From: Bacilli bacterium
Lineage (GTDB): Bacteria; Bacillota_I; Bacilli_A; RFN20; CAG-826
Length of the DNA stretch: 42,838 nucleotides
Direction of reading: 5' to 3'
Assembly: GCA_024409055.1 (NCBI GenBank)
Contig: JAKSUL010000008.1
Span: 1 to 42,838 of the forward strand
The position numbers and the translations under genes are program-made. Shown here piece after piece: positions 1 to 42,838 of this stretch (position 1 is its first letter; every line of letters starts with the position of its first letter). The notes below the pieces were generated by a model. The model was not told the DNA's origin. It searched no databases and was given only the letters and a program-made list of their open reading frames with translations.

Positions 1-71
1 ATCTTTCGCTTTTCAGATTCATCTTTGCCCTTTTTTAGAAAAACGCTCCTATTGATTAATGGAGGAACGTT

Positions 72-461
72 ATGGACAAAAGAATAATGATAGACGCCAA
101 CATAATACTTCGTTATGTGCTTAGAGACGACAAAAGACAAGCTGAAGAAGCCGCATCTTTGATAAGCAGTGGCGTATGCATGACTCTCGATACAATTTTG
201 TCGGAGTGCGTTTATGTTTTGTGGAAGGGCAAGTCGTTCACTAGAGCGGGTGTTTCTTGTGCTTTGGGAAAATTACTTAAACTTGTAACCACAGAAGACA
301 TCAAGACTTCTTCTTTGGCCGTTGAGTGCTTCGGCCTGTTGAACTTAGATTTTGCGGATTGTTTGCTACTGGCCAATTACATTAATCACAAAGTCGCAGT
401 AGCAACATTCGACAAAGATTTGCTAAAGGCCATGAATAAAATCGAAACAAGAAGGGCGTGA
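72..461 (+). CDS. PIN-domain ribonuclease, probable type II toxin
   Basis: A 129-residue protein with the PIN fold of VapC-like toxins. Acidic metal-binding residues lie where the family has them: D8 in MIDANIILRY near the N-terminus, a Glu in the LSECVYVL helix, the DFADCLLLA segment, and ATFDKDL near the end. PIN toxins cut tRNA, rRNA or mRNA using Mg2+. An excellent GGAGGAA Shine-Dalgarno lies just upstream of the ATG. The RelB-like gene starts one base after the stop codon, so the two are translated together and form a toxin-antitoxin pair. The toxin comes first, the reverse of the usual order. Toxin activity is inferred; the PIN fold is seen. Confidence 0.85.
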   Translation: MDKRIMIDANIILRYVLRDDKRQAEEAASLISSGVCMTLDTILSECVYVLWKGKSFTRAGVSCALGKLLKLVTTEDIKTSSLAVECFGLLNLDFADCLLLANYINHKVAVATFDKDLLKAMNKIETRRA

Positions 462-462
462 T

Positions 463-852
463 ATGGAAAATGATGTGAAAATGTATTCCAAGTGTAATAC
501 AATTGATTGCATGAAGAAACAAACGATTTTAAAACCAAAAGATGCAGTCGCACAGATAAGGATCAATGCTTGGGCAAAAACGAAAGCGGAAGAAATCTTG
601 GCCAAGCAAGGTTTAACTTTGGCGGAGGCCGTAAGGATATTCGTAAACTCGATAGTGGTCGCTGAAGGCTTTCCTTTTTATAGAGTCAGCACGGTTGATG
701 GGGATGACGTTAAAGAATACGCTTCCCAGATTTTGCTTAAAGCCGAGAAAAAATCTTGCGAAGACGCCGCTTTAGAATTGGCGGATGAAAAAGAAAAACG
801 TTCTAAAGGTGGTCGTTTGCGCGTTGTGGGCCTCGAAGTCGCGTCGAAATAG
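463..852 (+). CDS. RelB/DinJ-like antitoxin partner of the PIN protein
   Basis: A 129-residue protein. The middle (about residues 30-75) carries a ribbon-helix-helix type segment, AQIRINAWAKTKAEEIL, followed by LTLAEAVRIFVNSIV and GFPF, as in RelB/DinJ antitoxins. That segment normally binds the operon's own operator. The C-terminal 50 residues are charged and probably wrap the toxin. The start is taken at 463, coupled to the preceding stop. An internal ATG at 511 (MKKQTIL) is a plausible alternative that would remove 16 unusual residues. Pairing a RelB-type antitoxin with a PIN toxin is a known mixed combination. The family call is good; which partner is neutralised is inferred from adjacency. 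Confidence 0.75.
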   Translation: MENDVKMYSKCNTIDCMKKQTILKPKDAVAQIRINAWAKTKAEEILAKQGLTLAEAVRIFVNSIVVAEGFPFYRVSTVDGDDVKEYASQILLKAEKKSCEDAALELADEKEKRSKGGRLRVVGLEVASK

Positions 853-935
853 GCACCTTTTAAAAGGAATGTTTTTATCGTCTTTTTCTTTTTGAATAAG
901 ATATGTTCCGAAACTGTTTTTTCGCTTGATTGGTA

Positions 936-962
936 TAAAAAAAGTTCGATTGAATCGAACTT
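936..962 (-). terminator. Rho-independent terminator of tRNA-Ser(GGA)
   Basis: An inverted repeat AAGTTCGA/TCGAACTT is followed on the minus strand by a run of seven U. It sits immediately 3' of the tRNA gene. It may also stop transcription arriving from the toxin-antitoxin pair. Confidence 0.75.
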
Positions 963-971
963 ATTGTTTGC

Positions 972-1062
972 TGGCGGAGGAATAGGGATTCGAACCCTAG
1001 CGCCCGGTTAAGAGCCTACGAGCTTTCCAAGCCCGCCCCTTCGACCACTTGGGTATTCCTCC
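972..1062 (-). tRNA. tRNA-Ser (anticodon GGA)
   Basis: A 91-base class II tRNA. The acceptor stem GGAGGAA pairs with TTCCTCC, followed by discriminator G and an encoded CCA. The anticodon loop TTGGAAA sits on stem CGGGC/GCTCG and gives anticodon GGA, which reads UCC/UCU. There is a long variable arm, and the T arm TAGGG-TTCGAAT-CCCTA is intact. It stands alone with its own promoter (1099-1127) and terminator. Confidence 0.96.
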
Positions 1063-1098
1063 AGGGTATTTGTGTGCCTTTTTTAACAGGCAAGCAAG

Positions 1099-1127
1099 AT
1101 TATACTTATCTAATCTAAATGTTGCAA
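1099..1127 (-). promoter_or_regulatory. Sigma-A-type promoter of tRNA-Ser(GGA)
   Basis: On the minus strand TTGCAA is separated by 17 bases from a perfect TATAAT. The -10 box lies 36 bases from the tRNA 5' end. This is one of the few promoters in the window with a recognisable -35 box. Confidence 0.7.
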
Positions 1128-1153
1128 TGATAGAAATATAGCCTAGGGCTATG

Positions 1154-1176
1154 TGTGATATACTTAATCGCCAATT
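1154..1176 (+). promoter_or_regulatory. Extended -10 promoter next to the rluD-like start
   Basis: TGATATACT (TGn plus TATACT at 1159-1164) ends 12 bases before the ATG at 1177. The expected transcription start lies about 5 bases before the ATG. No Shine-Dalgarno is present. Confidence 0.6.
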
Positions 1177-2142
1177 ATGATAGAAGTTAAGATTGAAAAG
1201 GCCTCCGACGGCCAAAAGGCGGAGAAATTCGTCAAGAAATACCTAAGTGACGCTCCGCTTGGTTTTATTTATAAAGCCTTTAGGAAAAAAGACATTAAGG
1301 CCAATGGCCATTGGATCACAAAAGACGCCGTCCTTCATGAGGGTGATGTCCTTCGTATATACGTCACAGATAAGCAATTAGAAGACTTTAAAAAGCCTCG
1401 CGATGTCACCAAAGCCAAATTCCCTTACGAGATCGTCTATGAAGACGACAATGTCCTTATCGTCAATAAGCCGAAAGGATTATTGGTGTATGGCGACGAA
1501 AAAGGGGTTCGCCTCACTTTAGGGAACGCTGTTCTTAATTATTTGTATTTCTCGGGTTCTTATGATCCCAATAACGCCTCCTTCACGCCTAGCCCGGCAC
1601 ATAGGTTAGATAGAAATACGTCTGGACTTGTTGCTTATGGAAAGACCGATGCTGGTTTGAAGGCCTTAACGGATTTGTTCAAAACCCACGAAAAGATTCA
1701 TAAACATTATCTTGCTTTAGTGGTGGGGGACATCGAAGAAGACGGTGAAGTCAATAAACCCTTAGCAAAAGACGAAGAGACCGGAATGGTCAAAGTCACA
1801 TCTCCTTCAAAAGGGGGCAAAACCGCTCTTACCAAATATCACGTCGTCAAACGCTACGGATATTACACGATGGTGGAGCTTGACCTCATCACCGGAAGAA
1901 CGCATCAGATCAGGGTTCATATGTCTTCCATTGGACATCCTGTTGTCGGAGACGCTAGATATGGTGACTTCTCAGATTGCAGGAAGGTTAAATCCTTGAC
2001 CGGTTTAACTTCGCAGTTCCTCCACGCCTATAAAATGAGCTTTGATGAACTGGACGGAGTCTTATCGAATTTGTCGAATACGACTCACGTTGCTCCACTT
2101 CCAAAGCAATTGGAGACAATCCTCAATAAACTAGTTAAATAG
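1177..2142 (+). CDS. RluA-family (RluC/RluD-like) rRNA pseudouridine synthase
   Basis: A 321-residue enzyme that converts specific uridines of 23S rRNA to pseudouridine. The first 70 or so residues form an S4-like RNA-binding domain, with GFIYKAFRKKDIKANG as the typical strand-helix core. The catalytic domain follows, with the motif HRLDRNTSGLVAYGK near residue 142. Its Asp is the family's nucleophile. The later LITGRTHQIRVH motif is also intact. The length is normal for RluC/RluD. Which uridine is modified cannot be told from sequence. Translation starts without a Shine-Dalgarno, directly behind a -10 box. Confidence 0.93.
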   Translation: MIEVKIEKASDGQKAEKFVKKYLSDAPLGFIYKAFRKKDIKANGHWITKDAVLHEGDVLRIYVTDKQLEDFKKPRDVTKAKFPYEIVYEDDNVLIVNKPKGLLVYGDEKGVRLTLGNAVLNYLYFSGSYDPNNASFTPSPAHRLDRNTSGLVAYGKTDAGLKALTDLFKTHEKIHKHYLALVVGDIEEDGEVNKPLAKDEETGMVKVTSPSKGGKTALTKYHVVKRYGYYTMVELDLITGRTHQIRVHMSSIGHPVVGDARYGDFSDCRKVKSLTGLTSQFLHAYKMSFDELDGVLSNLSNTTHVAPLPKQLETILNKLVK

Positions 2143-2165
2143 ACCATCTCGGCGGTCTATTTTTT
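2139..2165 (+). terminator. Terminator of the rluD-like gene
   Basis: ATAGACC pairs with GGTCTAT across an 8-base loop and is followed by five T. The hairpin overlaps the TAG stop codon. It lies between convergent genes. Confidence 0.8.
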
Positions 2166-2196
2166 ATACGTTGGAATTAAGCGTTTGGCTGGTAGA

Positions 2197-3006
2197 TCAA
2201 AGAAGAAATATTTTGGCAAGTTCTTTAGCCACGCCGTCCTCGTTATTGCTGAATTCGGTGGCGGGGAAGCTTTCTTTTAGAAGCGCGCTTTTGCAGTTTT
2301 TCATCGTGTAGGGGTGCCCGGACACCTTCAAAACCCCGTAATCGTTATCGCTGTCCCCGAAGGCGATGACGTCTTCTTTATCGACATCCATTTCCTTCAT
2401 GATGTATAGGAGGCCTTCTTCTTTTGAAGCGTTTGTTAGATATAGTTCGGCATAAAGGCTATCGGTCCAGTGGCGGTAGCCAAAATTGAGGTGTTTATAT
2501 TTTGAGATTATGGCGATGATCTTGTCGTCAAATTGGTGTTCGGCCTTGAAGATGCAGGTCATCGGATCAACGTCCAGAGTTTTATAAACCTCACCCAAAC
2601 GATGCTCCATGCCTTTATACCAGAAGAAACGGTCCAAATGAGGGTCATAGACATCGCTATAAATTGTGGCGTCTGATTCGCACATGAAAGACGTGGTCAT
2701 CTCTTTGCTCGCCTCATATATCTCTTTTATGGCTTCCTTTTTAAAGGAAAGGCGTAGAGGCGGGAAGCTTTCGTCGCTTGGATTAAAGATATAGGCGCCG
2801 TTATAGACGATGATAGGGGACTTTAAACCCAAATCTTCGTAATACCCTTTCATCGACCTATAGGGACGGCCTGAGTTCAAAACCACGATGTGTCCCATCG
2901 CGGATAATTTTTGGAGTATTTCTTTCGTGTATGAAGAAAGGAGGTGCTCGTCATTAAGAAGAGTACCATCCATATCTACGGTGATGATTTTTCTTTTATT
3001 CTCCAT
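2197..3006 (-). CDS. Cof-type HAD-superfamily phosphatase
   Basis: A 269-residue hydrolase of the Cof/YidA class, which dephosphorylates sugar phosphates, pyridoxal phosphate or FMN. Motif I VDMDGTLLND (nucleophile and acid/base Asp) is at the N-terminus. VVLNSGRPY is motif II. The terminal GDSDND motif binds Mg2+, and the large cap domain between is typical of class IIB. The start was chosen at ATG 3004-3006 (MENKRKII), which overlaps the end of trpS by 11 bases. Upstream in-frame ATGs at 3012 and 3024 are possible. No good ribosome site is visible, so translation is probably coupled to trpS. The substrate is unknown. Confidence 0.9.
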   Translation of the reverse strand: MENKRKIITVDMDGTLLNDEHLLSSYTKEILQKLSAMGHIVVLNSGRPYRSMKGYYEDLGLKSPIIVYNGAYIFNPSDESFPPLRLSFKKEAIKEIYEASKEMTTSFMCESDATIYSDVYDPHLDRFFWYKGMEHRLGEVYKTLDVDPMTCIFKAEHQFDDKIIAIISKYKHLNFGYRHWTDSLYAELYLTNASKEEGLLYIMKEMDVDKEDVIAFGDSDNDYGVLKVSGHPYTMKNCKSALLKESFPATEFSNNEDGVAKELAKIFLL

Positions 3007-3988
3007 CGACATCGAGGAGGCCAACGGCCTTCTGGACTCTCTTTAGAGTCTTGTTGGCGACTTGGCTCGCCCTTTCTTGTCCGATGCGAAGGACTTCGAG
3101 ATAAGACTTGTTTGCGATTATCTCTTCATAACGGGCTTTGAACGGTCCCATTTCTTCGACGACTGCATCGGCGACTTCGCGTTTGAAGTCCCCGTATCTA
3201 TATCCCTCGAAGTGCTTTTCGGCTTCTTCAATGCTGATTTCTTTTAGTGAAGCATATATGGTCAAAAGGTTAGAGACGCCCGGCTTGTTCTCCTTATCGT
3301 ATTTAACTTCCGATCCGGAGTCGGTGACCGCGGACATGATCTTCTTTCTCATCGTGTTGAGGTCGTCTTTAAGGAAGATGTCGCCTTTTGGATCGCTCTT
3401 GCTCATTTTGACAGTCGGATCGCTTAATGACATGATCCTAGCTCCGACTTTGTTGACTTTGTAATTCGGGACCACGAGGATGTCGCCGTATCTCTTGTTG
3501 ATGCGGTTAGCTAAATCACGGGTGATTTCGACGTGTTGAACCTGGTCTTCTCCGACCGGGACGATATCGGCATCATAAAGCAAGATATCGCAGGCCATGA
3601 GGACCGGGTAAGCGAATAATCCTAGTCCGATGGCGGAATCCTTCATCTTGGCGCTTTTTTCTTTAAACTGCGTCATTCTGGAGAGTTCGCCCATGTATAG
3701 ATAGTTTTGGAGGATGCTATTGAGCTCGCTGTGGGCGGAGACGCTGGACTGAACGAAGATGGTGCTCTTTTTCGGATCTAATCCCGACGCCAAATAAAAC
3801 GCGGCTAAGTCGCGGGTGTTGTCGTTTAAGAACTTTGGGTCGATCGGAAGGGTCAACGCGTGGAGGTCGGCGATGAAAATGAAAACCTCGCCGCTATCTT
3901 GGAAATCCTTGAAGTGTTTCAAGGCTCCGATGTAGTTGCCTAATGTAAGTTGTCCAGTCGGCTTAATGCCAGAAAGAATCCTAGTCAT
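2996..3988 (-). CDS. trpS: Tryptophanyl-tRNA synthetase
   Basis: A 330-residue class I synthetase charging tRNA-Trp. The HIGH-like signature appears as TGQLTLGNYIGAL at the N-terminus, and the KMSKS loop is seen exactly (KMSKSDP, about residue 194). GEDQVQHVEITRDLA, which lines the Trp pocket, is present. The length matches bacterial TrpS. A GGAGGAT site lies upstream of the ATG. There is no room for a T-box leader: the -10 box is only 25 bases from the start. The -10 box is buried in a perfect palindrome (4007-4024). The HAD gene overlaps its 3' end. Confidence 0.97.
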   Translation of the reverse strand: MTRILSGIKPTGQLTLGNYIGALKHFKDFQDSGEVFIFIADLHALTLPIDPKFLNDNTRDLAAFYLASGLDPKKSTIFVQSSVSAHSELNSILQNYLYMGELSRMTQFKEKSAKMKDSAIGLGLFAYPVLMACDILLYDADIVPVGEDQVQHVEITRDLANRINKRYGDILVVPNYKVNKVGARIMSLSDPTVKMSKSDPKGDIFLKDDLNTMRKKIMSAVTDSGSEVKYDKENKPGVSNLLTIYASLKEISIEEAEKHFEGYRYGDFKREVADAVVEEMGPFKARYEEIIANKSYLEVLRIGQERASQVANKTLKRVQKAVGLLDVDGE

Positions 3989-4006
3989 GGGAAATATCCT
4001 CCATAT

Positions 4007-4024
4007 CCGCCTAATTATAGGCGG
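4007..4024 (-). promoter_or_regulatory. Palindrome over the trpS -10 box
   Basis: CCGCCTATAATTAGGCGG (minus strand) is a perfect 7-base inverted repeat around the promoter's TATAAT. It could be an operator that blocks polymerase, or a hairpin at the transcript start. The spx promoter lies immediately beyond it on the other strand. Confidence 0.55.
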
Positions 4025-4056
4025 TTATATTGTTTCTTCAAATGCTCTAGAGGGTA

Positions 4057-4071
4057 TATACTAAAGGTGCG
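4057..4071 (+). promoter_or_regulatory. -10 box next to the spx start codon
   Basis: TATACT at 4057-4062 ends 9 bases before the ATG at 4072. The message would have almost no leader. Confidence 0.55.
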
Positions 4072-4527
4072 ATGATAAAAATCTACGTATCTCCAAGCTG
4101 CAGTTCGTGCCGCAAAGTCAAAAAATGGTTCGATGAACAGAAGATTCCGTATACTTCTCAAAACATCTTCGGGCCTACTTTAAGCGCGACTGATCTCAAA
4201 GAGATCATTTCCAAATGCGAAAACGGCACGGACGATATTATTTCTCCTCGCAGCAAAATCGTCATGGAACAAAACATCAAGTTCGATGACATGAAGATTT
4301 CCGAACTCATCGAGTTCATCAGGAAAAACCCATCCGTCTTGAAACGCCCTATTATCGTTGATGACAAGAGGGTCCAGGTCGGATACAACGAAGAAGAGAT
4401 TGAAATATTCATCCCCAGAGCCAGAAGATTCGCCGAGAGCCTTTGCTCTTCTTGCAATTGCGACCAGTGGGGCCAATGCGATTTCTCGAAGCATGCGGTG
4501 GAGGAAAAGAAAGAAAATGACGATTAA
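4072..4527 (+). CDS. spx: Spx-family redox-sensing transcription regulator with Cys-rich tail
   Basis: A 151-residue ArsC/Spx-family protein that acts on the RNA polymerase alpha C-terminal domain during thiol stress. The redox switch C10-S-S-C13 is intact. So is the RPIIVD segment (about 92-97) with the conserved Arg, followed by VQVGYNEEEI, which is typical of Spx rather than arsenate reductase. B. subtilis Spx ends near residue 131. Here the protein continues with C125, C128, C130, C136 and H141, a compact possible metal site. It is transcribed from a promoter almost on the start codon and overlaps the zinc-ribbon gene downstream by 11 bases. Confidence 0.9.
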   Translation: MIKIYVSPSCSSCRKVKKWFDEQKIPYTSQNIFGPTLSATDLKEIISKCENGTDDIISPRSKIVMEQNIKFDDMKISELIEFIRKNPSVLKRPIIVDDKRVQVGYNEEEIEIFIPRARRFAESLCSSCNCDQWGQCDFSKHAVEEKKENDD

Positions 4528-4741
4528 AATTGAAGAAGAAGTTACCCTCAAATTCAGGGTCAAATGCGAATATTGCCATACGACATTCACCTATGAGCAA
4601 AGCGATTTAGGGTTTAGGCCGTGGTATCCAAAAGGATTTGTCTATTGCCCGAAGTGCCAAAAGCCGCTTAGGCATAAGCCGGAAGAATACTTAGTCAAAG
4701 AAGGCAAGGCCACGATCGAGGCCGAAGTCGTCGATAAATAG
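4517..4741 (+). CDS. Small zinc-ribbon protein
   Basis: A 74-residue protein with two CxxC knuckles, CEYC (about 17-20) and CPKC (about 44-47), around a short beta segment. This is a single structural zinc ribbon. The start at 4517 is supported by GGAGGA at 4499-4504; longer upstream frames in this phase are not coding. It overlaps the spx stop and shares its transcript and terminator. This may link it to thiol or zinc stress. No specific function is recognised. Confidence 0.75.
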   Translation: MTIKIEEEVTLKFRVKCEYCHTTFTYEQSDLGFRPWYPKGFVYCPKCQKPLRHKPEEYLVKEGKATIEAEVVDK

Positions 4742-4749
4742 TAAATGAG

Positions 4750-4777
4750 CCAAGGCATAATCTCGCCTTGGTTTTTT
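4750..4777 (+). terminator. Terminator of the spx operon
   Basis: CCAAGGC and GCCTTGG form a perfect 7-base stem with an 8-base loop, followed by six T. Confidence 0.92.
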
Positions 4778-4890
4778 GACGCTTACGAGTTGAATTAATG
4801 AGAAAAATCCTTCTCCAAAATATATTTTGGTTTCCTAAGCCGTTTATTCGTATATAGTAAGGTATCTTTACATGGCCAAAGGAGGTCTTT

Positions 4891-6462
4891 ATGAAGGGAA
4901 TATTCAAGTTTCTTATTATCGCGGGATGTGTGATTGCGGTCCCCGTGGTCGCCGCATACGCTTGCTTTTACGATGGTTCTAGAAAAGACATCAAGACTTC
5001 TGAGAACTACGACGTAAAAAAACTTATGCCTAACAAAGTGGCTAGGGCTATGAGCAACACCAAAACCACCGGAAAGATTTCCGTTGGATTCCAAGAACAA
5101 GATTTCGACGATCTTCTTGGAAGTTTGGTTGCTTCAAACGAGAACGTCTCCAAATTCGTTAAACAAGCCTATATCGAGATCAATGGTGATGAATACGTCT
5201 TCGTTGTGTCGGCTGAGGTCCCGATGTTTAAAACCGCGATCAGGCTTTACACGAATCTCATCTCCCAAAAAGGCGAAGACGGTAAGGATGAATACACATT
5301 CAAGATCAACAACATTAAGTTGGGCCGCATCTCCCATTTGGATCAACTCGCCATCGCGGTTGCCAAAAACTTCATCAGTGATGACGTTATCGCTGAGGCT
5401 TTGGCAAAAGCCGGCTTCCATATGACGGTCTCCCTCGAAAAAGGCATCATCACCTACAAAGAAGCCGATTTGATTGCTGACGTTACCTCTAGACTCTCCA
5501 AGACCGCCACCGAAGAAACAAGCCTCTTCCTTTCCGTTATGGACGATCTCTTCTTTAACGATTATTTGACTTTGAATACCAGGGATAGCATCGATTTCAA
5601 TATCGAACTTGCCCCTTTCGCAAGTAACGCTACGGGCATGATTGATGATTCTAAATCCCAAACCATCGACCTTGAAACTTGCGCGGCTAAAGCCAAGATC
5701 CTCGTTAAGGCTGACACGATCGACGAAGAGCATCTCCAGGCTACCTTCGAATATCTTGTCCACGGATATGATAGAAGCGCTGAAGACTTCAAAACCTACA
5801 TCGCCGCCAAGGACTTAAACGCGGTCGGGATCGCCGATCCTTCCGCCTACTCTGGCGTTGTCACTTGCAATCCTCGCCCTCTTTCCGAAATCGTCGGTGA
5901 ACAGACGGTTTCCATCCCTGAGCTCATGATGGGTGGAGATATTACCTTCATGACCGAGGCCCAAGCCAATGAATATGTGGCGGGAACCGGCATGATCGGC
6001 TTCTCCTACCTCATCCATGACGAGGATTACGAAAACGTTTCATATGTCAGCATCGATAATTTCTATGGCAACTTGTTCCGCAAAGACGGAGTTGGTCACC
6101 TTGCTTTGGTCGCCGGCGTCAATTTCACCGGTTATGAAACCTCCGTTATATTCGACCTTACCCAAAATGAAGCCGCTTCGAATGGATACGCCATCACGTT
6201 CAATGTGGATTCGATCCATTTCGGCGAATACGCCACAAACGGAGCCTTAAGCGATTACCTATTCAAGCTTCTTGGAGCTTCCCTAGCTGGAGATAGCACC
6301 ATCAAAGTCGATTACGAGCATAAATCCGTCACCGTCGATTTCTCGTCTTCTATCGATGAGGCCACCAAACTTGCGGTTGCCGCCATCGGAACCCCAACCA
6401 TGAGGGTTGAAGGAAACGGAATCGAAGACGCTGGACGTGTCGTCGCTTCAATCGCTGCATAA
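4891..6462 (+). CDS. Membrane-anchored extracytoplasmic protein of unknown function
   Basis: A 523-residue protein with one N-terminal hydrophobic helix (about residues 5-24, FLIIAGCVIAVPVVAAYACF). The body is long, soluble, and rich in Asp, Ser and Thr. It probably sits outside the membrane, tethered by this helix or by an uncleaved signal. I recognise no catalytic motif. Two parts of the body have similar beta-rich character (KINNIKLGRISHLDQLAIAVA near 150 and FNVDSIHFGEYATNGALSDY near 445), which may reflect an internal duplication. A strong AAAGGAGG site fixes the start, a TATAGT -10 box lies at about 4854, and a clear terminator follows. It is monocistronic. Confidence 0.8.
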   Translation: MKGIFKFLIIAGCVIAVPVVAAYACFYDGSRKDIKTSENYDVKKLMPNKVARAMSNTKTTGKISVGFQEQDFDDLLGSLVASNENVSKFVKQAYIEINGDEYVFVVSAEVPMFKTAIRLYTNLISQKGEDGKDEYTFKINNIKLGRISHLDQLAIAVAKNFISDDVIAEALAKAGFHMTVSLEKGIITYKEADLIADVTSRLSKTATEETSLFLSVMDDLFFNDYLTLNTRDSIDFNIELAPFASNATGMIDDSKSQTIDLETCAAKAKILVKADTIDEEHLQATFEYLVHGYDRSAEDFKTYIAAKDLNAVGIADPSAYSGVVTCNPRPLSEIVGEQTVSIPELMMGGDITFMTEAQANEYVAGTGMIGFSYLIHDEDYENVSYVSIDNFYGNLFRKDGVGHLALVAGVNFTGYETSVIFDLTQNEAASNGYAITFNVDSIHFGEYATNGALSDYLFKLLGASLAGDSTIKVDYEHKSVTVDFSSSIDEATKLAVAAIGTPTMRVEGNGIEDAGRVVASIAA

Positions 6463-6472
6463 AAATGAAATA

Positions 6473-6497
6473 AAGCCCAGTTCCCGCTGGGCTTTTT
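6473..6497 (+). terminator. Terminator after the anchored protein
   Basis: AAGCCCAG and CTGGGCTT form an 8-base stem with a short loop and a T-rich tail. Confidence 0.92.
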
Positions 6498-6511
6498 CTT
6501 TTAGAAAAGAG

Positions 6512-6525
6512 TATAGTTTATCCAT
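6512..6525 (+). promoter_or_regulatory. -10 box next to the SGNH hydrolase start
   Basis: TATAGT at 6512-6517 ends 8 bases before the ATG. There is no Shine-Dalgarno; the transcript would be leaderless or nearly so. Confidence 0.55.
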
Positions 6526-7182
6526 ATGATTATTAATTTTTTGGGTGATTCCATCACCGAAAGCGCCGGAGCTTCCTCCCCGGAAAAAGGATATGTCGCA
6601 GTTGCTTCTTCTTGCTTAGGGGCGACCGGACGCAATTACGGAATCGGAGGAACTCGCATCGCCGTTCAAAAAATGCCGACTTTGAGAGCTCCGTTATTCG
6701 ATCAAACCTTCTATTCGAGAGCCCTTACCATGGAAAAAGACGCGGACGTTGTCTTTGTCTTTGGCGGCACGAATGACTTCGGACACGGAGACGCCCTCAT
6801 GGGTGAGATGGATTCCTTTGACCCATACACCTTCTGCGGCGCGGTCAATCACCTCTTCGCATACTTAGCCAAGGAATACGGCAAAGAGAAGGTCGTCATC
6901 CTTCTTCCAATCCATCGTTGGGACGAAGATTCGGATAGGGGAGACAACTACTGCTTGAAACCAGCCCCTGTCGGAACTCTTGAAGATTATCGCGCCGTCT
7001 TGAAGAAAGACGCTGAAAAATACGGCTTCCTCGTTGCCGATCTTCGCGAAGCCCTTGGAAAGCCATCCTCGAATAAACCCGAAAGCATGTTTATCGATGG
7101 TCTCCATCCAAACGATGCCGGACATAAAAAGCTCGGCGAAGAAGTCGCCAAGTTTATTAAGGAACATTTCCCTAACAAATAA
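6526..7182 (+). CDS. SGNH/GDSL-family hydrolase
   Basis: A 218-residue serine esterase or lipase of the SGNH fold. Block I is LGDSIT with the catalytic Ser at residue 9. The Gly of block II is in NYGIGG. Block III is GGTNDFG, with the oxyanion Asn. Block V is DGLHPNDAGH, carrying the Asp-His of the triad. No signal peptide is present, so it acts in the cytoplasm. Likely substrates are acyl or acetyl esters, possibly on sugars; the specificity is unknown. It is a single-gene unit with a -10 box almost touching the ATG and a strong bidirectional terminator. Confidence 0.92.
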   Translation: MIINFLGDSITESAGASSPEKGYVAVASSCLGATGRNYGIGGTRIAVQKMPTLRAPLFDQTFYSRALTMEKDADVVFVFGGTNDFGHGDALMGEMDSFDPYTFCGAVNHLFAYLAKEYGKEKVVILLPIHRWDEDSDRGDNYCLKPAPVGTLEDYRAVLKKDAEKYGFLVADLREALGKPSSNKPESMFIDGLHPNDAGHKKLGEEVAKFIKEHFPNK

Positions 7183-7190
7183 AGACATAA

Positions 7191-7214
7191 AAAACTCGGA
7201 GCGATCCGAGTTTT
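7191..7214. terminator. Bidirectional terminator between convergent genes
   Basis: AAAACTCGGA and TCCGAGTTTT form a perfect 10-base stem with a GCGA loop. U-runs lie on both sides, serving the SGNH gene and the CYTH gene. The stop codon of the CYTH gene lies inside it. Confidence 0.9.
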
Positions 7215-7785
7215 ATTTTTGAATGGCTTTGAAAGCGCGACCCGTTTTGCTGATTTTATTGAACGATACGGGTATGCCGTTTCTTTCTAAGAGGCCTCTT
7301 AATATGTTTTCGGCTCCATCTTTATCGCTATATTCGAATTCGACTTCGTAATCGACTTGATTCGAGAATTCGTTTTTGTCGATAGATAATAGTCCGCCTT
7401 CGTATGATACGTCGGTGCGTGTAGTGGTGAGATGGGTGATGATATATAAATCTTTGGTGTTCACGCAAAGCGATTTTAAGAAATCCTCGACTTCGCCGTT
7501 TGGGAATTCGCCTCTTAATTTATAGGCCTCGAATTCTTCTTCGCTGATGTTTTGGTTCTTCTCCAATAAGCCTTCATCGATTGGCTTTTTCAAAGTCAAT
7601 TCATGCTGGCCTTTTTTCGTCCTGATACGAAGCGAAACGCCTTTGCTTTTGAGAACTCTATTTTCTGTATCTATGTAATAGTTAGTTTGCTTATAACTTG
7701 GCAAGTCCTTGAAAAGGGCGACTAGTTTTTGATAGTTGTTTTCGCTAACGAGGACTTTGGCTTCGATTTCAACGGCGTTTGGCAT
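7213..7785 (-). CDS. CYTH-domain protein (YjbK-like)
   Basis: A 190-residue single-domain CYTH protein (triphosphate tunnel family: adenylate cyclase IV, thiamine triphosphatase). The N-terminal EIEAK signature is present. The basic/acidic strands that line the tunnel are visible: YYIDTENRVLKSKGVSLRIR, HELTLKKP, YEGGLLSIDKNEF and DYEVEFEY. In Firmicutes the family is represented by YjbK; activity on inorganic triphosphate or similar substrates is the family expectation. It is transcribed divergently from the EIIB-like gene, from overlapping -10 boxes. Confidence 0.9.
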   Translation of the reverse strand: MPNAVEIEAKVLVSENNYQKLVALFKDLPSYKQTNYYIDTENRVLKSKGVSLRIRTKKGQHELTLKKPIDEGLLEKNQNISEEEFEAYKLRGEFPNGEVEDFLKSLCVNTKDLYIITHLTTTRTDVSYEGGLLSIDKNEFSNQVDYEVEFEYSDKDGAENILRGLLERNGIPVSFNKISKTGRAFKAIQK

Positions 7786-7801
7786 ATTCTTTTCTCTTGT
7801 G

Positions 7802-7812
7802 TGGTATTATAT
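7802..7812. promoter_or_regulatory. Overlapping divergent -10 boxes
   Basis: One AT segment reads TATTAT on the plus strand (7805-7810, preceded by TGG). It reads TATAAT on the minus strand (7806-7811). It can drive both flanking divergent genes: the plus gene starts 7 bases away and the minus gene 20 bases away. Confidence 0.6.
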
Positions 7813-7817
7813 CAACT

Positions 7818-8222
7818 ATGATGACAATCTATGATGGATTAACCCCAAAACAAGAATTTAACCAATGGTTAGCTAATAACGGCATATGGCTCGCGATAGG
7901 CGTGGCCGCTTTAATAGTTATCGTCGTTGGCGCTATATTCCTTAGCGGCGCTATTAAGAAAAAGAACGCCAAACCGGAAGCAAAACCAGTCAATGCCTCG
8001 ATGTATATGGAAGCTTTAGGCGGAGAAGATAACGTAATCTCCAAAGAGCTTAGAGGATCCCGCATCGCTTTGGTCTTAAAAGACTACAAGGCAATCGATG
8101 AGGCTAAGCTAAAAGAGGCCGGCGTGGACGCCATCGTCATGATGAGCGATAAATTGACCCTCGTCGTAAAAGAAAACGCCCCGAAGGTGTTCGAGACGTT
8201 GTTCGGTCAGAATTTGCAGTAA
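7818..8222 (+). CDS. Membrane-anchored EIIB-like protein lacking the phospho-cysteine
   Basis: A 134-residue protein. It has one transmembrane helix (about residues 20-45, GIWLAIGVAALIVIVVGAIF), a charged linker, then a domain resembling the glucose-type PTS EIIB fold. That domain runs MEALGGEDNV, then RIALVLKDYKAIDEAKLKEAGVDAIV. In true EIIB domains the motif CITRLR follows the first helix. Here the aligned stretch is ELRGSRIALVL with no Cys, so it cannot accept phosphate the normal way. A sensing or structural role is more likely. The start is one of the tandem ATGs at 7818/7821; longer frames begin upstream of the promoter. The last 16 bases overlap the convergent maf gene. Confidence 0.72.
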   Translation: MMTIYDGLTPKQEFNQWLANNGIWLAIGVAALIVIVVGAIFLSGAIKKKNAKPEAKPVNASMYMEALGGEDNVISKELRGSRIALVLKDYKAIDEAKLKEAGVDAIVMMSDKLTLVVKENAPKVFETLFGQNLQ

Positions 8223-8749
8223 AGGGCGATATCTTCGGTCGGAAGCCCCATGACGTTGTCATAGCTTCCTTCGATCCTATCGATCAGATCGCATCCATCC
8301 TGAATCCCATAAGCTCCTGCTTTATCCAGGGGCTTTTTCTTTTGCACGTATTCCCTGATCTTTTCTTCGCTAAGCTTGTTGAAGTAAACATCGGTCGATA
8401 CGGTTCTGGTCAAGGAGTCCCCGTTTTTATCGATGAATGTGTATCCGGATAAGACGGTTTGCTTTTTGCCTGATTCCTCTAGAAGCATCTTCACTGCGTC
8501 TTCTTCGTCTTTTGGCTTTCCTAAGACGCGGCCATTTAGTAAGACGATGGTGTCACAACTAAGGATTATGTCATTTGGACGAAGTTTCCTGACGGCTTCG
8601 GCTTTTAGTTTGCTTAGTTCGGCAGGAAGAGATTCCGGGGGAACGGAAACGTTATCTTCGTCGACGTCTGGGGAGACGATATCGAATTCTTTTACCAGTT
8701 TCTTAAGGAGTTCTTTTCTCCTAGGGGAACTGGATCCTAAGACGATCAT
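8207..8749 (-). CDS. maf: Maf-family nucleotide pyrophosphatase
   Basis: A 180-residue Maf/YhdE-type enzyme that hydrolyses non-canonical or excess nucleoside triphosphates such as dTTP, UTP or m5UTP. The signature GSSSPRRKELL is at the N-terminus. SCDTIVLLNGRVLGKP holds the catalytic Asp. A TVSTDVYF/KAGAYGIQ segment follows, as in Maf. The length is normal. The ATG overlaps the RNase J stop in an ATGA, so the two are translationally coupled. The 3' end overlaps the convergent EIIB-like gene by 16 bases. Confidence 0.95.
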   Translation of the reverse strand: MIVLGSSSPRRKELLKKLVKEFDIVSPDVDEDNVSVPPESLPAELSKLKAEAVRKLRPNDIILSCDTIVLLNGRVLGKPKDEEDAVKMLLEESGKKQTVLSGYTFIDKNGDSLTRTVSTDVYFNKLSEEKIREYVQKKKPLDKAGAYGIQDGCDLIDRIEGSYDNVMGLPTEDIALYCKF

Positions 8750-10416
8750 TGGATGTTCATGATGACCGGGATGATCATCGGGTTCCTTTGAGTCTTGCGG
8801 TGGATGTATTTGGCCACGACCGTCTTGATGGTGCTTTTGATTTCACCAAAGGTGACTTTCTTTTGCATCAAGTCATTGATGGCTTCCGCGACATAAGTCT
8901 GAGCGTGGCGGACGACGTGGCTATCCATGGTGGCTCCGAATCCGCGAGGATAGACGATAGGATTGGTGATCATCTTGTTCTTTCTGGAATCGATGGTGAC
9001 TAAGACAGCCACCATGCCGTCGGACTTCAATATTTCGCGGTCGTTGATGACGGCGGAGCTCACTCCGTCTAAATCGTTTCCGTCGATATAGACGTTATCG
9101 GCGGGTACATGTCCGCCTCTAGTGACTTCGTGGTTATATAAAGACAAGACGTCGCCGTTATCACAGATAAAGCAGTGGTCTTTGGCCAAGCCTACTTGCT
9201 GAGCGAGTTCGCTGTGGAGCTTGAGCATGCGGTATTCGCCGTGGACTGGGAAGAAATACTTCGGGTTGACGATCTTTTGGATTAAGCGGAGCTCTTGGCG
9301 GCTTGGGTGGCCGGAACTGTGGAGAGAGAAGGCGATGGAGTTCTGTTTGACGTCAGCGCCCATCTTTACGAGATTATTGACGAGCTTATCGATCAAAGCG
9401 CCGTTTCCCGGAATTGGGTTGGAGGAGAAGACGACGGTGTCGCCCGGGAGAATGGAGATGGTCTTGTGCTCGTGGTTGACGATTCTAGAAAGGGCCGCCA
9501 TAGCTTCGCCTTGGCTGCCGGTGCAAAGGATGCAAATCTCGTTTAACTTATAGTTACGAACCATCGTGTCATCGATTAAGGAAGCGTCCGGAATCTTGAT
9601 ATATCCATATTTTCTGGCGATGGAGACGACGTTGATCATCGAACGTCCCAAAACGCAGATTTTACGATTATGTTTAACGGCGACTTCAACGACTTGCTGA
9701 ATACGGTTGATGTTGCTGGAGAAGGTCGAAACGATGATGCGTCCAGGGGCTTTATCGAAGATATCTTCGACGCCGGCTTTGACGTTCCTTTCGGAAGGGG
9801 TGTATCCCTCGATTTCGGCGTTGGTGCTATCGGCCATGAGAAGATCGACGCCTTCGCTGCCGAGTTTTGCTAATTTATTGAGTTCGAAGTTCGGGCCGAC
9901 TGGGGTAAGGTCGACTTTGAAGTCACCGGTTTCGACGATACGGCCTTGCTTGGTGTCGACGCAGATACCGAAGGCATCTGGGATTGAGTGGGTGACGCGG
10001 AAGAAGGAGACTTTGAAATCATCTCCGATGTTGATGACATCGTCAGCGTCGTACTCAACGATCTTGATCGGATCCTTGATGCGGTTATCTTCAAGTTTAT
10101 GGCGGATTAAAGCGGCGGCTAAACGCGGCGCGTATATGACGGGGACATTGATGCTTCTGATTAAGAAGGGGATGCCGCCGATATGGTCTTCGTGACCGTG
10201 GGTGATGAAAAGGGCCTTAACTTTCATCCTGTTGTTCTTGAGGTAGGTATAGTCCGGTATGACGTAGTCGACGCCAGGAAGCGTAGCTTCGGGGAAACGG
10301 ACGCCGGCATCAATCAAAATAAGCGATCTCTCGCTTTCGATTACGTAAGTGTTTTTACCGACTTCTCCAAGTCCGCCTAACGCGTAAATGCTAACAGGGG
10401 ATTCTAATAAGGCCAT
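8746..10416 (-). CDS. rnj: Ribonuclease J
   Basis: A 556-residue metallo-beta-lactamase/beta-CASP nuclease, the 5'-3' exonuclease and endonuclease that drives mRNA decay and rRNA maturation in Gram-positive relatives. The metal site HGHEDHIGG is at about residue 75. Further family motifs are VTHSIPDA, ETGDFKVD, ADSTNAE, TCTGSQGE-like and SGHPSRQEL, followed by FPVHGEYRML. The C-terminal domain is full length. The start is the ATG at 10416 because AGGAGGT sits 7 bases upstream; longer frames run through the leader. TATAAT at 10452-10457 gives a leader of about 30 bases. It is co-transcribed with maf. Only one RNase J copy is in this window. Confidence 0.97.
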   Translation of the reverse strand: MALLESPVSIYALGGLGEVGKNTYVIESERSLILIDAGVRFPEATLPGVDYVIPDYTYLKNNRMKVKALFITHGHEDHIGGIPFLIRSINVPVIYAPRLAAALIRHKLEDNRIKDPIKIVEYDADDVINIGDDFKVSFFRVTHSIPDAFGICVDTKQGRIVETGDFKVDLTPVGPNFELNKLAKLGSEGVDLLMADSTNAEIEGYTPSERNVKAGVEDIFDKAPGRIIVSTFSSNINRIQQVVEVAVKHNRKICVLGRSMINVVSIARKYGYIKIPDASLIDDTMVRNYKLNEICILCTGSQGEAMAALSRIVNHEHKTISILPGDTVVFSSNPIPGNGALIDKLVNNLVKMGADVKQNSIAFSLHSSGHPSRQELRLIQKIVNPKYFFPVHGEYRMLKLHSELAQQVGLAKDHCFICDNGDVLSLYNHEVTRGGHVPADNVYIDGNDLDGVSSAVINDREILKSDGMVAVLVTIDSRKNKMITNPIVYPRGFGATMDSHVVRHAQTYVAEAINDLMQKKVTFGEIKSTIKTVVAKYIHRKTQRNPMIIPVIMNIQ

Positions 10417-10489
10417 TTTTATACCTCCTAACAAAAGCAAAAGGGGGCGTGATTATATATGTGTCGTCTTTTGCTGTTATTAATATAGC

Positions 10490-10519
10490 ACAAGAAAAAG
10501 AACTTAAGAGAATCTTAAG
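10490..10519 (-). terminator. Probable terminator of def
   Basis: On the minus strand CTTAAGA and TCTTAAG form a 7-base stem with a 3-base loop, followed by a U-rich tail. The stem is AT-rich, so it may be weak. Confidence 0.5.
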
Positions 10520-10533
10520 ATAGGAAAGCGTTA

Positions 10534-11079
10534 TCAAATTACAACTGCGCCTGGAATTGTCTTGAAAGGGTCTTGTTTATTGATGTGGTCGTAGAAAAGG
10601 ATTCCGTTGAGGTGATCTATTTCGTGTTGCAAGACTATGGCGTCGAATCCTCTGGCGGTAATGGTGATGTTTTCGCCTAGCAAAGCGTCATAGGCTTCGA
10701 CAACGATTTTAAAATCCCTTGGGACGTAGCCGGTATGCTCTTCGTCAACTGAAAGGCAGCCTTCTCCGGCTTCGATATAGCATTTGCGGACCGAGTTGGA
10801 GACGATGCGGGGGTTGACGAGCTGATACTCGATGTATTGATCTTCTCCGACTTGGTAGGATATTACGAGCATCCTAAGGTTGTTTCCGGTCTGCGGGGCG
10901 GCTAAGCCGACGCCTTCTCTCACGGTCGGATGCTTCTTGCGGTATTCTGGGTCACGAGACTTTCTTAGGTAATCAAGCATCTCGTCTAAAAGCTTCTTGT
11001 TTTTCGCCTCTAAGGGCATTGGGACCTCCTTGGATTTCTCGCGGAGGCTAGGCATATTGTCTTTAACTATCTTAATCAT
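10534..11079 (-). CDS. def: Peptide deformylase
   Basis: A 181-residue metalloenzyme removing formyl groups from nascent proteins. All three family motifs are intact: GVGLAAPQ (about residue 60), EGCLSV with the metal-binding Cys, and HEIDH with two metal-binding His. The DPEYRKKHPTVREG insertion before motif 1 is typical of type 2 (Gram-positive) deformylases. Its -10 box TATAAT (11087-11092, with TGC extension) ends 7 bases before the ATG. No Shine-Dalgarno is present. Confidence 0.97.
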   Translation of the reverse strand: MIKIVKDNMPSLREKSKEVPMPLEAKNKKLLDEMLDYLRKSRDPEYRKKHPTVREGVGLAAPQTGNNLRMLVISYQVGEDQYIEYQLVNPRIVSNSVRKCYIEAGEGCLSVDEEHTGYVPRDFKIVVEAYDALLGENITITARGFDAIVLQHEIDHLNGILFYDHINKQDPFKTIPGAVVI

Positions 11080-11095
11080 CGCTCGAATTATAGCA
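11080..11095 (-). promoter_or_regulatory. Extended -10 promoter next to the def start
   Basis: TGCTATAAT on the minus strand, with 7 bases between the hexamer and the ATG. It is divergent from the ylbF promoter. Confidence 0.6.
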
Positions 11096-11113
11096 CGAGA
11101 GAGAAGAAAGCAT

Positions 11114-11126
11114 TAAAATCCTTCCT
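11114..11126 (+). promoter_or_regulatory. -10 box next to the ylbF start
   Basis: TAAAAT at 11114-11119 ends 7 bases before the ATG, with a pyrimidine-rich spacer and no Shine-Dalgarno. Confidence 0.5.
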
Positions 11127-11492
11127 ATGGAAGAAAGAACAATTGCTTCATTATTCGCCTTAAGGGAGGCCATTAAGGCCGATCCAAGGGTCAAAGACCT
11201 CGAAGAGAAAGAGAAAAAGATGTCTCTTTCCCCCGAAGTGTCTTCTTTGAGCAAAGCCATGAACAAAGCTGAAGACGAGTACGAAATCGCCTTGAATAGG
11301 TTTGGTGAGAATGGTGAAGCCACCAAAGAGAAATTAAAAGCTCTCCACGAAGCTAAATTATCTTTAGACCAACATCCGTTAGTTGAAGAATACACAAAGG
11401 CTTACGTGTGCGTGCGCGATTTATATCTTTATTTAGATGATCTTCTCTTCAATGACTTCAGGCATCCTCATGCCTGCGGAGGCCATAAATGA
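11127..11492 (+). CDS. ylbF: YlbF/RicF-family protein
   Basis: A 121-residue helical protein of the YlbF/YmcA (DUF964) family. In B. subtilis these proteins join RicA and RicT in a complex that aids mRNA maturation by RNase Y and binds Fe-S clusters. The helical segments VKDLEEKEKKM, AEDEYEIALNRFG and LHEAKLSLDQHPLVEEYTKAY match the family pattern. The C-terminus ends HPHACGGHK with one Cys and three His, possibly a metal ligand set. It heads the ylbF-rsmD-coaD operon, an order also known in Bacillus (there with ylbG). The stop overlaps the rsmD ATG. Confidence 0.87.
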   Translation: MEERTIASLFALREAIKADPRVKDLEEKEKKMSLSPEVSSLSKAMNKAEDEYEIALNRFGENGEATKEKLKALHEAKLSLDQHPLVEEYTKAYVCVRDLYLYLDDLLFNDFRHPHACGGHK

Positions 11493-12028
11493 TTAAAGTT
11501 GTTGGCGGCACATATAGAAGCCGCATATTGAAAACGCCTAACGATGGGACCGAACCTACAAAATCGATGGTTCGCCAGGCTGTCGCTTCCTCATTAAGCG
11601 ATTTAATCGAAGGAGGGACCGTCTTGGATTTGTTCGCCGGAAGCGGGGCTATGGGCATCGAGATGCTGAGCCGCGGAGCCGATAAATGCGTATTCGTCGA
11701 CCAAGGAAGAGAACAGGCTTATGTGATCTTGGAGAACTTGGCTACTTTGAAAGAAAGGCGCGGAGTTGTCTTGAACAAAGATTACAAAGCCGCTTTGGAC
11801 GAAATGAGAGAACAATTCGACATAGTCATCATCGATCCGCCTTACAAAATGAAAGACGCCTATACCTATAGCGTCTCATATCTTCTCGAAAACAACTTAT
11901 TGAAAGAGAATTCGGCGGTCGTCCTTGAATACGAAGGAGAAATCGAAGTCGATATTTCGAAATTCGATTGGTCCAAGAAATATAACTATGGACGTACAAA
12001 TGTCCTTATCGTGAGGAAAAGAAAATGA
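11489..12028 (+). CDS. rsmD: 16S rRNA (guanine966-N2)-methyltransferase
   Basis: A 179-residue Rossmann methyltransferase methylating G966 of 16S rRNA with SAM. The N-terminal VVGGTYRSRILKTP, the SAM-binding VLDLFAGSGAMGIE and the catalytic DPPY in VIIDPPYKM are all present. The length is typical. It begins in an ATGA overlap with ylbF and ends in an ATGA overlap with coaD, giving tight translational coupling. Confidence 0.96.
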   Translation: MIKVVGGTYRSRILKTPNDGTEPTKSMVRQAVASSLSDLIEGGTVLDLFAGSGAMGIEMLSRGADKCVFVDQGREQAYVILENLATLKERRGVVLNKDYKAALDEMREQFDIVIIDPPYKMKDAYTYSVSYLLENNLLKENSAVVLEYEGEIEVDISKFDWSKKYNYGRTNVLIVRKRK

Positions 12029-12492
12029 AAAAGGCCGTTTTCGCTGGATCGTTTGATCCGATAACGCTTGGCCACATCGACATCTTAGAACAGGCTTTGA
12101 AGCAGTTCGACGAAGTGGTGGTGGTCTTAGGCATAAATCCAGACAAAAAAGGAATGTTCTCCTATCGAGATAGGCTAACGATGATCGAAGGTGCCATTAA
12201 GAAATACCCTAATGTCTCCTGTGCCTTCAATGACGGTATCACCGTCGACTACGCCAAAAGAATCGGGGCCTCTTATTTAGTGAGGGGATTGCGCGATGAG
12301 ATCGATAGGGAATACGAAATTGCTATGGCCGAATTCAATAGGTCGTTGGAGCCGAGTATAGAAACCATCTTCTTCTCGCCAAGCGTTGAAGTGGGAGATA
12401 TATCGTCCTCGACGGTCAGACACTACTTAAATGAGGGGAAAGATATTTCCTCACTGGTCCCTCTTAGCGTCCTAGAATTCTTAAAGAAATAA
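12025..12492 (+). CDS. coaD: Phosphopantetheine adenylyltransferase
   Basis: A 155-residue enzyme for the fourth step of CoA synthesis, from 4'-phosphopantetheine and ATP to dephospho-CoA. AGSFDPITLGHIDIL holds the nucleotide-binding (T/H)xGH motif. YLVRGLRDEIDREYE is the family's substrate loop. DISSSTVRHYL is the C-terminal ATP-binding motif. It is the last gene of the ylbF operon, followed by a terminator shared with the convergent gene. Confidence 0.97.
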   Translation: MKKAVFAGSFDPITLGHIDILEQALKQFDEVVVVLGINPDKKGMFSYRDRLTMIEGAIKKYPNVSCAFNDGITVDYAKRIGASYLVRGLRDEIDREYEIAMAEFNRSLEPSIETIFFSPSVEVGDISSSTVRHYLNEGKDISSLVPLSVLEFLKK

Positions 12493-12524
12493 AAAAGCGA
12501 AGTTCATTTGAACCTCGCTTTTAA
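12493..12524. terminator. Bidirectional terminator between coaD and the thioredoxin-like gene
   Basis: AAAAGCGA-GTTC and GAAC-TCGCTTTT pair around an ATTT loop with one internal mismatch. A or T runs lie on both sides. Confidence 0.8.
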
Positions 12525-12536
12525 TTTGCTAGAAGC

Positions 12537-13370
12537 TTATTTCTTGATGTAGAACTCGCTGAACGGATTGGTCTTGGCATCATCATCGGTTTCGAGATGG
12601 TTCCACATGTTCCAAAGGAGTTTAGCTTTTTCGTTCTTGTTGCTGCCCTTAACACCGAAGAGAATTTCGGAAACGCCAGCAACGTTAGCAGCCTTGGCTT
12701 CGTCGGTATAGTCGACGAGAAGGATGGTCGGGGTTTTGAAGTTGTCTTCATCGGACTTTTCGAAGTAGCTGTAGTCCTGGCTCTCGGTGAGGTTGGCGTT
12801 GTCCCTGTAAGGACGTTCTTCAAGACGTCCGCCGGCTTCCTCAAAGAATTCGGTGAAGTTGACGAGGTAACGTTCGAAGGCGCTGTGGTCCGGGTCGGTG
12901 TCGTCGGTGGAAGATTCTTCATCGGCGAAGATGCTGTACATCTTGAACTGCTCGCCGGCTTTATCCGGAGCGTAAGAGGAGTTCCATCCGCTGACGAGGG
13001 TTTCGAATCCGCTCTGAGCGTTGGCACAGTCGGTGCACTCTTTGGAAACATAGATGACGAAGAATTTCTTTCCGTAAGACTCATCGATCTTGTCTTCGAA
13101 GGAGCCTTCGTAGATAGAAGTGGTGAGCTTGTCGGCTTCGGACATGTTCTGTTCGCCCTTGGTTTCAAGGTTCAAGGATTTCTGGAACTGAACGTAGTAA
13201 GCGTCGTTATCTGTAAATGTGAATTGCCCAATCCATTTAGAGAAATGCGGGATTGAGAAGATGATGGCGAAGATGGCGCCAACAATGAGAAGCGGCTGGA
13301 CCCAGGCGGTCTCTTTGATCCAGTGCCATAGTTTGACGAATAATCCGCCAATAGCTTTGAGTATTTTCAT
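12537..13370 (-). CDS. Membrane-anchored thioredoxin-like protein
   Basis: A 277-residue protein. It has an N-terminal cytoplasmic stretch, then one transmembrane helix (about 23-45, PLLIVGAIFAIIFSIPHF) and an outside-facing domain. That domain starts with FFVIYVSKECTDC (CxxC near residue 117), preceded by a beta strand as in thioredoxins. An acidic insertion (DEESSTDDTDPDHSAF) follows, then TPTILLVDYTDE, where the Pro resembles the cis-Pro strand. A thiol-disulfide role outside the membrane is inferred. The start at 13370 is set by CGGAGGT 6 bases upstream of the ATG; the leader carries a TAGAAT -10 box at about 13420. It is monocistronic. Confidence 0.8.
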   Translation of the reverse strand: MKILKAIGGLFVKLWHWIKETAWVQPLLIVGAIFAIIFSIPHFSKWIGQFTFTDNDAYYVQFQKSLNLETKGEQNMSEADKLTTSIYEGSFEDKIDESYGKKFFVIYVSKECTDCANAQSGFETLVSGWNSSYAPDKAGEQFKMYSIFADEESSTDDTDPDHSAFERYLVNFTEFFEEAGGRLEERPYRDNANLTESQDYSYFEKSDEDNFKTPTILLVDYTDEAKAANVAGVSEILFGVKGSNKNEKAKLLWNMWNHLETDDDAKTNPFSEFYIKK

Positions 13371-13543
13371 CGGTAACCTCCGAATAATGCCCTGTTTGTA
13401 TAAACAGCGGGATAATTCTACCATTCACCCCTATTAGGGGCAACAATTGATTTTCAAGAAAAAACAAATCTATTTGTTTGCCTAAATTTGAGAGTTTTTT
13501 CACTTTTCTTTCTTTTCTTCTATCTTATCGATGAGAGCGTGAA

Positions 13544-13560
13544 TATAATTCTTGCCGGAT
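13544..13560 (+). promoter_or_regulatory. -10 box next to the yitT-like start
   Basis: A perfect TATAAT at 13544-13549 ends 11 bases before the ATG at 13561. An in-frame TTG at 13552 lies upstream of the expected transcription start, so it is unlikely to be used. Confidence 0.6.
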
Positions 13561-14583
13561 ATGAACAGCAAAAATTCTTTCCACACCAAATTCCAATCTT
13601 GGAAATACGATCATCCCGTCCTCATGGGTTTCCTTGAGCATGGTGGTCTATTCCTTATCTGCACGGCCTCGGCCCTTTTATTTTCCTTTGGGTTCAAAAC
13701 CTTCATGGCCCCTCAGTTCGATTATAAAGGAGAGGCGATTTCCAACGTTGTAACAGGTGGTGCTTCAGGCGTGGCTCAAGACATAGTCTTGTTCTTTGAT
13801 GATATTCGAGTTGCTCTCCCTGGTGGAGATGGCTTGTGGCACACCCTCCTTTACTTCATCATAAACATCCCGCTTATGGTCCTTTGCTTCTTGGGCATCG
13901 GAAAAAGGTTCGCCATCTATACTGTCTTGAACATTGTCGAGTTCACTTTGTTCGGAATTATGTTTGATTCCCCGGCATTCCAACCGGTTTTGCAGCAGAT
14001 TTATTCAATCACACCCGAGAACGGAGGCTTGATCGCTAGATGTATGCTCGGCGGTGTGTGCACGGGCTTTAGCAGTGGTGTTGCCTTCAAATTTGGCTTC
14101 TCGACCGGTGGCATCGATATCATCAGTTACTTCATCTCCGCCAAAAAGAGAACCTCTGTCGGAAAATATTCGGTCGTCATCAACGTCGTCATAGTCTCCG
14201 TCTTCTTCATCCTTAGTTTATTTAAGGATGGAAGCGACCTTACGACCGCCTGCAAAACTTTGTTCGCCGTCCTTTACATGATCGTCTCCTCTCTTGTTAT
14301 CGACATGATCCATATCCGTAACAAGAAATGCGAAATCAAGATCATCACCAAGCTTCCTGCCTTAAGTGATGTCCTGCTCGCCAACGTTCCTCACGGAGCG
14401 ACGATCACCAAAGGTGTTGGAGCTTTCTCCGGTGAAGAAAAAATCATCATCACGACCATCGTCTCCTCTTATGAAGCGGATGCGATTGTCAAAATAATGC
14501 AGGAAAACGATCCCCATTGTTTCATCAGCGTGACGGCCCTCCATCAAGTTTACGGAAGGTTCTTCACCCCGGCCGTTAAATAA
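13561..14583 (+). CDS. YitT-family membrane protein
   Basis: A 340-residue integral membrane protein. There are about five to six hydrophobic helices (for example LFLICTASALLFSFGF, LLYFIINIPLMVLCFLGIG and VVINVVIVSVFFILSLF). The repeated glycine-rich motifs GGASGVAQ and FGFSTGGIDIIS are diagnostic for YitT. The last 80 residues form a soluble DUF2179-type domain (CEIKIITKLPAL... HGATITKGVGAFSGEEK). Transport is suspected for the family but not established. The call is by motif; function is open. Confidence 0.9.
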   Translation: MNSKNSFHTKFQSWKYDHPVLMGFLEHGGLFLICTASALLFSFGFKTFMAPQFDYKGEAISNVVTGGASGVAQDIVLFFDDIRVALPGGDGLWHTLLYFIINIPLMVLCFLGIGKRFAIYTVLNIVEFTLFGIMFDSPAFQPVLQQIYSITPENGGLIARCMLGGVCTGFSSGVAFKFGFSTGGIDIISYFISAKKRTSVGKYSVVINVVIVSVFFILSLFKDGSDLTTACKTLFAVLYMIVSSLVIDMIHIRNKKCEIKIITKLPALSDVLLANVPHGATITKGVGAFSGEEKIIITTIVSSYEADAIVKIMQENDPHCFISVTALHQVYGRFFTPAVK

Positions 14584-14600
14584 GAATCAAAGAAAAGAAA

Positions 14601-14626
14601 AAACCGCCGTTTGGCGGTCTTTTTTC
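14601..14626. terminator. Bidirectional terminator between yitT-like gene and tRNA-Ser(CGA)
   Basis: ACCGCC and GGCGGT with a GTTT loop. A T-run follows on the plus strand, and the mirror U-run lies on the minus strand. Confidence 0.9.
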
Positions 14627-14630
14627 TTCG

Positions 14631-14721
14631 TGGCGGAGGAACAGGGATTCGAACCCTGGCTGGGCATACACCCACTATCAGTTTTCGAAACTGACCCCTT
14701 CGGCCTCTTGGGTATTCCTCC
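14631..14721 (-). tRNA. tRNA-Ser (anticodon CGA)
   Basis: A 91-base class II tRNA. Acceptor GGAGGAA/TTCCTCC with discriminator G and encoded CCA. Anticodon loop TTCGAAA on stem TCAGT/ACTGA gives CGA, reading UCG. There is a long variable arm and a T arm CAGGG-TTCGAAT-CCCTG. A TATGAT -10 box lies 12 bases before the 5' end. Confidence 0.96.
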
Positions 14722-14726
14722 GAAGC

Positions 14727-14744
14727 GGTGATAATCATACCACC
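14727..14744 (-). promoter_or_regulatory. Near-palindromic promoter element of tRNA-Ser(CGA)
   Basis: GGTGGTATGATTATCACC on the minus strand is an inverted repeat with one mismatch around the TATGAT box. It resembles the palindrome at 21571-21587. Confidence 0.4.
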
Positions 14745-14914
14745 CCAACCAATAATGGCACAAATGCAAAATTTGAATACGTTTTCATTTTCATTTAAGA
14801 ATTAAGAGGAAAAAGGCATACGTGGATGCGTTTTCGTTCCAAAATGAGAGAAAAATACATTGTTTTTGTTCGGAATGTTTTCGTTCACGCGTTAATATTC
14901 GATGGCACCATCTA

Positions 14915-14937
14915 CCACTTGTGGTAAACTACCCCAT
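14915..14937 (+). promoter_or_regulatory. Extended -10 promoter and inverted repeat before the GGDEF-EAL-like gene
   Basis: TGGTAAACT (hexamer 14925-14930) ends 7 bases before the ATG. The inverted repeat TACCAC-TT-GTGGTA overlaps its upstream edge and could be an operator. The preceding 170 bases contain three TTTTC(G/A)TT copies but no gene. Confidence 0.5.
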
Positions 14938-16689
14938 ATGGAAAATGCCTGGAAACAGTTTGTCGATTTCGTAATAGGCCATTGGCAACTCGTTTTCATC
15001 GTTGCCACCTGCCTTATTTTGGTCATCATTTCGATCATCTTTTTCTCGGTCGCAAAAAGACAAGACTATGAATTCGACCACAAAATCGCCGAACAGTCCA
15101 ATTCGGTTAGGGTCTATGTTGTAGATGTTCCAAATGACACCGTCACGTATTTCAACGTCACCGATTTGAAAAGAGTGGTGAAGATTCGCCTTGGAGATTT
15201 CTACAGGCGTTTTAGCCCCAATAAGCAAAACAGGGTCATGGAATGGATCGCCCAGATCATCGACCCGAAAGTCAATTATGACCCCTACCTTGAGACCAGC
15301 ATCATGGTCGGTAAAGGAAAGAAGCCATATTTCTCGATGCTTGAGGTTGACCACGTCAATCACAAAGACGGCAGGGTCTTCCTTCTCTCTTACCTTCTCA
15401 CTTACATCAATCCCGATAAGAGGGCGGTTTATCGCGGCACGACCCCGATGAACGAAGTCGTGAAGATGATTTCCGCAGGAAACCGCAATGTCGGCTGTAC
15501 CCTTTGCTTCAGGTTCGATTACAAAAAAGGCGCTGATGCCGGCAAACAAATCAACCCGTTGGTGTATGGCCAACTCAAAGGCGTCTTCGCCCCCTTCCTT
15601 TCCAAGAAGAGCTACATGATCGACCTTTCTCCGAACGAAATCGTGTTCGTCGACCTTCGCTACAAAGAGGCTCAGCAAGGCATCTTTGTCGGAAAGAGCA
15701 TCCTCAACGCAATAAAGAGGTTCTTCTCTCTCAATTCTCTGACTGGCGCAATCTCTGTTCGTATCGGTTTAGTGATGCATTCCTCGTTCCCGCTTCAAGG
15801 CGAGACAATCATCAGCAAGTGCTCTCAATTCGCCGCATCCCTTGATTCCGAAGACGATAAACAAGCCGTTTACGTTTATAGTGAAAGCGACAAGAAGGTT
15901 TCTAGATCCGGACAATTCACAAGCCGTACCGAAGTCGAAAAGATCATCGAGGACAGAAAGCTCTCGTACCAGTTCCGACCCATTTATTCGGTCGACAAAG
16001 AACGTGTCATCGGATATTCGTCCAAAGTTAACATCGATAGCCAATACTTCGATAACATCAATGAGCTCAAGGACTATGCCTTGAAGACTCAGGATGACCG
16101 CGAGCTATTCGCGACAATCGCCAAAAACATCGTTCCGAAGTTCGCTAACGAAAAGACGCTTGTTTCTCAAAAGCTCTTCTTCCCAGTCAAGATGAGCGAA
16201 CGTTCCTACATGCTAAAGATCTTCGCTTACATCAAGGCGAAAGATCAGCACATCGTCTTCATGTATGACGAAAGCGACATCAAAGCCAACTATAACCCAG
16301 ATCATCTCGAGGACTTCGTTGGCGATATGAGGTCAATCAAAACAAAAGGCTACGAAGTCGGTATCTTGGTCGACCAAAACGACCTTGGACTCCCGAGTCA
16401 AATCTATTCTTGCTTTGACTACTTCATGGTCACGTTTGCTTCCGCCGGAAGTCAAACGGGAAGCGACACAAGGCTCCGTGCGCAGATGCACGCCCTCGTC
16501 GAGAGGCTCCTCAAATACGAGAAGCCGATTATCGCTTCCGATATCGACGGATGGAATGCGATTGAACTCCTTATTAGGAGTGGTCTAAACTACATATCCA
16601 GCGACTACTTCGCCCCCTACGACGAGATGCTTCTCCCCGTGCCGCCTAAGTCGCAAAAGAGAATTCACGAAACCATTATCAAGAGGTAA
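14938..16689 (+). CDS. Membrane-anchored degenerate GGDEF-EAL protein
   Basis: A 583-residue protein. It has one transmembrane helix (about 15-38) and a PAS-like middle region. A domain with GGDEF architecture follows, in which the signature position reads SPNEI (about 231-235) instead of GGDEF. RIGLVMHSSF matches the following S-x-G strand. The last third resembles EAL: YQFRPIYSVDKERVIGYSSKV, where EAL is replaced by SSK (near 361-363). It ends KPIIASDIDGWNAIELL and GLNYISSDYF, the usual EAL terminus. It should neither make nor cut c-di-GMP; a binding or scaffold role is possible. The start is the ATG at 14938, as the longer frame begins before the promoter. proS follows 5 bases after its stop. 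Confidence 0.75.
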   Translation: MENAWKQFVDFVIGHWQLVFIVATCLILVIISIIFFSVAKRQDYEFDHKIAEQSNSVRVYVVDVPNDTVTYFNVTDLKRVVKIRLGDFYRRFSPNKQNRVMEWIAQIIDPKVNYDPYLETSIMVGKGKKPYFSMLEVDHVNHKDGRVFLLSYLLTYINPDKRAVYRGTTPMNEVVKMISAGNRNVGCTLCFRFDYKKGADAGKQINPLVYGQLKGVFAPFLSKKSYMIDLSPNEIVFVDLRYKEAQQGIFVGKSILNAIKRFFSLNSLTGAISVRIGLVMHSSFPLQGETIISKCSQFAASLDSEDDKQAVYVYSESDKKVSRSGQFTSRTEVEKIIEDRKLSYQFRPIYSVDKERVIGYSSKVNIDSQYFDNINELKDYALKTQDDRELFATIAKNIVPKFANEKTLVSQKLFFPVKMSERSYMLKIFAYIKAKDQHIVFMYDESDIKANYNPDHLEDFVGDMRSIKTKGYEVGILVDQNDLGLPSQIYSCFDYFMVTFASAGSQTGSDTRLRAQMHALVERLLKYEKPIIASDIDGWNAIELLIRSGLNYISSDYFAPYDEMLLPVPPKSQKRIHETIIKR

Positions 16690-16694
16690 TAAAT

Positions 16695-18131
16695 ATGGCA
16701 ATGCAAAACAAAAACGACGCGATAACCGCCAGGGACGTCGACTTCGCTCAGTGGTACACCGACGTGTGCCGCAAAGCCGAGCTCATCGACTATAGCCCAG
16801 TCAAAGGATTTTCCTATTATCTCCCTTATGGCTATGCCATTTGGGAAGAAATCCAAAACTATTTGAACAAAGAATTCAGAAAGAGAGGCTCCCACAACGT
16901 TTACCTCCCGACCGTCATTCCGATGTCGATGTTCAACAAAGAAAAAGAGCATATCGAAGGATTCGCTCCGGAATGCTTAGTCGCCACAATGGGCGGCGGA
17001 AAACAGCTTGAAGATCCGCTTATCATCCGTCCGACATCCGAGATTTTGTTCTCCGACATGTATAGGAAGATGGTTTCCTCTTATCGCGATCTCCCGCAGA
17101 TCAACAACCAGTGGTGCTCGGTCGTCAGATGGGAAAAGACCACCCGTCCGTTCCTCCGCGGCTCCGAATTCCTCTGGCAGGAAGGACACTGCTTATTCGA
17201 AACTCACGATGAAGCCATTCAAAACGCGATGACTTTCCTCGATGTCTATGACGATTGCGGTAAAGACCTTCTCGCCGTTCCGTTCGTTAAGGGCGTCAAG
17301 ACTCCGAAAGAAAGATTCGCCGGTGCTCTTAACACCTATTCCATCGAAGCTCTTATGCACGATGGAAAGGCTCTTCAATCCGGAACGACCCATGACTTAG
17401 GACAAGGCTTCGCTGAGGCTTATGACATCAAGTTCCTTGGCCGTCAAAACAAACTCGAGGTTCCTTTCCAAACTTCTTGGGGCGTCAGCACCCGTATGAT
17501 CGGTGCCGTCATCATGGTCCACGGAGACGACAATGGACTCGTTCTCCCACCGGCTGTTGCTCCTATCCAGGTCGTCATCGTCCCGATTCGCCAGAAAGAA
17601 GCGGGAATCATGGAAGCCTGCACCAAGGTTTACGAAGATCTTAAAGCCGCCGGAATCCGCGTTAAGCTCGATGATAGCGACAAGACCCCAGGTTGGAAAT
17701 TCGCCGAATGGGAGATGAAAGGCGTTCCGCTCCGCGTTGAGATCGGACCGCGTGATCTCGCTGAAGGAAAGGCTGTTCTAACCCGTAGGGTTAATGGACA
17801 AAAAGACACCCTTACCCTTGAAGAAATCGAAGCCTCCATACCTGGACTTCTTAAAGAAATCCACCAGCAGATGTACGAGAAGGCTCTTGCCCATCTTAAC
17901 GCCAACATCACCGAGGCCAAGACCGTCGAAGAGATGAAAGCCATCCTCGATAAGGGCGGATATGCCAAAGCCATGTGGTGCGGATGCCAAGAATGCGAAG
18001 ACAAAGTCAAGGAACTCACCCAAGGTGGAACCGCTAGGTGCGTGCCGTTTGGCGTTGAAGCCTTCTCCGACGTTTGCCCGGTCTGCGGCAAAAAGGCTGA
18101 CAAAGTCGTTTATTTCGCCAAAGCTTATTAA
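16695..18131 (+). CDS. proS: Prolyl-tRNA synthetase, archaeal/eukaryal type
   Basis: A 478-residue class II synthetase charging tRNA-Pro. The length and gene structure fit ProS type 3: no INS editing domain between motifs 2 and 3, and a C-terminal zinc domain with CGCQEC and CPVCGK. Motif 2 is RWEKTTRPFLRGSEFLWQEGH. The Pro site TSWGVSTRMIGA and VPLRVEIGPRDL are intact. This lineage of ProS occurs in archaea, eukaryotes and scattered bacteria including Mollicutes relatives. An AAGAGGT site precedes the ATG. It shares a transcript with the degenerate GGDEF-EAL gene. Confidence 0.97.
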   Translation: MAMQNKNDAITARDVDFAQWYTDVCRKAELIDYSPVKGFSYYLPYGYAIWEEIQNYLNKEFRKRGSHNVYLPTVIPMSMFNKEKEHIEGFAPECLVATMGGGKQLEDPLIIRPTSEILFSDMYRKMVSSYRDLPQINNQWCSVVRWEKTTRPFLRGSEFLWQEGHCLFETHDEAIQNAMTFLDVYDDCGKDLLAVPFVKGVKTPKERFAGALNTYSIEALMHDGKALQSGTTHDLGQGFAEAYDIKFLGRQNKLEVPFQTSWGVSTRMIGAVIMVHGDDNGLVLPPAVAPIQVVIVPIRQKEAGIMEACTKVYEDLKAAGIRVKLDDSDKTPGWKFAEWEMKGVPLRVEIGPRDLAEGKAVLTRRVNGQKDTLTLEEIEASIPGLLKEIHQQMYEKALAHLNANITEAKTVEEMKAILDKGGYAKAMWCGCQECEDKVKELTQGGTARCVPFGVEAFSDVCPVCGKKADKVVYFAKAY

Positions 18132-18144
18132 TAAAAAAACACAA

Positions 18145-18180
18145 ATCCCCGAAATTACTTGTTTGTAGTGTTTCGGGGAT
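18145..18180. other. Strong hairpin between proS and tRNA-Ser(GCT)
   Basis: ATCCCCGAAA and TTTCGGGGAT form a perfect 10-base stem with a 16-base loop. On the plus strand no T-run follows, so it is not a classic terminator for proS. A U-rich tail exists only on the minus strand. Its right arm abuts the tRNA promoter. Confidence 0.6.
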
Positions 18181-18184
18181 AGTG

Positions 18185-18200
18185 TATATTTATACGGCAC
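18185..18200 (+). promoter_or_regulatory. -10 box of tRNA-Ser(GCT)
   Basis: TATATT at 18185-18190 (with an alternative TTATAC just after) lies about 10 bases before the tRNA 5' end. The primary transcript would need almost no 5' processing. Confidence 0.45.
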
Positions 18201-18293
18201 GGAGGCATACCCAAGAGGCCGAAGGGGACGGTTTGCTAAACCGTTAGGTCGGGGAATCCTGGCGCGAGAGTTCGAATCTCTCTGCCTCCGCCA
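18201..18293 (+). tRNA. tRNA-Ser (anticodon GCT)
   Basis: A 93-base class II tRNA. Acceptor GGAGGCA/TGCCTCC, discriminator G and encoded CCA. Anticodon loop TTGCTAA on stem ACGGT/ACCGT gives GCT, reading AGC/AGU. There is a long variable arm (AGGTCGGGGAATCCTGGCGC), and the T arm GAGAG-TTCGAAT-CTCTC is intact. Confidence 0.96.
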
Positions 18294-18305
18294 CGCGAAA
18301 ACAAG

Positions 18306-18337
18306 AACTTCGATACGAAAAATATCGAAGTTTTTTT
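18306..18337 (+). terminator. Terminator of tRNA-Ser(GCT)
   Basis: AACTTCGATA and TATCGAAGTT form a perfect 10-base stem with a 7-base loop, followed by five or more T. Confidence 0.92.
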
Positions 18338-18404
18338 ATTTCCACGCGTGGCCGTCGCGTTTCTTTTCAATAAAACTTTTTCTAGAACGATTGAGATACG
18401 AATG

Positions 18405-18417
18405 TATACTATGCACC
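18405..18417 (+). promoter_or_regulatory. -10 box next to the HD-domain gene start
   Basis: TATACT at 18405-18410 ends 7 bases before the ATG. No Shine-Dalgarno is present. Confidence 0.55.
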
Positions 18418-18963
18418 ATGAAATGGTCAGGAAGAGAAAAAATAGATAAAAAGGCCTCGGTTGAAGAACTGCTTCAAGAATACGGTGGCGACATTCTCCG
18501 TGACCCTCGCTATCAAATTTTGGCGACTTTGAAACAACATAGGTGTAGCAACACGATGAGACACTGCATCGAAGTGACAAAAGGATGTTTAAAACAAGCG
18601 AAATTTGGCCGTATTTCCGTCGATGTGAAATCGATGGTTCGCGGCGCTCTTCTTCATGACTATTACCTATACGAATACACGAGCGACCGCCGTAAGGGTC
18701 ATTTCCATCACCATGGAGAATGGGCGGCTCAAAACGCCATGAAGGACTTTGGCCTAAATGATCTCGAAAACAATATGGTTTGCACTCACATGTGGCCGAT
18801 CTCCATCTTCAAATTCCCTCGTACCCGTGAAGGTTTTATTCTCACCGTTCAAGATAAATGGGTATCATTTAAAGAGTTCTTCGCTAGAAAACCATCGGTA
18901 AAGAGCCAAAAGCAAAAAGATAAACAAGCGGCCAAAGAAGCCAAGAAGAAGGCCGCTTTATAA
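18418..18963 (+). CDS. HD-domain phosphohydrolase
   Basis: A 181-residue metal-dependent phosphohydrolase. The HD signature appears as ALLHDYYLYEY (about residues 72-82). An upstream His in MRHCIEVT and later HFHHHGEWAAQNA and CTHMWPI complete the metal ligand pattern. The HMWP segment is common in HD proteins of Firmicutes. The C-terminal 25 residues are Lys/Ala-rich and probably disordered. Substrates are unknown; nucleotides or phosphate esters fit the family. A longer in-frame start lies in the promoter and is rejected. The dead YugP-like gene follows 15 bases downstream. Confidence 0.87.
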   Translation: MKWSGREKIDKKASVEELLQEYGGDILRDPRYQILATLKQHRCSNTMRHCIEVTKGCLKQAKFGRISVDVKSMVRGALLHDYYLYEYTSDRRKGHFHHHGEWAAQNAMKDFGLNDLENNMVCTHMWPISIFKFPRTREGFILTVQDKWVSFKEFFARKPSVKSQKQKDKQAAKEAKKKAAL

Positions 18964-18978
18964 AGAAAGGAAAACAAT

Positions 18979-19764
18979 ATGAACGATTTCATCAATCACA
19001 TCAGTGACCCTTTGAATCTAGCGATTCTTGTCGTCTCCGCCCTCATCATCATTGTGGCTTTAATCTCGGTGGTGGTCTCCATCGTTCTTGCGATCAAATA
19101 CGTTAAGTACAACAAAATCCACAATAGCGTGGGCTTAACTGGAGAATACGTTGCTAGGAAAATCCTCGACGACAATGGATTAGAAAACATCGCCGTTAAA
19201 AAGACTGGCTCCTTGATGTTTGGAAACTCCTACTCCCATTTCTTCAAAAAAGTTCGCCTTAGGAGAAGAACTTGGAAGAAGGATTCCGTCACCTCTCTTG
19301 CTATGGCGGCCCAAAAGAGCTGCTTGGCTATCCTTGATAAGGAAGGCGACCGCGATATGAAGACCAGGATCGTCTTGACCCCGATTCGCATGTTTGGACC
19401 GTTCATGTTCGTACCGCTTATCGTTGTCGGAGTTGTCATCGACGTCTTGGTGTTTAAAACTCCGACTTGGATCTCCGTTGCCTTCGCGGGCGCCGGTCTT
19501 CTCTTCTTCGTCATTGCCTTCATCCTCACCATCATGACCTTGAAGACCGAAAGGAAGGCTCAAAGCAAAGCTTACGATGTCTTAAAGAATGGCAACATGG
19601 CCACCGAGGAAGAACTCGGCATGATGAAGAAACTCTTCCATCTCTACAATATCCAATATATTAACGACGTCATCTTGTCGTTCTTAGAAATCTTGCTCCG
19701 CGTCCTTCAGATCCTCGCCGCCGCGAAAGGCGGATCGAGCAGCTCGGTATCAAGCAATAGATAA
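18979..19764 (+). CDS. YugP-like membrane protein with lost HEXXH (pseudo-peptidase)
   Basis: A 261-residue protein homologous to the YugP family (Zn_peptidase_2). There is an N-terminal helix (about 13-38), then NSVGLTGEYVARKILDDNGL, which matches the family's typical N-terminal block almost word for word. Two central helices and a C-terminal helix follow. In active members the block AAHEVGHAI carries the zinc site. Here the aligned stretch is SLAMAAQKSCLAIL, so both His and the Glu are replaced. The fold and topology are kept, but peptidase activity should be absent. AAAGGAAAAC precedes the ATG; the gene is second in an operon with the HD protein. A scaffold or regulatory role is inference. 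Confidence 0.8.
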   Translation: MNDFINHISDPLNLAILVVSALIIIVALISVVVSIVLAIKYVKYNKIHNSVGLTGEYVARKILDDNGLENIAVKKTGSLMFGNSYSHFFKKVRLRRRTWKKDSVTSLAMAAQKSCLAILDKEGDRDMKTRIVLTPIRMFGPFMFVPLIVVGVVIDVLVFKTPTWISVAFAGAGLLFFVIAFILTIMTLKTERKAQSKAYDVLKNGNMATEEELGMMKKLFHLYNIQYINDVILSFLEILLRVLQILAAAKGGSSSSVSSNR

Positions 19765-19768
19765 AACG

Positions 19769-19795
19769 AAACGCTCCATTGTGGGGCGTTTTTCT
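19769..19795 (+). terminator. Terminator of the HD/YugP-like operon
   Basis: AAACGCTCC pairs with GGGGCGTTT (one G-T pair) and is followed by a T-rich tail. Confidence 0.88.
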
Positions 19796-19885
19796 TCTTG
19801 CGCTTAAATAGGTAATTCGTTATCGGTAAATATTGACCAAATTCATTGAATACTTATATTATCCAAAGGATAGGAGGCGTGTTTT

Positions 19886-20515
19886 ATGAGAACGTATTCG
19901 AATAACCAACTAGAAAGATACCCACTTTATTTGAAATATTTCAAAGAATTGGCTGCTCAAGGAGTGGAAGTCATCTCCTCGCCAAAGATATCGGCAAAAT
20001 TCGGCTATAGCGAGGAACAGGTTAGAAAAGACCTCCAAAACATCTCGTACGTTTCGGGCTGCCCAAAAAGAGGAAGGCAGGTCGCTCAATTGATCAATGA
20101 CCTCGAAACATTTCTGGGGTATAGAAACAACACCAAAACCATCCTTGTTGGGGTTGGCCATATCGGGTGCGCCCTCATCAATTCCAATACCTTAAGCGGC
20201 ATTGGGGTTGAAGTAGTGGGATGCTTCGATAACAACCCTGATGTTATCGGAACCATGGTTAACGGAATTCCCGTTCACGCCATGGACGAATTAGGCGAAG
20301 TAATTAAGAACAAAGCCGCGGTGATCGCCATATTGTGCGTTCCTATGACGGCGGCTCAGGATGTCGCTAATAAACTCGTCGAAGCTGGAATACTTGGCAT
20401 CTGGAATTTCGCCCCTGGCGTCATTAAAGTGCCAGATAAAGTGGCGTTAGAGAATGTAAACCTATCTTCTTCCTTATCCGTCTTAAACCACAAAGTGAAT
20501 TATCACGAGAAATAA
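19886..20515 (+). CDS. rex: Redox-sensing transcriptional repressor Rex
   Basis: A 209-residue NADH/NAD+-sensing repressor of fermentation and redox genes. The N-terminal winged helix contains SPKISAKFGYSEEQVRKDLQNI. The Rossmann domain starts with ILVGVGHIGCAL, where GxGxxG binds the dinucleotide, followed by the acidic end of the next strand (GCFDNNP). NFAPGVIKVP and the final helix match the family. AGGAGG lies before the ATG. A TTGACC/TATTAT promoter is visible at about 19836-19865. I see no clear Rex operator (TTGTTAA...TTAACAA) in the leader, so autoregulation is not shown. Confidence 0.96.
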   Translation: MRTYSNNQLERYPLYLKYFKELAAQGVEVISSPKISAKFGYSEEQVRKDLQNISYVSGCPKRGRQVAQLINDLETFLGYRNNTKTILVGVGHIGCALINSNTLSGIGVEVVGCFDNNPDVIGTMVNGIPVHAMDELGEVIKNKAAVIAILCVPMTAAQDVANKLVEAGILGIWNFAPGVIKVPDKVALENVNLSSSLSVLNHKVNYHEK

Positions 20516-20526
20516 TTGACCAACAA

Positions 20527-20551
20527 AAAGCCCGCCACATCGGCGGGCTTT
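20527..20551. terminator. Bidirectional terminator between rex and the PAP2 gene
   Basis: AAAGCCCGCC and GGCGGGCTTT form a 10-base GC-rich stem with a 5-base loop. A-tracts and T-tracts lie on both sides. Confidence 0.88.
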
Positions 20552-20554
20552 CAA

Positions 20555-21481
20555 TTAGTCATCAACCTTTTGGATGGTCATGCCGTCCACTTTGATGTAT
20601 TCGGGATTTTTGATCTTTCGCAAAACGATGTAATAACCCAAATAGCAGCACACGGACCCAACCAACATACCCATGGAGACGTCGCTTAAGAAGTGGGCTC
20701 CGGCTAAGACGCGGCAGAAGGACATGAATAAGGCCCAAGCGAAGGCGATCCAGAAGACGACGATGGATTCGTATTTGCCGTCGCTTTTCCCTTTGACCAA
20801 GACCATGGTCGGAAGCATGAGGGTCATGGTTGTGTTAGCGGCGTGCCCAGACGGGAAGGATTTATAGTTGTCCGGAGTTTTTAAGCCATAGGCGAACGGA
20901 TTCCATTGATACCACGGAACGAAGGAGCCACCTTCGCTATAGATGAAACGGAATCTAGGCCTAGAAGCCATGAACTTGAGGCCATTAACGATGGCGAGGT
21001 GAAGCAACGAGGCGGCGACGATTGCGATTCCAACGCGAAGCATAACCGCTTTGTCTTTGACTCCATATAGGAAGAAGGTGAGCATCGAAGCTCCACCCAA
21101 CAGGAAGAACGCAAGAGGATATGCGATGTACATCTTTGTGCTGAAGGCATCTACGTCCATCAAGGATTTTCCGTATAAGTATGTGGAGAGCCCGACGCCG
21201 ACGATCAAGCAAGCCCAGCCAATAGCGGTGGCCCATTTTGGTCTATCGTGCAAAAGAGCGGAGAAGATAATGGTTGCACCGATCGGAATTACGCAATAAC
21301 CGAGCAACTGACCGATACCTTCCATGAAGCGGGCGAGCCATTCTCCGTGGCCCGTCACTTGATAGGCGAGATGCATGGAGAGGTCGTAATCGAACAATCC
21401 TCCAAAGATTAGCCCGAGTATGGCGACACCGATGACGATGAGCCAATAATAAGTGGGAATACCAGCGATTTTCTTTTTCAT
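20555..21481 (-). CDS. PAP2-family membrane phosphatase
   Basis: A 308-residue integral membrane phosphatase of the lipid phosphate/undecaprenyl pyrophosphate phosphatase type. The three PAP2 motifs are intact: KFMASRPRFR (K-x6-RP), YKSFPSGHAANT (PSGH) and CRVLAGAHFLSD (SR/CR-x5-H-x3-D). About seven hydrophobic helices are seen. The active site would face outside. Undecaprenyl pyrophosphate or phosphatidate are the family substrates; the exact one is unknown. The minus-strand TATAAT (21490-21495) ends 8 bases before the ATG, and no Shine-Dalgarno is seen. Confidence 0.93.
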   Translation of the reverse strand: MKKKIAGIPTYYWLIVIGVAILGLIFGGLFDYDLSMHLAYQVTGHGEWLARFMEGIGQLLGYCVIPIGATIIFSALLHDRPKWATAIGWACLIVGVGLSTYLYGKSLMDVDAFSTKMYIAYPLAFFLLGGASMLTFFLYGVKDKAVMLRVGIAIVAASLLHLAIVNGLKFMASRPRFRFIYSEGGSFVPWYQWNPFAYGLKTPDNYKSFPSGHAANTTMTLMLPTMVLVKGKSDGKYESIVVFWIAFAWALFMSFCRVLAGAHFLSDVSMGMLVGSVCCYLGYYIVLRKIKNPEYIKVDGMTIQKVDD

Positions 21482-21495
21482 ACGGGCTCATTATA
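21482..21495 (-). promoter_or_regulatory. -10 box next to the PAP2 gene start
   Basis: A perfect TATAAT on the minus strand, 8 bases from the ATG. Confidence 0.6.
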
Positions 21496-21570
21496 GAGAA
21501 AGGTACTCTCTTTCAAAAGCAAAGATTGGTTTCTACTTAGAAACTACAAGTTCCCACATCGGTTGCGCTT

Positions 21571-21590
21571 GGTGGTAGAATACCACCGCA
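21571..21590 (+). promoter_or_regulatory. Palindromic -10 promoter of the zinc/Sel1 gene
   Basis: GGTGGTAGAATACCACC (21571-21587) is a perfect 7-base inverted repeat around the TAGAAT hexamer (21576-21581, TGG extension). The hexamer ends 9 bases before the ATG. It is a likely operator. Confidence 0.55.
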
Positions 21591-22946
21591 ATGGAAGAAA
21601 CTAAGCAGCACGACATTAAACAACTCGAAGAATATAGAGCCCATTCGGTGGATAACGAAATAGAAATCGTATCCTCTTCGGAGTGCGGTTGCTTTTTCTG
21701 CCGTCAAAGGTATTCGGCCCGCGAAGTTCTCGATTGGGCCAATGACGATAGAGGCACCAGCGCGATTTGCCCCGTTTGCGGCATCGACGCCGTTATTGGC
21801 GATGCGTCTGGTATCGAAATAAGCAAAACTTTGCTTAAGGAGATGAACCTTGCCTTCTATCCTCAAAACGTTATAAAAGGCGATCCCAATGCCGCCAAAA
21901 CATATTGCGACCGTTATGATTCGGGCGAAATAACCCATAAAGAAACAAACGAAAAGCTTTATGTCTCATATTTGACTTCTTTGTTTGACGCCGGCGATAA
22001 AGACGCCGCTTTCAAACTCGCCGAATTCTACGAGAAAAAAGCCGAGTTCTCACCGATCAACGTGGATGCGGCCATTCAAATTTACGCTAGTCCGCTTATC
22101 AAAGACGAGGCTAGATCGCTTTGTCGAATTGGCATGATTCATATGAAGAACGCCATATTGCCAGAAGAGGCAAGGGCGGCTTATGAATGCTTTGCCAAAG
22201 CCGCGGCTTTAGGAGATTTGACCGCCGTTTATTTGATGTCAGACTGTTATTTGCAGGGCGTCTACGTGAAAAGAGACCCTTCTTTCGCCTATAAACTTCT
22301 TGAGAGTGCCTTTGGCGAGATTGATGCTCGCTTTAGAGTCGACCGCAAAGATTGGTATGACTATCCCGATTACGCCTACCGTTTAGGCAATTGTTATCAG
22401 CATGGCTATGGAGTGGAGCAAGATTCCACCGAAGCCATCACCTATTATTTGTTGGCTGAAGTTTCTTACGCCATCCGCGAAGTGGTGGAAGGAATAGGGC
22501 AAGACCCTCTTCTTTTTGCCGATATCCAAAGCGAGATCAAGGCATACGCGAAAGCCAACTCCTTAACAAGAAACACCCCCATAAACGATAGCGATACTTT
22601 CTTCGATTCGTTCCGCAACTGCAACAATCAAAATGACACGAAGACCTTCAAATTCGTGAGCTTCAGCAAAGAATCCGGTGATCTCGAATTCATCGTTACT
22701 TATCCTAATCCACAATTGATTTTGGATCTTGGTTCCCTTTATTGCGGGTTCGCCTCAGGGCCGGTTCATTGGTATTTCCGCGAAGTGGCTGATTTTAGAC
22801 TTTCAAATGGGAGACGTGAGTTCAATAACGTTATCTTCGATGAAGAAAGCGATACGTGGCGTTTCGTTTATGTTTCAAGCGACGGAAACGAAGACGAAAT
22901 CGCTTCTATTAGGTTCAATAGTAGACCGAGTGATTTCAAAGAATGA
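21591..22946 (+). CDS. Zinc-ribbon and Sel1-like repeat protein
   Basis: A 451-residue cytoplasmic protein. The N-terminus carries a CxxC pair (C34-F-F-C37) and a second (C60-P-V-C63), together a zinc ribbon. Residues about 120-310 contain Sel1/TPR-like helical repeats: DKDAAFKLAEFYEK, EEARAAYECFAKAAALGDLTAVYLMSDCYLQGV and YAYRLGNCYQHGYGVEQDSTEAITYYLLA. The last 110 residues form an unrecognised beta-rich domain. Such proteins usually scaffold complexes. It heads an operon with the two ABC exporter halves; its stop overlaps the first ABC start. That suggests it assists or controls the exporter, but this is inference. Confidence 0.78.
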   Translation: MEETKQHDIKQLEEYRAHSVDNEIEIVSSSECGCFFCRQRYSAREVLDWANDDRGTSAICPVCGIDAVIGDASGIEISKTLLKEMNLAFYPQNVIKGDPNAAKTYCDRYDSGEITHKETNEKLYVSYLTSLFDAGDKDAAFKLAEFYEKKAEFSPINVDAAIQIYASPLIKDEARSLCRIGMIHMKNAILPEEARAAYECFAKAAALGDLTAVYLMSDCYLQGVYVKRDPSFAYKLLESAFGEIDARFRVDRKDWYDYPDYAYRLGNCYQHGYGVEQDSTEAITYYLLAEVSYAIREVVEGIGQDPLLFADIQSEIKAYAKANSLTRNTPINDSDTFFDSFRNCNNQNDTKTFKFVSFSKESGDLEFIVTYPNPQLILDLGSLYCGFASGPVHWYFREVADFRLSNGRREFNNVIFDEESDTWRFVYVSSDGNEDEIASIRFNSRPSDFKE

Positions 22947-24646
22947 GAAAGGCCCTGACTCCATTAAAGAAATATACGGTTAAGGTCGTCTTGGCCCCGA
23001 TTTTCAAGATATTCGAATGCGCGACAGAACTTCTTATTCCTTTTATCGTTAAAGACCTTATCAACTCTTTGCCTGGGGTTAGCGCAAAAGAGATCCTCAT
23101 AAAAGCCTCAATCATCCTTGGGTTAGGGGTTGGCGGTTTTGCCGTGACCATGTTCACCCAGTACATAGCTGCCAGGGTGTCGGCTGATTATGCCTATGAT
23201 CTAAAAAAAGATATCTACGATCAGCTCGGCCGTATTTCCAAGAAACAGCTTGATAAATTTGGCACATCTAAGGCCCTGACTTTGATAAACAATGATTCGT
23301 TTTCTCTCCAAACGGGTGTGAATATGTTCATGCGCCTATTTGTGCGTGCGCCCGCCTTGTTGATTGGCACCGTCCTCATGGCGTTCATCGTCACCGGGAA
23401 ACCGATTGCCGGTCTTATAGTTCTCGGTGTCTTGCTCTTATCTAGCATCGTCATCGCGATGGTTCTGCTCATCACTCCGAAACGTTATAAAGCCATCCAA
23501 GAGGAATTGGACCGAATTTCCACGATTGGCGAAGATTCTTTAAGCGGAGCTCGCGTAATCAGGGCTTTTAATAAGCAAGAGGACGAATCGAAGAGATTCA
23601 CCGAATCTTCCTCGTCATACCGTCATAAAGCCTTGGTTTTGGCTAGAATCAACGCCTTCATCAATCCTCTTACGTTCGCCTTTACTAGCCTCGGCACTTT
23701 CTTTGTTCTTTATCTTGCTTCATCGGCGAACCCTGAACTAAATGTCACGGTCGGAGATGCCGTCGCCATCATTTCGTATATGGCTACTGCTTTGGCGGTT
23801 TTAGTGATGTTCACCAGGCTAATCACCTCCTTATCGAAAGCATATGCTTCCAAAAAGAGAGTCGATGAATTTTTGTCGATCGAGCCGGATATTGTCGATG
23901 GCGATATTGGCGAATGCACTTTCCAATCGCTAAAAATGAAGGGCGTGTCCGTTTCTTTCGGCGGCGAAGAATATGCCTTGCGCGACATTGACTTCGAAAT
24001 CAATAAGGGAGAATCCGTCGGCATCATCGGCGGCACTGGTTCAGGCAAAACCACGATACTAAACCTCCTTGAAAGGTTCTTTGACCCAGACGAAGGCGAA
24101 ATCTTGCTGAACGATAAGCCGTTAAAGGATTACAAACTCGACGCTTTCAGAAGTCAGATCGCGTTGGTGTCTCAAAAACCTCAGATAAACAAAGGAAGCG
24201 TCAAAGAAAACATTTCGATGGGAAATGGGGCTTCTGAGCAAACCATCGAACAAGCTTTAAAGGATTCTTTGGCCTACGAATTTGTTTCCCGTTACGAAGA
24301 TTATCTCGACCATCCATTAGAGGAAAACGGCAACAATCTTTCCGGCGGCCAGAGGCAAAGGATATTGATCGCTAGGGCTTTGGCTCAAAACCGCGATGTC
24401 TTGATTCTTGACGACAGCACTTCGGCGTTAGATTACAAAAGCGATCTTTTACTTCGCGAAAACATTTCCAAAAAAAGAGGCATAACGACAATATTCGTTT
24501 CCCAAAGGGCAACGTCTATTAAGAACTGCGACCGCATCTATGTTTTAGATGGTGGCAAAGTGGTGGCGAAGGGCACCCATGAGCAATTGCTCGAAACTTG
24601 CGATATCTATCGTGAGATTTATCAAACGCAGGTGGCGGTCCGATGA
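22943..24646 (+). CDS. ABC exporter half, ATP-binding and permease, non-canonical site
   Basis: A 567-residue half transporter. Six transmembrane helices are followed by an ATPase domain with Walker A GGTGSGKT (about 363-370) and signature NLSGGQRQR (about 466). Walker B is ILDDSTSALD, where the catalytic Glu is Asp. In heterodimeric exporters (for example BmrCD, TM287/288) the subunit with the Asp contributes the degenerate ATP site. Its own signature is canonical, as expected for the active site formed with the partner. ATGA overlaps join it to the Sel1 gene and to the second half. The substrate is unknown; drugs or lipids fit the family. Confidence 0.93.
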   Translation: MRKALTPLKKYTVKVVLAPIFKIFECATELLIPFIVKDLINSLPGVSAKEILIKASIILGLGVGGFAVTMFTQYIAARVSADYAYDLKKDIYDQLGRISKKQLDKFGTSKALTLINNDSFSLQTGVNMFMRLFVRAPALLIGTVLMAFIVTGKPIAGLIVLGVLLLSSIVIAMVLLITPKRYKAIQEELDRISTIGEDSLSGARVIRAFNKQEDESKRFTESSSSYRHKALVLARINAFINPLTFAFTSLGTFFVLYLASSANPELNVTVGDAVAIISYMATALAVLVMFTRLITSLSKAYASKKRVDEFLSIEPDIVDGDIGECTFQSLKMKGVSVSFGGEEYALRDIDFEINKGESVGIIGGTGSGKTTILNLLERFFDPDEGEILLNDKPLKDYKLDAFRSQIALVSQKPQINKGSVKENISMGNGASEQTIEQALKDSLAYEFVSRYEDYLDHPLEENGNNLSGGQRQRILIARALAQNRDVLILDDSTSALDYKSDLLLRENISKKRGITTIFVSQRATSIKNCDRIYVLDGGKVVAKGTHEQLLETCDIYREIYQTQVAVR

Positions 24647-26364
24647 AAAACCTCAAGCGTTTGTTCTATTACTTGAAAGACCATAAGCCTTTGATGGTTT
24701 TGTCTTTGCTATTCGCCCTTTTGTCCGTCCTCTCCAAGATGGCCATTCCTTTCGTTTCCGGCAAAGCCATCGACGTCATTAAAGGTGGGGGAGACATAAG
24801 CGTTTACCTCATCGTCATCGGCGCCTGCATCGTCATCGGAGCTTTGTTCCGTTACGTATTTGACGTAATGGTGGCGAACTTAGGCCAAGTCGCGGTCAAA
24901 TCGATGAGGGATGATGCCTATAAAGCCATCAATAATGCTTCGCTATCTTATATCGATTCGAAAAGAAAAGGAGATTTGCTCCTTTGCTTGGTGAACGATG
25001 TTGAGAACGTTCAGACTGGTTTGATTTCTGGAGCCTCGGCTTTATACGAGGGAATCGTCCAAATCGCCGTAACCATAGTCTTTATGTTCGTTTTGAATTG
25101 GGGGTTGGCGCTTCTAGTCATATTCCTTTCACCGATTTCCGTCATCGTTTCTCGCTTCGTCTCCAAAAAGAATTCCAAATACTACAAAGACCAAAACGCG
25201 AAGACGGCCACTTTGACCGGCTATAGCCTCGAGACGATCAATAACCTCGAATCTAGCAAAGCCTATTGCACATATGAGAAGAAAAAAGAAGAGTTCGATA
25301 AACTCAACTCCTCTCTTAGAACTTCCAATTTCAAAGCGACTTTCGCGGTCGGCTGGATCAATCCAAGCACCAGGTTAGTCAACAACATCATCTACGCTTT
25401 CTTGATTTTGGCGGGAGCCATGATCGTCATTAAACAAGGAGACGTTGCCTCTTTCTTGCCTCTTACCGTCGGTTCTTTGGCCTCTTTCCTTTCTTATGCA
25501 ACCCAGTTCATGACCCCGTTTAACGAAATCAGTAACGTGGCGAGCGAAGTAAGCTATGCAGTTGCTTCGTTTAAGAGAATCGACGCTTTGATTTCCGAGC
25601 CCAGCGATATCGACGAAGGAAAAGAACTTTTCGACGGGGAAATAGATACCTTGGAAGCCGAAAACATCGACTTCTCATATGATGGATCTAGGCAGATTAT
25701 CAAAAACTTCAACGTCGACATCTATAAGGGGCATAAGATCGCTCTCGTCGGGCCGACGGGGTGTGGCAAATCCACGATCATCAATTTGCTCCTTCGCTTC
25801 TACGATCCTCAACGCGGGGCCTTTATTGCTAATGGCAAAGAAATAACCTCTTATCCGAAGAAAGACCTTAGAGGTCATATTGGAATGGTTCTTCAAGAGA
25901 CTTGGTTATTCAAAGGAACGATTAGAGACAACATCGCTTACGGAAAGAAAAACGCCACCGAAGAAGAGATTGTGGCCGCCGCCAAAAAAGCTCACGCCGA
26001 TGGATTCATTCGTCAGATGGAAAAAGGCTACGACACCGTAGTCTCCAATTCGTTTGGATTATCTACCGGGCAAAAGCAGCTCCTTTGCGTGGCTCGAATC
26101 ATCTTGATGGAGCCGGAAGTCGTTGTACTTGATGAAGCCACCAGTAACATCGACCTACGAACAGAATTAAGCCTAGCCTCTTCATTTGATGAACTAATGG
26201 AAGGCAAAACCTCCATTGTCGTGGCTCACAGGTTATCGACGATCAAAAACAGCGACCTTATTCTCGTTATGAAAGATGGCGAGATTATCGAGTCCGGAAA
26301 TTTCGAAGAGTTATTGGCGAAGAAGGGATTCTTCAAAGAACTTCACGATTCACAGTTGGCCTAA
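24643..26364 (+). CDS. ABC exporter half, ATP-binding and permease, catalytic partner
   Basis: A 573-residue partner of the preceding protein. It has six transmembrane helices, then Walker A VGPTGCGKST (about 368-377) and Walker B VVLDEATSNID with a normal catalytic Glu. The signature reads GLSTGQKQLL, not LSGGQ. The altered signature lies opposite the other subunit's Asp site, so the two changes together define one degenerate site. This is the classic asymmetric heterodimer. The stop codon abuts the convergent GNAT gene without a single spare base. Confidence 0.94.
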   Translation: MKNLKRLFYYLKDHKPLMVLSLLFALLSVLSKMAIPFVSGKAIDVIKGGGDISVYLIVIGACIVIGALFRYVFDVMVANLGQVAVKSMRDDAYKAINNASLSYIDSKRKGDLLLCLVNDVENVQTGLISGASALYEGIVQIAVTIVFMFVLNWGLALLVIFLSPISVIVSRFVSKKNSKYYKDQNAKTATLTGYSLETINNLESSKAYCTYEKKKEEFDKLNSSLRTSNFKATFAVGWINPSTRLVNNIIYAFLILAGAMIVIKQGDVASFLPLTVGSLASFLSYATQFMTPFNEISNVASEVSYAVASFKRIDALISEPSDIDEGKELFDGEIDTLEAENIDFSYDGSRQIIKNFNVDIYKGHKIALVGPTGCGKSTIINLLLRFYDPQRGAFIANGKEITSYPKKDLRGHIGMVLQETWLFKGTIRDNIAYGKKNATEEEIVAAAKKAHADGFIRQMEKGYDTVVSNSFGLSTGQKQLLCVARIILMEPEVVVLDEATSNIDLRTELSLASSFDELMEGKTSIVVAHRLSTIKNSDLILVMKDGEIIESGNFEELLAKKGFFKELHDSQLA

Positions 26365-26940
26365 TCACCAGTTCCCGGTGCAAAGGCCAACTTTTTCTAA
26401 CGGGCGCCCCATGATGATACATTTCTTGCCTGATGGGGGAAGGCTCCACTCTTGTTCTTCATAGACCCCGTAATCGCGGAAACCTTGCTTTTTCCAAAAC
26501 AAACGAGAATGCTCGTCGTCTCCAAAGACGGCAAAGAGAAAAGAAGAATGTTTATATTTCGACTTTATGAACATGGTCATGTCGTTTGATATGCCTTTGC
26601 CCCAAAAAGAAGGGTCAACCATGAAACAATTGATTATGGTTACTTTCTCGCCTTGGTTATCGACAAGATCTAAGAGATCGTATGTTTTCTTTTGACTATG
26701 GGTTTTGGGACAAAAGTAATCGGTGACGTTATGCTCGATCCCAAACATCCCGATGACTCTCGCTCCGTCTTTTACGATATATAAGGTGTGGTCGCTCATC
26801 TCTTTTCGAAAAGAATCTTCGGACGGATAACCGTTCGAGTAGTGGAAGTCTTGATTACTCTCCAAAGCCCCTTGGACGCGCCTAAAGCATTTAAGTAAAG
26901 CGGGCATATCTTTTTCGGTCGCGACCACGATTTTTCTCAT
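26365..26940 (-). CDS. GNAT-family N-acetyltransferase
   Basis: A 191-residue acetyltransferase. The acetyl-CoA binding motif A is degenerate but visible as FMVDPSFWGKGISNDMTMF (about residues 108-126, with the G-K-G turn). The next strand and helix, FLFAVFGDDEHSRLFWKKQGFRDYG, match motif B. The N-terminal half is typical of GNATs. The acceptor is unknown. TAGAAT on the minus strand (26947-26952, TGC extension) ends 6 bases before the ATG, with no Shine-Dalgarno. It ends directly against the ABC gene, with no terminator between. Confidence 0.83.
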   Translation of the reverse strand: MRKIVVATEKDMPALLKCFRRVQGALESNQDFHYSNGYPSEDSFRKEMSDHTLYIVKDGARVIGMFGIEHNVTDYFCPKTHSQKKTYDLLDLVDNQGEKVTIINCFMVDPSFWGKGISNDMTMFIKSKYKHSSFLFAVFGDDEHSRLFWKKQGFRDYGVYEEQEWSLPPSGKKCIIMGRPLEKVGLCTGNW

Positions 26941-26955
26941 GGAGACATTCTAGCA
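26941..26955 (-). promoter_or_regulatory. Extended -10 promoter next to the GNAT start
   Basis: TGCTAGAAT on the minus strand, with only 6 bases to the ATG. Confidence 0.55.
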
Positions 26956-27015
26956 CCTTTCTAAGAAAGAGGTCTTAGACTAGAATTAAGCAAGTAACAA
27001 AGGAGGATTTCTAAT

Positions 27016-28530
27016 ATGAGTAAAGTAACCCTCCTCTTCAAAGCGAATCCCATGGAGGAAGATTTGTTCGCCAATGTGGCGGATTCCCCTTTCTCTGATT
27101 ATTTAAGCGACGCGAGGACTTTGCTTTCCTCTTTGAGGAAACTTGAGGTCAAGAAATACGCCACATACTATCCGGATACTTACGAAGAGGATTTAGTCCA
27201 AATCAAAAGGCGCGAGGAGTTTTCCCTCACCGATTGGATCCTCGTGGCCATAACCGTGGATTTTGAGGATACCCCAACCAAAGCCCTCATAATCAATAGA
27301 AACGCCCACAAAGAAGGATATGTCGTCGATCTAAGAAGCAGGATGATCGAATCTTTGTTTTTCCGTGGCTTCACGATCAAAGAGGATCCTGACGCCAAAG
27401 AATTAGACGAAGATGCTTTCCTAGAATCCATCGGTGTCGAAAAAGAAAAATATGTTGCTCCTCAAATAGAAGACGAACGACCCATTTACGTTGAGGAAGA
27501 CGAGGACGGAGAAGTCGAATATAGCTATGTGGCTCCTCTTCCTGTTTTCGAGGCTCAAAAGAAGGGCAAAATCGTTAACTTTGGAGGATATGAAGCCCCC
27601 ATTGAAGTTGAGGCTTATGAAGACGAAGATGGAGAATTATATATCGACGTCGAAAAGCCGACTTTCCAGGCCGGCAACTCCAAGAAGCCGCGTAACCTAA
27701 ACGCCACGCCTGACCGTCCAAAATACAAAAAAGCCGAACCCATATATTATGGCGAACAGTTTGAAACCCCGGCCTTTGTTCCGGGAAGTTCAAAGAAACC
27801 CCGCAACCTAAACGCTACTCCAGACCGCCCGAAGAAAGTGGTTCCTGTCGCTCCGAAAACCCAGGAAAAGCAGGGCTCAATCGAGGTTGAACGTCCTACC
27901 TTCACCCCATCTTCCAATAAGAAGCCGCAGAACTTAGAAAGAGAAAAAAAGAGGTTCGTTCCAAAGGAAGATAAACCTGTCTCGGTCACCGTTTCTTCAA
28001 TAGAGGAAAGAAAACCGGTTGAAAAACCCGCGTTTGAAGCCGATAGCAAGAAGAAAATCAAAAATTACGATGAGGAAGCGAAGAAGATACTTCGCGAATG
28101 GAAAGAGGATTCCATATATCGCCTCCGCCCAGATGTATATAGACGCGAAAGAGGCGTGATCCTCAATTTGAGGAAAGAAGGGGACGCTACCATGTCCGCC
28201 GCCATTTCCTTATCTTTAAGCAAGGTCAAGAATCTTGCCATTTCTTCGAAATGTCTATTCGTCCCGAATATCCTTGATGACGGCGATCCCCGCATGAAGG
28301 CTATCTATCATTTTGATCCAAGCAAGTTCTCTATTATTTGCTTATCCGTCAACGAAAAGGATGAGCCGTTACTCGTCGCGCTTAATAGCAACGAAGAAAA
28401 AGGCTTTGTCCTCGTCTTATCCATGAAGGAGCCGGTGATGGTGGAAGTCGTCTCTACAAAAGGTATCTCCTTAGACGATCCCGCCCTTCCGTTCTTTGAT
28501 TATGAGTCCCTCCTCAAATTCAGCAAATAA
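27016..28530 (+). CDS. Protein of unknown function: two similar end domains joined by a repeat linker
   Basis: A 504-residue protein with no family I recognise. Residues about 1-140 and 360-504 look alike. FSLTDWILVAITVDFEDTP and GYVVDLRSRM near 69-110 align with FDPSKFSIICLSVNEKDEP and GFVLVLSMKEP near 433-473. Between them lies a Pro/Lys/Glu-rich linker with five degenerate copies of P-x-F-x4-5-KK-x2-N, at about 176, 215, 252, 294 and 338. Copies two and three share an identical KKPRNLNATPDRPK. No signal or membrane helix is present. AAAGGAGG precedes the ATG. The gene overlaps the Vsr-NUDIX gene by 29 bases, so it is co-expressed with it. A modular binding or scaffold role is possible but unproven. 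Confidence 0.8.
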   Translation: MSKVTLLFKANPMEEDLFANVADSPFSDYLSDARTLLSSLRKLEVKKYATYYPDTYEEDLVQIKRREEFSLTDWILVAITVDFEDTPTKALIINRNAHKEGYVVDLRSRMIESLFFRGFTIKEDPDAKELDEDAFLESIGVEKEKYVAPQIEDERPIYVEEDEDGEVEYSYVAPLPVFEAQKKGKIVNFGGYEAPIEVEAYEDEDGELYIDVEKPTFQAGNSKKPRNLNATPDRPKYKKAEPIYYGEQFETPAFVPGSSKKPRNLNATPDRPKKVVPVAPKTQEKQGSIEVERPTFTPSSNKKPQNLEREKKRFVPKEDKPVSVTVSSIEERKPVEKPAFEADSKKKIKNYDEEAKKILREWKEDSIYRLRPDVYRRERGVILNLRKEGDATMSAAISLSLSKVKNLAISSKCLFVPNILDDGDPRMKAIYHFDPSKFSIICLSVNEKDEPLLVALNSNEEKGFVLVLSMKEPVMVEVVSTKGISLDDPALPFFDYESLLKFSK

Positions 28531-29464
28531 GCCGAAGAAGAAACACGTTAAACGCGATCCAAAAGTCGTGTCTTTCACGATGTCTAGGATAAGAGGGAAG
28601 AACACGGGTATCGAACTGAAACTCAGAAAAGAGCTTCACGCCCTTGGCTTTTCTTATCGCTGCAATAGCGGAGCGGTCTTCGGACACCCGGACGTCGTTA
28701 ACAAAAGGCTCAAGATAGCGATCTTCACCGATTCTGAATTTTGGCATGGCTATAAATTCGACGAAGCCAAGAAAAACATTAGAACCCATAAGAAATATTG
28801 GATACCCAAGATCGAAAGAAACATCGAGCGGGACAAAGAGGTTAACGCCGAACTGCAAAGGCAAGGATATACGGTTCTTCGTTATTGGGGGCATGAAATC
28901 GAAAAAGAGATGCCTCGAGTCATCGAAGAGATAAAAGCGGTGGTCGAAGAAAAAGAACATTTGGATCAACTCCTCAAACAAAAACTCGTCAAAACGACCC
29001 TTTGTTATTTGGAAAATGATGGATGCTATCTAATGATGCATCGCATCAAGAAAAAGAATGACCTAAACGAGGGCAAGTGGATCGGCGTTGGTGGGCATGT
29101 CGAAGAAGGCGAATCCATCGTCGCTTGCTTGAAAAGGGAAATAAAGGAAGAGACGGACCTCGATTTAGTTTCTTATAAATACGTCGGCGCGATTGATTTT
29201 CTAAATGACCAATATCCGCCCGAAAGAATGTTCCTTTACGTCGGAAAAGGAAAAGGCGAAGTCAGGGAATGCGACGAAGGCGTCTTAAAGTGGATAAAGA
29301 AAGAAGACATCATGTCTTTGAATCTATGGGAAGGCGATAAAGCGTTCCTCCCTTTATTAGATAAATATGATGAGCCCTTTAAAATGTCCCTTCTATATGA
29401 AGGAGGGGAACTCGTGAAAGTCTACGGCCCTAGTTTCAAACCCAAAAAGAAGAAAGCCAAATGA
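28502..29464 (+). CDS. Fusion of Vsr-like endonuclease and NUDIX hydrolase
   Basis: A 320-residue single open frame. Residues about 25-140 match very-short-patch repair (Vsr) endonucleases: MSRIRGKNTGIELKLRKELHALG, then GHPDVV (catalytic Asp of the PD motif), IFTDSEFWHG, NIERDKEVNAELQRQGYTVLRYW. Residues about 165-290 are a complete MutT/8-oxo-dGTPase-like NUDIX domain with box GGHVEEGESIVACLKREIKEET (22 residues, 197-218, G-x5-E-x7-REIKEE). Vsr nicks at T:G mismatches left by cytosine methylation; MutT proteins clean the oxidised nucleotide pool. The usual zinc-binding Cys after FWHG is missing. No methyltransferase is nearby. The ATG at 28502 lacks a Shine-Dalgarno and relies on coupling. 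Confidence 0.87.
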   Translation: MSPSSNSANKPKKKHVKRDPKVVSFTMSRIRGKNTGIELKLRKELHALGFSYRCNSGAVFGHPDVVNKRLKIAIFTDSEFWHGYKFDEAKKNIRTHKKYWIPKIERNIERDKEVNAELQRQGYTVLRYWGHEIEKEMPRVIEEIKAVVEEKEHLDQLLKQKLVKTTLCYLENDGCYLMMHRIKKKNDLNEGKWIGVGGHVEEGESIVACLKREIKEETDLDLVSYKYVGAIDFLNDQYPPERMFLYVGKGKGEVRECDEGVLKWIKKEDIMSLNLWEGDKAFLPLLDKYDEPFKMSLLYEGGELVKVYGPSFKPKKKKAK

Positions 29465-29500
29465 AAAGGTCAACCGCCTCAGGGCGATTGGCCTTTTTTT
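29465..29500 (+). terminator. Terminator after the Vsr-NUDIX gene
   Basis: AAAGGTCAACCGCC pairs imperfectly with GGCGATTGGCCTTT around a 4-base loop and is followed by seven T. Confidence 0.85.
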
Positions 29501-30713
29501 ATTCTTTGATTCCGTCGGTCGCCACTTTGAAGGCAATGTCGAGTAGATATATCGCGTTGTAGTTTTTCGGCCTAGGAAGAGCGTATGCATCATCGTGGAT
29601 GAACATTCTTAAGAGGAACTTCTTCTCTGCGCTATCGGCAGGGGTGTTAGCTTCAAAGGAGGTCGCTTGGAGCATGAGCTTCCTGAGTTTCTTCTCCATG
29701 CCGGCGATTGTGCAGATCCTAAATGGATTTAATCCGTATAGACGAGCCAACCTTTCAAGGTTGATTAAGTAGAAATCCATCTCTGTTTCCAAATCTTTCG
29801 TGTTTGGCTTCAACATCTTGCGACAGTTGTGATAGAAAGACATGCCGTTCTTTTTGATGACTTCCATATAGAAGCGGTGGGCTCTTTCCTTAATGGCGTT
29901 ATCTTTCCTGAACGTGTATTGGAAACCCCAGAATAAACCATAGGCTTTGCCGGTATCGCAGTAGCCCATCATCTCGTTGTCGGAGATCCTATTGCTAGTG
30001 AAGTCCATGATCGATCCTTGCGGCAAGCTCGGTTCAATGACCATGACGTTAGGAACGTTTCTATAGTACTCAGCTTTTTGCGGGATGGGTGGGAAGCTAT
30101 GAAGCAAGACGGCGACGACTTCATCGGCACCTAACTCAAAGGCGAAGTCGACCGGCATGTTGTTTCTATAACCGCCGTCGATATATGTTTTCCCGTTCAT
30201 CTTGTGCATTGGGAAAATCGGGAAGCAGGCGCTAGAAGCATAGATATACCCGAGGATATCTTCTTCTTTTTGCTCGTTCATGATGATATGGCATTCTTTC
30301 AGGGTTTTGGCTTCGACCGTGACGACGCCATATATCTTTTTGCTGGCCAAGACCTTCTTTGGGTCAATGGTCTTTTCGATGATTTTCTTAAACGGGCCGA
30401 TATCCGCTCCGTTGTTATCAAAATAGTATTCAAGCCAACGACGGAGTTTGCTGTTCTCCTTGAAGTCTAATTCGCCGATGAATCCTTTGTTGAGGTCCAT
30501 CCCGTTGGTCATGACTTTGGAGACGTCGATTTCCTTCCATAGTTCGACGGCTTTATCGTAGTCGCCGGTCGCGTAAACCGCGCCGTTGATCGCGCCGATC
30601 GAGGTTCCTACGACTATATCGAAATCCATGTTGAGTTCACGGAGCATTCTCCATGCGCCCATCTCGTAGGCCCCTAAGGAGCCGCCTCCACATAAAACCA
30701 ATGCTTTCTTCAT
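29499..30713 (-). CDS. Patatin-like phospholipase
   Basis: A 404-residue acyl hydrolase of the RssA/patatin family. The oxyanion loop CGGGSLGAYEMG is at the N-terminus. The nucleophile elbow is VVGTSIGAING (GTSIG, Ser about residue 39). The Asp of the dyad is in YIDGGYRNNMPVD (DGG). A 170-residue C-terminal extension of unknown role follows. No signal peptide is present, so it acts inside the cell, probably on membrane lipids. It has no Shine-Dalgarno; a TAAAAT box lies about 16 bases upstream. The stop sits in the T-run of the convergent terminator. Confidence 0.93.
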   Translation of the reverse strand: MKKALVLCGGGSLGAYEMGAWRMLRELNMDFDIVVGTSIGAINGAVYATGDYDKAVELWKEIDVSKVMTNGMDLNKGFIGELDFKENSKLRRWLEYYFDNNGADIGPFKKIIEKTIDPKKVLASKKIYGVVTVEAKTLKECHIIMNEQKEEDILGYIYASSACFPIFPMHKMNGKTYIDGGYRNNMPVDFAFELGADEVVAVLLHSFPPIPQKAEYYRNVPNVMVIEPSLPQGSIMDFTSNRISDNEMMGYCDTGKAYGLFWGFQYTFRKDNAIKERAHRFYMEVIKKNGMSFYHNCRKMLKPNTKDLETEMDFYLINLERLARLYGLNPFRICTIAGMEKKLRKLMLQATSFEANTPADSAEKKFLLRMFIHDDAYALPRPKNYNAIYLLDIAFKVATDGIKE

Positions 30714-30740
30714 ATAATGAACAATAACATTTTATTTCGA

Positions 30741-30818
30741 TTTTGTGTGCATTCTTCTTTTCATTTATTGCAAAGAATTACTATTTTTCAACATTGACGC
30801 CATATCGCGCACACAAAA
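30741..30818 (+). repeat. Perfect inverted repeat upstream of fucI
   Basis: TTTTGTGTGC (30741-30750) and GCACACAAAA (30809-30818) are exact reverse complements separated by 58 bases. They lie in the 176-base gap between the divergent patatin and fucI genes. They may be paired operator half sites for a sugar regulator. A TAGAAT -10 box follows at about 30832. Confidence 0.5.
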
Positions 30819-30889
30819 TGGTCCGCAAGGATTAGAATATTTTCATCCAAATACCATAAAGGTATAAAAAAATAGCAAGGAGATAATAA

Positions 30890-32674
30890 ATGCTTTATCC
30901 AAAGATTGGCATTCGTCCGATTATTGATGGACGCTGGGGAGGAGTTAGGGAATCCCTAGAAAAACAGACCATGGGCATGGCCGAAAGAGCGGCCAAGCTC
31001 ATTTCTGAAACGCTTAAATACCCTGACGGAACTCCGGTTCAGTGCGTGATTGGCTGCACGACCATCGGAAGCGGCGCCGAAGCTGCCCGCGTTGCCGAAC
31101 AGTTCAGCACCGAGAATATCGTCGCCACCTTATCGGTCACGCCGTGCTGGTGCTATGGATCGGAAACCTTCGATATGGATCCGATGACCATCAAAGCCGT
31201 TTGGGGATTCAACGGAACCGAACGTCCAGGCGCCGTTTATCTTGCCGCCGTTATGGCCGCCCACGCTCAGCGTGGACTTCCGGCCTTCTCGATCTACGGA
31301 CACGATGTTCAGGAAGCCGATGACACAACGATCCCCGACGATGTCGCCGAGAAGATCCTCCGTTTCGCCCGCTGCGCTATCGCCGTTGGCTGGATGAAGA
31401 ATAAGTCCTACACCAATATTGGCGCCATCACGATGGGTATCGCCGGCTCCGACTGCCAGTCCATTTTGTTCCAAAAATACTTCGGACTTCGCGCCGAATG
31501 GGTCGATATGGTTGAGATCTGTCGTCGCGCCGCCATCGGCATCTACGATCACGAAGAATACGAAAAAGCTCTCGCTTGGGTTAAGGAAAACTGCCCAGAG
31601 GGATTCGATAAGAATGCCGGAAAGAACTTCCCGGAAGTCATCACTAAGTCCAAGATCATTCCGGCCGATAAAGATTGGGAGTTCATCGTCAAGATGACCC
31701 TCATCGTTAGGGATATCCTCCAAGGCAACCCCGTCCTCGACAAGATGGGTTGGCACGAAGAAGCTTTGGGACGCAACGCCGTCGTCGGCGGATTCCAGGG
31801 TCAGCGTCAATGGACCGACTGGCTCCCAAATGCCGACTTCACCGAAGCCATCATGGCTACAACATTCGACTGGAATGGCGTTAAGGCTCCGTTTGCCTTC
31901 GCTACCGAAAACGATACATGCAATGGTATTTCCATGTTGCTTGGAACTCTCGTGAGCCACAGCGCTCCATGCTTCCACGACGTTCGTACATATTGGTCTC
32001 CTGAGGCCTGCGAACGCGTTACCGGCATGAAACCGGAAGGCGTTGCCGCCAATGGATTCATCCACCTCATTAACTCTGGTGCTACCGCCCTTGATGGCAG
32101 CGGTGCCGCTAAGAACCAAAAAGGCGAAGGCTGCATGAAGCCGTTCTATGAGATGACCGAGGCCGACGTTAAGGCTTGCCTTAAAGCCACTGACTGGGAA
32201 AGGGCCGACTACGAATACTTCCGTGGTGGCGGATTCTCCAGCCATTTCCGTTGCCGTGCCGAAATGCCGGTTACCATGCTTCGTTTCAACGTTGTGGACG
32301 GTGTTGGACCAGTCCTTCAGATTGCTGAAGGATGGACAGCCGACCTCCCTGATCAAATCCATAACGTCATCGACAAGAGAACAGATAGGACTTGGCCGAC
32401 CACTTGGTTTGTCCCACGTCTTACCGGCAAAGGGGCTTTCAAAGATGTCTATAGCGTAATGGCCAACTGGGGTGCCAACCACGGCGTCACCGTCTATGGT
32501 CACGTTGGTGCTGATCTCATCACCTTGGCCTCTATGCTCCGCATCCCGGTCAACATGCACAACGTCCCCGAAGATAAGGTCTATCGTCCGCACAGCTGGA
32601 CCGGCTTCGGAGTCGATGATCCGATGGCCGCCGACTTCAAGGCTTGCGCCACCTACGGACCGCTCTACAAATAA
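30890..32674 (+). CDS. fucI: L-fucose isomerase
   Basis: A 594-residue cytoplasmic ketol isomerase converting L-fucose to L-fuculose (also D-arabinose to D-ribulose). The length equals E. coli FucI (591). The N-terminus [20 protein letters not shown] and the blocks [34 protein letters not shown] and [20 protein letters not shown] are typical FucI. AAGGAG precedes the ATG. No fuculokinase, aldolase or transporter lies next to it; it is a single-gene unit with its own terminator. Preferred codons (GCC, ATC, GGA) suggest high expression. Confidence 0.97.
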
Positions 32675-32686
32675 GACCAAAACACG

Positions 32687-32717
32687 AAAAACGACCGCGC
32701 CAACGGCCGTTTTTTTA
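32687..32717 (+). terminator. Terminator of fucI
   Basis: AAAAACGACCG pairs with CGGCCGTTTTT (one mismatch) around a 6-base loop, within a T-run. Confidence 0.85.
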
Positions 32718-32768
32718 TTGCGGGAGTTTGCTTTTTGTCTGAATTTGGAAACCTCTTTGAAGAATAAG

Positions 32769-32787
32769 TGCTATAATTTACTAACGG
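32769..32787 (+). promoter_or_regulatory. Extended -10 promoter next to the carD-like start
   Basis: TGCTATAAT (hexamer 32772-32777) ends 10 bases before the ATG at 32788. Confidence 0.6.
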
Positions 32788-33273
32788 ATGGAACACTCAA
32801 TTGGCGATTTTGTAACCCATAGAAGCAGCGGCGTCTGCGAAGTAACCGACATTGCTTCCGTGCAAGGAATGGACCCTTCTTTGCTTTTCTATTATCTCGA
32901 TCCGATTTACGGCGAAGATAAGGGAAATGTCGTACTGGTCAGAGTCTCTGCCGAAGGAGCTTTGAAGAAAGCGATGGGAAAGAAAGAAGTTAAAGAGCTT
33001 CTTGATAATTGGCCAAAGGGTGACGATCTTTATATTCTCGATTCGAAGAAGAGAAAGAGCTCTTACGATACGGCGCTTATGCAGGGCGACATCAAACTCT
33101 TAACCTTCCTTGTTATCGGAGCCAAGCAAAGAAAAGCTAGAGAAGGCGTTTTAAACTCGATGGACAGCATGTTCCTCTCTAGAGCCGAGCCTCTTGTCTA
33201 CGGACAAATAGCCCACGCTTATGGCCTTGATTACGCCGACGTCTACGAATTCATCGAAAAACACACGAAATAA
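32788..33273 (+). CDS. CarD/CdnL-family RNA polymerase-binding regulator
   Basis: A 161-residue regulator. The N-terminal 65 residues form a CarD/TRCF RNA-polymerase-interaction domain (HSIGDFVTHRSSGVCEVTDI, then FYYLDPIY and VVLVRVSAEG). A helical DNA-binding C-terminal part follows (ALKKAMGKKEVKELLDNWP and SMDSMFLSRAEPLVYGQIA). CarD proteins stabilise open promoter complexes, mostly at rRNA and growth promoters. Such stabilisation could matter for the many promoters here that lack -35 boxes (inference). Confidence 0.85.
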   Translation: MEHSIGDFVTHRSSGVCEVTDIASVQGMDPSLLFYYLDPIYGEDKGNVVLVRVSAEGALKKAMGKKEVKELLDNWPKGDDLYILDSKKRKSSYDTALMQGDIKLLTFLVIGAKQRKAREGVLNSMDSMFLSRAEPLVYGQIAHAYGLDYADVYEFIEKHTK

Positions 33274-33283
33274 AAAGAGATAC

Positions 33284-33312
33284 GCGCTCGCGCATATGCG
33301 GGCGCTTTTCTT
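33284..33312 (+). terminator. Terminator of the carD-like gene
   Basis: GCGCTCGC pairs with GCGGGCGC (one G-T pair) and is followed by TTTTCTT. Confidence 0.85.
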
Positions 33313-33320
33313 ATGACAAC

Positions 33321-33352
33321 AAAAAAGCCCCGAAGTTAACGGGGCTAATTTT
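33321..33352 (-). terminator. Terminator of the small membrane protein
   Basis: AGCCCCG and CGGGGCT form a 7-base stem, with six U following on the minus strand. Confidence 0.82.
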
Positions 33353-33362
33353 CGTTTTTCGA

Positions 33363-33851
33363 TTAGGCCTTGAAGGAACGGAAGGCTCCAAGAGCGGCGA
33401 GGGCGGCTCCAGCGAAGGAGAAGACAACGCTGCAGATGGCACCGGCACCGAGAACGATGTTCGGTTCGTATCCAGGGGTGAGCGGGTTGACGCCAATGTA
33501 GAGCTTGTTGGCCATGAGCCAGATGATACCGGCGCCGGCAAGAAGCAAGGTGACGATTCCGAAGACGACGGAAGCGACTTTGCCACGGAGAGCGGCACCG
33601 ATGAAGGCGAAGAGGAAGGCAACGCACTGAAGGACAAAAGCGGCGATGAGTCCTGGAACGGCATACGGAGCGACGTAGCTGTGCGGGTCCCTATTCACAT
33701 TGTGGGGGGCGAACATGATGTCGAAGCAGGTTCCAGAAGGGTAACCAGCGCCGTCGCCGGATTTGAAGCAGTTGGCGAAGCAGACGAACACGGCTACGGC
33801 CGCGAGGATCGCGGTACCGATGCCGATGATAATTTGAGTTTTCTTATTCAT
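33363..33851 (-). CDS. Small four-helix membrane protein of unknown function
   Basis: A 162-residue protein with four clear hydrophobic helices: IIIGIGTAILAAVAVFVCFA, VPGLIAAFVLQCVAFLFAFI, VASVVFGIVTLLLAGAGIIW and VLGAGAICSVVFSFAGAALA. A conserved-looking loop with Cys, His and Asp (GTCFDIMFAPHNVNRDPHSY) lies between helices one and two, on the outside. The start at 33851 follows AAAGGA in a short leader after TATAAT; longer frames pass through the promoter. No family is recognised. Confidence 0.75.
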   Translation of the reverse strand: MNKKTQIIIGIGTAILAAVAVFVCFANCFKSGDGAGYPSGTCFDIMFAPHNVNRDPHSYVAPYAVPGLIAAFVLQCVAFLFAFIGAALRGKVASVVFGIVTLLLAGAGIIWLMANKLYIGVNPLTPGYEPNIVLGAGAICSVVFSFAGAALAALGAFRSFKA

Positions 33852-33956
33852 ACGGATAATCCTTTGCGAGTAGATTATAACCATTTCGCCCCGAGTCGCA
33901 ATCAAATAATAAGGACCTTAGTTTAATAACTAAGCCATTAATAAGCCTTACGGCAA

Positions 33957-33980
33957 ATAAAAAGCCCCTAAAGGGCTCTT
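33957..33980 (-). terminator. Terminator-like hairpin downstream of the mini XRE gene
   Basis: AGCCC and GGGCT with a 5-base loop. The minus strand then reads a U-rich tail. Confidence 0.55.
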
Positions 33981-33987
33981 TATAAAT

Positions 33988-34041
33988 GGGGCGACTAGCG
34001 AAAGGAATAAAACAATGAAAATAGGAAACTCTAGTCGCCCC
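33988..34041. repeat. 11-base perfect inverted repeat with a 32-base loop
   Basis: GGGGCGACTAG (33988-33998) and CTAGTCGCCCC (34031-34041). The loop holds an AAAGGA ribosome site and the ATG of a small frame. It could be an RNA switch over the small frame, or short inverted repeats of an element. Confidence 0.7.
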
Positions 34042-34107
34042 GCTTGGCTTTCCCTTCCTAAAGGAAGAGGAGAGTGGACTTTAGCTGAACGCTCCTACTG
34101 GAGGTAG
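34015..34107 (+). CDS. Possible 30-residue peptide gene
   Basis: ATG at 34015 preceded by GAAAGGAATAAAACA, a fair ribosome site. It encodes MKIGNSSRPAWLS, then a basic, aromatic C-terminal half, and ends at TAG 34105-34107. Its first codons form the right arm of the 11-base inverted repeat. The 3' end runs 13 bases into the convergent XRE gene. It could be a real small peptide or chance; there is no homology evidence. Confidence 0.3.
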   Translation: MKIGNSSRPAWLSLPKGRGEWTLAERSYWR

Positions 34108-34304
34108 GTGGCGACGTCGCTGATTCCGGCGGCGGTCGCTAGCGCGTATATGAAGCGGGCTTTCGGGGTTGACTCTCCGTTATACCAGCGATAAATGGAT
34201 GCGATGCTGCATCCGATGTGATCGGCGAGAGCGCCGAGGTTTTTGAGGTCTTGCTTGTTGCAGGCCTCACCGATGAGATGGCGAATTTTGAGTGATGCTG
34301 TCAT
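34095..34304 (-). CDS. Minimal XRE-type helix-turn-helix protein
   Basis: A 69-residue DNA-binding protein. The segment LKNLGALADHIGCSIASIYRWYNGESTPKARFI is a Cro/CI-type helix-turn-helix (helices two and three), flanked by one helix on each side. The start at 34304 has AGGAGT 7 bases upstream; the longer upstream frame has no ribosome site. The AGEACNKQDL segment and small size resemble phage or plasmid regulators. The surrounding repeats suggest a remnant element or a stand-alone regulator. Its targets may be the inverted repeats at 34414-34530. Confidence 0.72.
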   Translation of the reverse strand: MTASLKIRHLIGEACNKQDLKNLGALADHIGCSIASIYRWYNGESTPKARFIYALATAAGISDVATYLQ

Positions 34305-34413
34305 TTCGATACTCCTGTTCCGGCTTGATATAGTTGGGCCAGCCGTCGGTGCAACTGGCCATTTGGATCTTCTTGGCCGCCCCATGGCGGTCTATCGAGC
34401 CTCATAGAGGCTC

Positions 34414-34530
34414 AAATAGGGAATATTCTTTGAAATTTTGGGGACACTTCCCCCTTACCCCCATAGGACTAGAGGGGCCGAATGGCGGGGGTTAAAAAAT
34501 AACCCTCGCAAACAGGAATATTCTCTATTT
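34414..34530. repeat. Inverted pair of 15-base elements
   Basis: AAATAGGGAATATTC (34414-34428) and GAATATTCTCTATTT (34516-34530) are reverse complements with one mismatch, 87 bases apart. Each contains the palindrome GAATATTC. They look like paired protein-binding sites. Confidence 0.6.
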
Positions 34531-34730
34531 CGTCTGCGGATCAATGTCCATCCGCTAACAATTATGATGTCGTTGGAGCTTGTTTCGAACGCCCCTTCTC
34601 GACCTTTCTAAGAGGGGTTTGTGAGCCCTTCTTTTGAGGTAAGAAAATTATACTTTATGGGGCTGAAAATTCAATGTTACAAGAGGCGCTTTTCTCACTT
34701 TTTCTCACTTCTGATAATCGCCTTTTTCTT

Positions 34731-34751
34731 GCCTTTTTCAAAAGGCTTTTT
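34731..34751 (+). terminator. Terminator before the lipid kinase promoter
   Basis: GCCTTTT and AAAAGGC with a very short loop, followed by five T. It would end any transcript from the non-coding interval. Confidence 0.5.
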
Positions 34752-34768
34752 GAGGCCCGTAAAAAGGG

Positions 34769-34782
34769 TATAATTTGAGGCG
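34769..34782 (+). promoter_or_regulatory. -10 box next to the lipid kinase start
   Basis: A perfect TATAAT at 34769-34774 ends 8 bases before the ATG at 34783. Confidence 0.6.
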
Positions 34783-35613
34783 ATGGGAAGTAAGGCGATC
34801 TTCATATATAGCAAAGCTACGGGTCCTAAATCCTCTTTTCATCACGTAAAGAAAATCATCGATGAACTCTCTTCTTTTTATGGTGATTTGACTATTAGGG
34901 AGACTAGTGGCCCAGACGACTTCCTTTCTTCTTGCGTGGAAGCCGCTTCCTTTGACGAGGTAATTCTTTATGGAGGAGATGGCTCATTCAACATCCTTTG
35001 CCACGAACTTTCTAAACTCGATAATCCTCCTGTAATTGGTTATATCAACGGTGGAACCCTCAACGACTGCGGGAAACCTTTCGGGATTAAAGGGTCATAT
35101 AAAAACGCCTTGAGGATCATCGAATCCAAAAAGGTCAGTTCTTTTGATTTGATCAAGATCGGAGATAGACATTTCACTTATATGGCTGCCTGCGGCGCTT
35201 TTAGCGATATTTCGTATGCGGCCTCTAGGAACACGAAGAAAAGGATCGGAAAGCTTGGTTATTATCTTTTGGCCGTTAAGAAAGCGTTTAAAAAGACCAG
35301 AATCGAAGTGGAGGTCGATGGCAAGAAATACGTGACCCCTTTCTTGCTTATCATGAACGGCGATTATGTCGGAGGCTTCCATGTCAATAAAGGCGCTTCC
35401 AATGACGATGGCCAAATTGAGATTTATATCGCTAAGCCTGGCTTGTTTAACGGGTTAGTCCAATACGCTTTTAGAAAAAAGAAAATAACCAAACTCCAAG
35501 GGGAGGCTTTTCGAATCGACTTTGATGGCCCTTGGTGCATTGACGGAGAAAAAGGTCCTGAAGGCCCGGTTGATGTTGTCATAGAAGGAAAGCTTCGCGT
35601 ATATTCCAAATAG
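34783..35613 (+). CDS. Diacylglycerol kinase-family lipid kinase
   Basis: A 276-residue DagK/YegS-type kinase. The nucleotide motif GGDGSFN (about residues 65-71) and the second motif NGGTLNDCGKP (GTxND) are intact. YMAACGAFSDI and the C-terminal IDGEKGP strand match the family. In Gram-positive relatives DgkB recycles diacylglycerol to phosphatidic acid during lipoteichoic acid synthesis; that role is likely but not shown. No Shine-Dalgarno is seen. Confidence 0.93.
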   Translation: MGSKAIFIYSKATGPKSSFHHVKKIIDELSSFYGDLTIRETSGPDDFLSSCVEAASFDEVILYGGDGSFNILCHELSKLDNPPVIGYINGGTLNDCGKPFGIKGSYKNALRIIESKKVSSFDLIKIGDRHFTYMAACGAFSDISYAASRNTKKRIGKLGYYLLAVKKAFKKTRIEVEVDGKKYVTPFLLIMNGDYVGGFHVNKGASNDDGQIEIYIAKPGLFNGLVQYAFRKKKITKLQGEAFRIDFDGPWCIDGEKGPEGPVDVVIEGKLRVYSK

Positions 35614-35708
35614 CTAAAAGCAAGCCGCGTTCGTAAGTTTCTCTTCTATGAAGAAGAAGGCGTTTATGGTATTATCCCTAGGCAAAAAGAAAGGTAGTTG
35701 GTTTTCTC

Positions 35709-36743
35709 TTGGATCCTGATAGTTGGCAATATTACGTACTCCTCATAGCCGGTCTTATCTTCTTTTTGGCTATGTGTGCCTTCTATTCGAGCACGGAAAC
35801 CGCTTTTGGCTGCCTCAATAAATACAAATTCAAAGTAGAAGCAGAAGAAGGAAATAAAACCGCCAAGCGAATTCTTTGGCTATACGAACACTTTGAAACG
35901 ACGCTTGTCACCGTTTTGATCGGTTACAACGTTTTTTCCGTTGCAATCTCAACCGTTTCGACCATCATCTTCGTCAATTTCTTCTCTTTTCTTGGAATGG
36001 ACGAAGTCGTTTCTTTGGTGACTTCTTTGGTCATCTCAATAATCGTCTATCTTTTTGGCGACACCATTCCAAAGCTCATCGCCAGAAAGATGCCGGACAG
36101 AACCGCAAGGACCTCTGTTTACCCGATGTATTTCTTCGTTGGCTTATTTCTCCCTGTTTCGTTGTTATTTAGGGGAATATCCGCTTTGGTGAAGAAGGTA
36201 TTCAACACCAAGACTCCGCCGGAAATTACCGAGGAAGACTTCCATAACGTCGTCGAAGCCATCGAAGAAAAAGGCGACCTCGAATCCAATGAAACAGACA
36301 TCATCCAAGCTTCTTTTGATTTCGCCGACACCAAAGTCAAAGAGGTTTTGACGCCAAAGAGCAAGATGACGATGTTAGACCTCAAAGGATTGACTCGCGA
36401 AAAACTCCATCGCTTCTTGAATGAAACCAATTTTTCCCGCATCCCTTGCTACTACGAAAACCAAGACAAGATCGTCGGCGTCTTGGTCGTCAAAAACTAT
36501 TTGAATGCCTATCTCCAAGATAGAAACGTCGCTTTGAAGCCTCTTCTTCAAAAGCCGTATTTTGTCACTCCCAAAGTCAATTTGGATGATTTGATCGATG
36601 GCTTTAGGAAGAACAAGACTCAGATTGCCATCGTTAGATACGAAGGAAAACTCGTCGGAATGGTCACCACCGAGGATTGCCTTGAAGAACTCGTGGGAAG
36701 AATCGATGAGAGGGTTATGGAGAAAAAGGAGGCTAACTTATGA
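35709..36743 (+). CDS. CNNM/CorC-family membrane protein with CBS domains (first of a pair)
   Basis: A 344-residue HlyC/CorC-family protein. The N-terminal DUF21/CNNM domain has helices at about 10-30, 60-85 and 90-110 and the motif FYSSTETAFGCLNKYK. A CBS pair follows (VKEVLTPKSKMTMLDL, then KTQIAIVRYEGKLVGMVTTEDCLEELVG). It lacks the C-terminal CorC domain, unlike its neighbour. Family members move or sense Mg2+/Co2+. The start is TTG at 35709, since no ATG lies before the first helix; the AAAGG site is a little far, so this start is less certain. The stop overlaps the next ATG. Confidence 0.87.
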   Translation: MDPDSWQYYVLLIAGLIFFLAMCAFYSSTETAFGCLNKYKFKVEAEEGNKTAKRILWLYEHFETTLVTVLIGYNVFSVAISTVSTIIFVNFFSFLGMDEVVSLVTSLVISIIVYLFGDTIPKLIARKMPDRTARTSVYPMYFFVGLFLPVSLLFRGISALVKKVFNTKTPPEITEEDFHNVVEAIEEKGDLESNETDIIQASFDFADTKVKEVLTPKSKMTMLDLKGLTREKLHRFLNETNFSRIPCYYENQDKIVGVLVVKNYLNAYLQDRNVALKPLLQKPYFVTPKVNLDDLIDGFRKNKTQIAIVRYEGKLVGMVTTEDCLEELVGRIDERVMEKKEANL

Positions 36744-38038
36744 AATTAGTCACCGTTATCTACATAATCGTTATTGCGATCCTCGTTGTTTTGTCTGGTC
36801 TTTTCTCATGCGCCGACATCACTTATTCGGTCGTTAACCGACTTCGCTTAGAAAAAGCTGCCAAAAAGTCCAAAACGGCGAAGAAGGCTTATCAATATGC
36901 CCTTAATTACGACAAAACGATCGCCACGATTCTTTTCTCCAATAACTTCGTCAATATCGTCGCCTCTTCTTTGGCCACTTTATTGGCGGCTCAGCTATGC
37001 CAAATGGGCTTCATGGGCGGAGATGACGGCCTTTCCAAAACCGTCATGTCCATGATTCTCCTCGTCGTTATCTTGATATTCGGCGAAATACTTCCGAAAG
37101 CCATAGGAAGGGTCTATTCCTATAGCCTTTCGTTGATGTTTGTCCCTCTTGTCGAAGTATGTAGGGTCGTTTTCTTCCCTGTCGTCTGGCTCACTTCAAA
37201 GATCGCCAACGGAATCGCCTCCCCCTTCACAAAGGGTGCCAAAGACGAATTACCAAGTGACGAAGAACTTCAGAGGATGGTCGAAGACATCGAATCTGAA
37301 GGCATAATTGACGAGACAGATCGCGAACTCATCAGCGCTTCTATCGAATTCAAAGAGACGGCCGCTTATGAAATCATGACCCCAAGGATGCGCTTAGTGT
37401 GCATCAACAAAAATGAGGACCTAGCCTCTTTCGCTAAGATGCACCCCGAGAGGATGACCCATAGCCGCCTCCTTATCTATAACCATGATTACGACCATAT
37501 CTTGGGTTATATTCCGACTAAGACCGTCCTTAAGGCCTTGGCCAATAACGCCAATCCGAGCATCGAGTCTTTGCTTATGCCTATTATTTCCGTTCCTAGG
37601 ACGATGGAGATTTCCGGCGTTCTCCGTTTAATGAAAAGAAGCCATCACCATATTGCCCTTGTCCGCGATGAATACGGTGGAACCGAAGGTATATTGACCC
37701 TTGAGGATATCTTGGAAGAACTCGTTGGTGAGCTTTATGACGAGTCCGAATCCGTCAAAGAAGATGTGGTGGAGATGAGGAAGAACGTCTTCTTGGTCCA
37801 AGGAAGCATGAACATCGATGATTTCTTCGAAAGATTCAATCTCAACGACGATTTGATCGACGAGGATTACAACACCTTGTCTGGATGGATAAACGATAAG
37901 CTCGGTGGATTTGCGGATAGAAACGACAAGTTCTCATATGAGAAGATAGATCTTAAAGTGAAAAAAGCCACTGAATATACAGTCGAAGAAGTCGAAGTCG
38001 TCTATCACCCAAGGAGGAAGAAGACCCCGCATGCTTAA
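36740..38038 (+). CDS. CNNM/CorC-family membrane protein with CBS and CorC domains (second of a pair)
   Basis: A 432-residue paralogue of the preceding protein. The N-terminal CNNM domain (LSGLFSCADITYSVVNRLR), the CBS pair (AAYEIMTPRMRLVCI and HHIALVRDEYGGTEGILTLEDILEELVGEL) and a complete CorC/HlyC domain (KNVFLVQGSMNIDDFFERF and DYNTLSGWINDKLGG) are all seen. It is translated from an ATGA overlap with the first copy. Tandem pairs of this family may work as a heteromer. Mg2+ efflux or homeostasis is the family expectation. Confidence 0.93.
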   Translation: MKLVTVIYIIVIAILVVLSGLFSCADITYSVVNRLRLEKAAKKSKTAKKAYQYALNYDKTIATILFSNNFVNIVASSLATLLAAQLCQMGFMGGDDGLSKTVMSMILLVVILIFGEILPKAIGRVYSYSLSLMFVPLVEVCRVVFFPVVWLTSKIANGIASPFTKGAKDELPSDEELQRMVEDIESEGIIDETDRELISASIEFKETAAYEIMTPRMRLVCINKNEDLASFAKMHPERMTHSRLLIYNHDYDHILGYIPTKTVLKALANNANPSIESLLMPIISVPRTMEISGVLRLMKRSHHHIALVRDEYGGTEGILTLEDILEELVGELYDESESVKEDVVEMRKNVFLVQGSMNIDDFFERFNLNDDLIDEDYNTLSGWINDKLGGFADRNDKFSYEKIDLKVKKATEYTVEEVEVVYHPRRKKTPHA

Positions 38039-38870
38039 ACAATCGAAATGGTTAGATAAAAAGATTCCGTCTTTGGAAGGCAAGGTCTTCCTTTTGACTG
38101 GCTGCTCGTCTGGGTTAGGGCTCGAAGCCCTCAAGTCACTTCTATATAAAGGGGCGGAAGTCATTGGCTGCGTTAGGAATCTAAAAAAGATGGAGGCTTT
38201 GTTCGAAGGCATCAAAAAAGAGCTCCCTTCCTCAAAAGCCACCTTCATGGTTTACGATCAAGCCGATCCTTCTTCCTGCCTTGCTTTAGCGGAGTCTCTT
38301 AAAGACAAGAAGATCGATTCCATAATCTTGAATGCTGGCATCTACTACCCGGCGAAGGGAGCGGTCTCTAATGACGGAACCAGCTTAACCGACCAAGTAA
38401 ACATCGTTGGCCAATACCATCTTTTCGAAGCCTTTAGGAAAACTCATCCGACATCCCATTACGTTTTCGTCACCTCGCCATATCACATCAAACCCAAAAA
38501 AGGCGGATATGTGGCTCGTTTGTACAAATATCAGCCCAAAAGAGGGAAGGACTACGCGATCAGCAAGGAATACGCTAGAGACCTATATTGCTACGCTAAA
38601 AAATTGGGCCTATCTTGCTCGATAACCCATCCAGGCGTTTCGGGTACCGCGATATTCGATGGTTTCCCGCCCGCTATCCGTAGAACTGGACACGCTGTTT
38701 TGACGGCGTTAACCCATAAGCCTTGGAAAGCCTCCCTAGGCGAGGTCTTATGCGCAGCGAATCCTGGCAAGGATTATTTCGCTGTCCCTAGAGGTCCATT
38801 CCATATTTCTGGATATCCAAAAGTCATTAAATCTCCAAAAGGCCCGAATTACCCGGTGGAGATAAAATAA
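38031..38870 (+). CDS. Short-chain dehydrogenase/reductase
   Basis: A 279-residue SDR. The cofactor motif TGCSSGLGLEA (TGxxxGxG) is near residue 24. LNAGIYYP is the NAG motif. The catalytic Ser is in VFVTSPYH and the YxxxK in YAISKEYA. The N-terminal 15 residues precede the Rossmann fold. The stretch IKPKKGGYVARLYKYQPKRG makes a basic loop. Substrate unknown. It begins 8 bases inside the CorC gene, so it is the third gene of that transcript. Confidence 0.9.
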   Translation: MLKQSKWLDKKIPSLEGKVFLLTGCSSGLGLEALKSLLYKGAEVIGCVRNLKKMEALFEGIKKELPSSKATFMVYDQADPSSCLALAESLKDKKIDSIILNAGIYYPAKGAVSNDGTSLTDQVNIVGQYHLFEAFRKTHPTSHYVFVTSPYHIKPKKGGYVARLYKYQPKRGKDYAISKEYARDLYCYAKKLGLSCSITHPGVSGTAIFDGFPPAIRRTGHAVLTALTHKPWKASLGEVLCAANPGKDYFAVPRGPFHISGYPKVIKSPKGPNYPVEIK

Positions 38871-38890
38871 AAAACGGCTTTTCACCGTTT
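38866..38890. terminator. Terminator between the SDR and guanylate kinase genes
   Basis: AAACGG and CCGTTT with a 6-base loop. The minus side has a long U-run, so it mainly serves the guanylate kinase gene. Confidence 0.65.
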
Positions 38891-39421
38891 CTTAAGTTCT
38901 TCGACGTAATTTCTATAAACAAGATCGGTCAGTTCCTCAACTGATCGATTTTCTGTATTTATGCGGAAGTCGACTTTGGCGATTCTTTCTTCTTTGAAGG
39001 CTTCGCGGTCGTTTTCGATTCGCTTGGCGATGTCCTCGTTCTTGTCTCCGCGGCCTCTCATCCTCATTTCCCTGATGTTTTCGGGGCATTCTAGATAAAA
39101 GGTGATGACGTGAGGATCGTTTAGGGCCAAGAAAGACTTCAAACCGTTGGGATCGACGATGACGGCCTTGTCGTCTGCGACCTGGGCTTTTGAGCACCCA
39201 TAATAACGGCCGTTATAGAAGGTCGTTTCGACGAACTCGTCTTTTTCTTTTAATTCCTCGAACTCCGAGATTGTGACGAAAAAATAATCGACCCCATTTC
39301 GTTCTCCGTCTCTAGGGGAGCGTGAAGTGTGGGTGATCGCCTTAACGATCCCATATTTATCGGCTAGCTTTTTGGCAATTTCCGTTTTTCCTGAAGCGGA
39401 GGCTCCAACAAGAATAATCAT
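38882..39421 (-). CDS. Guanylate kinase-family protein
   Basis: A 179-residue kinase of the GMP kinase fold, converting GMP to GDP. The P-loop is GASASGKTEIAK, whereas housekeeping Gmk proteins usually carry GPSGVGKGT. The GMP-binding THTSRSPRDGERNGVDYFFV (TSR-PR-GE-DY) and the RMRGRGDKNEDIAKRIEND lid are intact. Length is a little below the usual 200. It could be the only Gmk or a second, divergent copy. The promoter TATAAT (39428-39433) ends 6 bases before the ATG. Confidence 0.85.
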   Translation of the reverse strand: MIILVGASASGKTEIAKKLADKYGIVKAITHTSRSPRDGERNGVDYFFVTISEFEELKEKDEFVETTFYNGRYYGCSKAQVADDKAVIVDPNGLKSFLALNDPHVITFYLECPENIREMRMRGRGDKNEDIAKRIENDREAFKEERIAKVDFRINTENRSVEELTDLVYRNYVEELKKR

Positions 39422-39433
39422 GTTGCAATTATA
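39422..39433 (-). promoter_or_regulatory. -10 box next to the guanylate kinase start
   Basis: A perfect TATAAT on the minus strand, only 6 bases from the ATG, the shortest spacing in the window together with the GNAT gene. Confidence 0.6.
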
Positions 39434-39503
39434 ACTATTTTTTCATTTTCTTTGCCCTTTTTTCGTTTTGCGAAACTACATATAGGTAGAGGGAGTTTGA
39501 AAA

Positions 39504-39830
39504 ATGAAATCAATGAGAAACGACCAAGTTCAATCGATTATCAACAAAATGGTCAGGGCCTCTCTTTTAGAAATTGGGTATGGCACGAGTGCGCACATAT
39601 ACGATATAAGACCGTGCGATTTGGCTAAAACGTCCCCCGAAACCGAGATCATTAAGAACGCGATTAGGCTTTATGAGTCATTAGGGACGTTGGACCGGAT
39701 GATTTTGCGGGCTGAGATTTTTGAGAAAGGACGTTATTACATGTATTGGTATCTTCCTTACGCCAACAGCAAAGCCTATTCGAAGAAAAAGAAGAAGGTC
39801 ATAGATTTGGCCGTGAGGACCTTCCTATGA
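39504..39830 (+). CDS. Unknown 108-residue protein at the head of the Tad-like locus
   Basis: A soluble basic protein with no recognised family. It carries an Arg/Tyr-rich middle (LRAEIFEKGRYYMYWYLPYANSK) and a Lys tract (YSKKKKKVIDL). AGAGGGAG precedes the ATG. The stop overlaps the ATG of the next gene, so it belongs to the Tad-like operon. It may be a cytoplasmic accessory factor; function is unknown. Confidence 0.7.
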   Translation: MKSMRNDQVQSIINKMVRASLLEIGYGTSAHIYDIRPCDLAKTSPETEIIKNAIRLYESLGTLDRMILRAEIFEKGRYYMYWYLPYANSKAYSKKKKKVIDLAVRTFL

Positions 39831-40852
39831 ACAAAGGCCTTCTTTCTTTAGCGTTGCCTCTATTTAGTCTTTCCGTGTGCTCGGCGGGGGAAAGTGCGAC
39901 TTTCGGAATGTTCCAAGACCAAAATTTCGCTCCTCTTAGCCGGACCGAAGACAAAACTTATTCGGTCACGTTTATCTCGAACACCACCTTTTCGGGAAGG
40001 ATGGAAATAACCCTGTTTAATCCTTTTTTGGATGAGCCCGAAATCTTATATGCCTCTAAATCTATGGAGGCTTTCACTAGCGGCGTTCCTGTCACTAGGT
40101 CATTCGTGGTCCCGTTTGATTTCGTCGCGGTCAATGACAACACGTTAAGCTTTGGGGTTTTGGCGCTGAATGGCAAATACGCGGGGACTTGGGTCAAAAA
40201 GACCGTCACTGTCCCTTACGGCGAACCGATAATCGGCAAAAACCCAATTTCGAACGCGACATTAAGAGGGGTGGATTGTTATTTTGCCTTTAGAAACGGC
40301 GAGTTGATCAAAGGACACGGCCAATACGTTATAACGCCGCACGAAAAAGAAATATACGACCCGCCTTTTAACAAACTCCAAATGGGGTCTACGTATTTGA
40401 CATATACGAATACGGCCTATTCATTGAGTTTCAAAGGGAAGGCGAAGGTCAATCTTTACACTTGCCTGGATCAATTCGATGTTGGCTGGATCTCTTATAA
40501 CGGGAGGACCCTTTACCGCAATTTCATTGGCGATCCTTTTGCTTTGGTCTTTGGCGATAAGACGAGGATCGGTGCTCGTTTATCGGGCCAATACGCCGTA
40601 TCAAGGCAAAACCTCGTCATGAAAGAAGCGAACAAACTCACGGAAAACGACTTCTTATCTCCTGAGCTTTTCTTCCCGGTCGGAAGAGGCCCGATTGACT
40701 CGGTTTATAGAGTCAGGATTTCTTTTGAAGAACTATTTGACACGTCCGATTCGATATATTTGGAATTCAATATTCATCGCACCTCTTGGCATTTTGGCCC
40801 TTCTTTCTATAGCGACTATTGCATTGGCATAGGGGAGGGAGAACATGTCTAA
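39827..40852 (+). CDS. Secreted protein of unknown function in the Tad-like locus
   Basis: A 341-residue protein with an N-terminal signal sequence (residues 1-20, MNKGLLSLALPLFSLSVCSA) and a large beta-rich exported domain. The Cys in SLSVC is not in a good lipobox, so signal peptidase I is more likely. No catalytic motif is seen. The start at 39827 lies in an ATGA overlap; longer frames in this phase lie inside the upstream gene. The pilin-like gene overlaps its end by 8 bases. It may be a surface or pilus-associated component (inference). Confidence 0.75.
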   Translation: MNKGLLSLALPLFSLSVCSAGESATFGMFQDQNFAPLSRTEDKTYSVTFISNTTFSGRMEITLFNPFLDEPEILYASKSMEAFTSGVPVTRSFVVPFDFVAVNDNTLSFGVLALNGKYAGTWVKKTVTVPYGEPIIGKNPISNATLRGVDCYFAFRNGELIKGHGQYVITPHEKEIYDPPFNKLQMGSTYLTYTNTAYSLSFKGKAKVNLYTCLDQFDVGWISYNGRTLYRNFIGDPFALVFGDKTRIGARLSGQYAVSRQNLVMKEANKLTENDFLSPELFFPVGRGPIDSVYRVRISFEELFDTSDSIYLEFNIHRTSWHFGPSFYSDYCIGIGEGEHV

Positions 40853-41243
40853 CATCCTTTTGTGGGGAACCGTGCTTATATTCGCCCTCAGCACGTTTGG
40901 CTATACGTATTCATTGTCTGGCGTAAACAGGGCATTTTATGGGTGTTTCAAGGCGATAGCCGAAACCTCGGTCATCGCTTATGACAAAACGGGCGTTTCT
41001 GCTAGCCCATACTTTTCCAAAAGCCTATTCGAAGAGAAGTGCGAAGAATATTTCGCTTTGGCTTTAAGACCATATACAAGCGTTTATTTCCTGAGTTTTT
41101 ATTTCTGCGACAAGGATACCAAAAAAGAAAGCGAATACCCTACGCAGGCTGAAGTGTGTTTGTCCTGCAAAGTGTATACGAAGAAGCATTACATGCGTTC
41201 GGCGTCTTTTTTCATCGAGGAGGGGAAACATGGAGGCAAATAA
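40845..41243 (+). CDS. Pilin-like or TadE-like small membrane protein
   Basis: A 132-residue protein with an N-terminal hydrophobic helix (about 4-24, LLWGTVLIFALSTFGYTYSL) and a small outside domain with five or more Cys. The shape, size and place between an exported protein and a secretion ATPase fit a pseudopilin or TadE-like protein, but no G/A-E prepilin cleavage site is seen. The ATPase gene starts 14 bases before its stop. Confidence 0.55.
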   Translation: MSNILLWGTVLIFALSTFGYTYSLSGVNRAFYGCFKAIAETSVIAYDKTGVSASPYFSKSLFEEKCEEYFALALRPYTSVYFLSFYFCDKDTKKESEYPTQAEVCLSCKVYTKKHYMRSASFFIEEGKHGGK

Positions 41244-42195
41244 GATTTCCGAATTTGTGTCGAGCAGCTTTCTTTCCCCAATTTTGTCCATGGAGAACGT
41301 CACCGATATTTCTTATAACGGCGAATCTATCTTTTATGAAGATTCTCTTCGCGGCAGAAACAAATACCAAAGAACGATATCCAAAGAGACGGTAGGGGAT
41401 TTTCTAAGGCAAATAGCCAACATGGCGGAAAAGCAGTTCTCGTACCAATCACCGATCCTTGACGTTTCGTTTTCAGGTTTTAGGTTAAACGCGGTGTTTT
41501 TGAGTTTAGCCAGGATAAACGACGAGAAGTCTTATTCGTTCACTTTGCGCATTGCTCAGCGCGGAAGCAAGGTGAAACGAGGAAGTTCTTTCTTTGGGGA
41601 AAAAGCCGAAAAGATACTTTTAGACGCCTTAAAGAAAAGAGCCTCGATAGTGATATCGGGCCCCACATCAAGCGGCAAGACCGAACTTCAGAAGTTCTTA
41701 ATGATGAATATGCCGGAATCGATGAGAGTTATTTGCATTGATAACGTGGAAGAGCTTGAGATGGTAAGAGGCGATACTGAAATCGACCTCACGTCTTGGC
41801 TAGTTGATGAACGATATCCCGATTCTTCTTTTGGCGCGCTTATTAGAAACGCTCTAAGGAGTAATCCCGATTACATAATCGTGGCCGAAAGCCGCGGGAA
41901 AGAAATGCTGGACGCTTTAAATAGCGTCATGAGCGGTCACCCCATAATCATGACGCTTCATAGCAAAGATCTCCTCTCCATTCCTCATAGAATGGCCAGG
42001 ATGGCGATGATGGGGGAGCAGAAGCTTATTTATGAGGATGTCTTGAGTGATGTGTACCACGCTTTTTCTTACTGTGTGTATTTGGTCAAAAAGGAAAAAG
42101 AAGACGGATCTATCGAAAGATACATCGAGTCAATCGGAATCCTAAATGAGGCGAAGATGGGCATGGATGTCCTTTATAGGAGGGAAGAAAAATGA
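41230..42195 (+). CDS. CpaF/TadA-like secretion ATPase
   Basis: A 321-residue hexameric ATPase of the VirB11/CpaF family that powers type IV filament assembly. The N-terminal domain (VTDISYNGESIFYED) is followed by Walker A SGPTSSGKTE (about residue 144) and the Asp box ICIDNVEELEM. Walker B is YIIVAESRGKEMLDAL, and the His box is MTLHSKD. It is shorter than most CpaF proteins, which have a long N-terminus. GAGGAGGGG precedes the ATG. Its stop overlaps the TadB-like start. Confidence 0.88.
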   Translation: MEANKISEFVSSSFLSPILSMENVTDISYNGESIFYEDSLRGRNKYQRTISKETVGDFLRQIANMAEKQFSYQSPILDVSFSGFRLNAVFLSLARINDEKSYSFTLRIAQRGSKVKRGSSFFGEKAEKILLDALKKRASIVISGPTSSGKTELQKFLMMNMPESMRVICIDNVEELEMVRGDTEIDLTSWLVDERYPDSSFGALIRNALRSNPDYIIVAESRGKEMLDALNSVMSGHPIIMTLHSKDLLSIPHRMARMAMMGEQKLIYEDVLSDVYHAFSYCVYLVKKEKEDGSIERYIESIGILNEAKMGMDVLYRREEK

Positions 42196-42838
42196 AAAAA
42201 ATCCTTCCCTACATAGTTTTCTTAATCGTCTCGTCTCTTTTCGGGGCATTGGCGTTTTATATGTCCGGGAATCTTATTTTCTTCATCGGCGTTACTTTGG
42301 TTTATTTCTTGGAGTGTGCGTTCCTCATATTGCCGATGGAGAAGAAACGTTCCTATTTAGAAAAGAAGAGGCATCAGGCTTTTCGCTTCGTATCGAGTTT
42401 TGTCGTTTCGTATTCCCTTAGTCTTTCTTACGAAAGGGCGTACGGTAACGCGATCGAGGGATATGAAGGCGAATACCAGGAGATAATCGAAGCGATATCA
42501 ATGAAAGGAGTGGGGGACAGGATCCGCTACTTGGCCTCGTATTTTGAATCGAATCTCTACGATCTTTTCGTTAACCTTCTTGATATATTCGAAAATCAGG
42601 GCGGAGATCCTTTAAGCGTTTTTTCAGGAATCATGGAGGAATTCTCGAGGCTTGAAGAAAGCGAGGACGCTCTTTTGAGGGAGAAAAAGAGAACCTTAAA
42701 GGAGGTTGCCCTTCTTTGGTTCTTTGCCTTTTTGATATTCGTCTTCATGAGATTTGGCCTCAATAGTTTTTACGATGACGTTAAGTCTTCCCTTCTATAC
42801 ATCGGATCGATGGCCCTATTTTTCGCTTTTTTCGCCTT
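42192..42838 (+). CDS. TadB/T2SSF-like inner membrane protein, cut by the window end
   Basis: The frame opens at ATG 42192 in an ATGA overlap and stays open to the last base (215 residues seen). Two hydrophobic helices lie at the N-terminus (about 3-22 and 27-47). A cytoplasmic four-helix region follows with GGDPLSVFSGIMEEFSRLEES, typical of T2SSF/TadB platform proteins. More helices start at about 175 (VALLWFFAFLIFVFM) and near the end. Such proteins work with the adjacent ATPase. It is partial. Confidence 0.78.
   Translation, partial: MKKILPYIVFLIVSSLFGALAFYMSGNLIFFIGVTLVYFLECAFLILPMEKKRSYLEKKRHQAFRFVSSFVVSYSLSLSYERAYGNAIEGYEGEYQEIIEAISMKGVGDRIRYLASYFESNLYDLFVNLLDIFENQGGDPLSVFSGIMEEFSRLEESEDALLREKKRTLKEVALLWFFAFLIFVFMRFGLNSFYDDVKSSLLYIGSMALFFAFFA

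Follow-up and report, generated by a model that had tools for sequence, protein, structure and literature searches.

The right end of the DNA stretch analysed here (the window, 42,838 bases, the entire contig G000:C78) carries the first part of a compact Tad-like operon, which sequence comparison shows to be conserved across the order to which the genome belongs and which in most of these genomes is accompanied by no recognisable prepilin peptidase. The balance of probability tips just in favour of a reduced, vertically inherited Tad (type IVc) operon, in which the filament would consist of an unprocessed short pilin (F7), two further small proteins (F4 and F6) would form its tip and no peptidase would be needed.

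In the ORF listing of the window five open reading frames lie on the plus strand between positions 39504 and 42836, each start overlapping the preceding stop, and the operon runs off the right end of the contig. The first (39504..39830) encodes a short helical, regulator-like protein of 108 aa related to the MG284/MPN403 family (NF045770), and the second (39827..40852) an exported, beta-rich protein of no known family, 341 aa long from the ATG at 39827. The third (40845..41243) encodes F6, a minor pilin-like protein of 132 aa, which has a hydrophobic N terminus and no leader in an alignment of 21 orthologues. These are followed by a TadA-type ATPase of 321 aa (41230..42195), assigned from its motifs and its T2SSE and CpaF profile matches, and by a TadB-like platform protein (42192..42836), of which 215 aa are present with the 3' end open; the orthologue family measures about 240 aa, and tadB is truncated through assembly, the contig ending inside the gene. 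On the minus strand, flanking and divergent from the operon, lies gmk for guanylate kinase (38882..39421; Pfam Guanylate_kin 1.8e-21), and most of the close relatives that were read have a member of its family (F5) at this upstream place. The 82-bp intergenic region between gmk and the first gene (39422..39503) is the presumed operon promoter, and inspection of its sequence revealed no sigma-70-type match. A search of the plasmid collection for distant DNA matches to the segment 38800-42838 found none, for which reason a plasmid origin was dropped.

A profile search with TadC located the missing half of the operon on contig C35 of the same genome (locus L228), whose first bases lie inside TadC. 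The 3' part of tadC (L228:3-461) is followed by the genes for F4, a TadF-like protein of 112 aa (L228:451-789), and for F7, a Flp-like pilin of 61 aa that begins MSEIKGQ (MSEIKGQMLGLVLVLAVFG...; L228:805-990), and then by acpP for acyl carrier protein (L228, about 1056-1277). The contigs C78 and C35 were not joined as sequence but paired by comparison with relatives, which suggests that a small stretch is missing between them where tadB meets tadC. The absence of Flp reported in an earlier note on this DNA is thus true inside the window alone. Extending the locus past the contig, as that note had proposed, yielded the 3' part of TadC and the Flp-like pilin, but no prepilin peptidase gene was found there or, with the A24 profile, elsewhere in the genome.

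An ATPase search found matches in 44 of 61 relatives; after five with weak or PilB-type matches only (G038, G039, G044, G050 and G057) were left out, 39 genomes with a TadA-type match remained. Gene order was read in 20 loci from relatives and in L033, which came from the genome collection (uncultured Bacilli bacterium, isolate Reindeer_2_mag_86). These 21 loci share the order MG284-family protein, exported protein, F6, TadA, TadB, TadC and F4, apart from a few genes miscalled in single loci by the simple gene caller used, and F7 was present in all of them. The overlapping five-gene set is real, as the same order recurs in relatives whose TadA is merely about 31-59% identical. The loci read in relatives showed neither a TadV- nor an RcpC-like gene, and reading the genes of L033-L053 by eye, without a profile, revealed neither RcpC/CpaB (at locus level) nor TadZ/CpaE. 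The conserved gene order, with divergent gmk upstream and, in close relatives, often acpP downstream, points to vertical inheritance of the operon rather than to a recent gain. What had been considered unusual for a small-genome relative of the Bacilli would instead be inherited across the order.

The ATPase of the window matched Pfam T2SSE (8.3e-20) as well as the TadA (TIGR03819, 2e-29) and VirB11 (3.5e-31) models, the latter two under their respective cut-offs. Its profile matched CpaF structures near 1e-27, in agreement with a TadA/CpaF-type ATPase, and further profile relatives were VirB11 structures and 2oap, named a type II secretion system protein. Although the ATPase scores about equally with VirB11 and TadA, VirB11-type secretion was rejected because the GspF-type partners argue against it. 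TadB and TadC are homologous to each other (HHalign 96%), and Pfam T2SSF matched seven of 20 TadC members and one of 20 TadB orthologues; the relatives thus encode the two GspF-type platform proteins of a Tad system. Pfam TadF was matched by three of 21 F4 members (best 2.5e-4), and the comparison of F6, which stays without assignment to a pilin family, with F4 gave an HHalign probability of 29% (E 6e-4). With F7 taken as the pilin by its size, position and N terminus, ATPase, platform and pilin occur in one system, as in the type IV filament superfamily. A ComG competence pilus was rejected: the ATPase is nearer to TadA/VirB11 than to ComGA, the window's own genome lacks A24 and the operon has no KGFTxxE pilin. 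These results bear out the description of a compact, Tad-like locus for a type IV filament, in which a short TadA and a TadB-like protein stand beside a small membrane protein and an exported one without family. The earlier note had named as speaking against it a complete Tad operon or an ordinary one of the ComG type, in which its two unassigned proteins would have known homologues; this was not found.

The first two proteins of the operon are those that the earlier note could place in no family. For the exported protein this holds, as it had no Pfam or NCBIfam match, and its 22 orthologues yielded scattered single matches only. It is fast-evolving (10-21% identity to orthologues), and its structural model, of low confidence (pLDDT 35), consists mostly of strands. 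The 108-aa protein scored below the cut-off of NF045770 (E 0.0012; 18.8 bits against 37.3), and to that extent the observation stands, but the cut-off is exceeded by several orthologues from the corresponding operon position (e.g. in G034 and G032), and by these orthologues the protein belongs to the family. In a sample of 395 genomes of the class, NF045770 matched 102. The model of the 108-aa protein is helical, with moderate confidence (mean pLDDT 61), and gave no significant PDB match with Foldseek; several of the non-significant ones were sigma factors. The mycoplasma regulator is homologous to the 108-aa family (HHalign 97.6%, E 4e-12). In mycoplasmas the regulator, a protein of about 375 aa, a membrane protein of about 140 aa and acpP (presumably MG287 in M. 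genitalium) often stand in that order. The two middle proteins gave probabilities of 0.4% and 1.0% (E 0.17 and 0.06) against the exported protein and F6, and in view of this lack of detectable relation a mycoplasma remnant of the pilus was rejected. A literature search for MG284-286/MPN403-405 found nothing relevant.

The pilin was studied with a pattern search over 45 loci. F7 was matched in 43 of them, in 44 copies; L109 carries a variant with Asn5, and no F7 was found near the ATPase of the divergent locus L184. Neither Pfam Flp nor any other family of note matched F7. A Shine-Dalgarno-type motif lies within 18 bases of the start in 42 of the 44 copies, and in 29 the frame holds no further start between this one and the stop before it. 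Short Flp pilins of Tad systems have Glu at +5 and Tyr at +6 after the TadV site. In F7 there is no ordinary leader, and residue 11, which would be +5 after a possible cleavage at residue 6, is I, V, M or L in all 44 copies and Glu or Asp in none, even though the search pattern left this position free. On this evidence F7 is probably made without an ordinary leader, from the start MSEIKGQ behind a strong ribosome site.

Two registers are possible: residues 1-6 may be a minimal leader without Glu at +5, or the protein may be leaderless, with Gln7 in the place of the Flp Glu5. Other families of the class have Flp-like proteins starting MKxxxxE, some with EYGL, at the same start distance. Taking into account that canonical Flp has Glu at +5 and Tyr at +6 (as given in an excerpt of PMC3244431), these proteins favour the leaderless register; in some of them residue 6 is Glu or Ser, and in the leader register a peptidase would not be expected to accept either. 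This support is suggestive only, as their genomes do have A24. The occurrence of such proteins in other families also means that the short start may have arisen before the peptidase was lost.

At E 0.001, Peptidase_A24 matched in eight of the 61 relatives and not in the window's own genome. Six of the eight are TadA-positive, and 33 of the 39 TadA-positive relatives had no match. In all six the peptidase has a PilB-type ATPase match within 2-7 kb, and the two such loci that were read (L223 and L225) contain canonical KGFTxxE prepilins with PilB-, PilC- and PilD-like genes; L224, one of the two other A24-positive loci, contains ordinary T4aP-type genes and canonical prepilins. Relaxing the limit to E 10 gave no match above the cut-off in 18 chosen genomes, the two sub-threshold ones being 0.0067 in G038 (with stops) and 0.8 in G022. 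The search was applied to 46 further genomes, 21 from the window's family and 25 from other families of the class with distant TadA. None of the 21, among them the single-contig genome G286, had a match above the cut-off (below it were 8.7e-5 in G380, partial in a 94-aa frame, and 0.27 in G353), whereas all 25 genomes of the other families, with their related Tad systems, did, as did 12 of 14 named control genomes. The searches combined, a recognisable peptidase is absent in 54 of the 60 TadA-positive genomes of the order that were examined, in most of which, then, neither TadV nor another A24 peptidase was found. Among the 35 high-completeness genomes of the first set 20 are TadA-positive, and 18 of these are without peptidase. 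These results suggest that the order's Tad lineage appears to have discarded its prepilin peptidase and to make its pilins short from the start. The lack of an A24 peptidase and the anatomy of the operon are, as far as sequence comparison goes, well supported.

An alternative explanation would be that a six-residue leader (MSEIKG|Q) is cut by a peptidase outside the A24 profile, in which case the Tad pilus itself would be ordinary and its peptidase unusual. Leaders of 6-26 residues are given in an excerpt of the review PMC4471445, and Gly or Ala is named as required before the cleavage point in one of PMC10191384. Residue 6 of F7 belongs to this class throughout (G in 39 copies, A in five) and residue 7 is Q in 43 of 44, even if the pattern, which limited residue 6 to A, G, S or N, left few alternatives. 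Residue 6 of F4 is G, S or A in all 21 aligned members, the Ser of some departing from the requirement in the excerpt of PMC10191384, and in the minor pilin-like proteins of f17 loci, from genomes that carry A24, G is frequent at this position. F6, by contrast, shows no such site in the alignment of its 21 orthologues. The weak partial match of G380 may come from a divergent peptidase; on the other hand, the A24 search succeeded in the controls and in the related Tad genomes, while the TadA-positive genomes of the order were negative save the six with a PilB-type ATPase. On these grounds we regard cleavage by an unusual peptidase as unlikely.

Operation without cleavage seems likely. In the machine that we prefer, a TadA hexamer would drive the TadB/TadC membrane platform and extrude a filament built of F7, the very short Flp-like pilins being made without an ordinary leader and left untrimmed, so that a prepilin peptidase would not be needed. 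F4 and F6 would make up the complex that initiates the filament, as its tip or as minor pilins, and the place of the exported beta-rich protein would be the tip or close to it, where it meets the outside.

Families f3 and f4 of the order show a further step. The ATPase and F7 are jointly absent in all six loci of this type (L091-L094, L120 and L121), and TadA had no match at 1e-25 in the nine f3/f4 genomes listed. These loci retain the exported protein (95%, E 2e-8), F6 (85%, E 6e-6) and F4 (97%, E 1e-10), and in the TadB/TadC place they have a single membrane protein of 290-377 aa, whose N-terminal and C-terminal halves weakly resemble TadB (E 0.0016) and TadC (E 0.005), respectively. In genomes translated with TGA as Trp, a regulator-family protein and two proteins similar in size to the next two are all that precedes acpP, and the regulator alone is demonstrably shared with the operon. 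Such remains, together with the F6 gene of the f1 locus L189, which is split over two short ORFs, could indicate that the Tad system is decaying and that the locus is what is left of it in a shrinking genome. This is very improbable for the window's operon: within its genus TadA is 53-59% identical, with the ATP-binding and catalytic motifs conserved in the alignment, the start region of F7 is nearly invariant and the strong ribosome sites are kept. A tentative extension of the preferred reading, which we hold possible rather than probable, is that the whole order builds filaments from pilins born short. The change of start would have come first, with Gln7 occupying the place of Glu5 in ordinary Flp, and the unprocessed start would have made the peptidase dispensable, so that it was then lost; some families would later have lost motor and pilin, their exported protein, platform and minor pilins persisting as a fixed complex in the membrane.

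Tad systems are generally linked to adhesion. Considering this, with an excerpt of PMC12786226 on Tad systems in general, and the fast evolution of the exported protein, adhesion is our preferred guess for the function and the most likely use that we infer. A different role would be DNA uptake, served jointly with ComEA and ComEC by a short membrane pseudopilus in place of an extended, adhesive pilus. A published Tad pilus participates in DNA uptake (according to the title of PMC8513845), and in the window's genome a ComEA-like gene directly adjoins ComEC (contig C42). Across genomes, however, ComEC occurs in 28 of 39 TadA-positive and 13 of 22 TadA-negative genomes (Fisher p 0.40), and ComEA-like genes in 35 of 39 and 19 of 22 (p 0.70). 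As both occur with and without TadA, showing no association, they neither support nor exclude a role in DNA uptake, and DNA uptake was not adopted as the function; the fast-evolving exported protein better suits an outward-facing role. We consider the pseudopilus quite improbable.

According to excerpts of PMC10191384 and PMC4471445, the assembly of type IV filaments includes, as one of its core steps, cleavage of the leader by a dedicated prepilin peptidase. If the preferred reading is true, motor, platform and pilin were kept without the peptidase, cleavage would not be intrinsic to assembly, and the order would offer a natural test of the purpose of cleavage and of Glu5. The graded series within one order (full, motor-less and none) would show the stepwise dismantling of the machine. 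Among the literature matches listed, no title reports unprocessed type IV pilins, which does not prove them unpublished, and nothing concerns the groups RF39 and RFN20.

Several known systems share some of these properties. In the type IV filament genes of Nanoarchaeota a prepilin peptidase likewise went undetected (excerpt of PMC4471445), but these are archaeal. MSH pilus loci also lack a peptidase gene; according to an excerpt of Denise et al. 2019 (PMC6668835), MSH genomes encode the peptidase in another system, whereas most genomes here do not. The Gram-positive tad-like loci of Imam et al. 2011 (PMC3244431, excerpt) resemble ours in having Tad genes and no proteins with the ordinary prepilin motif, but include tadV, tadZ and rcpC. 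The tad locus of Bulleidia extructa is likewise found in a reduced-genome organism, a member of the Erysipelotrichales; in the excerpted text of PMC12786226 it starts with tadV and is described as horizontally acquired, in contrast to the order-wide synteny and the lack of peptidase seen here. With the Tad or type IVc systems (CpaF-TadBC-Flp) the operon shares a TadA-type ATPase, the TadB/TadC pair, a candidate TadF-like minor pilin, a very short pilin and the arrangement in a single operon. It differs from them in that no TadV or other A24 peptidase was found and reading the loci revealed neither an RcpC- nor a TadZ-like gene, in that the pilin has no ordinary leader or Glu5, and in having instead the exported protein without family and the MG284-family protein. 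Judged from its genes, this Tad variant without a recognisable peptidase is a new form of the Tad kind, and its anatomy is well supported.

Upstream of the operon in the window lie two tandem membrane proteins (35709-38038), which constitute family F0 and are retained in many relatives. By eye, they look CBS/HlyC-like.

Among the members of the window's own family, the divergent locus L184 has the ATPase and F4, the TadF-like protein. The Flp-like pilin F7 is absent from this locus, and two exported-looking proteins come next in its stead. At L189, a locus of the relative G319, the gene for the minor pilin-like F6 appears to be split into two short open reading frames, which lie about 490 to 0 bases 5' of tadA.

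In members of two other families of the order (loci L091-L094, L120 and L121) a single protein fills the TadB/TadC position, and the operon carries neither an ATPase nor a pilin gene. In the loci that were read with TGA as Trp, acpP is often preceded by an MG284-family regulator, a protein of ~375 amino acids and a membrane protein of ~140-210 amino acids; this arrangement applies to most of loci L095, L097-L099 and L122-L138. For the two middle proteins no known relatives were found in this analysis.

The Flp-like proteins of L180, L181 and L185 start with MKxxxxEYGL and lack the ordinary leader; an A24 prepilin peptidase is present in the genomes carrying these loci. The T4aP-type locus L225 encodes a pilin-like protein of 970 amino acids (L225:7064-9976) that has an ordinary prepilin start, KGFTLIE, and is unusually large for such a protein.
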